In this document: piece after piece, positions 1-49,630 of the stretch
Position numbering within the stretch: position 1 is the stretch's first letter
How the letters are laid out: every line of letters starts with the position of its first letter
Source: an uncultured Flavobacteriaceae bacterium
GTDB lineage: Bacteria; Bacteroidota; Bacteroidia; Flavobacteriales; Flavobacteriaceae
Direction of reading: 5' to 3'
Length of the DNA: 49,630 nt
Assembly: GCA_937936275.1 (NCBI GenBank)
Contig: CALHCJ010000041.1
Coordinates: 1 to 49,630, forward strand
Notes under the pieces: generated by a model
What the model was told of the DNA's origin: nothing
The model's database searches: none
What the model saw: only the letters and a program-made list of their open reading frames with translations
Position numbers and translations under genes: made by a program

Positions 1-267
1 GTTATTTGGGGGGCAGGAGCTAAAGGAAAGGCTATCGCAAAAGCACTTGTTGAGCAAGGAATAGAAATTCATTGGGTATGTGATAATCAGAATAAAATAG
101 GCAAGAATATTTATGGAATAACACTTTTGCATTATTCATCAATAGCAAAGTTAAAACAACCTCAAAGTATCATCACCGTTGCTAATACGAAAGAGCAAAA
201 AATGATTCGACATTATTTAATACAGTTAAACCATAGTGCAATGAAAGATTTTTATTTCTTCTGTTAA
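1..267 (+). CDS. C-terminal end of a glycosyltransferase-like protein (partial)
   Basis: An open frame runs in from the left edge and stops at 265-267, leaving the last 88 residues. It opens with a Rossmann-like nucleotide-binding strand and Gly loop (VIWGAGAKGKAIAKAL), followed by a second strand ending in CDN and then NKIGKNIYG. This resembles the C-terminal extension found on family 2 glycosyltransferases that sit next to BatA/dihydroorotase genes in flavobacteria. The catalytic half lies outside the window, so the glycosyltransferase call rests on that recollected context; the dinucleotide-fold tail is directly visible. It is on the same strand as the BatA gene, 92 bases upstream of it. 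Confidence 0.5.
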   Translation, partial: VIWGAGAKGKAIAKALVEQGIEIHWVCDNQNKIGKNIYGITLLHYSSIAKLKQPQSIITVANTKEQKMIRHYLIQLNHSAMKDFYFFC

Positions 268-334
268 CGGCCTGACTACAATACCCTTTAATATTAGGCA
301 ACTATATAGCAACAATCGACTGGCATATTTTAGC

Positions 335-342
335 TATATTTG
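335..342 (+). promoter_or_regulatory. Bacteroidota -7 element before the BatA gene
   Basis: TATATTTG matches TAnnTTTG and lies 17 bases before the start codon at 360. I found no TTG at the proper upstream distance, so only half of the promoter is supported. Confidence 0.35.
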
Positions 343-359
343 ACCAATCAAATTAAGGA

Positions 360-2279
360 ATGCAGTTTAAACATCCGGAACTACTTTGGGGCCTTCTACT
401 ACTACTGATTCCTATTATTGTTCACCTTTTTCAACTTCGCAGATTTAAAAAAACACCGTTTACAAACGTCAAGTTTTTAAAAAAAGTAGTTTCTGAATCA
501 AGACGGAGCAGCACGCTAAAAAAATGGTTGTTACTTCTAAGTCGCATATTATTATTGGCAGCCTTAGTAATTGCCTTCGCTCAGCCTTTTTTTGCTGATA
601 AAACAGCGTTAAAGACTAAAGAAATGGTCATTTATTTAGACGATTCATTTAGTATGCAAGCGAAAAAGGACAACACTACCCTACTCGACGATGCGATTCA
701 AAATTTAATCCAATCCATCCCTCAAGACCAAAAATTCAGCTTATTTACTAATACCAAAGTATTTAAAGAGGTTAGCATTAAAAATCTACAGAACGATTTA
801 TTATTACTGCGGCCCTCAGCGGCACAATTAAAACTCTCTGAGATAGCGCTAAAGGGAAATACCTTATTCTCATCCAATGAGAATACGCTGAAAAATTTAA
901 TTATAGTCTCTGATTTTCAAGAACGGATGGAAATGCAGCCTTTAGATTCTTTATTCAGAACCACAACGCATTTGGTTTTAACAAGGTCAGATATCGTGGA
1001 AAACATTTCAATCGACTCCGTATACATGAATCCGACAAGCTCTGAAAATATAGAAGTTGTAGCTCTTATATCTGCAAGTTATGATTTAGAAAGCACCCCT
1101 ATATCCCTTTTTAACGAAAATGAGTTAATTGCGAAAACAGCGGTAACTTTTGACAAAAACAGAAGAGCCAAGGTGAATTTCACACTTCCGACTGATGAAG
1201 CTATTCAAGGTAGAATTGAACTTTTAGATGGAGCTTTATCTTATGACAACCAACTTTATTTCAATATCGACTCCAAAGAAAAAATTAAGATTTTAGTTAT
1301 TGGAGAAACTCAAAGTGATTATCTGAAACGCATCTTCACAGCTGATGAATTTGAGGTTAAAATATCTACCTTAAACAATTTAAACTATGGTGAATTAAAT
1401 AATCAAAATTTAATTGTTTTAAATGAATTGAATAGTATTCCCAATCCCTTAGCAATTAGTTTAAAATCATTTGTTGGAGACAATGGAAATGTCATTGTAA
1501 TTCCTGCCAAGGAAATTGATATTACTTCTTATAATCAATTTCTCTCCAATTACTATGGCACTAGTTATGCTGAATCTATAAATGCTGATCGAAATATTTC
1601 TGGTATAAACTTTTCGCATCCGCTCTACCGCAATGTATTTGAAGAAAAGGTAGTAAATTTTCAATACCCAAAAGTTTTTCAATATCTCAAAACAAAATCC
1701 AAGGCTCCTAGCATTTTATCATATCAAGATAGAAATCCGTTTGTATTGGGTGTAGATAAGGTATATGTGTTTACAGCAGCTATTTCTGCCGAAAATTCAA
1801 ACTTTAAAAGTTCTCCTTTGATTGTTCCGACGCTATACAATATGGGTATCAATAGTTTAAAACTACCTCAACTTTACCAAAATCTTGGTTCAAGAATAGA
1901 AATTGAGCTACCTGTTCAACTACCGAAAGATCATATTTTGAAGGTTGTAAAAGATGAGTTGGAGTTCATTCCAGAACAAAAATCCTTTGCAAATAAGGTA
2001 TCGATATTGTTTCGTGAGAACCCTTCTAAAGATGGTATTTTTAAAATCATGAATAAAGAAACCGTCCTTAAAAATTTAAGTTTTAATTTTTCTAGGCATG
2101 AAAGCGATTTAAAGTATCTTGATTTTAATACCATTTCTGCATCTACCAAAAATGAATCTATTCAAACGCTATTTGAAGATCTGGAAAATGATGATGCTAT
2201 CAATGAGCTTTGGAAATGGTTTATTATTTTAGCCGCAGCGTTTATGCTAGCAGAAGTACTGATACAAAAATATTTATGA
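360..2279 (+). CDS. BatA/VWA-domain membrane protein
   Basis: This 639-residue protein begins with the BatA N-terminal double membrane segment (about residues 8-25 and 56-77) separated by a basic loop (LRRFKKTPFTNVKFLKK). A von Willebrand A-like domain follows with a MIDAS-type DxSxS (D94, S96, S98 in DDSFSMQ). A last membrane helix lies near the C-terminus (WKWFIILAAAFMLAEVL). The topology is a large extracytoplasmic or cytoplasmic body anchored at both ends. Family members belong to the aerotolerance (Bat) group, whose biochemical role is not settled. The stop codon overlaps the ATG of the next gene (ATGATGA), so the two are translationally coupled. A -7 box lies just upstream. Confidence 0.8.
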   Translation: MQFKHPELLWGLLLLLIPIIVHLFQLRRFKKTPFTNVKFLKKVVSESRRSSTLKKWLLLLSRILLLAALVIAFAQPFFADKTALKTKEMVIYLDDSFSMQAKKDNTTLLDDAIQNLIQSIPQDQKFSLFTNTKVFKEVSIKNLQNDLLLLRPSAAQLKLSEIALKGNTLFSSNENTLKNLIIVSDFQERMEMQPLDSLFRTTTHLVLTRSDIVENISIDSVYMNPTSSENIEVVALISASYDLESTPISLFNENELIAKTAVTFDKNRRAKVNFTLPTDEAIQGRIELLDGALSYDNQLYFNIDSKEKIKILVIGETQSDYLKRIFTADEFEVKISTLNNLNYGELNNQNLIVLNELNSIPNPLAISLKSFVGDNGNVIVIPAKEIDITSYNQFLSNYYGTSYAESINADRNISGINFSHPLYRNVFEEKVVNFQYPKVFQYLKTKSKAPSILSYQDRNPFVLGVDKVYVFTAAISAENSNFKSSPLIVPTLYNMGINSLKLPQLYQNLGSRIEIELPVQLPKDHILKVVKDELEFIPEQKSFANKVSILFRENPSKDGIFKIMNKETVLKNLSFNFSRHESDLKYLDFNTISASTKNESIQTLFEDLENDDAINELWKWFIILAAAFMLAEVLIQKYL

Positions 2280-3532
2280 TGACCGTACTCTTAAAAAATG
2301 TTACGATTGTAGATTCAAACAATAGTGCACTACATTTGAAAAAGAGAGATATTCTCATAAAAAATGGGATTATAGATACCATTGCTTCGAGAGTGCCTAC
2401 CTCGGGTAACACTAAGGTCATTGACGAAAAAAACTTACACGTTTCTATCGGTTGGTTTGATACCAGTGTGAGTTTTGGTGAGCCAGGTTATGAAGAACGT
2501 GAAACAATTGCGAATGGACTAAAAACGGCTGCTAAAGGAGGCTTTACAGATGTCATTCTGAATCCGAATACGAATCCGTTACCTGATAGTAGCTCAGATA
2601 TTGTTTTCTTAAAAAACGCTTCAAAAGACCAATTGACCAACTTACATCCGTTGGGCACACTTACCGTAAAGGGCCAAGGAAAAGATCTTGCAGAATTATT
2701 TGACATGATGAATGCTGGAGCTATTGGATTTTACGATTATAAACATCCCATTGAAAATTCAAACCTTCTAAAGATCGCTTTGCAATACGCCCAAAACTTT
2801 GATGGGCTTATATATTCTTTTCCGATGGATCCAAAAATCGCCGGAAAAGGTGTTGTGAATGAAGGTATTGTTTCAACAAAAATGGGGCTTAAAGGAATTC
2901 CAGCTTTAGCGGAAGAATTACAAATCACGAGAGACTTATTTATATTAGAGTATACGGGAGGAAAACTACATATTCCCACAATATCAACTGCGGGTGGCGT
3001 AAAATTGATCGCCGGTGCAAAGAAAAAAGGACTAGACGTTAGCTGTAGCGTTGCTATTCATAACCTAGTTATTGACGATAGCGTATTAGAAGAGTACGAT
3101 ACAAATTTCAAAGTTATGCCTCCTTTACGAACCAAGAAAGATATCAAAGCCCTTCAGAAAGGACTAAAAGAAGGGATCATTGATTTTGTTACATCTGATC
3201 ACACCCCAATGAACATTGAAGAAAAAAGAGTGGAGTTTGATAATGCTGCGTATGGTACCATTGGACTTCAAAGCGCTTTTGGAATTCTCAATGACATTTT
3301 TGGAGTAGAATCAACCGTTGAAATATTAACCAGAGGGAGAAAACGATATAAGCTCGACGCTATTTCTATAAAGAAAAAAGAAAAAGCCTGCCTTACACTG
3401 TTTGAGCCCACAGAAGAGCACACCTTAAAATCAGCAGATTTATGCTCCACTTCTCAGAATAGTATGTTTATAGGAAGGCAACTAAAAGGAAAAGTCTACG
3501 GTCTAATTCAAGGTGACCAAACAATATTCTAG
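2276..3532 (+). CDS. Dihydroorotase-like protein lacking metal ligands
   Basis: This is an amidohydrolase-fold protein of the dihydroorotase family, 418 residues from the ATG overlapping the BatA stop. The frame is open 66 bases further upstream, but that lies inside the BatA gene. The family hallmark GxxDxHxHxxxPG reads GWFDTSVSFGEPG at residues 59-71, so both zinc-binding His are Ser (S64, S66). The third site, usually HxxHVST, reads HIPTIST with Thr235 replacing the ligand His. H262 and D308 (in SDHTP) are kept. The scaffold (NPNTNP, MPPLR, GLQSAF) is otherwise well preserved. It is probably a non-catalytic or differently acting paralogue, perhaps a partner of aspartate carbamoyltransferase. 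Automatic annotation would call it pyrC, which I do not endorse. Confidence 0.8.
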   Translation: MMTVLLKNVTIVDSNNSALHLKKRDILIKNGIIDTIASRVPTSGNTKVIDEKNLHVSIGWFDTSVSFGEPGYEERETIANGLKTAAKGGFTDVILNPNTNPLPDSSSDIVFLKNASKDQLTNLHPLGTLTVKGQGKDLAELFDMMNAGAIGFYDYKHPIENSNLLKIALQYAQNFDGLIYSFPMDPKIAGKGVVNEGIVSTKMGLKGIPALAEELQITRDLFILEYTGGKLHIPTISTAGGVKLIAGAKKKGLDVSCSVAIHNLVIDDSVLEEYDTNFKVMPPLRTKKDIKALQKGLKEGIIDFVTSDHTPMNIEEKRVEFDNAAYGTIGLQSAFGILNDIFGVESTVEILTRGRKRYKLDAISIKKKEKACLTLFEPTEEHTLKSADLCSTSQNSMFIGRQLKGKVYGLIQGDQTIF

Positions 3533-3577
3533 CTATTCAATAGTTTAGACCCTATATAACTTCTAAACCAACCAACT

Positions 3578-3994
3578 ATGATTTACGGAATTGCACTTAT
3601 TATTTTAGGAATTTTAGCCGTACCCTCTTTGCTACTTTCAAGAAAACCAGACGCAAAAGAGTATTTAGATAAAATTACACCCTACCAAGGCTGGATAGGT
3701 CTTGTCTTTTGTTTCTGGGGAATTTGGGGTATCATCAGCGCCGTACTTAATATGGGCTGGTTAACAACTTGGCCTATTGGCTGGATTTTATGGATTTCTG
3801 TAAGTGTTGTTACCGCAGTATTAGGTTTCTTATTAGGATATGGAATGATCAATAAATTACTCTTATCTAAGAATGAAGAAGCCAAAGAAAAAGGCGCAGC
3901 TTTATTGGCTAAATTGGCACCACTTCAAGGTAAATTTGGTGTAGCTGCTATAATCTTAGGATTGGCATATGTTGTGATGAGTATACTACATTAG
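3578..3994 (+). CDS. Conserved four-helix membrane protein
   Basis: This 138-residue protein has four predicted membrane segments (about 2-20, 38-58, 68-90 and 118-136), with charged loops between the first two ([12 protein letters not shown]) and the last two ([12 protein letters not shown]). The short motif TPYQGWIG after helix 1 is echoed by APLQGKFG before helix 4, which suggests a two-fold internal repeat of paired helices. I do not recognise a functional family. It stands alone between the dihydroorotase-like gene and a strong terminator, and its start is the first ATG of the frame. Confidence 0.7.
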
Positions 3995-4015
3995 AAAATA
4001 ATCTAAATATATTAG

Positions 4016-4046
4016 AAAAGGAGGCTTAAATAAGCCTCCTTTTTTT
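4016..4046 (+). terminator. Rho-independent terminator
   Basis: GGAGGCTT and AAGCCTCC form a GC-rich stem around a four-base loop, followed by seven T. It ends the transcript of the membrane protein at 3578. Its T tract overlaps the -33 element of the next promoter. Confidence 0.9.
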
Positions 4047-4075
4047 GTGCATCATTCGAACTTAAATTAACTTTG
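4045..4075 (+). promoter_or_regulatory. Bacteroidota promoter, TTG-N20-TAACTTTG
   Basis: TTG at 4045-4047, a 20-base spacer and TAACTTTG at 4068-4075 match the flavobacterial sigma-A consensus. The ATG of the next gene starts only four bases after the -7 box, so the mRNA may be leaderless. Confidence 0.65.
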
Positions 4076-4079
4076 AGGC

Positions 4080-4406
4080 ATGAGCAACATTATAAAAGAA
4101 GGAAAAACTACGGCTATAGTTGCGTATTTCACTTTGGTTGGTGCCCTAATTGCTATGAGCATGAATATGGAACCTAAAAATGAATTTGCCCGCTTTCATA
4201 CAAGGCAAGCCTTTGGTCTTCACATCATGTTTATTGGTTTTGCTCTCTTTCTGAGTTATACATTCAATGAATATGCTTGGTACGGTCTTTATGTACTCTA
4301 CATTGTGCTTTGGGGCTATGGTTTTATTGGCGCTTTGACTGAAAAAAGACAAGAGGTACCTGTGCTAGGTACTTACTTTCAAAAATGGTTCACTTTTATT
4401 CAATAA
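4080..4406 (+). CDS. DUF4870/Tic20-like small membrane protein
   Basis: This 108-residue protein has three hydrophobic segments (about 14-27, 48-65 and 69-88) and the RFHTRQAFGLH motif between the first two. That motif is typical of the DUF4870/Tic20-like family, where it is usually written as FARFHaxQAl. Its function is unknown; distant relatives are membrane import components. The start follows a -7 promoter element by four bases, and no other Met exists before residue 26, so the ATG at 4080 is well supported. A carboxylesterase gene follows after six bases, which indicates one operon. Confidence 0.75.
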   Translation: MSNIIKEGKTTAIVAYFTLVGALIAMSMNMEPKNEFARFHTRQAFGLHIMFIGFALFLSYTFNEYAWYGLYVLYIVLWGYGFIGALTEKRQEVPVLGTYFQKWFTFIQ

Positions 4407-4412
4407 AAGCCT

Positions 4413-5072
4413 ATGACTACTGCCCCTCTATCTTTAGAACATTTGATTAGACCTTCATCAATTAAAGAAGGAGAACCACCAGTTTTATTTATGTTTCATG
4501 GCTATGGTAGTAATGAAGAAGATTTGTTCTCTTTTGCACCTGAACTACAAACTGAGTTTTGTGTGATCTCGGTTCGAGCACCCTACCCTATGGAACCTTT
4601 TGGGAATGCATGGTATACCATTAATTTCGACGCGGCCGACGGAAAATGGAGCGATGATGAACAAGCGAAAACTTCGCGAGATCAGATTGTAAAATTTATA
4701 GATGAGGCTTGTGAAACTTATGGCTTGGATAGCGCTAATATTACCTTGCTGGGGTTTAGTCAGGGTACTATTCTAAGTTACGCTGTTGCACTATCCTATC
4801 CTGAAAAGATTAAAAACGTGGTTGCTTTGAGTGGGTATATCAATGAAAATATTCTTAGCGAAGGTTATACAACCAAATCACATAAACATCTAAATATTTA
4901 TGCCTCACATGGTCAAGTCGATCAGGTGATTCCACCTGAATGGGCACAGCGTGCTCCTGATTTTTTGACAAACCTTGATATAGCTCATGTTTATGAAGAG
5001 TTTCCAGTGGGTCATGGTGTTGCGCCTCAAAACTTTTATTCGTTCAAAAAGTGGTTGAACGATAAATACTAA
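4413..5072 (+). CDS. Phospholipase/carboxylesterase family hydrolase
   Basis: This 219-residue alpha/beta hydrolase belongs to the phospholipase/carboxylesterase (YpfH/EstB-like) family. The oxyanion region is FMFHGYGSNEEDL, the nucleophile Ser sits in GFSQG, the acid Asp is in ASHGQVDQVIP, and the His is in VGHGVAPQ near the end. The length is normal for the family and no signal peptide is present, so it is a cytosolic esterase of broad specificity. It is the second gene of an operon with the DUF4870-like gene. Its stop codon overlaps the stop codon of the opposite-strand gene by four bases, with no room for a terminator between them. Confidence 0.85.
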   Translation: MTTAPLSLEHLIRPSSIKEGEPPVLFMFHGYGSNEEDLFSFAPELQTEFCVISVRAPYPMEPFGNAWYTINFDAADGKWSDDEQAKTSRDQIVKFIDEACETYGLDSANITLLGFSQGTILSYAVALSYPEKIKNVVALSGYINENILSEGYTTKSHKHLNIYASHGQVDQVIPPEWAQRAPDFLTNLDIAHVYEEFPVGHGVAPQNFYSFKKWLNDKY

Positions 5073-5563
5073 TTACTCCTAGTGTACAACAGATGATCCA
5101 TCATGGTAAAGTCTACTCCCATGTCATCTTTTAGTTCATATTTGATCAACAATTCTCCCCAGTATTTTCCATCGGAAAAATCAACTACAATCCATTTGTG
5201 ATTCAAGATTTTTATTTTATTCAGTTTAAAATCATTCTCCATACCTTCATAGGGTATCAACGGATTATTACCTTTTGCCTCATTGGTCTCTAGTAGTTTG
5301 TCCGCAATATATCTAGACGGGTTTTCGATATTCAAATGCTCATAATAGGCCAAAGCGTCATCATTATTTTCTAAAGAAAAATACTGCATATCTAATACTT
5401 CTAGCTGTAATTGTTGTACAGAGTCATGTAAAGCAATTTTATCTGTTTTTAAGGTCTCTATACTAGTACTGCTAGTTTCAGCCAATTTTCCACTACTGAC
5501 AAAAAGGTAAAGAGCAATTAATGCTGCAAAAACGAATAAGTACAAAAATATTTTATTCTTCAT
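5069..5563 (-). CDS. Membrane-anchored protein of unknown function
   Basis: This 164-residue protein has one N-terminal membrane helix (about residues 4-22) followed by a Ser/Thr-rich linker and a short coiled-coil stretch (about 35-58). A compact C-terminal domain contains WIVVDFSDGKYWGELLIKYEL. The helix is not followed by a lipobox, so it is probably a bitopic inner-membrane protein with a periplasmic domain. I do not recognise the domain. It lies downstream of the metallo-hydrolase gene on the same strand and may share its transcript. Confidence 0.65.
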   Translation of the reverse strand: MKNKIFLYLFVFAALIALYLFVSSGKLAETSSTSIETLKTDKIALHDSVQQLQLEVLDMQYFSLENNDDALAYYEHLNIENPSRYIADKLLETNEAKGNNPLIPYEGMENDFKLNKIKILNHKWIVVDFSDGKYWGELLIKYELKDDMGVDFTMMDHLLYTRSN

Positions 5564-5619
5564 CTTAAACTATCTTATTTTATATTTTTCAAACTACGAG
5601 AATCTTTTCAATCTATCTT

Positions 5620-6396
5620 CTAAACGGTTATTACTAAGTTGTCATATGCTAAATACACATTTTCAGGTAATTTTTTTTCTACTTCTTCGTGAAAACCAAG
5701 CAAATGACTGATGTGTGTGAGATACGCTCTTTCGGGCTTTACAATTTCAATAAATTCTAAGGCTTCCTCAAGGTTAAAATGAGAATGATGTGATTCTTCC
5801 CGTAACGCATTTACTACTAGCACTTTAGACCCTTTTATTTTTTCAATTTCTATCTCTTTCATCCGCTTGACATCGGTTAAATATGTAAAATCTTTAATCC
5901 GAAAACCAAAGACTTGTATTCGATTATGATCGACATCAACTGGTATTACATTGGAGTCACCAAGCTGAAAAACCTCATTATTTTTGACTGTATTGATAGC
6001 AACTGCTGGTGCTCCAGGATACCGATTTTCATCAGCAAAAATATAATCAAAACGTCTTTTAAGAGCTTTGATTACACGCTCGTGGGCGTAAATTGGAATA
6101 TCACCTTGGCGAAAGAAAAAAGGACGTATATCATCGATACCTGCTGTATGATCTGCATGTTCATGGGTAAATAAAATACCATCTAAAGTGGATACATTGT
6201 TCGTCAACATTTGCTGACGAAAATCGGGGCCACAATCAATTACATAATTATATCCGCTCCACGATAAAAGCACTGAAACACGAAGACGTTTATCTTTTGG
6301 GCTTTTACTTAAACAAACAGGATGCTTACTACCAATAACAGGGACTCCTTGTGACGTTCCGGTACCTAAAAAAGTAACTTTTAACTGCGGCTTCAT
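5620..6396 (-). CDS. PhnP-like metallo-beta-lactamase-fold hydrolase
   Basis: This is a binuclear metal hydrolase with the complete HxHxDH motif (FTHEHADH), a preceding VIDCGPDFR, a middle DVDHN and a late LTHISHLLG. It resembles PhnP, a cyclic phosphodiesterase, and the N-terminus FLGTGTSQGVPVIGS is typical of the Bacteroidota branch. Length is 258 residues from the ATG at 6396. The frame remains open to a GTG at 6423, but a promoter -7 box occupies 6412-6419, so the shorter start is preferred. The physiological substrate is unknown. No phosphonate genes are nearby, so a role in phosphonate use is not suggested. Confidence 0.8.
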   Translation of the reverse strand: MKPQLKVTFLGTGTSQGVPVIGSKHPVCLSKSPKDKRLRVSVLLSWSGYNYVIDCGPDFRQQMLTNNVSTLDGILFTHEHADHTAGIDDIRPFFFRQGDIPIYAHERVIKALKRRFDYIFADENRYPGAPAVAINTVKNNEVFQLGDSNVIPVDVDHNRIQVFGFRIKDFTYLTDVKRMKEIEIEKIKGSKVLVVNALREESHHSHFNLEEALEFIEIVKPERAYLTHISHLLGFHEEVEKKLPENVYLAYDNLVITV

Positions 6397-6411
6397 GTAA
6401 TTCATGCATAC

Positions 6412-6441
6412 CAAAATTATCACTTATTTATTGAAAAACAA
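6412..6441 (-). promoter_or_regulatory. Promoter of the PhnP-like gene, TTG-N19-TAATTTTG
   Basis: Read on the minus strand, TTG (6441-6439), a 19-base spacer and TAATTTTG (6419-6412) fit the Bacteroidota consensus. The predicted transcript starts near 6407 and rules out the upstream GTG start. Confidence 0.55.
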
Positions 6442-6584
6442 TTTGAAGGGAGCAACGAATTTATGAGACATGTATTATTCATCTATTATAAAATCAAATC
6501 ATTCAAAAATGCTTTCAATTAATGAAGATTTAAAATAATTTATAAAAACTTGAACCGTTAGTAACTTAGGTACTTTGAACTTCT

Positions 6585-6592
6585 TATTTTTG
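6585..6592 (+). promoter_or_regulatory. Possible -7 element before the 484-aa gene
   Basis: TATTTTTG matches TAnnTTTG 20 bases before the start codon at 6613. No TTG lies at the correct upstream spacing. Confidence 0.3.
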
Positions 6593-6612
6593 TTAGAACT
6601 AAAACACATTCC

Positions 6613-8067
6613 ATGGCTTCTGTTTTAAAAAGGGACACAGCATTTGAAAACATACCTTCTATAAAGGCGAAAACCCTTCGAATAAATCTAAACCCAGATA
6701 TCTATGGCACCTTTGCTGAAATTGGAGCAGGTCAAGAGACTGCACGTCATTTCTTTAGATCTGGTGGAGCCTCTGGCACCATTGCCAAGGCGATGAGTGC
6801 CTATGACAAACAGTTTAGTGACGCCATATATGGAATAGAAAAAGACGGACGTTATGTAACCCAGGCTCGTTTAAAAACCATGCTAAACCATGAGATGCGT
6901 TTGATGGAAGAGCGTATTAGTCGAGAAAGTCACCCAGACCGTCTGTTTTTTTCCTATGCGAATACGGTCGCGACTATTGATTTTTCAAAACGATATAAAG
7001 GACATGGTTGGATAGGAATTCGTTTTCAATTAGATCCGCATCAAAAGGAGTTAGACGAAATTATATTGCATGTTCGATTCAAACAAAATGAAGCGAGATT
7101 ACAACAAGAAACCTTAGGTATTTTAGGTGTGAACTTAATTTATGGAGCTTTTTACAAGTACCATAAACCTAAAAAGATGTTGAAATATCTGTACGATCAT
7201 ATCGACAAGGATACGATTGAGATTGATATGATTAATTTTTCAGGACCCAACTTCAAGGATGTAGACAACCGATTGATAAGCTTACAATTGATTAGAAATG
7301 ACATGACAGATGCTGTTATGTTCGGTCCCGACGGAAATAACTTGCTACCTGCCGCTGTTCTCTATAAAAAAAATATTCTTGCCTTACGAGGTAGTTTTAG
7401 GCCCGTGACTAAGGTAAATGTTGACATGTTTCAAAAATCATATGATATTTTTGTGCGAGACGCTGCTGTAGACCTAGATAAGACCATAGTCATATTTGAA
7501 ATAACGCTCTCTAATCTAAAAGCATCAGGAGAAATTGACGAGCAAGATTTTATGGATCGAGCACGTTTACTTTGTTCGCTTGGTCATTATGTAATGATCT
7601 CTAAATTCCAAGAGTATTACAAATTAGTAGAATATTTCAATAATTATACGAAACAACGTATCGGTCTCACGATGGGTGTTAATAACTTAGTTGACGTTTT
7701 TGATGAGAAATATTATCGCCACCTAAGTGGAGGTATTCTTGAAGCCTTTGGAAAACTCTTCTTTAAAGATCTTCAGGTTTATCTGTATCCAATGAAAGAT
7801 GCCGAAACTGGTCGCATCATGACGAGTAATAATGTGAAAGTTCATCCAAGAATGAAGGAGTTATACAAATTCTTTAAGTATAACGGAAAAGTGATGGATA
7901 TTATAGATTATGACCCAGAAATTATGCATATTTTCTCAAGAGATGTCCTCAAGAAAATCATGAATAACGAAGAAGGCTGGGAAGAACAATTGCCTCAAGG
8001 TATTGCAGATATGATCAAAGAAAAGAATCTATTTACCAAAAAAATAGCAAAAGTAGAAGACAAGTAA
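6613..8067 (+). CDS. Conserved 484-aa cytosolic protein of unknown function
   Basis: There is no signal peptide or membrane helix. The N-terminal part carries strongly conserved-looking stretches (INLNPDIYGTFAEIGAGQE, RHFFRSGGASGTIAKAMSAYD) and the middle has an acidic Asp-rich region (YLYDHIDKDTIEIDMINFSGP). As I recall, flavobacterial homologues are often labelled TonB-dependent receptor, or linked to nicotinate-nucleotide adenylyltransferase. Nothing in the sequence supports a receptor: no plug domain, barrel or export signal is present. The GAG motif followed by Gly-Ala-Ser-Gly could be part of a nucleotide site, but this is a guess. It is a single gene ended by a bidirectional terminator shared with bcp. 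Confidence 0.7.
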   Translation: MASVLKRDTAFENIPSIKAKTLRINLNPDIYGTFAEIGAGQETARHFFRSGGASGTIAKAMSAYDKQFSDAIYGIEKDGRYVTQARLKTMLNHEMRLMEERISRESHPDRLFFSYANTVATIDFSKRYKGHGWIGIRFQLDPHQKELDEIILHVRFKQNEARLQQETLGILGVNLIYGAFYKYHKPKKMLKYLYDHIDKDTIEIDMINFSGPNFKDVDNRLISLQLIRNDMTDAVMFGPDGNNLLPAAVLYKKNILALRGSFRPVTKVNVDMFQKSYDIFVRDAAVDLDKTIVIFEITLSNLKASGEIDEQDFMDRARLLCSLGHYVMISKFQEYYKLVEYFNNYTKQRIGLTMGVNNLVDVFDEKYYRHLSGGILEAFGKLFFKDLQVYLYPMKDAETGRIMTSNNVKVHPRMKELYKFFKYNGKVMDIIDYDPEIMHIFSRDVLKKIMNNEEGWEEQLPQGIADMIKEKNLFTKKIAKVEDK

Positions 8068-8094
8068 GTAATTGATTATCAAAATATTAAAAAA

Positions 8095-8127
8095 AATAAA
8101 GCCGCAATTAGTTGCGGCTTTATTTTT
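8095..8127. terminator. Bidirectional terminator
   Basis: AAAGCCGCAA and TTGCGGCTTT pair perfectly around a four-base loop, with A-rich and T-rich flanks. It serves both the 484-aa gene and bcp, which converge here. Confidence 0.9.
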
Positions 8128-8142
8128 TAAAAAGCTCAGAGT

Positions 8143-8595
8143 TTACGCTAATAATTGAGCTGCGTGATCTTTGGTTTTCACTTTGTCGATGACCTTAGAA
8201 ACAATACCTTTCTCATCGACCACAAAGGTCTTTCGGTGTATACCATCATATTCCTTACCCATAAATTTTTTAAGTCCCCAAACACCAAAAGCATCAATAA
8301 CTGTATGGTCTTCATCAGCCAATAAGGGAAATGGAAATTCATACTTATTCTTGAAATTTGACTGTTTTTTTTCTGAATCTTCACTGACTCCTAAAAGCTC
8401 AAACCCTTGTGCTTGCAATTCTGAATAATTATCTCGCAAATTACAAGCTTCGGCAGTACAACCTGGTGTATTTGCCCGCGGATAGAAAAAAACAATTAAT
8501 TTTTTTCCTGAATAATCGGATAATTGTATAGTATTGCCATCTTGATCTTTGGCTGAAAACGCTGGGACTTTATCCCCTACTTTCAATGTATTCAT
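8143..8595 (-). CDS. bcp: Thioredoxin-dependent thiol peroxidase (Bcp/PrxQ)
   Basis: This is a peroxiredoxin of the BCP/PrxQ class, 150 residues, that reduces hydrogen and alkyl peroxides in the cytoplasm with electrons from thioredoxin. The peroxidatic Cys46 lies in NTPGCTAEACNLRD, and the resolving Cys51 five residues later is the usual alpha2 arrangement of PrxQ. YPRANTPGC and the later GIHRKTF supply the active-site Thr and Arg. The length is that of the family. The gene stands alone, convergent with the 484-aa gene and divergent from nth. Confidence 0.93.
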   Translation of the reverse strand: MNTLKVGDKVPAFSAKDQDGNTIQLSDYSGKKLIVFFYPRANTPGCTAEACNLRDNYSELQAQGFELLGVSEDSEKKQSNFKNKYEFPFPLLADEDHTVIDAFGVWGLKKFMGKEYDGIHRKTFVVDEKGIVSKVIDKVKTKDHAAQLLA

Positions 8596-8651
8596 AGCTA
8601 AATTTTCGAATTAATTATGTTGTATTATTTTTTAATAAAATTAAACAAAAA

Positions 8652-9314
8652 ATGACGAAATCAGAAAAAGTAGACTTCGTAATTAGAACCCTAAAAAAGT
8701 TATATCCTACAATACCCGTTCCTTTAGATCATAAAGATCCGTATACCTTATTAATTGCTGTGCTCATGTCTGCCCAAAGTACTGATGTGCGTGTGAACTT
8801 AATTACACCCTTGTTGTTTGCAAAAGCAGACAATCCCTATGATATGATTAAGCTTTCTGTTGAAGAAATTCGCGAGATTATAAAACCAGTAGGTTTATCG
8901 CCAATGAAAGCAAAAGGCATTCACGGTTTATCGAAAATGTTAGTTGAAAAGTATGACGGAATTGTGCCTAGCGAATTAGAGCTTTTAGAAGAATTTCCAG
9001 CGGTGGGTCATAAAACAGCAAGTGTTGTTGTTTCTCAAGCCTTCGGAATACCTGCTTTTCCGGTCGATACGCATATACACAGATTAATGTATCGTTGGGG
9101 TCTCACAAATGGTAAGAATGTAATACAAACCGAAAAAGATGCGAAACGACTATTTCCTAAAGAGTTATGGAATGACTTGCATCTTCAAATCATTTGGTAT
9201 GGTCGTGAATATTCGCCAGCAAGAGGCTGGAATTTAGAAAAAGATATTATAACAAGTACCATTGGAAGAAGAACGGTACTTAATGAATACTATAAAATTA
9301 AAAAGACCCGCTAA
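8652..9314 (+). CDS. nth: Endonuclease III-type DNA glycosylase without Fe-S cluster
   Basis: This HhH-GPD base-excision-repair glycosylase/AP lyase has 220 residues. The catalytic Lys121 is in the helix-hairpin-helix turn AVGHKTA and Asp139 is in PVDTHIHRL, the counterparts of E. coli Lys120 and Asp138; the early helix LMSAQSTD is intact. The family normally ends in a [4Fe-4S] loop C-x6-C-x2-C-x5-C. Here the aligned region reads GREYSPARGW followed by NLEKDIITSTIG and contains no Cys at all. The enzyme should therefore fold without the cluster. The last three codons and the stop lie within the terminator hairpin. Confidence 0.9.
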   Translation: MTKSEKVDFVIRTLKKLYPTIPVPLDHKDPYTLLIAVLMSAQSTDVRVNLITPLLFAKADNPYDMIKLSVEEIREIIKPVGLSPMKAKGIHGLSKMLVEKYDGIVPSELELLEEFPAVGHKTASVVVSQAFGIPAFPVDTHIHRLMYRWGLTNGKNVIQTEKDAKRLFPKELWNDLHLQIIWYGREYSPARGWNLEKDIITSTIGRRTVLNEYYKIKKTR

Positions 9315-9328
9315 TTGCGGGTCTTTTT
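9302..9328. terminator. Terminator containing the nth stop codon
   Basis: AAAGACCCGC and GCGGGTCTTT form a 10-bp stem around the loop TAATT, whose first three bases are the nth stop codon. The T tract touches the stop codon of the minus-strand microprotein gene (9327-9329), so the hairpin probably acts in both directions. Confidence 0.88.
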
Positions 9329-9470
9329 AATTTAAAATGCTTTCGAATTTGAATTCTCGATAGTCTACTACATGTAATGACTTGGAGAAATTGAGCAAAA
9401 ACTGCACGGTTTCTCTACTAGACCTAACAAGATCGCATTCTTCTTGGTGTTCAGAGTAAATTTTTTCCAT
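9327..9470 (-). CDS. 47-aa microprotein downstream of sigma factor 1
   Basis: This short frame encodes 47 residues from ATG (9470-9468) to TAA. It begins MEKIYSEHQEECDLV and ends FESILN. A paralogue of exactly the same length lies at 10540-10683 behind the neighbouring sigma gene. The two share the pattern MEK-YS--Q--C-LV---ET--FLL--SKSL-V------FES-LN, including Cys12. Conservation of reading frame, length and start supports a real protein. It has no membrane helix or signal peptide. It starts 75 bases after the sigma stop codon on the same strand, so co-transcription is likely. A role in controlling the sigma factor is inference only. Confidence 0.72.
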   Translation of the reverse strand: MEKIYSEHQEECDLVRSSRETVQFLLNFSKSLHVVDYREFKFESILN

Positions 9471-9545
9471 ATTTGGTATAGTCTTGTTATGTAAGAATAA
9501 CGCAGCTAATATGGAAATATTGTTTTTACCCTTCTGAACAGAATG

Positions 9546-10127
9546 TTAATTCGTAAGAACGATATTATGTTTTTCTATAATTTTTCTAAGATTTATAAGT
9601 GCATATCGCATTCTACCTAGAGCAGTATTGATGCTTACACCCGTGTTTTCTGAGATTTCTTTAAAACTCATATCCTTGTAGATGCGCATTAAAAGAACTT
9701 CTTTTTGATCGTCTGGTAGTTCTTCAATTAAGTGTTTTAAATCAGAATCTATTTGATTTTTGATAATTTGTTTTTCAGCGTTTAACTTATCATCGCCAAT
9801 TACAGAGAAGATGTTAAAATCATCATTGCCTTCAAATTTTGGCATTCTTTTGTTTTTTCTAAAATGATCAATGATCAAGTTGTGTGCGATACGCATAACC
9901 CAGGGTAAAAATTTACCTTCCTCGCTATACGTACCTTTCTTCAAAGTTTTTATCACCTTAATAAAAGTATCTTGAAAAATATCTTCTGTAATATCTCTAT
10001 CTAAAACTTTAGAATAGATAAAGCTGGTAATACGTTGATTGTGTCTGTTGATTAAAACTTCTAAAGACTTCTCATCTCCACTAATGTAATCTCTTACTAA
10101 TACTGAATCTTCAATCTGTTGGGCCAT
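9546..10127 (-). CDS. ECF-type sigma-70 family RNA polymerase sigma factor (copy 1)
   Basis: This sigma factor contains only region 2 (about residues 20-90, with ITEDIFQDTFIKVIKTL and the DNA-melting helix PWVMRIAHNLIIDHFRK) and region 4 (about 130-185, with the helix-turn-helix MSFKEISENTGVSINTALGRMRYAL). That is the ECF layout. From the ATG at 10127 it has 193 residues. An in-frame ATG at 10187 would add 20 residues, but the corresponding bases before the paralogue are out of frame, so the shorter start is preferred. No anti-sigma gene with a membrane helix is adjacent; only the 47-aa gene follows. It is very similar to the copy at 10759-11343, including the identical end NIVLTN. Confidence 0.88.
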   Translation of the reverse strand: MAQQIEDSVLVRDYISGDEKSLEVLINRHNQRITSFIYSKVLDRDITEDIFQDTFIKVIKTLKKGTYSEEGKFLPWVMRIAHNLIIDHFRKNKRMPKFEGNDDFNIFSVIGDDKLNAEKQIIKNQIDSDLKHLIEELPDDQKEVLLMRIYKDMSFKEISENTGVSINTALGRMRYALINLRKIIEKHNIVLTN

Positions 10128-10187
10128 GTTAGTAGGTTTTTTAGTTAAGGTTTGGGACTTTCTGTTCGAAAGGTTTTGCTGGGTCAT
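10128..10187 (-). repeat. Leader block of sigma 1, homologous to sigma 2 leader
   Basis: The 60 bases before the sigma 1 start resemble those before sigma 2 (11344-11405). Both begin ATGACCCA, share a CCTTTCG/CCTTTTCG and CAGAA core and GTCCC, and end in a TTAAC/TTTAAC plus A-run. In this copy the block is open in the sigma frame; in the other it is not. Confidence 0.55.
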
Positions 10188-10486
10188 TAGTTATTTTTTT
10201 TGAGTTAAATCTAAATCTTGGTTTTTTACCTTGATTTTCAATTATGACCTAAAACTATATATAACGGGGCTATAGAAAAAAAACTTGTTGTCAAACCCTC
10301 GGTTTTTGATGTGAAAAGCTACTTTTCTATTTTTCTACAAAATAAATCGCATTGTAAGGCGTTGTTCGGTTTGCAATTTTGAATTGGCATTCGTCGATAA
10401 TTTTTAACACTTTATCGAGAGATCCTTTTTTGTGCGGAAAATTTCAATTTCATATTTTCACTACCAGACACCAATTAATAGAATAG
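10188..10486. other. Upstream region of sigma 1 with no gene
   Basis: About 300 bases between the sigma 1 leader and the terminator of the second cassette hold no plausible coding frame and no clean TTG/TAnnTTTG promoter on the minus strand. The best partial match is TAGTTTTA near 10253-10260. A short interrupted palindrome (CAAACC, three bases, GGTTTTTG) near 10292-10310 could be an operator. The sigma 1 promoter presumably lies here. Confidence 0.4.
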
Positions 10487-10521
10487 AAAAGCCCCAACAA
10501 TAAAAATTGTTGGGGCTTTTT
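10487..10521 (-). terminator. Terminator ending the second sigma cassette
   Basis: AAAAGCCCCAACAAT pairs with ATTGTTGGGGCTTTT around a short A-rich loop. It lies just after the minus-strand microprotein at 10540 and separates the two sigma cassettes transcriptionally. Confidence 0.88.
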
Positions 10522-10539
10522 ATATTAAGATAAATAATT

Positions 10540-10683
10540 TTAGTTCAAATTCGATTCAAACGTCATTCCGTTTGTCTTAGTCACTTTGAGGGACTTTGAA
10601 TAGCTGAGTAGAAAATCAATAGTTTCTGGTTTAGCCTGAACTAGCTTACATTTCTTCTGTTTCTTAGAGTATAATTTTTCCAT
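10540..10683 (-). CDS. 47-aa microprotein downstream of sigma factor 2
   Basis: This paralogue of the 47-aa frame at 9327-9470 starts MEKLYSKKQKKCKLV and ends FESNLN. It keeps the central ETIDFLLSYSKSL block and Cys12 but is more basic in its first fifteen residues. Spacing from the upstream sigma stop is 75 bases, the same as in the first cassette, and the spacer itself shows related sequence just before the start codon. The frame ends shortly before a strong terminator, so the transcript is sigma plus microprotein. I know no domain for it. Confidence 0.72.
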   Translation of the reverse strand: MEKLYSKKQKKCKLVQAKPETIDFLLSYSKSLKVTKTNGMTFESNLN

Positions 10684-10758
10684 ATCAAGGTTTGGTATTG
10701 TTTGGTATGATAACGCTACCGCCTCTCAATATAATAAAATCACTCGACCTACTGTCTA

Positions 10759-11343
10759 TTAATTCGTTAAAACAATGTTATTCTCACTTATGATCTTCCG
10801 AAGATTAATTAAGGCATAGCGCATTCTACCCAGTGCAGTATTTATACTCACTCCAGTATTTTCAGAAATTTCTTTGAAACTCATATCCTTATAGATCCGC
10901 ATTACTAGTACCTCACGTTGGTCTACCGGTAACTCTTCTATGAGAGCGGTCAAGTCACAATCTATCTGATCCTTTATAATTTGCCCTTCAATATTTAATT
11001 TATCATCTCCCATCACTGAAAAAATATTGAAACTATCACCTCCTTTATACATAGGCATCCTTCTATTCTTTCTAAAATGATCAATAATAAGGTTGTGCGC
11101 AATGCGCATGACCCATGGTAAAAACTTACCTTCTTCATTATAGGTACCCTTTTTGAGAGTACGTATTACTTTAATAAAGGTATCTTGAAAAATATCTTCT
11201 GTAATTCCTCTATCGTTGACTTTTGAATAGATAAAACTACTTATACGCTGGTTGTGTCTATTAATAAGACTCGCCAAGGCTCGTTCGTCTCCTTTTATGT
11301 ATCGCTGAATTAAAACGGGATCGTCAATCTGTACTTGTTCCAT
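10759..11343 (-). CDS. ECF-type sigma-70 family RNA polymerase sigma factor (copy 2)
   Basis: This 194-residue sigma factor has regions 2 and 4 only, like copy 1: ITEDIFQDTFIKVIRTL and PWVMRIAHNLIIDHFRK in region 2, MSFKEISENTGVSINTALGRM in region 4. Differences from copy 1 cluster at the N-terminus and in the 2-4 linker (MPMYKGGDS, CDLTALIEELPVDQ), while both DNA-contact helices are almost identical. The two proteins therefore probably read the same promoter set. The ATG at 11343 is chosen over an in-frame GTG at 11352. A full promoter lies at 11463-11490, giving a leader of about 110 bases that contains a short upstream frame. Confidence 0.88.
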   Translation of the reverse strand: MEQVQIDDPVLIQRYIKGDERALASLINRHNQRISSFIYSKVNDRGITEDIFQDTFIKVIRTLKKGTYNEEGKFLPWVMRIAHNLIIDHFRKNRRMPMYKGGDSFNIFSVMGDDKLNIEGQIIKDQIDCDLTALIEELPVDQREVLVMRIYKDMSFKEISENTGVSINTALGRMRYALINLRKIISENNIVLTN

Positions 11344-11405
11344 AACTATCACTTTTTTGGTTAAACTTAGGGACCAGTTCTGGGCGAAAAGGTCTTGTGG
11401 GTCAT
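11344..11405 (-). repeat. Leader block of sigma 2 with a 12-codon upstream ORF
   Basis: This is the counterpart of 10128-10187. The first ATG (11405-11403) opens a frame MTHKTFSPRTGP that stops at 11367, and it is out of frame with the sigma gene. The block is downstream of the promoter at 11463-11490 and so is transcribed. Confidence 0.55.
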
Positions 11406-11462
11406 TCTTCCAGTTGTAAAAAGTAATATTGCGTTATAGGCTATTTGACGTTTAAGTGAGTT

Positions 11463-11490
11463 CAAATATAGATAAAATTATGTACTTCAA
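11463..11490 (-). promoter_or_regulatory. Promoter of sigma 2, TTG-N17-TATATTTG
   Basis: On the minus strand, TTG (11490-11488), a 17-base spacer and TATATTTG (11470-11463) match the Bacteroidota consensus exactly. Transcription should begin near 11458. Confidence 0.65.
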
Positions 11491-11561
11491 AAAAAAATCT
11501 CTTATCAATGGTCTTTTTTATCGCAATCAAAGCAAGACTAGTAATTAGAAAACACATATTG

Positions 11562-11569
11562 TATCTTTG
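11562..11569 (+). promoter_or_regulatory. -7 element of uvrA
   Basis: TATCTTTG ends eight bases before the ATG at 11578. It overlaps the in-frame GTG at 11569, which therefore cannot be the start. No TTG was found at the proper upstream distance. Confidence 0.45.
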
Positions 11570-11577
11570 TGCTCCAA

Positions 11578-14367
11578 ATGAAAAAGATGCCCGATTTATT
11601 AGACATCAATCCTAAAGAAAATATTATCATAAAGGGTGCAAAACTGCACAATTTAAAAAATATTGATGTGGTCATTCCAAGAAATAAACTCGTTGTAATT
11701 ACTGGTTTATCAGGTTCTGGTAAATCAAGCTTGGCCTTTGACACCCTCTATGCAGAGGGGCAAAGAAGATATGTAGAAAGTCTTTCATCGTACGCGAGAC
11801 AGTTTTTGGGTAAGCTAGACAAACCTAAAGTTGATTACATAAAAGGTATTGCACCGGCAATTGCTATTGAGCAAAAGGTAAATTCTACCAATCCTCGATC
11901 GACGGTGGGCACGACTACGGAAATATATGATTATCTAAAGTTACTCTTCGCTAGAGTGGGTAGAACAATATCTCCTGTGTCTGGCAAGGAAGTAAAAAAG
12001 AATACGGTTAGCGATGTTGTCAATTTTGTAAAGAGCTATAAGGTCGGAACAAAACTATTATTGCTTGCTCCTATTCAAATTAAAGAAGATAGAGACAGCT
12101 TAAAATCGTTACAATTATTTTCCAAACAAGGTTATGCTAGAATAAAATACAAGGGAAAAGTGCTGCGAATAGATGCGGCACCCAAAGATATTGGCAAAGC
12201 ATTTGACCTCGTGGTGGATAGAGTTATCACAAAAGACGATGAAGATTTTTATAATCGCCTTGCCAATGCTATTGACACCGCATATTTCGAAGGACAAGGG
12301 GAATGTGTAATAGAAGAACTGGACACTCAAAAACAAACCTTGTTCAGCAATAAGTTTGAATTAGATGGCATGTCTTTTTTAGAACCTAACGTTCATCTGT
12401 TTAGTTTTAATAACCCTTATGGTGCTTGTCCTAAATGTGAAGGTTATGGAGATGTTATTGGTATCGACGAAGACTTAGTAATTCCAAATACCGCTTTATC
12501 GATATATGAAAATGCCGTATTTGCTTGGCGTGGTGAAAGTATGGGTTGGTATAGAGATCAATTGGTAAATTCTGCTTACAAGTTTGATTTTCCAATTCAT
12601 AAACCATGGTTCGAACTATCAGAAGAACAAAAACAATTGGTTTGGGATGGAAATGATCATTTTATAGGCATTCATAAGTTTTTTACGCAATTAGAGGAAA
12701 AGAGCTATAAAATTCAAAACCGGGTGATGCTTTCTCGCTATCGAGGTAAAACACGTTGCAATGCTTGTAAAGGAAAGCGATTACGCACTGAAACTAAATA
12801 TGTGAAGGTAGATGGGAAGTCAATTTCTGACTTGGTCGAACTTTCGATAAAAAAGTTGATCCTTTTCTTTAAGAATATTCAATTAAGCGAGCATGACCAT
12901 ACGATAGCTTCAAGATTACTCAAAGAGATTAATACACGTTTGGGTTTTTTAGAAAATGTTGGTTTGAGTTATCTCACACTAAATCGCAAATCAAATACTT
13001 TATCTGGTGGAGAAAGCCAACGTATTAATTTAGCCACATCATTAGGTAGTAGCTTAGTTGGTTCTATGTATATTTTAGATGAGCCAAGTATTGGCCTGCA
13101 CCCGAAGGATACAGAAAACTTGGTTGAAGTTTTAAAATCGCTTCGAGATCTAGGAAATACGGTAATTGTTGTTGAGCATGATGAGGATATCATGAAAGCT
13201 GCAGACGAAGTTATTGACATTGGCCCTGAAGCTGGCACTCATGGTGGTCATGTTGTTGCGCACGGCACGCTGGATGAAGTCTTGCTCTCGTCTTCATTAA
13301 CTGCAAGCTACTTAAACGGAACTGAAGTAATTGAAATCCCAGAAAGCCGTAGAACTTCAACTTCATTTATAACGATTAAAGGGGCTCGCGAAAATAATCT
13401 GAAAAATATCGATGTAACCTTCCCTTTAAATATGTTGACTGTAATAACAGGGGTTTCAGGTAGTGGTAAAAGTACTCTAGTGAAAAAACTCTTGTACCCT
13501 ATAGTTCTAAAAGAAGTTGGTGGCTACGGACAAAAATCAGGACAATACACCTCTTTTGAAGGAAAATTTAAAGATATTAAACATGTAGAGTTCGTAGATC
13601 AAAACCCTATTGGTCGGTCTTCACGATCCAATCCTGTTACATATATAAAGGCCTACGACGATATTCGTAGTTTGTTCGCATCTCAAAAACTCAGCAAAAT
13701 AAGAGCGTATCAAGCAAAACATTTTTCATTTAATGTAGATGGCGGTCGCTGTGAGAAGTGTAAAGGAGAAGGTCAAATTACCGTAGAAATGCAATTTATG
13801 GCCGATGTTCACCTAGAGTGTGATACTTGTAGTGGTAAGCGCTTTAAGAAAGAGGTATTAGAGGTCAAATTCGAGGGCGTTAATATTGATAATGTTTTAA
13901 ATATGACTATCGATGATGCTATAGCTTTCTTTGAAACGCATTCACAAACAAAATTGGTCACCAAGTTAAAACCCTTGCAAGATGTAGGTTTGGGCTATGT
14001 TACCTTGGGCCAGTCTTCTTCTACCCTATCAGGTGGTGAAGCACAACGGATAAAGTTAGCATCTTTTCTTATCAAGGGTAATTCAAAGGACAAAGCATTA
14101 TTTATTTTTGATGAACCTACCACGGGACTCCATTTTCATGATATTAAAAAATTGTTAAAATCTTTCAATGCTTTAATATCTCGTGGACACTCCATTGTGG
14201 TTATTGAACATAATATTGAACTCATTAAATGTGCGGACCACATTATAGATCTTGGACCTGAGGGTGGTGAAAATGGAGGTCAACTTTTAGCTTATGGAAC
14301 TCCCGAAGAAATAATTACCAGTAATTCTTCAGAAACTGCTAAATATCTAAGAGAAAAACTACTCTAG
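11578..14367 (+). CDS. uvrA: UvrABC system protein A
   Basis: This is the damage-recognition ATPase of nucleotide excision repair, 929 residues from the ATG at 11578; the ATG at 11587 is also possible. Two ABC modules are complete: Walker A GLSGSGKSS near residue 45 and GVSGSGKST near 630, each with LSGGE signatures and Walker B (ILDEPS, IFDEPTTG). The C-terminal zinc module is complete (CEKC and CDTC). The N-terminal zinc module has only the second Cys pair (GACPKC near 284); the usual first pair is replaced by a Cys-free stretch. It is recognisably the Bacteroidota UvrA type with the N-terminus MPDLLDINPKENIIIKGAK. As I recall, these genomes often carry a second UvrA, so it may be one of two. 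Confidence 0.93.
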   Translation: MKKMPDLLDINPKENIIIKGAKLHNLKNIDVVIPRNKLVVITGLSGSGKSSLAFDTLYAEGQRRYVESLSSYARQFLGKLDKPKVDYIKGIAPAIAIEQKVNSTNPRSTVGTTTEIYDYLKLLFARVGRTISPVSGKEVKKNTVSDVVNFVKSYKVGTKLLLLAPIQIKEDRDSLKSLQLFSKQGYARIKYKGKVLRIDAAPKDIGKAFDLVVDRVITKDDEDFYNRLANAIDTAYFEGQGECVIEELDTQKQTLFSNKFELDGMSFLEPNVHLFSFNNPYGACPKCEGYGDVIGIDEDLVIPNTALSIYENAVFAWRGESMGWYRDQLVNSAYKFDFPIHKPWFELSEEQKQLVWDGNDHFIGIHKFFTQLEEKSYKIQNRVMLSRYRGKTRCNACKGKRLRTETKYVKVDGKSISDLVELSIKKLILFFKNIQLSEHDHTIASRLLKEINTRLGFLENVGLSYLTLNRKSNTLSGGESQRINLATSLGSSLVGSMYILDEPSIGLHPKDTENLVEVLKSLRDLGNTVIVVEHDEDIMKAADEVIDIGPEAGTHGGHVVAHGTLDEVLLSSSLTASYLNGTEVIEIPESRRTSTSFITIKGARENNLKNIDVTFPLNMLTVITGVSGSGKSTLVKKLLYPIVLKEVGGYGQKSGQYTSFEGKFKDIKHVEFVDQNPIGRSSRSNPVTYIKAYDDIRSLFASQKLSKIRAYQAKHFSFNVDGGRCEKCKGEGQITVEMQFMADVHLECDTCSGKRFKKEVLEVKFEGVNIDNVLNMTIDDAIAFFETHSQTKLVTKLKPLQDVGLGYVTLGQSSSTLSGGEAQRIKLASFLIKGNSKDKALFIFDEPTTGLHFHDIKKLLKSFNALISRGHSIVVIEHNIELIKCADHIIDLGPEGGENGGQLLAYGTPEEIITSNSSETAKYLREKLL

Positions 14368-14459
14368 GAAACTTTCATATTATTTATCGTTCACTTTTTA
14401 TATAATTTTAAAAAGTTAACGTATTGATTACCAATTTTTTAAACTCTTTCTAAATTTCT

Positions 14460-14475
14460 TGGCATGCTGTTTGGT
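14460..14475 (+). promoter_or_regulatory. Sigma-54-like promoter, one mismatch
   Basis: TGGCATG-N4-TTGGT resembles the sigma-54 form TGGCAYR-N4-TTGCW, with a single mismatch (G for C in the -12 element). It lies 52 bases before the secreted Arg-rich protein. No activator gene is adjacent. Confidence 0.3.
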
Positions 14476-14526
14476 ATATAGTTATCGAGTGTAAATAATT
14501 ACCCTCAGAATTTAAAACCTTATATC

Positions 14527-15738
14527 ATGAAAAAATTCGTACTACTTTTTACAGCACTTATTTTCGGTACCTCAGGTATCATGGCTAGTACAGCTGATGA
14601 TAAGGTTGCAGAACGCAATGCTTATCGTAACAACAACAGATCTTTTATTTTTGTTGAAAACGGCATTACGTTTTCAGTTTATCCCGACGGAGAATTTGAT
14701 TTTTACGTTGACAACAGAATTGGAAATCGTAGAAGAAATGTCACCTTCAATTCTGGTTTTGATTATAGCCCATATGCTCAATATGATGATTATGGTGCGG
14801 TAATTCAGGTGGAAAACGTACCTATATTTTATGACTATTATGGTCGCGTCTCACAAGTTGGTGATATCAATATTAACTACCGTAATCGTAGAGTATATTC
14901 TGTAGGAAATATGTTTGTTTACTATAACAATAACGGATTCTACGATTATCATACTGGTTATATTAATAGTTTCAATAGATTCTACGTATACAGACCGTTT
15001 CATAGATTCTTTGCAAGACCAGCTTTAGGTTTCTGTTTTGTCAACACTAGACCTTATAGAAGGTTTTACAGTCCGATTCGTTATACATTTTACAACCCGT
15101 ATAGATATAACAATAGAAGAACATTTGCCAAAATAGGTCGTGAGCATCGATACAACCGGGTGCGTAGAGAACGTTCTACAATATATAGAAACGACAAGAG
15201 AGTTGCAGTACGTGACAATGCTCGAAGAAGCAACAGAAATGTAGCACGTGCTAATACGTCAAGCAGATCAAACAGAACTGCAACGCGGAGTACTGATAAT
15301 CGTGCGAATCGAACTGCGACAAGAACAAATCGTTCTGTGACGAGATCCGATGGAAGAACTACTACCGTTCGTAGCAGTAATTATAAAAAAGGTAACGCGA
15401 CAAATAGTAGAACTGTAGTGAAACGTACGCCCCGAAGCACCACCGTTAAAAGGAGTACTTCTACAGTACGACAGCCTTTGTCTCGAAACAGTAATAATCG
15501 AACAGTGCGCAGCACGACAAATAGGTCACAGCGTTCGGTTGCAAAGCCTACCCAACGAACTTCGAGAAGTACAGCAAGTAGAAGTACGTCTTCTAGATCG
15601 GTTCGAAAAGCTCCAGCAAGAAGCTCGAGAAGTACTGTAAGTAGAAGTTCTTCTAAAAGATCGGTTCTAAAAGCACCGACAAGAAGTTCAAGAAGTAATA
15701 GAAGTGCCACTACCTCAAGAAGCAGAGGACGGCAGTAG
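14527..15738 (+). CDS. Secreted protein with Arg/Ser/Thr-rich basic tail
   Basis: This 403-residue protein has a signal peptide (residues 1-20, cleavage after IMA). Residues 30-190 are Tyr/Asn/Phe-rich and contain repeated short beta-like segments (FYDYYGRVSQVGDININY, VYSVGNMFVYYNNNGF). From about 190 to the end the sequence is low-complexity Arg, Ser, Thr and Asn with no acidic clusters, giving an extremely basic tail. Two adjacent 21-residue copies close the tail. The tail may bind DNA, polysaccharide or an acidic surface polymer in the periplasm or outside; this is inference. I do not recognise the family. Confidence 0.75.
   Translation: MKKFVLLFTALIFGTSGIMASTADDKVAERNAYRNNNRSFIFVENGITFSVYPDGEFDFYVDNRIGNRRRNVTFNSGFDYSPYAQYDDYGAVIQVENVPIFYDYYGRVSQVGDININYRNRRVYSVGNMFVYYNNNGFYDYHTGYINSFNRFYVYRPFHRFFARPALGFCFVNTRPYRRFYSPIRYTFYNPYRYNNRRTFAKIGREHRYNRVRRERSTIYRNDKRVAVRDNARRSNRNVARANTSSRSNRTATRSTDNRANRTATRTNRSVTRSDGRTTTVRSSNYKKGNATNSRTVVKRTPRSTTVKRSTSTVRQPLSRNSNNRTVRSTTNRSQRSVAKPTQRTSRSTASRSTSSRSVRKAPARSSRSTVSRSSSKRSVLKAPTRSSRSNRSATTSRSRGRQ
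15568..15693 (+). repeat. Two tandem 63-bp units in the basic tail
   Basis: Units 15568-15630 and 15631-15693 each encode 21 residues with the shared pattern ST-SRS-S-RSV-KAP-RSSR. They diverge at synonymous and a few replacement sites, so the duplication is not recent. Confidence 0.8.
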
Positions 15739-15790
15739 ATTCTGAAACAAGTTCAGAATGAAAGATAGTTTTTAGGTTGGTTAGTTGTTA

Positions 15791-15828
15791 CCTCCGTAGT
15801 AGATTTATTTACTATGGAGGTTTTTTTA
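15791..15828. terminator. Bidirectional terminator
   Basis: CCTCCGTAGT pairs with ACTATGGAGG (one G-T pair), followed by a T run. It lies between the secreted Arg-rich protein and the convergent flippase gene, whose stop codon is at its right edge. Confidence 0.8.
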
Positions 15829-17286
15829 TTTTCTCCTATTGAAAAAGTTGTCTACAATACTATTAAAATCTGTGGATATCTTAAATCGGTAAATCACAAA
15901 AGCATAAATCGAAACCATAGGGATACTTTTAAACAGTATATTTTCTATAGGATGATATGGGAAGTCTACAAAATAAAAAGCACCAGCGATTAGTATTAAA
16001 ATCAAAAGCACTTTTCCCGTATTCAAAGTAAAAGGAAGCATTTTAAACTTCGCTTTTACGTAGACTAACTTAATCGTATTATAAATAAAGAATGCTAAAA
16101 AGCTAGCAATTGCAGCCCCTTCAAGACCATATTTTGGAATTAACCAGAGGTTAAAAAGAATAGTCAAACCTGCTAATAAAACACCCATAAACAAAATCGC
16201 ACGATAATACTCTGAGTTATAAAGAATGGAATTGTTGTTCCCTAAAAGAGAGTCATAGACTTTGACCAGTCCGATGATAAAAACGACTACAAATCCACCT
16301 CGATATTCCTCAGGAAGCAAAACATAAAGCTCTTCTAGATTCAAAATAATCAAGAGAAACAACATGCCTGAAGCTATAAATAGGGTCAAAGAGCTTTTCT
16401 GATATAGTGTTTTCAACCCAGCCATATCTTTATTATTGATCAACGCTGCGGTTAAGGGGTATGTTATTTGGTGCATACTTCTTGAAGGCACAATAATGAC
16501 CATCGCTATGTACGTGGCTATTCCGTAATACGCTACGTTCTCTATTGGAATATACTGATTAAGCATAACCTTATCGATTTCAAGCAATACAATTGCTGCA
16601 GAGCCACCAAGAACAATCAAAGCACTGTAAACAAGTATCTCTCGTATGTTCTCAGGCCATTGAAAATCAATCTTTGGCATTCTTAAATAAAAAGCATAAA
16701 CTTTCATAATGATTACCCTAATCAGATGAAGACCAACTAAAGCTTTCAAAAAAAAGTCAACATTAATAACTTCAAGATAAATTAGTAGAAGTAATGCCAT
16801 TGTTCCTGCTCTTGTAAAAATTTCTTTCATGAAATTTCCAAAAACTGATTTCAGATGAACTCTTGCCCAAGCATAAAATATTTCAAAGTAGGCTAAAGCA
16901 AATCCAATAGAGAATATGTACCAAACATAATCCTTAACAATCGCATTGGTATCAGACAAAAAACTAGAGATGACATCGTGTGCCATATACGAAATGGCAA
17001 AAAGTGGCAAGACGATCGCCAATGGTAGAAATAACATCAGTGTTAAAAACCGATTAATGCTTTCTTCTTTTGTATAACTACTAAAATACTTCACCAAGGT
17101 ATTTTGAACCCCAAAGGTCATTATAGGCATTAAAATTAAGGCTGCAGATAACATCACTGTGACCAAACCAAAATATTCTGCCTCTAAAAAACGGGTATAT
17201 AAAAACAACTGATTTATAGCGCCAAGACCAAAACCTAAATAGGTTATGAGCGTATTATTTAAAGATTGTTTGAATACAATACCCAT
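15826..17286 (-). CDS. Polysaccharide flippase (MOP/Wzx-like membrane protein)
   Basis: This 486-residue protein has 12-14 predicted membrane segments along its whole length, the layout of the oligosaccharide flippase family of the MOP superfamily. The N-terminus FKQSLNNTLITYLGFGLGAINQLFLYTRFL is typical of this group. It would move lipid-linked glycan intermediates across the inner membrane. Its ATG overlaps the stop codon of the glycosyltransferase gene by one base (TAATG), and that gene overlaps YfhO in the same way, so the three are translationally coupled. The nature of the glycan cannot be read from sequence. Confidence 0.85.
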   Translation of the reverse strand: MGIVFKQSLNNTLITYLGFGLGAINQLFLYTRFLEAEYFGLVTVMLSAALILMPIMTFGVQNTLVKYFSSYTKEESINRFLTLMLFLPLAIVLPLFAISYMAHDVISSFLSDTNAIVKDYVWYIFSIGFALAYFEIFYAWARVHLKSVFGNFMKEIFTRAGTMALLLLIYLEVINVDFFLKALVGLHLIRVIIMKVYAFYLRMPKIDFQWPENIREILVYSALIVLGGSAAIVLLEIDKVMLNQYIPIENVAYYGIATYIAMVIIVPSRSMHQITYPLTAALINNKDMAGLKTLYQKSSLTLFIASGMLFLLIILNLEELYVLLPEEYRGGFVVVFIIGLVKVYDSLLGNNNSILYNSEYYRAILFMGVLLAGLTILFNLWLIPKYGLEGAAIASFLAFFIYNTIKLVYVKAKFKMLPFTLNTGKVLLILILIAGAFYFVDFPYHPIENILFKSIPMVSIYAFVIYRFKISTDFNSIVDNFFNRRK

Positions 17287-18557
17287 TAAATAGTTGCAGC
17301 TAATTTTCTAGTAAGTTCTCTTCGACTGTATTGATTGGTATTCTGCGAAGCAACTTTCAATATTCCTTGTTCATATTGATTGAACCAATTTAAAAGTACG
17401 TTTTTCAATTGAAAGTGAGATGTATAGTCGAAAATCGCACCTGTTTTTGTAGCAGCTACAATATCGGCTACTTCCCAATCTTTAGGTCCCACTCCTATGA
17501 TAGGTCGTTCTGCGGCCATGTATTCAAACAACTTGCCTGGGATAATGCCCTTTGTTTCATCTGAATCTATCTCTGTAATTAACAGCACTTGCGATTGCTG
17601 TTGGCATTGAATTGCTTTTTCGTGTGAAACATATCCCAAGACGTTTAGGTAATCTTCCAATCCATATTTTTTCAGGCTGTGTAAAGTATCATTGCTTAGT
17701 ACACCAATGAACTGAAGCCTAACTGATTTTTTAAAATTTACATTTTCATCAATAAGCTCAGCTATTACCTTCCAAAGATTTTTAGGATTTCTACCTGTTA
17801 ACATTGAACCTATATGAGAAATGGTAAATTTTTCATCCAAATTGATGCGAGATGCTACGAGATTATCATAACCATTGGTGATGACCGTTATTGGTTTTCT
17901 AGTTATTGCTCGAAACTCTTTTTTTGTAGTTTCACTCGTTACCACCACCTGATCTGCATTCGTCAAAACCAACTGTTCTAATTCTTTATGACGATGTTTA
18001 GCCGACGCGGTTAATTTGAGTTTTTTATGATACCCGATGGAAGTCCAGGGATCTCTGAAGTCGGTAATCCATTTTACCTTTTTAAATTCTTTTAGATGAT
18101 ATCCAATCAAATGTACACTGTGTGGTGGGCCTGTCGTAATTACAGTTTCGATACCTTCTTTTTCTAGAATTCCATATAAAAACTTGACTGATGGTCTCAC
18201 CCAGTACTTTCTGGCATCTGGAATAAAAAGATTGCCTCTAACCCAAAGCATTAGTTTTTCCAAAAAAGATTGGTTTTTGGTTTGGATTACGCCTGAGCTT
18301 ATGCGTTTGGTTTTTTTACTAGAAAATAAGCTCGCCAAACGATACGGTTCAAAAATCGGATGTTTGTAAATCGTAATATCATCAGGAATCTCGTCTAAAA
18401 AACTATTGTCTACCATCGGGTAGGTTGGGTTTTCAGGACTATAAACTATGGGTTCAATATTAAAATCTCGAAGATATTTTACGAACTTAAGCCAGCGCTG
18501 TACACCAGGTCCTCCAGCTGGTGGCCAATAATATGTGATGACCAGCACTTTGCGCAT
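17286..18557 (-). CDS. Glycosyltransferase, GT4-like
   Basis: This 423-residue GT-B fold protein begins MRKVLVITYYWPPAGGPGVQR, with the Gly-rich loop after strand 1 used for the donor. Region ITTGPPHSVHLIGYHL and DFRDPW lie in the acceptor domain. The C-terminal donor domain has ITNGYDN, SHIGSM and GIIPGKLFEYMAAERPIIGVGP, where the Glu of the EX7E-like motif sits in KLFEYMA. No membrane helix is present, so it is a cytosolic or membrane-associated enzyme. It is sandwiched by one-base overlaps between YfhO and the flippase, which suggests action on a lipid-linked or surface glycan. Donor sugar is unknown. Confidence 0.85.
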   Translation of the reverse strand: MRKVLVITYYWPPAGGPGVQRWLKFVKYLRDFNIEPIVYSPENPTYPMVDNSFLDEIPDDITIYKHPIFEPYRLASLFSSKKTKRISSGVIQTKNQSFLEKLMLWVRGNLFIPDARKYWVRPSVKFLYGILEKEGIETVITTGPPHSVHLIGYHLKEFKKVKWITDFRDPWTSIGYHKKLKLTASAKHRHKELEQLVLTNADQVVVTSETTKKEFRAITRKPITVITNGYDNLVASRINLDEKFTISHIGSMLTGRNPKNLWKVIAELIDENVNFKKSVRLQFIGVLSNDTLHSLKKYGLEDYLNVLGYVSHEKAIQCQQQSQVLLITEIDSDETKGIIPGKLFEYMAAERPIIGVGPKDWEVADIVAATKTGAIFDYTSHFQLKNVLLNWFNQYEQGILKVASQNTNQYSRRELTRKLAATI

Positions 18558-20998
18558 TAGGTTTGTGGTTTTTCTTCTTTTTTAGCTTCCCAGAAGGTAA
18601 AGCCTATTCCTCCTAAGATAATCAGGCCTAAAAGAATAGAGCTTGCTAACGTAATTTTGCTTCCTGTTTTAACTACTTCAGGCTCAAATTTGAACTCAAT
18701 AGTATGCTTTCCTTCGGGCACTCTTAATGCTCGCAAAACATAATTTACTCGAAAATGATCTGTAAGGTTTCCATCAATGTAGGCATTCCATCCATTTGCA
18801 TAATACATTTCGGAAAACACAGCCACGCCAGCAAATGAATTGTTTGATTCATAAGTGAGATGGTTAGGTTCATAGTCAGTAAGTGATATTACCGAAGTAG
18901 AATCAGTTCGAAATGCAAAACGATTGATATTGGTAAAATCGCTAATATTTACAATAGCCTGATTCTCTGTCTGCAAGGCTTCTAAACCAGCTAGTTCTTC
19001 ATCGGCATTATTTGCCTTCTTTAATTCTGAAACAAACCAGGCATTACCATTCGCTTCTGGGTTTTGCGCAGGGTATCTTCTACCCTCTTGATCTTGCTGC
19101 ACCACGTATTTGACGTTGAGCATATTCAAAATTGCCATATTCCCTTTAGCCAAATGATAGGTGAATAAATCTTCAATTCCAGCTGGTTTAGCAGCGTGGT
19201 AACCACTTATAGACTGATGAAAATATGCCGTTCGAGCACTGCTCAAGCCTTCTGATTGATCAAAAACTCTATATATTCCTTCGTCTTGTAGTATCTGTTT
19301 GTCTACAGGTGTTTCTTGAAAAGGGGTGTTCATATTTCGTTTTGAAACAAAGTTATCTTTATTTACATAACGTAAATTAACCCCTACTAAATCGATTACA
19401 ATTAAAGCTCCTAAAGCAATAACTGCAAAATTCTGTTTTAATTTACCTTTCAAATAAAGCCACAAAACACCGGCAGTCAACAATACGAAAATAATGGAGC
19501 GAAAGAGATCATTGTTGTACACCATTTTTCTGTCGGCCACGACTACTTCAGCTAAATCGCCCATGCTATCTCTTAATCCCTGATCACCGGGGGCAGAGAA
19601 ATCAAACATTCCTTTAAAAACAAACAACAATATTCCTAAACCTAGTACGGTGAAAAGCGAAATTTTAAGTGCCTTCCATTTTTCTTTTAATTCTATGGAT
19701 GGATTAAAGATAGCGGCCAAAGCCAATATTGCAAGTATCGGAGCGCATAGTTCTAAGATTACTTGGATAGACGAAACGGCTCTAAACTTATCGTATAAAG
19801 GAAAATAATCAATCATAAAATCGGTCAGCAGACTAAAATTCTTTCCCCATGAAAGAAATAACGACATGAGTACTCCACCCAACAACCACCATCTGGCTTT
19901 TGTTCGAACTAAAATTAAACCGAGTATAAAAAGGAAAAAGATTATTGCTCCAATATACGCAGGACCGGCTACGCCAGGTTGGTCTGCCCAATACAATGGA
20001 AGACCCGAAGTAAATTCTAAAGCACGGGTTCTTGGCAAACCTTTTTCAACCAAAAATTCATATGTTTTTGAATCTTTTCCTAGATTCTCTTGTGACGCAC
20101 CACCGAACAGACGAGGCACGAAAAGATTTAATGATTCGGTAATGCCGTAACTCCAATGTGTGATATATTCTTTATCAAGGCCTTTTGAGGGCTCTTTTCG
20201 GCTACCATCAGCATTGATTGTTAATTTTGAAGGACCTCTTGTACTCCAATCCGCATATTCTTTGGTAGCCATGAGTCCTGTAGCATTGGCAGCGATGCCT
20301 AAAGTTACAGCTACTAACAAAATTCCGACAGAGATAAAAAAGTGTTTTAAGTATTTTTTACGTAGTGCATCTATCAAATAAACCACCCCAAGAATCAAAA
20401 CCAGAAGCATAAAATAATAGGTCATCTGATAGTGATTTGCTCGTATTTCAAGAGCCATGGCAATTGCAGTCAGCACAAAACCCCATAAGTACTTTTTACG
20501 AAAGACGAGAATGATACCACCCAAAAGCATAGGCAAATACCCCATGGCATGAGCTTTCGCATTATGCCCAGCTCCAAAAATAATAATCAAATACGTTGAA
20601 AAACCAAAAGCAAGCGCACCGACTATCGCCAAACGGTAATCGACCTTCATACAGCACAGTAAAATGTAGAATCCTATAAAATATAAGAAAAGATAGTCAG
20701 CAGGCCTCGGTAAAAACCGAATCAGAGTGTCTAGTTTTTTTACGTAATCATGAGGGTAATAAGCACCCAACTGATAGGTAGGCATGCCACCAAAGGCACT
20801 ATTGGTCCAATAGGGTTCTTGATTGTCATTTCGTTTACGAAAATCATTCTGTTCTTTGGCCATGCCAACAAACTGTTTGATATCATACTGTTCGATGACT
20901 TTACCCTGTAAAACAGGACTGAAGTAAGCCAACGAAGCAATCACGAAAAATACTGCAACAAAAAAATGAATGAAGAACGCCTTTAATCCGATTTTCAT
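18557..20998 (-). CDS. YfhO family membrane protein
   Basis: This 813-residue protein has about twelve membrane helices in the first 530 residues and a C-terminal extracytoplasmic domain of about 220 residues, with one more helix near the end (ITLASSILLGLIILGGIGFTF). The early loop GKVIEQYDIKQFVGMAKEQ and the segment WTNSAFGGMPTYQ are characteristic of YfhO-like proteins, which resemble GT-C glycosyltransferases. In Firmicutes, YfhO glycosylates lipoteichoic acid; no such substrate exists here, so the target is open. It heads a three-gene operon with a GT4-like enzyme and a flippase. Confidence 0.85.
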   Translation of the reverse strand: MKIGLKAFFIHFFVAVFFVIASLAYFSPVLQGKVIEQYDIKQFVGMAKEQNDFRKRNDNQEPYWTNSAFGGMPTYQLGAYYPHDYVKKLDTLIRFLPRPADYLFLYFIGFYILLCCMKVDYRLAIVGALAFGFSTYLIIIFGAGHNAKAHAMGYLPMLLGGIILVFRKKYLWGFVLTAIAMALEIRANHYQMTYYFMLLVLILGVVYLIDALRKKYLKHFFISVGILLVAVTLGIAANATGLMATKEYADWSTRGPSKLTINADGSRKEPSKGLDKEYITHWSYGITESLNLFVPRLFGGASQENLGKDSKTYEFLVEKGLPRTRALEFTSGLPLYWADQPGVAGPAYIGAIIFFLFILGLILVRTKARWWLLGGVLMSLFLSWGKNFSLLTDFMIDYFPLYDKFRAVSSIQVILELCAPILAILALAAIFNPSIELKEKWKALKISLFTVLGLGILLFVFKGMFDFSAPGDQGLRDSMGDLAEVVVADRKMVYNNDLFRSIIFVLLTAGVLWLYLKGKLKQNFAVIALGALIVIDLVGVNLRYVNKDNFVSKRNMNTPFQETPVDKQILQDEGIYRVFDQSEGLSSARTAYFHQSISGYHAAKPAGIEDLFTYHLAKGNMAILNMLNVKYVVQQDQEGRRYPAQNPEANGNAWFVSELKKANNADEELAGLEALQTENQAIVNISDFTNINRFAFRTDSTSVISLTDYEPNHLTYESNNSFAGVAVFSEMYYANGWNAYIDGNLTDHFRVNYVLRALRVPEGKHTIEFKFEPEVVKTGSKITLASSILLGLIILGGIGFTFWEAKKEEKPQT

Positions 20999-21031
20999 GG
21001 GTGATTTTAGTGGTTGATACTGCTAAAATAC

Positions 21032-21295
21032 TCAATCAATTTCCTCGAAGTCAATATAATCACCGACTTTTTCTGAAGTATTTTTTTTACGGGTAGGTTT
21101 CTTGTCTATAATTACATCACCCACTTTTTCTTCATTTCTATGCTGTTGTTGAGTAAAATCACCAAAACGTTCTTTGAAATGAGCTTCAGTTTTCTTGGCG
21201 GCGTAATTAATTATTCTCGGAGCAAAGAGCTTCGCCAATATCTTAAAGAGATAGTAGATTAACCCAATGATTAAAATCGTTTTTAATAAAGCCAT
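21032..21295 (-). CDS. DUF4834 family protein
   Basis: This 87-residue protein has one N-terminal membrane helix (about 5-22: LKTILIIGLIYYLFKILAKL) followed by a charged tail. The tail repeats a short motif, EEKVGDVIIDKKP and SEKVGDYIDFEEID, which is the DUF4834 signature. Its function is unknown. It lies 33 bases before YfhO on the same strand and may be the first gene of that operon. A -7 box (TATTTTTG, 21324-21317) lies upstream without a matching TTG. Confidence 0.8.
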   Translation of the reverse strand: MALLKTILIIGLIYYLFKILAKLFAPRIINYAAKKTEAHFKERFGDFTQQQHRNEEKVGDVIIDKKPTRKKNTSEKVGDYIDFEEID

Positions 21296-21382
21296 AATAT
21301 TTGGAATGGATTATATCAAAAATACAATTCTCACGTTGTAATAATTGGACGAAAGTCTTAAAATAATAATAAAATCAGTAAC

Positions 21383-22489
21383 ATGGGCCAATTCTTTACA
21401 ATCAAAAAAATAAGAATCATCACTCTTATTGTCTTTGTAATCACCCCTTTTCTTGGGTTTTCGCAGTACACCGATGTTATCAATTCAAACCGACCTGGCC
21501 TTTCAGTAAGTGCCTATGCTGTTGGTAAAAATGTAATACAATTAGAAGCGGGTCTTCGATACGAGCAAAGCGACCATACCTTGCTTAATACGCAATCAAA
21601 CTTATGGGGTACAGATATTTCGCTACGTTACGGTCTCCTTTTTGAGGAGTTAGAAATAAATTATGAAGGCACATTTCAAAATAGAAAGTCTACATTCGGC
21701 AATCTAGGTATAGAAGAATCTTTCTGGAATTTTTCTAGAAATCGACTCGGATTAAAGTTTTTAGTTTATGACCGATATAAGTCCCCAGAACGTAATAAAC
21801 CAAATATTCGTAGTTGGCGTGCAAACAATGTATTTCAATTAAAAAATCTGATTCCATCTGTTTCGGTTTATGGTGGTGCTACTTTTAATTTAGGGGAAAA
21901 TCCTTTTTACTTAGGCGACCCTACGGTATCGTATCGAGCTATGATTGCTACTCAAAGTCGATTGACCCCTCGTTTTGTGTTGATTTCAAATATCGCCTAT
22001 GATCGAATTTCTTCTAATTTTCCAGAATTAAGCTACTTAATATCGTTGTCTCACGCATTCCGCAATCCAAAATGGAGTACGTTTGTTGAACATCAAGGTA
22101 TTAAAAGCGATCGATACTCTGATATTTTACTACGCGGTGGTGTTGCTCATCTGTTGAAAGAAAATCTACAGGTAGATATCAATATGGGTGCAAGTTTCAA
22201 GAACACTCCTTCTAGAATTTTCGTAACTGCTGGAATGTCGTACCGTTTTGATTTTCACCAAGACAAAGAAATTCCTATTGAAGATCAAGATGCTGACGAA
22301 AATGGCGGTGCTATTAAAAAGAACGCCATGAAAAAGAAAAAAGGTGATAAAAAAGAGAAAGGCTCAGGTGCCGAAGATATCGATTTAGGACCTTCAAAAA
22401 AACAACTTCGAAAACTCAAAAAAGAGGAAAAGAAAAAGAAGAAGAAAAAAGGGAAAAAGAAGGAAGATGATGGTGTTATAGAGTTTTAG
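21383..22489 (+). CDS. Outer-membrane beta-barrel protein with Lys-rich tail
   Basis: This 368-residue protein has a signal peptide (cleavage after GFSQ near residue 27). Alternating beta strands from about 40 to 300, typical of a 12-strand outer-membrane barrel of the phenol-degradation-transporter (MetA-like) type, start with INSNRPGLSVSAYAVGKNVIQLEAG. The last 65 residues are unusual: a Lys/Glu/Asp-rich tail with long Lys runs after the final strand (MSYRFDF), so the barrel end is not the protein end. The tail might sit in the periplasm and bind acidic polymers. A specific substrate is not indicated. Homologues are usually labelled only as transporter. Confidence 0.75.
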   Translation: MGQFFTIKKIRIITLIVFVITPFLGFSQYTDVINSNRPGLSVSAYAVGKNVIQLEAGLRYEQSDHTLLNTQSNLWGTDISLRYGLLFEELEINYEGTFQNRKSTFGNLGIEESFWNFSRNRLGLKFLVYDRYKSPERNKPNIRSWRANNVFQLKNLIPSVSVYGGATFNLGENPFYLGDPTVSYRAMIATQSRLTPRFVLISNIAYDRISSNFPELSYLISLSHAFRNPKWSTFVEHQGIKSDRYSDILLRGGVAHLLKENLQVDINMGASFKNTPSRIFVTAGMSYRFDFHQDKEIPIEDQDADENGGAIKKNAMKKKKGDKKEKGSGAEDIDLGPSKKQLRKLKKEEKKKKKKKGKKKEDDGVIEF

Positions 22490-22587
22490 TAAAATCTCTA
22501 TTATTATGTTTTAGACCTCAATTAATACTAGGTATTTTTCATTCTACGAATTAATATCCCTAATATTGACACTACAAAATTTCTTGT

Positions 22588-23706
22588 ATGGTCACGCTCA
22601 AAGAGGCGGTTTCAAAATCTGAATTAAAGAAGTTTGTAAAGTTTCCATTTCAACTTTATAAACACTCTCCGTATTGGGTTCCACCTATCATCAATGATGA
22701 AATGGAGACCTTTGATAAGAGCAAAAACCCTGCTTTCAAAAATGCTGAGGCCTGGTTTTTTCTTGCTTATAAAGAAGGTAAGCTTGTTGGGCGTGTAGCA
22801 GCTATAGTTAATAATTTGGAAATTAATCAACAACGTCTGAAAAAAATGCGCTTTGGCTGGTTTGATTTTATAGATGACCCAGAAGTATCAGCAACACTTC
22901 TTGAAAAAGTAGCTGAGATAGGTCATAAACATCAACTCGAATATATGGAAGGCCCAGTGGGTTTTTCAAATTTGGATAAAGTTGGCGTACTTACAGAAGG
23001 TTTTGATCATATAGGAAGTATGGTTACTTGGTATAATCATTCCTATTACAAAGATCATTATGAACGTTTGAATTTTGTGAAAGAGAAGGAATATATGGAG
23101 AATAAATTCCCGGCAAGAAATGCTGATCCTGCTCTTTTCACTAAACTAAACGATCTTATCAAACGCCGATACAGTCTACGTGAGGTAAACTTCTCAAATA
23201 CCAAAGATGTGATGCCAATGGTTGATCAAATGTTTGATTTGTTTAATGAAACCTATTCTAAACTTTCTTCTTTTGTTCCAATTACGGATGTGCAAAAAGC
23301 ATATTTTAAGAAAAAGTACATCAGTTTTATCAATCCTGAATACATCAAGTTTATAGTAGATAAAGAAGATAATTTGATCGCTTTCGCTATTGTAATGCCT
23401 TCTTTTTCAAAAGCACTCCAAAAAGCTAAAGGCAAACTTTTTCCCTTTGGAATATATCATCTGATACAAGCAAAAAAGAAAAGTAAAGATGTCTATTTTT
23501 ATTTGATAGGAATTCACCCTGAATATCAAAACAAAGGAGTTACAGCTATTATTTTTAATGAGTACTATAAAACATTCACAGACAAACAGATAGATATGTG
23601 TTATCGTACCCCTGAGCTGGAAGAAAACATTGCCATAAAACAGATGTGGAAACACTTTGATCCGGTAGTTTATAAGCGAAGAAGAACATACCGTAAAAAC
23701 CTTTAG
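22588..23706 (+). CDS. GNAT-like acyltransferase next to the sulfonolipid genes
   Basis: This 372-residue protein has two acyltransferase-like halves. The first includes FFLAYKEGKLVGRVAAIVNN, and the second has the CoA-binding segment YLIGIHPEYQNKGVTAIIFNEYY, a typical GNAT motif A. The N-terminus LKKFVKFPFQLYKHSPYWVPP is conserved in Bacteroidota homologues, which are often misnamed GTP cyclohydrolase. No cyclohydrolase motif is present. It converges on the alpha-oxoamine synthase gene. A bacterial ceramide synthase of the GNAT fold has been described in Caulobacter, so an N-acylation step for sphingolipids or sulfonolipids is a reasonable inference. Confidence 0.7.
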   Translation: MVTLKEAVSKSELKKFVKFPFQLYKHSPYWVPPIINDEMETFDKSKNPAFKNAEAWFFLAYKEGKLVGRVAAIVNNLEINQQRLKKMRFGWFDFIDDPEVSATLLEKVAEIGHKHQLEYMEGPVGFSNLDKVGVLTEGFDHIGSMVTWYNHSYYKDHYERLNFVKEKEYMENKFPARNADPALFTKLNDLIKRRYSLREVNFSNTKDVMPMVDQMFDLFNETYSKLSSFVPITDVQKAYFKKKYISFINPEYIKFIVDKEDNLIAFAIVMPSFSKALQKAKGKLFPFGIYHLIQAKKKSKDVYFYLIGIHPEYQNKGVTAIIFNEYYKTFTDKQIDMCYRTPELEENIAIKQMWKHFDPVVYKRRRTYRKNL

Positions 23707-23712
23707 TAATTT

Positions 23713-23761
23713 GTAAAACAAAAAATCCAAAAAGGTCTTCTTTTTGGATTTTTTGTTTTAC
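23713..23761. terminator. Bidirectional terminator with a 22-bp perfect stem
   Basis: The arms 23713-23734 and 23740-23761 are perfectly complementary over 22 bases around a five-base loop (GTCTT). The A-rich and T-rich parts of the stem double as U tracts for both convergent transcripts. Confidence 0.92.
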
Positions 23762-23775
23762 AATTAGGCTTTAAA

Positions 23776-25035
23776 TTACTCACCCATCGCGGCTGCTACG
23801 GCTGCCGAAAGTCTTTTGTACGTTCCATTCTCTAAGCGTTCACGAATTCCTGAGAAAGCGTCTAGCGTTATTGCTATATCTTCTAAGGTGTGCGTTGCTG
23901 TCGGAATCATTCGTAGCAATATTAATCCTTTAGGTATCACCGGATAAACTACGATAGAACAAAAAATTCCGTAATTCTCTCGTAAATCCTTTACTAAGGC
24001 CATTGCTTCAGGTATACTTCCGTTAAGATACACGGGTGTTACACAACTTGTGGTGGTGCCAATATTAAACCCTCTTTCTTTCAATCCGTTTTGGAGTGCA
24101 TTTACATTCTCCCAAAGCTTTTCTTTTAGCTCTGGCATGGTTCGTAACATATCCAAACGTTTTAAGGCTCCCTTTACGTAAGTCATGGGTAATGATTTCG
24201 CAAACATCTGCGAACGCAAATTGTATTTTAGATAGTCTATAATTTCTTGATCTGCTGCTAGAAAAGCCCCAATACTAGCCATTGATTTTGCAAAAGTCGC
24301 AAAGTAAACATCAATATCATCTTGAATGCCTTGTTCTTCACCAGCACCTGCACCGGTTTTACCTAGCGTTCCAAACCCGTGAGCATCATCAACTAAAAGT
24401 CTGAAACTATATTTTTTCTTAAGTGCAACTATTTCTTTAAGCTTCCCTTGTTGTCCTCGCATTCCGAAAACGCCTTCAGAGATTACTAGAATACCTCCAC
24501 CTGTTTGTTCAGCCATTTTCGTTGCACGCTCTAAATTTACTTCCAGGCTCTCGATATCGTTATGCTTAAACGTAAAACGTTTACCCATATGCAACCGAAC
24601 ACCATCAATAATACAAGCATGACAATCGACATCATAAACAATAATGTCGTCTTTGCTTACTAAAGCGTCAATAGCCGACATGATACCTTGATATCCAAAA
24701 TTCAATAAGTATGCAGCTTCTTTGTGAACAAATGCAGCGCACTCTTGTTCTAACTGTTCATGAAATTCAGTATGACCGCTCATCATTCGTGCTCCCATAG
24801 GATAAGCAGCTCCATATTCAGCAGCGGTGTCTCCATCGATTTTTTTGATCTCTGGAAGATTTGCCAATCCCAAGTAATCATTTATGCTCCAAGTAATAAC
24901 TTCTTTACCTTGGAATTTCATACGATTCGAAATAGGCCCTTCTAACTTTGGAAAAACAAAATATCCTTCAGCCTGCGATGCCCATTTACCTAATGGCCCT
25001 TTATTCTCTATAATTCTATCAAATATGTCTCTCAT
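23776..25035 (-). CDS. Alpha-oxoamine synthase: cysteate/serine C-fatty acyltransferase
   Basis: This is a PLP enzyme of the serine palmitoyltransferase type, 419 residues. PLP sites are the Schiff-base Lys250 in ATFAKSMASIGAF, DDAHGFG (D216/D217, H219), and CHACIIDG (H139) stacking the ring. The entry GHTEFHEQLEQECA is typical of the Bacteroidota enzymes. It condenses an acyl thioester with an amino acid and releases CO2, giving a 3-oxo long-chain base. With serine the product is a sphingoid base; with cysteate it is the capnine precursor. The neighbouring cysteine-synthase-like gene favours cysteate, but sequence alone does not decide. A -7 box (TATTTTTG, 25082-25075) lies upstream. Confidence 0.85.
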   Translation of the reverse strand: MRDIFDRIIENKGPLGKWASQAEGYFVFPKLEGPISNRMKFQGKEVITWSINDYLGLANLPEIKKIDGDTAAEYGAAYPMGARMMSGHTEFHEQLEQECAAFVHKEAAYLLNFGYQGIMSAIDALVSKDDIIVYDVDCHACIIDGVRLHMGKRFTFKHNDIESLEVNLERATKMAEQTGGGILVISEGVFGMRGQQGKLKEIVALKKKYSFRLLVDDAHGFGTLGKTGAGAGEEQGIQDDIDVYFATFAKSMASIGAFLAADQEIIDYLKYNLRSQMFAKSLPMTYVKGALKRLDMLRTMPELKEKLWENVNALQNGLKERGFNIGTTTSCVTPVYLNGSIPEAMALVKDLRENYGIFCSIVVYPVIPKGLILLRMIPTATHTLEDIAITLDAFSGIRERLENGTYKRLSAAVAAAMGE

Positions 25036-25096
25036 TCAGTGTGGTTGAATTTTTGAATACACCTTACGGCTCTGCAAAAATATAGATTTTACACCA

Positions 25097-25133
25097 GAAA
25101 AAAAGGACAATAACCATATAAGTCATTGTCCTT
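25097..25133 (-). terminator. Terminator after the cysteine-synthase-like gene
   Basis: AAGGACAATAAC and GTCATTGTCCTT pair with one mismatch around a seven-base loop, and a T run follows in the minus direction. It separates the cysteine-synthase-like gene from the acyltransferase gene, so the latter needs its own promoter or read-through. Confidence 0.8.
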
Positions 25134-25156
25134 CGTATTAAATAACGTTAAAATCC

Positions 25157-26197
25157 TTAGCGAATTACCTGTATTTGCGGTGTTTCTTCAACTGTTGAAT
25201 TATTAAGAAAACCTTGATTTTCCATCCATTCGTCGCTGTAAATCTTACTCATATATCTAGATCCATGATCTGGAAAAATAAGTACGACATTACTGTTTTT
25301 ATCAAAAACACCCTCTGCATTCAACTGCTTAGTTGCCTGCATTACAGCTCCACACGTATATCCGGCAAAGATGCCTTCGCTTCTGGATATCTCTCTTGCC
25401 GTATGCGCACTTTCAGCGTCTGTAACTTTAATGAATTTATCTATTGCATTAAAATCAGTAGCACCAGGAATCAAATTCTTGCCCAAACCTTCAATACGAT
25501 ATGGATAAATTTCATCAGTGTCTAATTCACCTGTTTCATGAAACTTCTTCAAAACAGAACCAAAAGCATCAACACCAATTACCTTAATGTTAGGATTTTG
25601 CTCTTTTAGGAAACGTGCGGTTCCAGATATCGTACCACCAGTTCCGCTGCATGCAACCAAATGGGTAATATTACCATTGGTTTGCTTCCATATTTCTGGC
25701 CCTGTAGATTTATAGTGCGCTTCTATATTTAATTCATTAAAATATTGATTAATATATATAGAACCCTTAGTTTCTTGATGTAATCGTTTTGCAACCTCAT
25801 AATATGAACGAGGATCATCAGCACTCACATGAGCAGGACAGACATATACTGTTGCCCCCATAGAACGTAGCATGTCAATTTTATCAGGTGAAGATTTAGA
25901 ACTTACAGCAAGTATACAATCATAGCCCTTAATCATACTGACCATCGCAATACTGAAACCCGTATTACCAGAAGTGGTCTCTACTATAGTGCTTCCCTCT
26001 GTCAAAATTCCTTTTCGCTCTGCTTCTTCGATGATATGGAGTGCAATACGATCTTTGGCAGAATGACCGGGATTGAAAGCTTCTACTTTCGCATAGAAAT
26101 TTCCAGTAAAGCTTTTTGCTATTTTATTCAGCTTGATGAGGGGAGTGTTACCTACTAATTCTAGGATATTTTCACAAGCATTTATTTTGTCTTTCAT
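25157..26197 (-). CDS. Cysteine-synthase-like PLP enzyme, candidate cysteate synthase
   Basis: This fold-type II PLP enzyme has 346 residues from the ATG at 26197; an in-frame TTG nine bases upstream is rejected. Lys48 in NPGHSAKDR binds PLP, SGNTG (76-80) holds the substrate carboxylate, and GTGGT (185-189) binds the phosphate. The core resembles cysteine synthase and cystathionine beta-synthase but lacks CBS regulatory domains. It lies directly upstream of the alpha-oxoamine synthase on the same strand. In capnine-producing Bacteroidota a related enzyme makes cysteate from O-phosphoserine and sulfite, so cysteate synthase is a likely role. Ordinary cysteine synthesis is the main alternative. 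A lone -7 box (TAATTTTG) lies at 26258-26251. Confidence 0.8.
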
Positions 26198-26275
26198 AAA
26201 AGGCAATTATAGTCTGAGCCGGCACTTATTCAATTGGCGCAATTCGGCTACAAAATTAGCATTTTTTTTCAAATC

Positions 26276-28330
26276 TTAGATTTTACCTTCTAAATCGAGT
26301 AAAAAGGCATATTCTTTAGCTACTTCCTTCAAAGCTTCAAATCTCCCAGAGGCTCCCCCGTGCCCCGCAGCCATATTAATATCAAACAGCAACTGTTTAT
26401 CATCTGTTTTTAAATCTCTAAGTTTTGCAACCCACTTGGCAGGTTCAAAATATTGTACTTGAGAATCATGCAATCCTGTAGTTACAAGAATATGAGGGTA
26501 CGCTTTCGAGACTACATTATCGTAGGGTGAGTATGATTTTATGTAATTGTAATATTCTTTTTCATTCGGATTTCCCCACTCATCATACTCACCAGTTGTT
26601 AATGGAATAGAATCGTCTAACATCGTTGTTACCACATCTACAAAAGGTACTGCTGCTATAATGCCGTTATAGAGCTCCGGAGCCATATTTAAAATGGCAC
26701 CCATTAATAATCCTCCTGCAGAGCCCCCCATTGCATACATATGTTCAGGACTCGTATACCCTTCAGAAATTAAAAATTTAGTACAATCTATAAAGTCTGT
26801 AAACGTATTTTTCTTTTTGAGAAGTTTTCCATCTTCGTACCAAGTTCGTCCTAAATATTGGCCACCTCGTATGTGTGCCAAAACAAAGACAAATCCCCTA
26901 TCGAGTAAACTCAATCTCACTGTAGAAAAATATGGATCTATCGTTGCTCCATAGGAACCATAAGCATATTGTAAAATAGGAGTGTTCGTATCTAAGAGGG
27001 TATTTTTATGATATACCATTGACATTGGCACTTTGGCCCCATCTTGAGCGGTTGCCCAAATGCGTTTTTCGATGTAGTCTTTCTTATCAAAATTTCCACC
27101 TAAAACCTCTTGCTCTTTTAAAACTTCCTGTTCTTTGGTTTTCATATTAAAATCAATGACCGAACTAGGTGTATTCATTGAATTATAAGAATACCGGAGT
27201 ATTTCAGTATCAAAATCAGGATTTCTACTCACATTAGCAGTGTACGTCTCGCTCTGAAACGGAAGATGATAACGATCAGTACCATCCCAACGCACAATCT
27301 TAATTTCATTGAGCCCATTGCACCGCTCAGAAAGGACATAATAATCTTTAAAAATACTCATGCCTTCCAGCAGTACATCCGATCGATGTGGTATAAATTC
27401 TTCCCAATTTTCGGAAGCAGTACACTCCTCTCCTACCTTCATTAGCTTAAAATTAGTTGCGCCATCTTTGTTGGTCAAGACATAAAAGCTATCGTCATAA
27501 TGAGAGATATCATACTCTAAACCCCTAGTACGTGCAGTAAATATTTGAAATTCTCCGTCAGGATTATCTGCTCTAAGCGTTCTATATTCTGATGTTAAGG
27601 TACTGTACGAGCCAATAATAATGTACTTTTTTGATTTTGATTTATACACAAATGTGCCAAAAGTCTCATCTTCCTCATGAAAAATTAAGTCATCAGTCGT
27701 GGCTTTATCACCCAATCTGTGTTTGTAGATTTTATCTGAACGTAAAGTAATCTCATCTTGTTTGCTGTAAAAGATAGTCTTGTTATCATCTGCCCAGACC
27801 GAATTACCTGCAGTGTTCTCAACTTTATCCGTTAGAATTTTGCCTGTTTTTAGGTTCTTAATTTGTAAGGTATATTTTCTACGTGATACGGTATCTACAG
27901 AGAATGCTGCTAAGGTGTTATCTGGACTTATCGAAAAACTTGATAAATTGAAAAAATCATGGCCCTCTGCCATTTGATTGCAATCGAAGATAATTTCCTC
28001 ATCCGCTTCTAAACTTTCCTTTTTTCTCGAGTAAATGGGGTATTCTTTTCCCATTTCATAGCGTGAAATATACCAGTATCCATTCTGTTTATAGGGTACC
28101 GAAGAATCATCCTCTTTGATTCTAGATTTCATTTCATCGAAAAGAGCAGCCTGAAAGTCTTTAGTATGCGCTGTCATTGCTTCATAATAAGCATTTTCCT
28201 TTTCTAAATGAGAAATCACGGCCGAGTCTTCTCGATCGTTCATCCAATAGTAGTCATCTACTCTAACATCGTCATGCTTTACCAACTTTTTAGGTGATTT
28301 CTTGGCAACCGGTGCTTGCAATTGAATCAT
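26276..28330 (-). CDS. ptrB: Oligopeptidase B-type serine peptidase (S9A)
   Basis: This 684-residue prolyl-oligopeptidase family enzyme starts at the ATG at 28330; a TTG twelve bases upstream is in frame but unlikely. An N-terminal beta-propeller (about 70-400) precedes the alpha/beta hydrolase domain. The catalytic triad is Ser537 in GGSAGG, Asp622 in GLHDSQ and His657 in AAGHGG. It has no signal peptide, so it should act in the cytoplasm on short peptides, cutting after basic residues if it follows the oligopeptidase B branch (RVDDYYWMNDRED is typical). The upstream TACTTTTG at 28363-28356 is a possible -7 box. Confidence 0.88.
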   Translation of the reverse strand: MIQLQAPVAKKSPKKLVKHDDVRVDDYYWMNDREDSAVISHLEKENAYYEAMTAHTKDFQAALFDEMKSRIKEDDSSVPYKQNGYWYISRYEMGKEYPIYSRKKESLEADEEIIFDCNQMAEGHDFFNLSSFSISPDNTLAAFSVDTVSRRKYTLQIKNLKTGKILTDKVENTAGNSVWADDNKTIFYSKQDEITLRSDKIYKHRLGDKATTDDLIFHEEDETFGTFVYKSKSKKYIIIGSYSTLTSEYRTLRADNPDGEFQIFTARTRGLEYDISHYDDSFYVLTNKDGATNFKLMKVGEECTASENWEEFIPHRSDVLLEGMSIFKDYYVLSERCNGLNEIKIVRWDGTDRYHLPFQSETYTANVSRNPDFDTEILRYSYNSMNTPSSVIDFNMKTKEQEVLKEQEVLGGNFDKKDYIEKRIWATAQDGAKVPMSMVYHKNTLLDTNTPILQYAYGSYGATIDPYFSTVRLSLLDRGFVFVLAHIRGGQYLGRTWYEDGKLLKKKNTFTDFIDCTKFLISEGYTSPEHMYAMGGSAGGLLMGAILNMAPELYNGIIAAVPFVDVVTTMLDDSIPLTTGEYDEWGNPNEKEYYNYIKSYSPYDNVVSKAYPHILVTTGLHDSQVQYFEPAKWVAKLRDLKTDDKQLLFDINMAAGHGGASGRFEALKEVAKEYAFLLDLEGKI

Positions 28331-28432
28331 ATTTTCTTCCAATTTTAACAGAATGCAAAAGTAAGACTTCCAAAAGGAAAATTTTTAATATTTGAAATAT
28401 CAGGCGTCATAGGAGTTATCCGTCTAAATTCT

Positions 28433-28440
28433 TAGTTTTG
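28433..28440 (+). promoter_or_regulatory. Possible -7 element of the YbaB gene
   Basis: TAGTTTTG matches TAnnTTTG 28 bases before the start codon at 28469. No TTG was found at the standard spacing. Confidence 0.35.
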
Positions 28441-28468
28441 TGAATAAGAATTTAAAATTTAAGAAGCT

Positions 28469-28795
28469 ATGTTTGGAGATATGATGGGCATGATGGGAAA
28501 ACTAAAAGAAACTCAAGAAAAAATAGAAGCAACCAAGTTACGTTTAAACTCAGTAACGCTACAAGAATCTTCGCCAGAAGAACTCGTAAATGTAACCATA
28601 ACAGCAAATCGAGAGGTTAAAGCCATCACAATTAATGATCGTATTTTAAAGGATAAGGATCAATTGGAAGATTACTTAATTCTTGCTATCAATAAGGCGA
28701 TAACAGAGGCAACCAAGATCAATGAAGCTGAATTGGCTGCAGTCGCCAAAGAAGGAATGCCAAACATTCCCGGAATGGGAGGATTATTCAAATAA
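28469..28795 (+). CDS. YbaB/EbfC nucleoid-associated protein
   Basis: This 108-residue protein shows the YbaB/EbfC pattern: a Met/Gly-rich start ([20 protein letters not shown]), a short beta-sheet core ([18 protein letters not shown]) and a C-terminal helix ending in NIPGMGGLF. Family members are dimeric DNA-binding proteins with a pair-of-tweezers fold. In many bacteria the gene neighbours dnaX and recR, but here it stands next to a peptidase and a thioredoxin. Length and termini are typical, and I see nothing unusual. Confidence 0.9.
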
Positions 28796-28878
28796 GTAGT
28801 TTCTAATCAATGATATACTAAATAACATTGAGATTTCGTTACTACTGTAGTATTTGACAAATTTATTAAAGAAATCAA

Positions 28879-29331
28879 ATGAAACACCTGTTACTACTTT
28901 TAATACTACCTATCACTATGATTGCACAGGCAGAAAAATACGCCGTGAAATCAAGTGAGTGGTTAACGGACTATGATAAAGCGATTGCTAAAGCAGATAG
29001 CTCTAATAAAAATGTTCTCATTTACTTTACGGGTAGTGATTGGTGCCCTCCTTGCAAGTCTTTGAAAACTGATTTGTTCGATTCTGCCGAGTTTGCTGCA
29101 CTTTCTAATCAATATGTGCTGTTGTACATCGATATTCCTATGAATAGAGATTTACTATCAACGGAACAATTGTCTCATAATAAGGAACTCTCTTCCAGAC
29201 TTAATAAAAAAGGTTCTGTACCTCTAATTAAAATTTTGAGCGGAGAGGGAAAAGAATTGGGGAAATATGCTGGGTATAGTATGAATGGAGATACCCGATA
29301 TCATTTAGAACTTTTGGAAAAGTTTAAATAA
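28879..29331 (+). CDS. Exported thioredoxin-family protein
   Basis: This 150-residue protein has a signal peptide (1-17, MKHLLLLLILPITMIAQA) and a thioredoxin fold with the redox motif WCPPCK in FTGSDWCPPCKSL. The cis-Pro lies in SVPLIKIL. The form resembles DUF255/thiol-disulfide proteins acting in the periplasm, probably reducing or isomerising disulfides. The first Cys of WCPPC should be the nucleophile. It is monocistronic: 83 bases follow YbaB, and a terminator comes directly after it. Confidence 0.85.
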   Translation: MKHLLLLLILPITMIAQAEKYAVKSSEWLTDYDKAIAKADSSNKNVLIYFTGSDWCPPCKSLKTDLFDSAEFAALSNQYVLLYIDIPMNRDLLSTEQLSHNKELSSRLNKKGSVPLIKILSGEGKELGKYAGYSMNGDTRYHLELLEKFK

Positions 29332-29348
29332 TGATTTTCAGACAAATT

Positions 29349-29383
29349 AAAAAGGGCTTACCAAAAATTGGTAAGCCCTTTCT
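29349..29383. terminator. Bidirectional terminator
   Basis: AAAGGGCTTACCAA and TTGGTAAGCCCTTT pair perfectly over 14 bases around a three-base loop, between the thioredoxin and OmpA genes. Confidence 0.92.
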
Positions 29384-29401
29384 CTTTGACTAAATTTCAA
29401 T

Positions 29402-30508
29402 TTAATTATTTATTAGTCTAAACTGAGTCCTTCTATTTACTGCGTGCTCTCTCGCTGTACAAGAAACCCCATCTTTACATCTATTCAAAAGTTTAGTCTC
29501 ACCATATCCATTCGCAACTAAAAGGCTAGAATTAACTCCTTTAGAAATTAAGTAGTCTGCAACCGCTTTTGCTCTTCTCTCAGAAAGGTTCTGATTCGAA
29601 GTAGCACCACCTTGAGAATCAGTATGTGAAGCTAATTCAACTTTAACCCCTGGGTTTTGTGCTAATACAGGCATCAACCTCGTATCAATTATAGTTTTAG
29701 CTGCATTTGTTAACGTTGCACTACCAGAATTCCAATTTATGGGTAAAGCTTGGTATTCAACTAAGGCACACTCAACTTCTTTCCAAGTAGTTAATCCACC
29801 TTTCTCCTTTAAAACCTCTTTAGTAACAGTCTTCGTTACCGCTGGTACAATTTCTTCGACAGTATAAGCGTCTTTATCTAAAACGGTTTTCGTGATCTCT
29901 CTAAATTCTGCAGGAATAATTTCTTCAACAACTCTTGCAGCTTCTAAAAGAACTCTTTTAGTGTATGTGCCATTTTTAGACCCAATAGGTGTTTTACTTG
30001 CAGATGCGTCGCTAGTTAGTGTAGTGGTTGCAACGGTAGTAAACTCAGCGGGATATCCTTTATAACACCAGTATCTACAGTCATCAGGATTACCAGAGGT
30101 ACAATCTGGTGCAGCAGCACCTAACTCCCATTGCGCGTACGCAGGTTTGATTTCGATAAGCTCAGAACCTGTACCGAAAGAAGCTGGGGTCACACGTAAT
30201 GTATTACCTCCGGACTTAGATACATAGGTTACAGTCTCTGTACCCCATTTTTCTGGAATTACGGTTAGTTTTTTACCTGCCGCTTTTACCTCAACTCTTT
30301 CCGTAATGGTTTTGAAAGTTGCAGGTACTGTTTTCATAATCTTATACGCAGGTTTGACAGTAAGTGTAACGGTCTCATTCACATATACATCAGGAGTTGT
30401 ACAGCGAACATAACATTTACCAGGTTCTGGGTTCGCAGGTAAATCTTGCGCCATAGTAGCCGTTGTAGCTGCCATAGCAAATACTAAAACAAATAGTGTT
30501 TTTTTCAT
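29402..30508 (-). CDS. OmpA-family protein with 23-residue repeats
   Basis: This 368-residue protein has a signal peptide (1-20, cleavage after TMA) and a C-terminal OmpA-like peptidoglycan-binding domain (about 255-368: ELASHTDSQGG, NLSERRAKAVADYL, NGYGE). Between them runs a region with repeated units of the type PA-F--IT--V. Key Pro residues lie at 62, 85, 108, 153, 199 and 222, which is a 23-residue period with two degenerate units. Cys pairs at 32/36, 136/144/148 and near the C-terminus suggest disulfides. No transmembrane barrel is evident, so it is probably a periplasmic or surface protein tethered to peptidoglycan. Confidence 0.82.
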   Translation of the reverse strand: MKKTLFVLVFAMAATTATMAQDLPANPEPGKCYVRCTTPDVYVNETVTLTVKPAYKIMKTVPATFKTITERVEVKAAGKKLTVIPEKWGTETVTYVSKSGGNTLRVTPASFGTGSELIEIKPAYAQWELGAAAPDCTSGNPDDCRYWCYKGYPAEFTTVATTTLTSDASASKTPIGSKNGTYTKRVLLEAARVVEEIIPAEFREITKTVLDKDAYTVEEIVPAVTKTVTKEVLKEKGGLTTWKEVECALVEYQALPINWNSGSATLTNAAKTIIDTRLMPVLAQNPGVKVELASHTDSQGGATSNQNLSERRAKAVADYLISKGVNSSLLVANGYGETKLLNRCKDGVSCTAREHAVNRRTQFRLINN

Positions 30509-30583
30509 AATTAATTAATGGTTTAATTGTTAATATCTAATTCTTTAGACACACAAAAAACTAAATGGTCACATTTACCTCTC

Positions 30584-30607
30584 AATAAATAGTAAATGCT
30601 ATTTATT
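30584..30607. promoter_or_regulatory. Inverted repeat between ompA-like and yegP-like genes
   Basis: AATAAATAG and CTATTTATT are perfect 9-bp arms with a six-base spacer, located between two divergent genes, 22 bases before the start of the yegP-like gene. It could be a regulator site or just AT-rich symmetry. Confidence 0.35.
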
Positions 30608-30628
30608 ATCTTTAAATAAAATTGAAGT

Positions 30629-30928
30629 ATGATTGAAATATTAACAAGTCAAAAGAGAAAGCTAAACTTCGTAGTAAAGTCAAATGCAGGCGAAACACTC
30701 TTGACTAGCGTAGACTTTAAAAATCAAGAAGAAATTGAAACGACAGTACAAAAACTGACAGCCGCAACAAGCACTTTAAACAAAGTAGAACGAAAAACTA
30801 ATTTTGAAGGAAAATTTTTATTTCATCTAAAAGACGAACACGGACGATTATTAGGCAGCAGCGGGTTATACACATCAGAAGCAGGTATGGAAAATGGCAT
30901 AAAAAACCTTACTCGGAATCTCTTTTAA
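30629..30928 (+). CDS. YegP-like DUF1508 protein
   Basis: This 99-residue protein comprises two DUF1508 half-repeats. The second (about 60-95, KFLFHLKDEHGRLLGSSGLYTSEAGMENGIKNL) is clear and the first (KLNFVVKSNAGETLLTS, then EEIETTVQKL) is weaker. The fold is a small tandem beta-beta-beta-alpha. Homologues bear the name YegP but no established function. The frame starts 22 bases after the inverted repeat and ends 17 bases before the stop codon of the opposite-strand aldolase gene. No strong terminator separates these two convergent genes. Confidence 0.85.
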   Translation: MIEILTSQKRKLNFVVKSNAGETLLTSVDFKNQEEIETTVQKLTAATSTLNKVERKTNFEGKFLFHLKDEHGRLLGSSGLYTSEAGMENGIKNLTRNLF

Positions 30929-30945
30929 CCTTAACTATATTTTTA

Positions 30946-31968
30946 TTAAAGGTTTGCAATACGCTCTAAAAAATAACTATGCATATCGTCTGAATAGTTC
31001 AAATGAGTTACTATTCGTAATTTGCCTTGTCCCATTCCTATGATATGAATATTATTTTGTTTTAGTTCCTCAACAAACTCATTACTATTCATCTTGTCTT
31101 CATCAATTTCAAAAATAATAATGTTGGTTTCAATAGGTTCTACCTTCTTAATAAAAGATAGACCTTCTAGTACCTTTCCTATCTCTAACGCTCTGCTATG
31201 ATCATTCTTTAAACGATCTCTATGATGGTCAAGAGCATAGATGGCTGCGGCAGCTAAAAAACCTGCTTGTCTCATACCTCCACCAAAAACTTTACGAATA
31301 CGAAGTGCTTTTTGAATTTCAAGCTCGCTACCAACCAACACAGATCCTACCGGACATCCTAACCCTTTACTTAAACAAATACTAATAGTATCAAACAAAT
31401 CTCCATACTGGTACGCAGATTCGTTCCTTGCAATTAAAGCGTTCCATAATCTTGCTCCATCCAAATGATAAGCTAACTTATGTTTCTCGCAAACAGCCTT
31501 AATGCGCTTTAATTCGTTAAAATCCCAGCAAGCACCACCTCCTTTATTGGTCGTGTTTTCGATACACACCAAAGAAGTTAATGGACTGTGATAAAAATCT
31601 GGAGGGTTAATTGCCGCCTCTACTTGTTCAGCGGTCATCATTCCTCGGTGGCCATCCACAAGTTTACAGGAGACTCCACTGTTGAAACTTACTCCTCCTC
31701 CCTCGTAATTGTATACATGTGCATATTTATCACAAATCAATTGGTCTCCAGGATTTGTATGAAGTTTAATTGCGGTTTGATTGGTCATTGTACCTGAAGG
31801 AAAAAATAGTGCTGCTTCTTTATTGAACATCTTCGCAACTTTCTTTTCTAAAGCATTAACTGTGGGGTCAGTTTTAAAAACATCATCACCAACCTCAGCA
31901 GACATCATAGCATCTAACATGCCAGCGGTTGGTTTGGTGACGGTATCGCTAATTAGATTTATTTCCAA
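30946..31968 (-). CDS. ltaE: Low-specificity L-threonine aldolase
   Basis: This PLP-dependent aldolase has 340 residues and splits threonine or allo-threonine to glycine and acetaldehyde. The PLP Lys is K201 in CLSKGLGCPVGS, with D170 in HLDGARLWNA and H84 in the DKYAHVYNYEGGG region. The expected N-terminus (INLISDTVTKPT) is preserved only if translation begins at a TTG at 31968. The frame contains no ATG before residue 17, and a stop lies nine codons upstream of the TTG. TTG starts are uncommon in Bacteroidota. It follows the metalloprotease gene by 27 bases. Confidence 0.88.
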   Translation of the reverse strand: MEINLISDTVTKPTAGMLDAMMSAEVGDDVFKTDPTVNALEKKVAKMFNKEAALFFPSGTMTNQTAIKLHTNPGDQLICDKYAHVYNYEGGGVSFNSGVSCKLVDGHRGMMTAEQVEAAINPPDFYHSPLTSLVCIENTTNKGGGACWDFNELKRIKAVCEKHKLAYHLDGARLWNALIARNESAYQYGDLFDTISICLSKGLGCPVGSVLVGSELEIQKALRIRKVFGGGMRQAGFLAAAAIYALDHHRDRLKNDHSRALEIGKVLEGLSFIKKVEPIETNIIIFEIDEDKMNSNEFVEELKQNNIHIIGMGQGKLRIVTHLNYSDDMHSYFLERIANL

Positions 31969-31995
31969 AAAACAAGAATTTAAGTTTGTATACTA

Positions 31996-34398
31996 TTAGT
32001 GAAAACAATCCATTCCGATGGGAGAACCATCTGGAAGTTTTGGGGCTGCAATGACCTCAAATTGATCAGGATGTGCATAAAAATTGTCAATTCTCCGCAC
32101 CATTTCCATCGCGATTGCACTTTTACCACTTGGCAATAAAACCGATTTCAAATCTCTAATAGCTTTATTCGCAATGGCATTCACTTGCGGATGCACATTG
32201 TCATGGCCTGCCAAATTCATCAAATGAAAGAGTACTCTAAAATTTATACTGTTCTGAACTTCATTTAAATAGGCATCCTTCATACTTTTATTGATGGTGT
32301 TAACGGTAATCGTTTTTAATACCTCTGCCAAGCCGATGTTCTTCGGATCAAGCGATTTTTGTTGAATTAATCGAGATGCACGTTCGGGATGTAACAAAAG
32401 TCCTAAAGTCATATCAGCGGCAGTTTCAGCAGCAGATAAGGCATCAAAAGAAACTCCTGTTTTTCCATTAATTGATTCCCTTGTTCTTCCATATCCAAAA
32501 GCTCTAGGCGGAAATAGACTTAGTTTATCTTGCGGTATAGCAATAATGCTAGCATCTAATGTTTTTAAAATACTTTTCAGCGCTTTTTCTTGCATTGCTT
32601 TATCTACTACTGCAACGGTTTCTTGTCCGTCCCCTTTTACAGTATAATTATATTCTAATCCTCCTACTACTTTGGTAACCGCTTCTGTTTGGTATCTATG
32701 GAAAAAATATAAGGGCACGAAGACATCTTCCAAAACAGTATTCGGTTGCCCCGTTGGAATATTATCAATAGAAAAATTATCAATGGCAGTTTTACGAACC
32801 TTCAACATAGCATCTAATTCTTCGCTTACATCTGCACCATTATCCCATAAGTGAGCCAATACATGTGCTCCACCTTGTGGCCGGGCATCTTGGTCTGTGA
32901 TGAAACGTAAACCATCCGCAGCTGATTTTTCCAAAATTTTGTTTAATTCCTCTTTTTCATTACTTCCCGAAGGAAAAGTCGCATAAGAATACGCCACAGA
33001 AACTTTATCCCACGAACCGATCTTATCATCATAGGCATTTGAAAAATCAATTACGCCATTTTCAATATTAAATTGAGGATGCGGATAATCCATCACTGAT
33101 GCCCTTCCATTTGTACTAGCAGCGTAATTATGAGCAAACCCAAGTGTATGCCCAATTTCGTGTGCAGAGAGTTGTCGAATACGAGCAATCGCCATCTCTA
33201 GCATAGGCTGGTGATTATCATCTCGCTCTGCATAAGGCTTGTTCATTAAAGCTTGTGCGATTAAAAAATCTTGTCGAATACGCAGACTGCCCAAACTTAC
33301 ATGGCCTTTCATGATTTCTCCAGTTCTTGGGTCTGTCACACTTGCACCATAACTCCACCCTCGTGTTGAGCGATGTACCCATTGAATCACGTTATACCGA
33401 ACATCTAAAGGGTCAGCATCATCTGGTAATATTTTCACCTGAAACGCATCTTTATAACCTATAGCTTCAAAAGCTTGATTCCACCATCTTCCACCTTCTA
33501 GCAAGGCTGACCGCACCGGTTCAGGCGTACCGTTATCTAAGTAATATATAATGTGCTCAACCGCCTCACTGATTGCAGCATCCGGATTTTTTTTCTCCAA
33601 CCTATGTCTGCGAATAAAACGTTTTAAAATTGGAGATTCAACTGGAGTAGCGTAATCATAATAAGCGAAAGGAGAAGCACCAGAACGCGGATCAAACTCA
33701 CGCTGCTTATAGCCGTCATCAGGCAATTCAATAAAAGAATGGTGTTGCGCTACCGTAACCAATTGTGCGTTAGGAGTTACCGATCGAATATTACGCCCCT
33801 TCGCATCACCTTTGAAAGTCAAAGTCACATCAAATTCAATGTTTTTAGGAAAAGCTTTCGTTCTCTCGAGCGCAAAAGCACTTTTTGATTTATCTAAACT
33901 GTACGAACCCTGCTTCCCTCTTTTTAATCTTGCGGAAACACCATGGGTATCTTGCATCAGAAAGTCGGTAATGTCTATAATATATTTTCCATTAGACTCT
34001 TCTTCTATTTTAAATCCTCCTAAAATAGACTTCGCAAAGGCTTGTTCTACCGATTTTCGCTCCAAGTCATTATCAGTAATAGCTCTGAAAGTTAGGTTCG
34101 GCTGTACTAACAATAACTTATTGCCCGCTTTTTTAAAGTAGACCACCTGAGTACTTCCTAGTTGCCCACGATCTAAACCAATATCATTACTACCTATGCC
34201 ACTGCTAAGTGCAGAAACGTATAAAAACTCCTTCTCTAGATCAGCAACCTCTAAATAGATTTTATCAGTTTTTTCATCGTATTGAAAATCAAAGTACCCA
34301 TTAAACTTTTGAAAGTCTTTGCTTTTTTCGGTAAACTGAGCGGTTAATAGTGTGGATATAAAAACGAATAGGATGGTTAATTGTAAATAGTATTTCAT
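31996..34398 (-). CDS. Exported zinc metalloprotease (DUF5117/DUF5118 type)
   Basis: This 800-residue protein has a signal peptide (1-20, FISTLLTA before QFTEKSK) and the extended zinc motif HEIGHTLGFAH with ligands H413, H417 and H423 and catalytic E414. The Met-turn is likely in the following SVMDYPHPQ. The N-terminal 250 residues match the DUF5117/DUF5118 pattern of Bacteroidota metzincin-like proteases. No C-terminal sorting domain of the Por type is visible, so it probably stays in the periplasm or at the envelope. It is transcribed ahead of threonine aldolase; coupling of the two functions is not evident. Confidence 0.85.
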   Translation of the reverse strand: MKYYLQLTILFVFISTLLTAQFTEKSKDFQKFNGYFDFQYDEKTDKIYLEVADLEKEFLYVSALSSGIGSNDIGLDRGQLGSTQVVYFKKAGNKLLLVQPNLTFRAITDNDLERKSVEQAFAKSILGGFKIEEESNGKYIIDITDFLMQDTHGVSARLKRGKQGSYSLDKSKSAFALERTKAFPKNIEFDVTLTFKGDAKGRNIRSVTPNAQLVTVAQHHSFIELPDDGYKQREFDPRSGASPFAYYDYATPVESPILKRFIRRHRLEKKNPDAAISEAVEHIIYYLDNGTPEPVRSALLEGGRWWNQAFEAIGYKDAFQVKILPDDADPLDVRYNVIQWVHRSTRGWSYGASVTDPRTGEIMKGHVSLGSLRIRQDFLIAQALMNKPYAERDDNHQPMLEMAIARIRQLSAHEIGHTLGFAHNYAASTNGRASVMDYPHPQFNIENGVIDFSNAYDDKIGSWDKVSVAYSYATFPSGSNEKEELNKILEKSAADGLRFITDQDARPQGGAHVLAHLWDNGADVSEELDAMLKVRKTAIDNFSIDNIPTGQPNTVLEDVFVPLYFFHRYQTEAVTKVVGGLEYNYTVKGDGQETVAVVDKAMQEKALKSILKTLDASIIAIPQDKLSLFPPRAFGYGRTRESINGKTGVSFDALSAAETAADMTLGLLLHPERASRLIQQKSLDPKNIGLAEVLKTITVNTINKSMKDAYLNEVQNSINFRVLFHLMNLAGHDNVHPQVNAIANKAIRDLKSVLLPSGKSAIAMEMVRRIDNFYAHPDQFEVIAAPKLPDGSPIGMDCFH

Positions 34399-34559
34399 GA
34401 TGGGCGTCTAGTGTAGCATTAGTTAGCGTTAAATTTAGCTAAAATCATTGAAAATAGTCTCCAAGAAGTAATTTGATGTTGAAATCAATTATTTCATAAA
34501 AAACAACCACCAATTTTAAAGAATGACAATTATTACAATTTATTAATATAGTATTACCA

Positions 34560-34590
34560 TTGACAAATCCTTTAAAAACCCCTACCTTTT
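34560..34590 (+). promoter_or_regulatory. Promoter of the ATP-grasp operon, TTG-N20-TACCTTTT
   Basis: TTG (34560-34562), a 20-base spacer and TACCTTTT (34583-34590) fit the Bacteroidota consensus except for the last base of the -7 box. The start codon at 34607 follows 16 bases later. Confidence 0.55.
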
Positions 34591-34606
34591 AAGAAAATCG
34601 TATTAT

Positions 34607-36070
34607 ATGGGCAACCTTAAAAATCAAATGTTTTCTTCGTATCAACAAAACCCAGAATTATATGATGAAATTTATGACAACAAGGGTGAAGTCAAAACAA
34701 TCTATAAAAAACTATTTGACATCTATGGTGAACATTCAATCAAAGACTATGTCAAATTAAACGATAAAGCTAAATCTTCTTTTTTCAATCAAGGAATCAC
34801 TTTTCAAGTCTATGATAAAAAGAAAACCCAAGAAAAAATTTTCCCCTTCGATCTTTTTCCTCGAATAATAGATCCCACAGAATGGGAAGTTATTGAAAAA
34901 GGAGCTATTCAACGAAGCAAAGCGCTCAATCTTTTTTTATGGGATATTTATCACGAAAAGAATATTATCAAACAAGGTATTGTACCCATGGAGCTAATCA
35001 GTTCCTCGGTAAATTATCTTGATCAAATGAATGGAATTGATCCACCTGGCGGAATTTACAATCATATTTCTGGAACGGATGTAATTAAGCATAATGATGG
35101 TAAATACTATGTCTTAGAAGATAATATTCGTTGTCCATCTGGCGTAAGCTATGTTATTTGCAACCGTACTGCACTAAAACGCGCACTTTTTGGGGTTTTT
35201 AATCATTACAATACCTGCTCAGTCACGAACTACGCAGAGAATCTTTTAGATCTTTTAGAAACTGTTAAACCGAAAGGAGTTGACGTGCCAAATGTCATTG
35301 TTATTACCCCAGGAATGTATAATTCCGCATTTTACGAACATTCGTATTTGGCTAAAACTATGGGAGTAGAATTGGTAGAGGGTCGTGATCTTTTCGTTGA
35401 AAATGATTTTGTCTATATGAAAACAATCCGCGGCCCTGAAAAAGTAGATGTAATTTATAGACGTATTGATGACGCCTTTATTGATCCTTTAGAATTTAAG
35501 CCGGACTCAACACTCGGTGTTCCTGGACTGTTTGCAGCATATAAAAAAGGAAACGTCACCCTAGCGAATGCACCAGGTACTGGTGTTGCTGACGACAAGG
35601 CCGTTTATACCTACATGCCAGCAATCATTAAATATTATCTAAATGAAGAGCCCATCTTAAATAATGTACATACCTACCATTGCAGTAGACCTGATGAATT
35701 AAAATATGTGCTAGAACATGTTCATGAGTTGGTGATCAAACCTGTTGATGAAGCTGGTGGTTATGGTATTTCTATCGGAAATAGACTTACTAAAGCAGAA
35801 ATTGAAAAGGTCAAGAAACAGTTGCTGGCAGAACCTAGAAAATATGTAGCCCAGCCTATCATGTCATTATCAGTGCATCCAACTTATATTGATGGTACCA
35901 AGTCCTTTGAACAACGCCATGTTGATTTACGCACGTTCACAGTTTTGGGAAAGGATAAGGAGTTTGTTCTCAAAGGAGGGTTGACTCGGGTAGCACTTCA
36001 AAAAGGAAACTTAATCGTAAACTCATCCCAAGGGGGTGGCTCCAAGGATACTTGGGTACTAAAAAACTAA
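34607..36070 (+). CDS. Circularly permuted ATP-grasp type 2 protein
   Basis: This 487-residue protein matches the circularly permuted ATP-grasp family found with alpha-E proteins (COG2308). Visible blocks are FPFDLFPRIID (about 87), DPPGGIYNHISGTDVI (about 145), YVLEDNIRCPSGVSY and GVPGLFAAYKKGNVTLANAPGTGVADDK. The C-terminal Lys-containing segment is LVIKPVDEAGGYGISIG. ATP-grasp enzymes form amide bonds through acyl-phosphates, and this group has been proposed to build a peptide-like product or tag. It is the first gene of a three-gene operon, nine bases before the alpha-E gene. Substrates are unknown. There is no signal peptide. Confidence 0.88.
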   Translation: MGNLKNQMFSSYQQNPELYDEIYDNKGEVKTIYKKLFDIYGEHSIKDYVKLNDKAKSSFFNQGITFQVYDKKKTQEKIFPFDLFPRIIDPTEWEVIEKGAIQRSKALNLFLWDIYHEKNIIKQGIVPMELISSSVNYLDQMNGIDPPGGIYNHISGTDVIKHNDGKYYVLEDNIRCPSGVSYVICNRTALKRALFGVFNHYNTCSVTNYAENLLDLLETVKPKGVDVPNVIVITPGMYNSAFYEHSYLAKTMGVELVEGRDLFVENDFVYMKTIRGPEKVDVIYRRIDDAFIDPLEFKPDSTLGVPGLFAAYKKGNVTLANAPGTGVADDKAVYTYMPAIIKYYLNEEPILNNVHTYHCSRPDELKYVLEHVHELVIKPVDEAGGYGISIGNRLTKAEIEKVKKQLLAEPRKYVAQPIMSLSVHPTYIDGTKSFEQRHVDLRTFTVLGKDKEFVLKGGLTRVALQKGNLIVNSSQGGGSKDTWVLKN

Positions 36071-36079
36071 TCAAACCAT

Positions 36080-37024
36080 ATGCTTGCAAGAGTAGCCAAC
36101 AATTTATTTTGGATGGGACGTTATATCGAACGTTCTGAACATATCGCACGATACCTAAATGTCAATTATTTTTCTTCGCTAGACGCACCGAATACGCAAT
36201 CGCAAGATCGTCAATTTGTATTGCGCTCTATGCAGTTCATGGTAGGAGATCCTGTGCTTAACAATGAAGTTTTAGAAGAAGAAAAAGTACTTTATAAAAT
36301 TGGTTTAGATCCTAATTTTCCCGCTTCAATAATAAACAATGTGAAGCAAGCGCGAGAAAATGCAAACAGTGCAAGAGATCTCATTTCAACAGAACTATAT
36401 GAAGCAATTAATAAATTTTATCACTTTGTTCTTAAGTATAACGCAGACGCTTTTGTAAAAAACGGGTTGCATGATTTTACCATGAATGTAGCAGAAATGA
36501 CGGCTATACTTCGAGGTAAAATTAGAGGTACGTTATTACATGATAGCGTTTATGCCATTATAATGTTGGGCGTAAACATAGAACGAGCTACACAAATCAT
36601 TCGAATAATAAATGCTAAATATCATGATGCGCTAAATGCTCAAGGCAGTTATGGCGATAAATTTAGTCATAGTTTTGAATGGACTACGCTTTTAAAATGC
36701 GCCGAGTCCTATGACATGATGCGCCGTTTTTACAAAAAAACACCAACTAGTATCTCAACCTTAGAATTTCTGATTTTAAATCCGAATTGTCCGAGATCTG
36801 TAATGAATAGCCTTAACCAAGTATATCATCATATTAAAATATTAGATCCTAGCAAGGCATATAATAAAACCTCTACCGCATTTTTGATAGGTAAAGTTAG
36901 GTCTGAGTATGAGTATAAGTATATAGAAGAAATCGAAGAAGACATTCAATTATTCATTGACCAAATTTTGAAAAGTCTTTCTGAGATTAGTAAAAAGATG
37001 GAAAAAGAGTTTTTCAACTATTAG
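36080..37024 (+). CDS. Alpha-E domain protein
   Basis: This all-helical protein of 314 residues begins MLARVANNLFWMGRYIERSEHIAR, the hallmark of the alpha-E domain. A second conserved region is TMNVAEMTAILRGKIRGTLLHDSVYAIIMLGVNIERATQIIRI, which repeats the Arg/Glu-rich pattern of the start and suggests an internal duplication. The domain almost always accompanies circularly permuted ATP-grasp and transglutaminase genes, and its biochemical role is unproven. It sits between those two genes here, with gaps of nine and 27 bases, so all three are probably one transcript. Confidence 0.88.
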   Translation: MLARVANNLFWMGRYIERSEHIARYLNVNYFSSLDAPNTQSQDRQFVLRSMQFMVGDPVLNNEVLEEEKVLYKIGLDPNFPASIINNVKQARENANSARDLISTELYEAINKFYHFVLKYNADAFVKNGLHDFTMNVAEMTAILRGKIRGTLLHDSVYAIIMLGVNIERATQIIRIINAKYHDALNAQGSYGDKFSHSFEWTTLLKCAESYDMMRRFYKKTPTSISTLEFLILNPNCPRSVMNSLNQVYHHIKILDPSKAYNKTSTAFLIGKVRSEYEYKYIEEIEEDIQLFIDQILKSLSEISKKMEKEFFNY

Positions 37025-37051
37025 TACCCTCACAATAGCGTACCTTCGCAT

Positions 37052-37912
37052 ATGCCCTTAGAATATTCAATTACCTACAAAGCCGAAAACACCTATGAAC
37101 ATTGGGTAAATGATGCACACTGGCAATTTTTGATTATCCCAGAAAATAATGCCTCTCAAGAATTTGTTGGTGTTGAATTTACGAATTCACTAAATGCAAT
37201 CAATGAATATTCAATCAATGGATACGGTTTTAAAACCATTCGTGTTCATCCCAAGCAAAGATTCAAAACCATATCTTTTGAAGCTTCTTTTCGATTGATT
37301 AAGAAGGAGGTAAACCCCTTTGACTTTCAGCCCGAAGTAGATATTTCTAAATCGTATCATCGCATTCAAGAATTAGTATTTAAAGTTGATTATGAATCTT
37401 TTTTGAAACGTACGCGCTTTACAACACTTCCTAACAAAAATGAATCGCTATTTCAATTTGATAGAACCAAATCTATTTTTGAAAATCTTCAAATACTTAA
37501 TGAATGGACCTTCACCCATATCTATTTTAAAACCGATGTTACTGATGTTGAAACTACATTAGATGAAATCATAGCTAAAAGACATGGTGTTTGTCAAGAT
37601 TTCACACATCTTTTTTGTGCACTTGCTAGGCAAAATGGTATACCAACGAGGTATGTTTCGGGCTATTTGCACCAAGGCAATGGTTATTTTGGTGATTCGC
37701 AGATGCATGCCTGGGCCGAGGCGTTTGTTCCAGAAATTGGCTGGCTAGGTTTTGATCCAACCAACAATCTCTTAGCAAATACGAGCCACATAAAGATTGC
37801 CCATGGTAAAGATTATAACGATTGTTCTCCTTTGAAAGGCATTGTTTACACCACGGGTAAAAACGAAACCAAGCATACGGTAAAAGTAGCCAGTCAACAA
37901 CAACAGCAATAA
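37052..37912 (+). CDS. Transglutaminase-like cysteine protease family protein
   Basis: This 286-residue protein has an N-terminal beta region (LEYSITYKAENTYEHWV, about 3-115, the Bact_transglu_N type) and a transglutaminase core. The triad is Cys181 in RHGVCQDFTHLF, His219 in SQMHAWAEAF and Asp235 in GFDPTNN. There is no signal peptide. It is the last gene of the ATP-grasp/alpha-E operon. In that system it may hydrolyse or transfer the amide product of the ATP-grasp enzyme. The C-terminus ends in a short Gln-rich tail. Confidence 0.9.
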   Translation: MPLEYSITYKAENTYEHWVNDAHWQFLIIPENNASQEFVGVEFTNSLNAINEYSINGYGFKTIRVHPKQRFKTISFEASFRLIKKEVNPFDFQPEVDISKSYHRIQELVFKVDYESFLKRTRFTTLPNKNESLFQFDRTKSIFENLQILNEWTFTHIYFKTDVTDVETTLDEIIAKRHGVCQDFTHLFCALARQNGIPTRYVSGYLHQGNGYFGDSQMHAWAEAFVPEIGWLGFDPTNNLLANTSHIKIAHGKDYNDCSPLKGIVYTTGKNETKHTVKVASQQQQQ

Positions 37913-37977
37913 ATTTGATAACCAGATTATTAAGTAGTACGTTAAAAGAGTATTATTTTTATCTAAAATTAATTTGA

Positions 37978-39079
37978 ATGACAATTACAACAGACCTCTA
38001 TAATGGTCTTTTAGATCGCCTAGGTGCGTTAAGGAGGTATCTTTGACGTTGATGCAAAACTTATTGAAATAGAAAACGAGCAAGAAAAAACACTAGCTCC
38101 AGATTTTTGGGATAATCCACAAGAGGCACAGGCTCATATGAAATTCATTCAGTCTAAAAAACAATGGGTTGATGACTTTAATCTGGCTAAAACGTTGGTA
38201 GGTGATCTTGAAGTTTTGTTAGAGTTTCAGCAAGAAGGCGATGTGTCAGAACAAGAGGTTGAAGTTCACTACGAAAAAACAATTACACATTTAGAAAAAT
38301 TAGAGTTCAAAAATATGCTTTCGGAAGAAGGTGATGAACTTCCCGCCGTATTACAAATAACAGCCGGTGCAGGAGGAACAGAAAGTTGTGACTGGGCCGC
38401 TATGTTGATGCGTATGTACATGATGTGGAGTGAGAAAAATGGCTATAAAGTCAAAGAACTTAATTATCAAGAGGGTGACGTAGCTGGTATAAAAACGGTG
38501 ACCCTAGAAATCGATGGTGATTTTGCATTCGGATGGCTCAAAGGCGAAAACGGTGTACATCGATTGGTTCGCATCTCTCCTTTTGATAGTAATGCCAAAC
38601 GACATACGTCATTTGTTTCGGTATATGTATATCCGCTGGTAGATGATAGTATTGAAGTTGATATTAATCCAGCGGACATTACTATAACTACGGCACGTTC
38701 AAGCGGCGCTGGTGGACAAAATGTAAATAAGGTGGAAACAAAGGTACAATTGGTGCACCATCCAACAGGTATTCAAATTTCTTGTTCAGACTCTCGAAGT
38801 CAGCATGATAATAGGGCAACGGCCATGAAGATGCTAAAATCGCAATTGTATGAAATTGAACTCCGAAAGAAGATGGAAGCCCGTCAAGAGATTGAATCCT
38901 CAAAAATGAAAATTGAATGGGGATCTCAAATAAGAAACTACGTTATGCATCCTTATAAATTAGTAAAAGACGTACGTACAGCTGAAGAAACGGGTAATGT
39001 TGATGCGGTTATGGATGGTAATATAGACCAATTTTTAAAAGCGTACTTAATGGCTACAGGTCAGAAAAATGAAGAATAA
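37978..39079 (+). CDS. prfB: Peptide chain release factor 2, with programmed +1 frameshift
   Basis: RF2 reads UGA and UAA stops. The gene starts at 37978, reads 22 codons to an in-frame TGA (38044-38046), and continues in the +1 frame from GAC at 38045. The product has about 366 residues, the usual RF2 length. The site is canonical: AGGAGG (38032-38037), three bases, CTT, TGA, C. The body carries the SPF stop-recognition tripeptide (RISPFDSN) and the GGQ motif ([15 protein letters not shown]). A simple ORF call would miss the first 53 residues and begin at Met 38138. The next gene follows after 15 bases. Confidence 0.95.
38032..38047 (+). promoter_or_regulatory. RF2 autoregulatory frameshift site
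   Basis: AGGAGG, TAT, CTT, TGA, C is the classic programmed +1 frameshift layout. The Shine-Dalgarno-like AGGAGG at the standard distance pushes the ribosome forward on CTT when RF2 is scarce. Confidence 0.95.
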
Positions 39080-39094
39080 TTAAAACCGAAATTA

Positions 39095-39436
39095 GTGATA
39101 AAAATATACCACAACTCCCGGTGCAGAAAGTCACGAGAAGGGCTTGAAATGCTTAAACAATCTGGAAAAGATTTCGAAATAATAAAATATCTAGAGGATG
39201 TTCCAACTAAAGAGGAATTGCGTTCAATTGTAAATTGTCTTGGGATTACCCCAGAAAACTTGGTGCGAAAAAACGAAGCAATATGGAAAGAAAATTATCG
39301 CGGTCGCCTTCTTTCGGATGAGGAAATATTAGAAGCGATGATAGCGCATCCGAAGTTAATAGAACGTCCCATAGTAGTAAATGGAAATAAAGCGGTTATC
39401 GGTAGACCCGCAGAAAATATTGAAACGGTTCTTTAA
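39095..39436 (+). CDS. ArsC/Spx-like thioredoxin-fold protein
   Basis: This 113-residue protein of the ArsC/YffB/Spx family has its single active Cys at position 10 in HNSRCRKSRE. The family's second motif is RPIVVNGNKAVIGRP near residue 93. It begins with GTG; no ATG exists before the active Cys, and homologues begin with the same IKIYHN strand. Arsenate reduction is one possible role, but no ars genes are nearby, so a general glutaredoxin-linked reductase is as likely. It lies 15 bases after prfB and may be co-transcribed. Confidence 0.82.
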   Translation: MIKIYHNSRCRKSREGLEMLKQSGKDFEIIKYLEDVPTKEELRSIVNCLGITPENLVRKNEAIWKENYRGRLLSDEEILEAMIAHPKLIERPIVVNGNKAVIGRPAENIETVL

Positions 39437-39557
39437 TTTTATAAGAATACTTCTTTTTTGATAATTGGTACATTTGTTGCAACTTGTTTTTAACATAGTT
39501 TTAACCATAGTAGATTAAACCATCATCAAATTTTATAATCATTATAAAGTCAAAAAT

Positions 39558-40085
39558 ATGAAAACGTACATCAAACCTTTAATTGTTCTGTTTATTCTTT
39601 TACTAGGTGCTTCCGAGCTACAAGCACAATATGGATATGGCGGAGGTGGCTATGGATATGGCGGTTATGGAAATCGAGGAATGTACGGGAGAGGGAGAAC
39701 CTCAATTCCTCAAGCAGGTTCCTCAACCCCTGAGCCTCCAAAACCTAAGACAGCGGAAGAAATCGTAGATGATGAAATGCCTACAATTGCAGAAACACTA
39801 GGATTAGATGAATTTGAAAAAGCTGTTCTAAGCACCACCTTAAAAAAATATGTTCAAGAACGTATTGAACTGCAAATTTTAAAGCTATCTCCAGATAAAA
39901 TGAGAGAGGCTTACGAGAAAATTACAGTACGCCAAGATGCAGATCTCAAAGCAGGTCTTCCCATAGAAAAATATGAAGCATTTGTAAAAATGCAGAAAGA
40001 AGGTGTTGCCAAAATGCACAAAGCCATGATGAAGGAAGAAAAGCGCAACAAAAAGAAAAAAAAGAAAAAATCTAAAGAACAGTAG
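39558..40085 (+). CDS. Exported Gly/Tyr-rich protein with Lys-rich tail
   Basis: This 175-residue protein has a signal peptide (1-23, cleavage after LQA). A Gly/Tyr-rich stretch follows (YGYGGGGYGYGGYGNRGMYG, 25-44), then a Pro-rich linker and a helical domain (about 65-150). The C-terminal run of Lys is near 165-172. It ends four bases before the receptor gene, so the two are coupled. The Gly/Tyr region resembles low-complexity adhesive segments of secreted proteins, and the helical part may bind the receptor; both are inferences. I do not recognise the family. Confidence 0.7.
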   Translation: MKTYIKPLIVLFILLLGASELQAQYGYGGGGYGYGGYGNRGMYGRGRTSIPQAGSSTPEPPKPKTAEEIVDDEMPTIAETLGLDEFEKAVLSTTLKKYVQERIELQILKLSPDKMREAYEKITVRQDADLKAGLPIEKYEAFVKMQKEGVAKMHKAMMKEEKRNKKKKKKKSKEQ

Positions 40086-40089
40086 CTAC

Positions 40090-42534
40090 ATGAAAAAACT
40101 CCTTACCCTAATTGTTTTATTGTATACATTTACTGCGCAATCGCAGCAACAAAGGGGCCGAGGAGAAAGAAGGCAACCTATAAAGATCACAGGTAAGGTA
40201 GTCGACAAAGACACCGGACTGCCGTTAGAATACGCCACTTTAGTGCTTCAAAGCGTACGACAACCAGATAAATTAACAGGTGGTATTTCAGATTTAGATG
40301 GAAATTTCAATGTAGAAGCTACACCAGGCAATTACAATATTAGAGTAGAGTACCTTTCTTATAAAACCTATGAGTTAAAAGAACAGCTGCTACAAAAGTC
40401 TACAGACTTAGGAACCATAAGTTTATCAATTGACGCCGAACAACTAGAAGGTGTAGAACTTATAGCCGAAAAGACAACAGTCGAACTTCGTTTGGATAAA
40501 AAAGTATATAATGTCGGTAAAGATCTTACCGTAAGGGGCGGAACAGTTAGCGATGTACTTGACAATGTGCCTTCAGTTTCTGTAGATGTAGAAGGTAATG
40601 TCGAGCTTCGAGGAAACACCGATGTTCGTATTCTTATCAATGGCAAGCCATCAGCCTTAACAGGATTAGATGGAACGGATGCCCTTCAACAGCTGCCAGC
40701 AGAATCAATTGAAAAAGTAGAAGTGATTACATCGCCTTCTGCACGTTACGACGCAGAAGGCTCAGGAGGAATTATCAATATTGTTTTACGGCGCAGTAAG
40801 TTGCAGGGTGCTAATGGGGCTATCACAGTAAATGGTGGATATCCATATCAATTCGGGATTAATGGAAACGTAAATTATCGCACAGGAGACCTGAACTTTT
40901 TCACCACTTTAGGCTACAACTATAGAGAACGGCCTGGCAATTCTTTGAACGATACTGATTTCTTTGATATTGATGGAACTTTCACAAATTCCCTAAGAGA
41001 ACAGTCGAACACAGAGCGATTTAGCGATCGATACAATGCCAATTTTGGTGTTGAATGGTATGTTAACGAAACTTCTTCAATTACCCAAAGTATTTTTTTA
41101 CGTGACTCTGACGAGAGTAATGAGACCAATAACGCTTTTTTTCAAACCAATATTGATGGTATTGAAAGTTCGGGAGTTCGTTTTACCCCAGAAAGTGAAA
41201 TCGACAATACCTTTCAGTACGCTTTTAATTATGATAAACAGTTTGATGGTAATTCTGATCATAAATTAACTTTTGATTTTCAATATGAAAAAAGTGATGA
41301 GGTAGAAGAATCACTAATTACGCTTGATGGTATTGATTCTGAATTTGTTCGTACAGCCGAAGATCAACGGCGCATCTTTTTTCAGACAGACTATGTGCAG
41401 CCGGTAGGCGAATCAGGTCGGTTTGAAATTGGTTATCGAGGAGACTTTAATGCTTTAAATACGGACTATGATGTTGATTTCATATCTCCAACGGAAGAGG
41501 AATTAGGAATTACAGATCCAAGTAATGTTCTTGATTATAAAGAAAGTATTAACGCAATCTACACCCAGTATGGTGATAAATTTGGAAAGTTTTCTTTTCT
41601 AAGTGGTTTACGATATGAATCTACAAGATTAATTATCAATCAATTAGAAACCAATGATTTCAATAGAAACAACTTTGACGGACTTTTTCCAACACTGAAT
41701 CTTAATTATGAATTAAGTGAGACAGAGAGTTTTCAATTGGGATATAATAGAAGAATTAGAAGACCAAGATCATTTTTCTTAAATCCATTTCCTTCAAGAA
41801 CCAGTGCTACAAACCTTTTTCAAGGTAATCCGAATCTTGTACCTTCTTTCTCGAACCAAATTGATCTTGGTTATCTGAAGCGATTTGAAAAGTTTACCTT
41901 AAGCACCTCTATGTATTTTCAAAGAGCACTTAATGTAATTACTTTCATTACCGAAGATACTGGAGAAGATACCTTGTTTGACGGAGAAGTTGTCAGCATC
42001 ATACGACGAACACCTGTTAACCTTGCTAAAAATGATCGATACGGTGTAGATGCGACTTTGAATTATCGTCCATCTCAAAAGTGGAATACCAATTTAAGTT
42101 TTAATTTATTCAACTTAATCACCGAAGGTGATTTTAATGGGCAGAATTTTGATGCGAAAAATTTAAGCTGGTTTGTCCGTTTGAACAATAAAGTGACGCT
42201 TCCAGCTAAAATTGATTGGCAAACACGTCTATTTTATCGCGGTCCTACGGAAACTGCTCAAAGCGTAAATAAAGGTATTTTTTCTCTAAATCTCGCTTTA
42301 AGCAAAGATCTATTCAATGAGCAAGCCTCCTTAGCTGTTAATGTGAATGATGTCTTTAATAGTAGAAAAAGAGTAAGTGAAACTGTAACCCCATCTTTTA
42401 ATAGTTTTAGCGAATCTCAACGAAGGGTTCGAAGCTATACGCTTTCGTTCACATATCGCTTCAACCAGAAAAAACAACGTGAACGAGGAAATCGTAATGA
42501 AAATGATGATGATAATTTAGAGGAGGAAGGTTAG
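40090..42534 (+). CDS. Outer-membrane receptor with carboxypeptidase-regulatory, plug and barrel domains
   Basis: This 814-residue protein has a signal peptide (1-18, FTAQS). A carboxypeptidase-regulatory-like domain (about 28-110, ITGKVVDKDTGLPLEYATLVL) is followed by a TonB plug domain (about 125-240, DNVPSVSVDVEGNVELRG and NIVLRRS), and the C-terminal beta-barrel carries the Bacteroidota OMP_b-brl type of strands. It has no SusD partner, so it does not look like a polysaccharide-utilisation locus. It pairs with the small Gly/Tyr-rich protein upstream. Ligand is unknown. An acidic Asn/Asp/Glu tail ends the protein after the last barrel strand (LSFTYRF). Confidence 0.85.
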   Translation: MKKLLTLIVLLYTFTAQSQQQRGRGERRQPIKITGKVVDKDTGLPLEYATLVLQSVRQPDKLTGGISDLDGNFNVEATPGNYNIRVEYLSYKTYELKEQLLQKSTDLGTISLSIDAEQLEGVELIAEKTTVELRLDKKVYNVGKDLTVRGGTVSDVLDNVPSVSVDVEGNVELRGNTDVRILINGKPSALTGLDGTDALQQLPAESIEKVEVITSPSARYDAEGSGGIINIVLRRSKLQGANGAITVNGGYPYQFGINGNVNYRTGDLNFFTTLGYNYRERPGNSLNDTDFFDIDGTFTNSLREQSNTERFSDRYNANFGVEWYVNETSSITQSIFLRDSDESNETNNAFFQTNIDGIESSGVRFTPESEIDNTFQYAFNYDKQFDGNSDHKLTFDFQYEKSDEVEESLITLDGIDSEFVRTAEDQRRIFFQTDYVQPVGESGRFEIGYRGDFNALNTDYDVDFISPTEEELGITDPSNVLDYKESINAIYTQYGDKFGKFSFLSGLRYESTRLIINQLETNDFNRNNFDGLFPTLNLNYELSETESFQLGYNRRIRRPRSFFLNPFPSRTSATNLFQGNPNLVPSFSNQIDLGYLKRFEKFTLSTSMYFQRALNVITFITEDTGEDTLFDGEVVSIIRRTPVNLAKNDRYGVDATLNYRPSQKWNTNLSFNLFNLITEGDFNGQNFDAKNLSWFVRLNNKVTLPAKIDWQTRLFYRGPTETAQSVNKGIFSLNLALSKDLFNEQASLAVNVNDVFNSRKRVSETVTPSFNSFSESQRRVRSYTLSFTYRFNQKKQRERGNRNENDDDNLEEEG

Positions 42535-42595
42535 AAACACAAGATTTTAAGAGAAATCATGAGCTAAAATCTATAGCAAGAGTAATGGAAAAGCA

Positions 42596-42628
42596 TAAAA
42601 AAAGCCGTTTTGAAATCAAACGGCTTTT
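42596..42628. terminator. Bidirectional terminator
   Basis: AAAGCCGTTT and AAACGGCTTT pair with additional TGA/TCA pairing at the loop, between the receptor gene and the convergent small membrane protein gene. Confidence 0.88.
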
Positions 42629-42633
42629 ATTTT

Positions 42634-42807
42634 CTATGTGTTACGCGCAGCTCTTTTCTTGTCGCGCTTTTCTTTCAATAATTCCCTGATATTTCCAATT
42701 AACCAATAAGGTACCACAAAGGTCAATAAGAAAATCATTAACCAAAAGCCTATAGTCAATATGGTTAAAAATGCTAAAAATCCTAAGTATTGGTCAAAAT
42801 CAAACAT
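42634..42807 (-). CDS. 57-aa single-helix membrane protein
   Basis: This short protein starts at the ATG at 42807 (MFDFDQYLGFL). It has one or two close membrane segments (about 7-37) and a basic C-terminal tail (LKEKRDKKRAARNT). The frame is open further upstream, but the promoter at 42828-42859 places the -7 box beyond this ATG, so the longer starts at 42852 and 42864 are untranscribed. I do not recognise a family. The positive-inside rule puts the tail in the cytoplasm. Confidence 0.6.
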   Translation of the reverse strand: MFDFDQYLGFLAFLTILTIGFWLMIFLLTFVVPYWLIGNIRELLKEKRDKKRAARNT

Positions 42808-42827
42808 GAATAAAATCTTTGTTTCTA

Positions 42828-42859
42828 CAAAGATACTTTGAAAAGAATACATACTGCAA
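42828..42859 (-). promoter_or_regulatory. Promoter of the small membrane protein, TTG-N21-TATCTTTG
   Basis: On the minus strand TTG (42859-42857), a 21-base spacer and TATCTTTG (42835-42828) fit the consensus. It fixes the start of the downstream gene at the ATG at 42807. Confidence 0.6.
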
Positions 42860-42921
42860 ATCAAAATCGAAAAAATTACGGAATTATTTTAATCCTAAAA
42901 GGAAATAAAACTTCAAACTGC

Positions 42922-42929
42922 TAACTTTG
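42922..42929 (+). promoter_or_regulatory. -7 element of fumC
   Basis: TAACTTTG matches TAnnTTTG 24 bases before the start codon at 42954. No TTG lies at the normal upstream distance. Confidence 0.4.
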
Positions 42930-42953
42930 TGACAATCTAAAAATTAGAAGACT

Positions 42954-44351
42954 ATGAGCTTTAGAATAGAAAAAGATACAATGGGTAAGGTAGAGGTCCC
43001 ATCAGATAAATATTGGGGTGCACAGACCGAACGTTCTCGAAACAACTTTAAAATTGGTCCCTCAGCGTCTATGCCTTTAGATGTTGTTTATGGGTTTGCT
43101 TATCTCAAAAAAGCTGCTGCGTACACTAATTGTGAACTGGGTGTTTTGTCAGAAGAAAAAAGAGATTTAATTGCTACCGTTTGCGATGAAATTTTAGATA
43201 AAAAACATGATGATCAATTTCCTCTAGTGGTCTGGCAAACAGGTTCAGGCACCCAAAGTAATATGAATGTGAATGAGGTAATTGCAAATCGAGCTCATGA
43301 AATCGCAGGCCACGTCATAGGAGAAGGTGAAAAGACGATTCAGCCGAATGACGACGTAAATAAATCACAATCTTCAAACGATACTTTCCCAACAGGAATG
43401 CACATCGCAGCTTATAAAAAAATTATAGAAAATACCATTCCTGGGGTGACGCAACTCCGTGATACGCTGGCAAGAAAATCGGAAACTTTTAAAAATGTAG
43501 TCAAAATTGGGCGTACCCATTTAATGGATGCCACTCCCCTAACCCTTGGTCAAGAATTTTCAGGTTATGTTTCTCAATTAGATCATGGGTTAAAAGCTTT
43601 AAAAAATACTTTAGAGCATCTTAGCGAATTAGCATTAGGCGGTACGGCAGTTGGTACCGGCTTAAACACTCCTGAAGGTTACGATGTTCTAGTTGCCAAA
43701 TATATTGCTCAGTTTACGGGCCTCCCTTTTATCACTGCGGACAACAAATTTGAAGCTTTGGCTGCTCACGACGCTATTGTAGAAACTCATGGCGCCTTAA
43801 AACAATTGGCAGTTTCGTTAAATAAAATAGCAAATGATATTCGCATGATGGCCTCAGGTCCTCGATCTGGTATTGGTGAAATTATAATTCCGGCAAATGA
43901 GCCCGGAAGCTCAATAATGCCAGGCAAAGTAAATCCTACGCAATGTGAAGCATTAACCATGGTTTGTGCTCAAGTAATGGGTAATGATGTCGCAATTGGC
44001 ATTGGCGGAACACAAGGTCACTATGAATTGAATGTATTCAAACCGATGATGGCAGCGAACATCTTACAATCCGCCCAACTTATCGGCGATGCTTGTGTGA
44101 GCTTTGATGTGAATTGTGCAAATGGTATTGAACCTAATCACGATGTCATTAAGGAGTTACTCAATAATTCTTTAATGCTAGTGACCGCATTAAACACAAA
44201 AATTGGATATTATAAAGCTGCGGAAATTGCGAATACAGCTCATAAAAACGGTACAACCCTCAAAACGGAAGCTGTAAATCTTGGCTATGTAACCGAAGAA
44301 GAATATGATGCTTGGGTAAAACCTGAAGCTATGGTGGGTAGTTTAAAGTAA
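42954..44351 (+). CDS. fumC: Class II fumarate hydratase
   Basis: This is the iron-independent TCA-cycle enzyme that interconverts fumarate and malate, 465 residues, cytosolic and homotetrameric. The superfamily signature is [13 protein letters not shown] (about 317-329), with SSNDTFPT in the second conserved region and [16 protein letters not shown] in the first. The N-terminus [14 protein letters not shown] is normal for class II. Full length, no irregularities. It is a single gene flanked by a -7 box and a terminator. Confidence 0.95.
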
Positions 44352-44371
44352 GTATCTTAATAGTTCAAAAA

Positions 44372-44409
44372 GAAAAAGGGTCAATCTTGTTCAGATTGAC
44401 CCTTTTTTA
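44372..44409. terminator. Bidirectional terminator
   Basis: AAAAGGGTCAATCT pairs with AGATTGACCCTTTT over 14 bases around a five-base loop, between fumC and the coiled-coil gene. Confidence 0.92.
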
Positions 44410-44429
44410 TGATGTTGATATCGTATCTT

Positions 44430-45317
44430 TTATTTCAAACCGAAAGTAACGTTTCCTAACAATTTCAAACCGTCATCATAGATGTTCACCATGTAATTTC
44501 CTTTTTGGAAATCACCAGCTGGCTTATTGATATAATCACATACATCTAATTTTTGATTTTCATAGTAGAAATTAGTCCCTTTACTGTAGGTAATTGAACC
44601 ACCATTGTCATTCGTTTTAGAGTAGCTTTCACCTAAAACGTTTCCTTGAGGGTCAAGTACTTCTAAATAAAACTCTCTATCACCAGCTTGAGCAATAACG
44701 TTGTTCGCTACAGTGAAACAGATTTTAAGTTTGTCAGTAGACTTTGATCTAGAAGTAGAAACTAATTTACCACTGTTACGTTCTTTTACAGCGTCTACAT
44801 TAAAAGTAGTCAAGTTCAATGCAGAACCTTTTTCAACGGCATCTGCTAATTGTGTGTTTTGAACGACTAATGAATCGTTAAAAACAGTTTGCTTTTCTAA
44901 TTGAACATAGGTTGAATCACGTTGCATAGCGATTAAAGTGTTTGAAGTCTTTAAAGAATCAACTTGCTTCAATAACTGCTCTCTTTCCGCTTTTAAAACG
45001 CTAACTTGTCGTCTGTATCTTGACAAAGAAGATATATCAGCTTTCATCGTTTTTACAGAATCTAAGTATTTTGCAATATTATCTCTTGCACTAACCAACT
45101 CTTCATTAGTAGCATTGCTTTCTAAGATAGCCTTGTCGTATTCAGATTTTAAGCTAGTCAAATCAGCCTCAACTAAGCTTTTCTCTTGCGTAAGCACAGC
45201 TTCAGTTTTCTTCTTTTCTTGATAAAGACTAACTGTATAGATGATAACACCTAATAGTACTACACCGAGCAAGCCAGCTAATACTTTTAATCCGTTGTTA
45301 CTTTTTGTTTCAGTCAT
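44430..45317 (-). CDS. Membrane-anchored coiled-coil protein
   Basis: This 295-residue protein has one N-terminal membrane helix (about 11-30, VLAGLLGVVLLGVIIYTVSLY), a long coiled coil (about 35-165) and a C-terminal beta domain (about 190-295). The latter contains LKICFTVANNVIAQAGDREFYLEVLDPQG and NYMVNIYDDG. Asn/Ser-rich spacers separate the parts. Homologues are sometimes labelled chromosome-partitioning proteins because of the coiled coil, but no ATPase motif is present. Orientation should be N-in with the coil and beta domain in the periplasm. It is a lone gene and I do not assign a function. Confidence 0.75.
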   Translation of the reverse strand: MTETKSNNGLKVLAGLLGVVLLGVIIYTVSLYQEKKKTEAVLTQEKSLVEADLTSLKSEYDKAILESNATNEELVSARDNIAKYLDSVKTMKADISSLSRYRRQVSVLKAEREQLLKQVDSLKTSNTLIAMQRDSTYVQLEKQTVFNDSLVVQNTQLADAVEKGSALNLTTFNVDAVKERNSGKLVSTSRSKSTDKLKICFTVANNVIAQAGDREFYLEVLDPQGNVLGESYSKTNDNGGSITYSKGTNFYYENQKLDVCDYINKPAGDFQKGNYMVNIYDDGLKLLGNVTFGLK

Positions 45318-45492
45318 AATGTTAAAATTAAATACTCTTGTTAAAAAATTTTAATAGTGTTTGTTTGTATCAGTTCTATATACGGTTTGATTTTATATTT
45401 AGATTTTTTAGATATAAAAATTTAAACTCTAATCGCTTGTATCCGCCGAAAATACTAACTTTATCGATGAAACGCAACCTTCATAGTATTGT

Positions 45493-45960
45493 ATGCCTGT
45501 AAAAATAGTTCCATTTGAGTCGAAAGATGCCAAAGATTTTAAGGATTTAAACATCGCTTGGCTAGAGAAATATTTTTACGTAGAACCCAAAGATGATCTA
45601 CTACTGAGCGATTGTAATAATTCAATTTTAGGTGTTGGTGGATATATTTTTATGGCGAAATTTGAGGAGAAAAACGTTGGATGTTTTTCTTTTATTCCAT
45701 TCAATAAAAACCACTATGAATTGGGAAAGATGGCGGTAGATCCTAACTATCAAGGGTTGAAAATAGGACAACGACTACTAACCTTTGCTATCAATTTTGC
45801 AAAACAAAAAGGCTGGAACGGAATTACCCTATATTCTAGTACCAAATTACCAACAGCACTTCATATCTATGAAAAATACGGATTTAAATATGTTCCTTTG
45901 GAAAAAGACTTGCCTTATGAAAGAAGTGATATCAAAATGGAGTTAACTATAGAGGATTAA
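45493..45960 (+). CDS. GNAT-family N-acetyltransferase
   Basis: This 155-residue protein has the GNAT fold: ELGKMAVDPNYQGLKIGQRLL is motif A with the acetyl-CoA pyrophosphate loop (QGLKIG), and the C-terminal YEKYGFKYVPL is motif B. The acceptor is unknown. Its start is preceded by a weak TTG-N16-TAACTTTA sequence. A lipoprotein metallo-hydrolase gene follows after 17 bases on the same strand, so they may be one operon, but no functional link is known. Confidence 0.88.
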   Translation: MPVKIVPFESKDAKDFKDLNIAWLEKYFYVEPKDDLLLSDCNNSILGVGGYIFMAKFEEKNVGCFSFIPFNKNHYELGKMAVDPNYQGLKIGQRLLTFAINFAKQKGWNGITLYSSTKLPTALHIYEKYGFKYVPLEKDLPYERSDIKMELTIED

Positions 45961-45977
45961 AAAATAACAAGGAGAAA

Positions 45978-46805
45978 ATGAAACAAATCGCGATTGTACT
46001 AATAGGATACATCCTTATAATTGGATGCAATGAACAGAAGAATAAAAAACCTTTAATAGATTCCGATATTCAGTATTCTAATGAAGGGCTTACACCAAAG
46101 GAAGTAAACGACCAAGAAATAAAAAACCAAAATTCTGATATTAAAGTGATCCCCATTGAACACGCCACTACAGTTTTAGAATGGCAAGATATTACTATAT
46201 ATGTTGACCCTGTTGGAGGAGCTGAAGCCTTTGATGGACAAAGGCAACCCGATTTAATACTGATTACTGACATTCATGGTGATCACCTTAGCGTGGAAAC
46301 CTTGGAAGCTTTGAATACAACCAAGGCTAAAATTATGGTTCCGCAAGCAGTGGCAGATAAAATTCCTGAAAATTTCACCCCTCAACTTGATGTTTTGAAT
46401 AATGGAGATTCTAAAGAAAGGTATGGCATTAACGTTGAAGCTATTCCTATGTACAATCTAAGAGAGGAAGCTTTAAAGTTTCACACCAAAGGGAGAGGCA
46501 ATGGCTATGTATTAAATATAAACGGGCAACGTATTTATTTTTCCGGTGATACTGAAGATATTCGTGAAATGAGAGCCTTGGAAAATATTGACATGGCCTT
46601 TGTTTGCATGAATTTACCCTATACTATGACTCCTGAGAGCGCTGCAGACGCTGTTCTAGCTTTTAAACCTAAACAAGTATACCCTTACCATTATAGAGGG
46701 AGACCCGATGTTAGTGATGTAGCGAAATTTAAAACACTTATCAACACTGGAAATACGAATATTGAAGTAGTTCAATTGGATTGGTATCCAAATGATGAAT
46801 TTTGA
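45978..46805 (+). CDS. Lipoprotein UlaG-like metallo-beta-lactamase-fold hydrolase
   Basis: This 275-residue protein has a lipoprotein signal peptide with lipobox IIGC (Cys17), then an MBL domain of the UlaG/RomA branch. Metal motifs are TDIHGDHLS (an HxHxDH variant whose first ligand is Asp), FSGDTED and the late YPYHYRGRPD. In typical members the first position is His. The protein sits on the periplasmic side of a membrane. The substrate is not known; no ascorbate or N-acyl-phosphatidylethanolamine genes are nearby. A GGAG sequence at 45971-45974, inside AAGGAG, is a rare Shine-Dalgarno-like stretch before the start. Confidence 0.82.
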   Translation: MKQIAIVLIGYILIIGCNEQKNKKPLIDSDIQYSNEGLTPKEVNDQEIKNQNSDIKVIPIEHATTVLEWQDITIYVDPVGGAEAFDGQRQPDLILITDIHGDHLSVETLEALNTTKAKIMVPQAVADKIPENFTPQLDVLNNGDSKERYGINVEAIPMYNLREEALKFHTKGRGNGYVLNINGQRIYFSGDTEDIREMRALENIDMAFVCMNLPYTMTPESAADAVLAFKPKQVYPYHYRGRPDVSDVAKFKTLINTGNTNIEVVQLDWYPNDEF

Positions 46806-46826
46806 TACCATTATTAACATAATAAA

Positions 46827-46861
46827 GAAAAGGCTTCTAAAAAATATTAGAAACCTTTTTT
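46827..46861. terminator. Bidirectional terminator, imperfect stem
   Basis: AAAAGGCTTCTAA pairs with TTAGAAACCTTTT with one C/A mismatch, followed by T. It lies between the lipoprotein hydrolase gene and ettA, which converge. Confidence 0.75.
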
Positions 46862-46883
46862 GTATTGCATTAAATTCAACTCG

Positions 46884-48575
46884 TTATCGTATCAACTTCT
46901 TATATTTAATACGCTTCGGAATCAAATCTCCGCCCAAACGTTTCTTCTTATTCTCTTCATAATCAGAGAAAGAACCCTCAAAGAAATAGACTTGAGAATC
47001 ACCCTCAAAAGCTAAGATGTGTGTACAGATTCGATCTAAGAACCATCTATCGTGTGAGATCACTACAGCGCAACCAGCAAAGTTTTCCAAACCTTCTTCC
47101 AAAGCTCTTAGGGTATTGACATCTAAATCATTAGTAGGCTCATCTAGAAGCAAAACATTACCTTCTTCTTTCAGTGTCATTGCCAAATGAAGTCGATTAC
47201 GTTCACCACCAGAAAGCATCTCTACTTTTTTATTTTGCTCACTTCCAGAAAAATTAAAGCTACTCAGATAAGCTCGCGAATTCACTTGCCTTCCTCCCAT
47301 CATAACCAATTCTTGCTCGTCACTAAAGTTTTGCCATATGGTTTTAGAGGGATCAATATTAGAATGTTTTTGATCTACATAAGCGATTTTAGCAGTATCT
47401 CCTACCTCGAAAGCTCCCTTATCAGGATTTTCTTCACCCATAATCATTCTAAAAATAGTGGTCTTACCTGCACCATTCGGTCCAATAACTCCTACTATTC
47501 CGGCTTGTGGCAACGTAAAATTTAAATCTTCATATAACAATTTATCCTCATACGCTTTACTCACGCCTTTGGCCTCAATTACATTTGTGCCCAATCGAGG
47601 TCCGTTTGGAATATATATTTCAAGCTTTTCATCAAGTTGTTTTTGATCTTGACTCATCAACTTATCGTAGTTTTTTAAACGTGCTTTCTGCTTCGTCTGT
47701 CTGCCTTTAGCTCCTTGACGTACCCATTCAAGTTCCCGTTCTAAAGTCTTTTGACGCTTAGAAGCGGTTTTACTTTCTTGTGCTAAACGTTTCGACTTTT
47801 GGTCTAACCAACTAGAGTAGTTTCCTTTCCAAGGTATACCCTCTCCTCGATCTAACTCTAGAATCCAACCAGCAACATTATCCAAAAAGTATCTATCGTG
47901 TGTTACTGCTATGACTGTGCCTTTGTATTGTGCTAAATGATGTTCTAACCAATGTACAGATTCAGCATCGAGGTGGTTAGTAGGCTCATCAAGTAAAAGT
48001 ATTTCAGGTTCTTGAAGTAATAATCTACATAAGGCAACACGTCTGCGCTCACCACCAGACAACACTCCAATTTTTTTATCAGAATCTGGCGTACGAAGTG
48101 CGTCCATTGCAATTTCAAGCTTGGTATCTAATTCCCATGCGTTGCTCGCATCAATCTGATCTTGCAAAAATGCTTGCTTATCCATCAACTTCTGCATCTT
48201 ATCTGCGTCTTCATAAACCTCTGGTAGACCAAACATATCGTTGATCTTATTGTATTCGTCTAAAATTGCCACAGTCTCTGCAACACCCTCTTTTACGACT
48301 TCAAGAACTGTTTTTTCCTCATCCAATTGGGGCTCTTGCTCTAAGTAGCCTACCTTATATCCTGGAGAAAAAACAACATCACCTTGATAACTTTTATCGA
48401 CCCCAGCTATAATTTTAAGCAAGGTAGATTTCCCAGAACCATTAAGTCCGAGAATACCAATTTTAGCACCATAAAAGAAACTGAGGTATATATTTTTTAA
48501 AACAGGCGTATTCGCAGTTTTAAACGTTTTGGTCACTCCCGACATGGAGAAAATGACTTTCTTATCGTCTGACAT
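46884..48575 (-). CDS. ettA: Energy-dependent translational throttle protein EttA
   Basis: This ABC-F ATPase of 563 residues binds the ribosomal E site and gates the first elongation step according to ATP level. Two ABC domains carry Walker A (GLNGSGKST and GPNGAGKTT) and signatures LSGGERRRVALCRLLL and LSGGERNRLHLAM, with Walker B LLLDEPTNHLD and LLLDEPTNDLD. The inter-domain linker (KRLAQESKTASKRQKTLERELEWVRQGAKGRQTK) is the EttA-type arm. No membrane segment. It shows the usual length for the subfamily, so it is not a drug-resistance ABC-F. Confidence 0.94.
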   Translation of the reverse strand: MSDDKKVIFSMSGVTKTFKTANTPVLKNIYLSFFYGAKIGILGLNGSGKSTLLKIIAGVDKSYQGDVVFSPGYKVGYLEQEPQLDEEKTVLEVVKEGVAETVAILDEYNKINDMFGLPEVYEDADKMQKLMDKQAFLQDQIDASNAWELDTKLEIAMDALRTPDSDKKIGVLSGGERRRVALCRLLLQEPEILLLDEPTNHLDAESVHWLEHHLAQYKGTVIAVTHDRYFLDNVAGWILELDRGEGIPWKGNYSSWLDQKSKRLAQESKTASKRQKTLERELEWVRQGAKGRQTKQKARLKNYDKLMSQDQKQLDEKLEIYIPNGPRLGTNVIEAKGVSKAYEDKLLYEDLNFTLPQAGIVGVIGPNGAGKTTIFRMIMGEENPDKGAFEVGDTAKIAYVDQKHSNIDPSKTIWQNFSDEQELVMMGGRQVNSRAYLSSFNFSGSEQNKKVEMLSGGERNRLHLAMTLKEEGNVLLLDEPTNDLDVNTLRALEEGLENFAGCAVVISHDRWFLDRICTHILAFEGDSQVYFFEGSFSDYEENKKKRLGGDLIPKRIKYKKLIR

Positions 48576-48613
48576 TTATAAAACTAATTTGATATTAAAA
48601 TTTGAATTTGATT

Positions 48614-48796
48614 TTATACTCTTCCCTTGAGGGCGTTAAATACCCAAGCGATGGCAAAAAATCCGATACCTACAGAAGCAAATCCCCAGCCAGCAACATC
48701 ATCATATCTAAAAGCCCCTAACGCAATTAGCGCTAAACCGACAATAATCATAATAAAAGTTGCCCAGGCGAGTACCGTATTTTTATTCATTCCCAT
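48614..48796 (-). CDS. CAL67264 family small membrane protein
   Basis: This 60-residue protein consists of two membrane helices (about 8-28 and 34-55) joined by a short loop (RYDDVAGWGF). The sequence closely resembles the CAL67264 family known from flavobacteria, with the fixed end AWVFNALKGRV. Start at the first ATG (48796) or the third residue (48790); I keep the longer. It lies 38 bases upstream of ettA on the same strand. The role is unknown. Confidence 0.85.
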   Translation of the reverse strand: MGMNKNTVLAWATFIMIIVGLALIALGAFRYDDVAGWGFASVGIGFFAIAWVFNALKGRV

Positions 48797-48877
48797 ACTA
48801 TCAATTTTGGTTGTTTTGGTTGGTCATAAACTCAAATATCGTAAAAAATAGAGGAAACCCAGATGTTATTCAAAATT

Positions 48878-49630
48878 TTATGATTCAAAAGGAAAAACCA
48901 CACCAGACTGTCGACGCACTTCATCCAACAGTGATATTAAATCTAAACTATTTTGATGACTCCAAAGGTCACTCTCAAGCTTATTTGAATTCAAACAACG
49001 GTGTACTTCATCAATTTCGTGTGAGTACCCTTTTCCTATGGTTGGTTCTTCAAAACGTTCGTCTTGTCCATCTGTGATCATATGAAAACCATTTGTTTCA
49101 TGCCATCTTGAATCAATAAAAATAGAGCCTTTAGTACCTTGAATCTCGGCAATCATAGAAGATTGAGAGGTCAAGCCACTATACAATGAAGCTTGAGCAT
49201 TATCATAATCAAAAATCATACTGGTTTGAATCTCCGCTCCAGTTTTATGAAATTTTGAAATTGACTGAATAGTTGATGGTTTTCCTAGAAGGAGATACGA
49301 AAGAAATATAGGATAAATACCAATGTCAAGAATTGATCCGCCCGCGAGGTCAGGATTTAAAAGTCTACCCTCTTCGGATCGATCCAGCGCGTAAAAGGCA
49401 AAATCTGCATGGATATAGGAAACTTTTCCGATGCGACCTTCATCTGCAAACGCTTTTACTTTTTTTATAGAAGGATTAAAACGACTCCATAAAGCTTCCA
49501 TCAGAAAAACCTTGTTTTCAAGTGCTACTGAAATCATTTTCTCAACTTCTGTTCTATTTATGCCCAAGGGTTTTTCACATAAAACATGCTTACCATGCTT
49601 CATAGCTTTAATTGCCCATTCCATATGGCC
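48878..49630 (-). CDS. Gfo/Idh/MocA family oxidoreductase (partial)
   Basis: The right edge cuts this gene; 250 residues of the C-terminal portion are present and the N-terminal Rossmann strand is missing. The first visible conserved segment, KHGKHVLCEKPLG, contains the catalytic Lys of the EKP motif. The central part (GGSILDIGIYPIFLSYLLLGKP) has the expected DIGxY. The C-terminal dimerisation domain extends to the stop at 48878. Such enzymes oxidise or epimerise sugars or inositol with NAD(P). Substrate cannot be told. The frame stays open to the last base, so the start codon is outside. Confidence 0.88.
   Translation of the reverse strand, partial: GHMEWAIKAMKHGKHVLCEKPLGINRTEVEKMISVALENKVFLMEALWSRFNPSIKKVKAFADEGRIGKVSYIHADFAFYALDRSEEGRLLNPDLAGGSILDIGIYPIFLSYLLLGKPSTIQSISKFHKTGAEIQTSMIFDYDNAQASLYSGLTSQSSMIAEIQGTKGSIFIDSRWHETNGFHMITDGQDERFEEPTIGKGYSHEIDEVHRCLNSNKLESDLWSHQNSLDLISLLDEVRRQSGVVFPFES

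Follow-up and report, generated by a model that had tools for sequence, protein, structure and literature searches.

Tandem ECF sigma factor/microprotein cassettes in an uncultured Flavobacteriaceae bacterium, with a predicted start-codon-pairing leader RNA and a probable reduced anti-sigma factor

The window analyzed here, a stretch of 49,630 nucleotides from an uncultured Flavobacteriaceae bacterium, harbors two tandem pairs of an ECF sigma factor gene and a 47-aa frame, all four on the minus strand and at the places given by an earlier, sequence-only reading of this DNA. The pair adjoining uvrA consists of sigma2 (10759-11343 from its ATG, 194 aa; the ORF list places the start at a GTG, 11352) and micro2 (10540-10683), the other of sigma1 (9546-10187) and micro1 (9327-9470). 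The true start of sigma1 is probably its second Met at 10127, giving 9546-10127 and 193 aa, because its orthologues are 193-194 aa long. Both sigma proteins carry Sigma70_r2 and Sigma70_r4_2 within about 190 aa and are thus ECF sigma factors according to Pfam (Sigma70_r2 at 3e-14 in sigma1; Sigma70_r2 at 5.4e-15 and Sigma70_r4_2 at 3.5e-11 in sigma2). They are 82% identical, and micro1 and micro2, at 51% identity, have in common MEK[IL]YS, Cys12 and ET[VI]xFLLx[FY]SKSL. The cassettes are flanked by bcp, nth (endonuclease III; 8652..9314, plus strand, convergent, TIGR01083 at 5.6e-59, just under the cut-off) and uvrA (11569..14367, plus strand, divergent from sigma2, TIGR00630), and no further anti-sigma gene is adjacent, in agreement with the earlier statement that a membrane anti-sigma gene is missing there. 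A UvrA-like neighbour recurs at 78 of the 80 Flavobacteriaceae loci and, across the class, at 32 of 41. An intrinsic terminator on the minus strand (10487..10520; 15-pair stem and T run), one of three of this kind found in the stretch versus 1.2 expected, lies directly 3' of micro2, and sigma2-micro2 is therefore probably a transcription unit of its own.

The microprotein is real and under purifying selection. It is matched in 242 of 299 genomes of the family (E <= 0.01), and among 80 named Flavobacteriaceae loci 121 of the 122 sigma copies have a small frame behind them (119 recognized by a pattern, two on inspection of the sequence), the sole exception being locus L190. The linkage holds in 20/20 loci at the order level, these having been selected from microprotein matches, and at the class level the sigma gene adjoins the small frame in 26 of 37 loci. 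With a median dN/dS of 0.085 over 23 disjoint unsaturated pairs, far from 1, these numbers exclude a chance frame. The gap between sigma stop and small frame, exactly 75 nt in both cassettes of the window as had been noted, is not fixed in the family (median 72 nt, range 51-115, 123 copies). Similarly, the start, central block and Cys12 reported as common to the two microproteins are indeed shared, but only 51 of the 112 47-aa copies have Cys12, so that the suggested redox switch is unsupported and was dropped. The last residue, on the other hand, is Asn in all 123 copies counted. No match was found in Pfam and NCBIfam at E <= 1, the PDB sequence search returned nothing convincing (best E 0.8, an unrelated protein), and no description was found in the open-licence literature, consistent with the earlier view of an undescribed family. 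The other proposal made then, that the microprotein serves its sigma factor as a dedicated partner, is well supported by linkage, purifying selection and co-duplication.

Searched against 198 genomes of the class Bacteroidia, sigma2 is matched in 178 (E <= 1e-30). Sigma2 is the leader-bearing, type 2 copy. Sigma1 (type 1) has no leader and is probably a later tandem duplicate; its upstream region contains, in place of a leader, a conserved direct repeat (TTTCACATCA-N11-TTTGACAACA, 10286..10316, minus strand, 21 bp register). This repeat is found in 37 of 42 type-1 copies of two-copy loci, in 0/42 type-2 copies and in 1/37 single-copy loci, and is likely an operator of the duplicated copy.

Sigma2 is preceded by a leader RNA (11335..11444, minus strand) whose 5' arm GCCTATAACGCAATATTACTTTT (11419-11441) is predicted to pair with the start-side arm AAAAAAGTGATAGTTATGG (11340-11358) at the translation start, hiding the AUG. 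This pairing covaries class-wide, being reached by none of 20,000 permutations in each of two overlapping sets. The first set consisted of hand-chosen leaders in which the element had been placed using pairing energy; the second is the cleaner test, its sites being picked by motif alone, with a motif trained on 35 of the hand-chosen leaders and some overlap with the test genomes. None of 500 shuffles reached it in a third leader set, where slid versions were 35-52% paired. Of the leader cells, 94.3% are paired, and the covariation score is 0.133 versus 0.051 in shuffles. By its covarying pairing, the leader is a candidate start-codon-occluding cis-regulatory RNA. Unguided RNAalifold gave no structure on a diverse leader set (A3), because MAFFT left the arms unaligned by pairing; the arms were then examined by permutation and in a closer leader set. 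A covariance model (R1) matches the leader at E 2e-12, its sole match in the genome at E <= 1, and no Rfam family reached its gathering score in region 9200-11700. The covariance model replaced a bare leader pattern, which occurs once in this genome (backwards control 0) and gives 16 matches in 15 of 119 order genomes versus 24 for the backwards control; the bare pattern alone thus proves nothing in order genomes and was dropped as a genome-wide marker.

The conserved block upstream of sigma2 could alternatively act at the DNA level, as a promoter or operator, and not as an RNA switch. Parts of GCCTATAG and TAC are conserved even in folds that leave them unpaired, which implies recognition of sequence beyond base pairing, and the leader motif exceeds its threshold in 70 of 100 class sigma loci and falls below it in 30. 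However, the covariation of the start-codon pairing argues for RNA, and the block lies downstream of the predicted promoter: the box TATATTTG (11463..11470, minus strand), just upstream of the leader, matches TAnnTTTG, given as the -7 box consensus of the Bacteroidota primary sigma factor in PMC9723704, and a similar box precedes the leaders inspected in other Flavobacteriaceae. We therefore regard a DNA element as very improbable.

The origin of the microprotein is suggested by the longer proteins that occupy the same slot after the sigma gene in other genomes. Proteins of 68-95 aa lie behind the corresponding sigma in 17 of 89 class loci fetched (in 28, a partner was not found within 420 nt of sigma), and still longer ones, with a hydrophobic stretch, also occur. 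The layout of these long forms, an N-terminal helical block, a linker and a final helix, resembles that of class I anti-sigma domains. In one of five long forms scanned, the NCBIfam model 'anti-sigma factor' gave E 1.9e-4, under its cut-off; the long forms have no Pfam domain and no convincing sequence match among solved structures in the PDB (best E 0.18, an unrelated protein). AlphaFold2 predicts for micro1 (mean pLDDT 83) a helix at 19-31 followed by a hairpin (32-37/40-45). The fused sigma-linker-microprotein model, with a pTM of 0.49 and no readable contacts or interface, was used for the local fold only. The microprotein aligns to the long forms at the first residues and the last helix only, and is therefore probably an anti-sigma factor reduced to a putative sigma2-binding helix plus a beta-hairpin. 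An hhalign comparison with 12 long forms gave a probability of 89 (E 2.1e-6 for a single comparison), and 74 when the microprotein alignment was confined to Flavobacteriaceae. In an alignment (A5), lengths descend stepwise to 47 aa; intermediate lengths are found at L102, L112, L236, L240, L242 and L263. Long-to-short is the likelier direction of change, short of proof since the sigma tree leaves the root unfixed. The earlier idea of a soluble anti-sigma with a redox Cys gains support in its first half, through graded homology to anti-sigma-like proteins in the same slot in other Bacteroidia.

It might be objected that the helix is a look-alike, and that a conserved, co-transcribed microprotein unrelated to anti-sigmas has its role elsewhere, for instance at the ribosome or as an adaptor for a protease. 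The similarity spans about 29 columns, and in 6 of the 11 class loci where sigma is not adjacent the small frame adjoins nth, so that linkage to sigma is not absolute. Nevertheless, intermediate lengths bridge the two forms, and both have an N-terminal tip of the MxKx[FY][TS] kind and are encoded at one and the same place behind the corresponding sigma, which makes coincidental resemblance improbable.

We consider it reasonably probable that the sigma factor is doubly held, being locked at translation and capped by a mini anti-sigma that retains helix 4 alone. Each cassette would encode an ECF sigma factor and a dedicated soluble partner, a stripped-down class I anti-sigma that would have lost the three-helix bundle gripping sigma4 in ordinary members. 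Three parts would be left: MEKIYS at the N-terminal tip, a counterpart of helix 4 with the motif P-x-x-x-T-[IV]-x-F-[LI]-L-x-[FY]-S-K-S, and a C-terminal beta-hairpin whose last residue is Asn. Helix 4 of class I anti-sigmas binds regions 2.1-2.2 of sigma2, according to PMC7406223; by analogy, the microprotein helix would cover the same regions and compete with the clamp helices of RNA polymerase, so that free sigma would be held off core. The second lock would act on the sigma2 gene, where pairing of the leader 5' arm with the start codon region would block translation until opened by some signal. As the microprotein frame has a start of its own, about 75 nt past the sigma stop, the locked mRNA could still give microprotein, and the open one an excess of sigma, the ratio of the two acting as a switch.

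The same reduction could have produced a positive partner, which stabilizes sigma or travels with it to RNA polymerase as a subunit for specificity or loading. Without the helices that grip sigma4, a former inhibitor could bind without blocking, and the hairpin and last Asn, constant in the microproteins, are absent from almost all of the long forms (of the 22 forms for which the long profile is the best match, 3 end in Asn; L102, at 89 aa, has both features), suggesting a new contact made by the microprotein. A precedent for partner-dependent stability, compared by description only, is SigP of Porphyromonas gingivalis, which is lacking when its partner PorX is missing, according to PMC4800418. 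Against a positive role, the long relatives in the same slot resemble anti-sigmas, and the helix kept in the microprotein corresponds to the one with which known anti-sigmas cover the polymerase-binding surface (PMC7406223); we judge such a role rather unlikely.

Like class I anti-sigma domains (ASDI; RseA, ChrR, RskA, RsiW), the mini anti-sigma candidate is encoded beside its ECF sigma, and its final helix, which aligns with that of the long forms, themselves unmatched to solved ASDIs, would take the position of ASDI helix 4. The long relatives share the four-block ASDI layout, and some have a hydrophobic, TM-like stretch as judged by eye. The microprotein differs in lacking helices 1-3 (the AlphaFold2 model shows one helix and the hairpin, and the block is absent in A5) and any TM-like stretch (none was seen by eye in micro1 and micro2), in its total of 47 aa, and in its extra C-terminal hairpin and constant Asn. 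As the three-helix sigma4 bundle is missing, it was not classed among the ASDIs. In the general stress response of alphaproteobacteria, NepR is a small protein with a two-helix fold. It is likewise the anti-sigma of an ECF sigma and encoded beside it, in a system with frequent paralogues; however, it belongs to the PhyR partner switch, whereas the genes adjoining the present cassettes are bcp, nth and uvrA. The sigma-binding part of CnrY (class II) is very short, as in the microprotein, and the last helix of CnrY contacts sigma2 in the manner of helix 4 of ASDIs (PMC7406223), but CnrY has two helices, one of them on sigma4, where one helix and a hairpin are predicted here. In EcfO-Reo of Bacteroides/Phocaeicola, which belong to the same bacterial class, an ECF sigma likewise has its partner encoded with it. 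Reo is large and spans the inner and outer membranes and all five compartments (PMC13114119), whereas the microprotein is a predicted soluble peptide, and homology is ruled out by size and layout.

Neither the leader RNA nor the probable anti-sigma ancestry was part of the sequence-only reading. Together they make plausible, though only tentatively, a class-wide Bacteroidia module in which a near-universal, mostly single-copy ECF sigma is held by an RNA-leader lock and by a one-helix anti-sigma derived from class I through deletion of the sigma4-gripping half. PMC7406223 reports a class I anti-sigma neighbour for 6% of Bacteroidetes ECFs versus 32% over all phyla, and no conserved one for the Bacteroidetes group ECF03. 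The module, if true, would fill this published gap, in which Bacteroidetes ECF sigmas mostly lack a neighbouring anti-sigma, and explain the control of a widespread sigma without obvious inhibitor by an anti-sigma pared to a single sigma2-capping helix. Part of this gap would then be a testable annotation artefact, should the short frames that lack annotation be eroded anti-sigmas. The reduction series would be a natural experiment on which anti-sigma half suffices for sigma control, and the leader a hitherto unrecorded switch at the level of translation, on a sigma gene matched in 178 of the 198 class genomes sampled.

Some other Bacteroidia have, next to nth, a small, detached ORF of the microprotein family. 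SigP, in the PorXY cascade of P. gingivalis, is an ECF sigma of similar size (193 aa; PMC4800418), likened to the present sigma by description only; the term anti-sigma was not found in the main text of three papers searched for it. SigP has one homologue in F. johnsoniae, according to PMC10951265.

Two cassettes, each an ECF sigma gene followed by a 47-aa microprotein frame, lie on the minus strand of the window where the sequence-only reading had placed them: sigma1 (type 1, 9546-10187) with micro1 (9327-9470), and sigma2 (type 2, 10759-11343) with micro2 (10540-10683). The spacing claimed for them also holds, with exactly 75 nt from the sigma stop to the following ATG in both. The sigma proteins share 82% identity and the microproteins 51%, and the flanking genes are bcp, nth and uvrA. 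Downstream of uvrA, a long frame (14527-15738, plus strand) has a low-complexity C-terminal half rich in Arg, Ser and Thr.

The microprotein is a real protein family. The suggested homologue search, with micro1 as query, matches 242 of 299 Flavobacteriaceae genomes at E <= 0.01. A 31-row alignment restricted to this family (A1) finds matches in 106/246 genomes of the order Flavobacteriales, and a more diverse one (A2) in 151/345 of the class Bacteroidia; a search of the phylum Bacteroidota with A2 matches 37/247 genomes, all 37 within the class (the share of the 247 outside it is not stated). Frames had been predicted behind orthologous sigma genes. Among 80 named Flavobacteriaceae loci fetched with sigma2 (genera include Maribacter, Zobellia, Arenibacter, Muricauda, Leeuwenhoekiella and Polaribacter), which ranked best among 543 confirmed stretches, a pattern recovers them behind 119 of 122 sigma copies; two further frames were recognised by reading the sequence (copy 2 of locus L176, and L193), and L190 is the sole sigma without one. 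The median dN/dS of the microprotein, a ratio near 1 having been named as contrary evidence, is 0.085 (23 disjoint unsaturated pairs). Counting 121 copies from these loci and the window's two, 112/123 are 47 aa long, 51 of these 112 carry Cys12, and all 123 end in Asn (window codons 9330-9332 and 10543-10545). This C-terminal Asn is present in 39/39 class copies best matched by the microprotein profile vs 3/22 best matched by the profile of longer proteins found in the same slot. The microprotein has no match at E <= 1 in Pfam or NCBIfam, and the open-licence literature, judged by title and abstract start, yielded no report of the sigma-microprotein pair or its leader.

A sigma gene is directly upstream in 20/20 loci chosen from microprotein matches of the order search and in 26/37 chosen likewise in the class. 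In six of the 11 class loci lacking an adjacent sigma (L091, L097, L098, L102, L113 and L118) the small frame adjoins nth, together with bcp in L097 and L102; L094 has it next to other genes, and no such frame was recovered from the last four. L102 and L113 also have a recA-like frame nearby, judged by eye. The sigma gene was found in 12/12 genomes tested, including the six nth-linked ones, where it is located elsewhere. At E <= 1e-30 it matches 178/198 class genomes, once in each except the window's genome and one other.

Of 89 class loci (29 of the best 30, plus 60 hand-picked for family diversity), 44 encode the short form within 420 nt behind sigma, 17 encode an anti-sigma-like protein of 68-95 aa there, and 28 have neither. 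The long forms typically start with [ND]D-[LIV]-[LIV]-R-[FY]-x-Y-x-E and continue with two more helix-like blocks, a Pro and a final helix. The short forms in alignment A5 lack the middle; retained in them are the initial residues (M-x-K-x-[FY]-[TS]-like) and the final helix. Intermediate forms occur in L102, L112, L236, L240, L242 and L263. The partner thus shows graded similarity to longer anti-sigma-like proteins: a profile of 12 long forms including the bridging L102 (A6) matches the microprotein family with probability 89 (E 2.1e-6, 29 columns), and the Flavobacteriaceae-only A1 with probability 74. One of five long forms scanned matches an NCBIfam "anti-sigma factor" (E 1.9e-4, below the curated cut-off); comparison with Pfam and PDB sequences gave nothing convincing. 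Versions of about 173-195 aa in L217, L218, L222 and L226 combine an N-terminal domain and a final helix with a hydrophobic stretch that, read by eye, appears membrane-spanning. Such membrane anti-sigma-like proteins (L214/L217, L218, L222, L226) lie directly behind the corresponding sigma, whose gene they overlap in L217 and L218; those of L217, L218 and L222 have no Pfam match, and the separate search that yielded these larger versions, with the L214 protein as query, matches 18/198 genomes. In a 115-row sigma tree, all long-form rows (24 soluble and five membrane-like, two of the latter from one genome) fall within one 46-row group (support 92/97), which also includes five short-form and 12 partnerless rows. 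Since the root of this tree is not fixed, we infer rather than demonstrate that the microprotein arose by reduction of a long form.

A leader RNA (11335-11444, minus strand) precedes sigma2. Upstream of type-2 sigma genes lies GCCTATA-N4-10-TTACTTTT, and beside the start codon AAAAAGTAAxxxTATGG. Covariation establishes the structure of this leader. In 34 Flavobacteriaceae leaders, unguided RNAalifold returns a 9-bp stem with double changes in three pairs; once the start-codon helix is included, paired cells amount to 94.3% vs 89.4 (sd 0.7) in shuffles and covariation is 0.133 vs 0.051, each value being reached by 0/500 shuffles, and slid versions are 35-52% paired. In 36 class leaders chosen by hand, pairing of own arms has an energy of -15.5 kcal/mol vs -9.0 for permuted arms (none of 20,000 permutations as low), and the probability that the AUG pairs with the first 30 nt has a mean of 0.86 (range 0.35-1.0). 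When sites are picked by motif alone, 70/100 class loci pass, the leaderless sigma1 of the window being one of the 30 failures; own pairing is -12.7 vs -8.2 permuted (0/20,000), while shuffling the 3' arm gives -6.5 and a control stretch taken upstream -6.7. A covariance model matches the window's genome once (E 2e-12, at 11335-11444) and 12/13 same-genus relatives at E 2.1e-7 or better, the thirteenth genome being 57% complete; at E <= 1 it matches 21/39 genomes overall, extra or lone weak matches having E 0.07-0.9. Each of the eight matches fetched is followed directly by the first copy of a sigma pair. No Rfam family attains its gathering score over 9200-11700. As a specific marker the bare pattern was rejected, with 16 matches in 15/119 order genomes vs 24 for a backwards control (1 vs 0 in the window's genome). 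In L068, L103 and L092 the pairing extends into early sigma codons (for example TTGTAACAT with ATGTTACAA in L068), so that the leader covaries with coding sequence. Conservation of the TAC and of parts of GCCTATAG extends to cases where they are unpaired, which points to opening by a recognised ligand rather than by heat alone.

The AlphaFold2 model of micro1 (mean pLDDT 83) consists of a single helix at 19-31 and a hairpin at 32-37/40-45. Across 42 two-copy loci and the window, types 1 and 2 are separated by four sigma columns at the cut-off used, and by two microprotein columns located in the hairpin. Sigma columns 42 and 45 lie just before what we take to be the region 2.2 motif, a placement that, with the hairpin columns, is suggestive only. 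According to PMC7406223, helices 1-3 of class I anti-sigmas bind domain sigma4, and helix 4 binds regions 2.1-2.2 of domain sigma2, the surface contacted by the beta' clamp helices. The literature drawn on also included PMC13114119, PMC9723704, PMC8265659, PMC10951265, PMC4800418 and PMC5607195, and abstracts on NepR. Sigma is probably doubly held: the leader would block translation, and the microprotein, as a one-helix anti-sigma, would bind and inhibit free sigma by capping domain sigma2. The locked mRNA would presumably still yield the microprotein.

In place of a leader, sigma1 is preceded by a direct repeat, TTTCACATCA-N11-TTTGACAACA (10286-10316, minus strand), likely an operator gained with the duplication; it is present in 37/42 type-1 copies, 0/42 type-2 copies and 1/37 single-copy loci.
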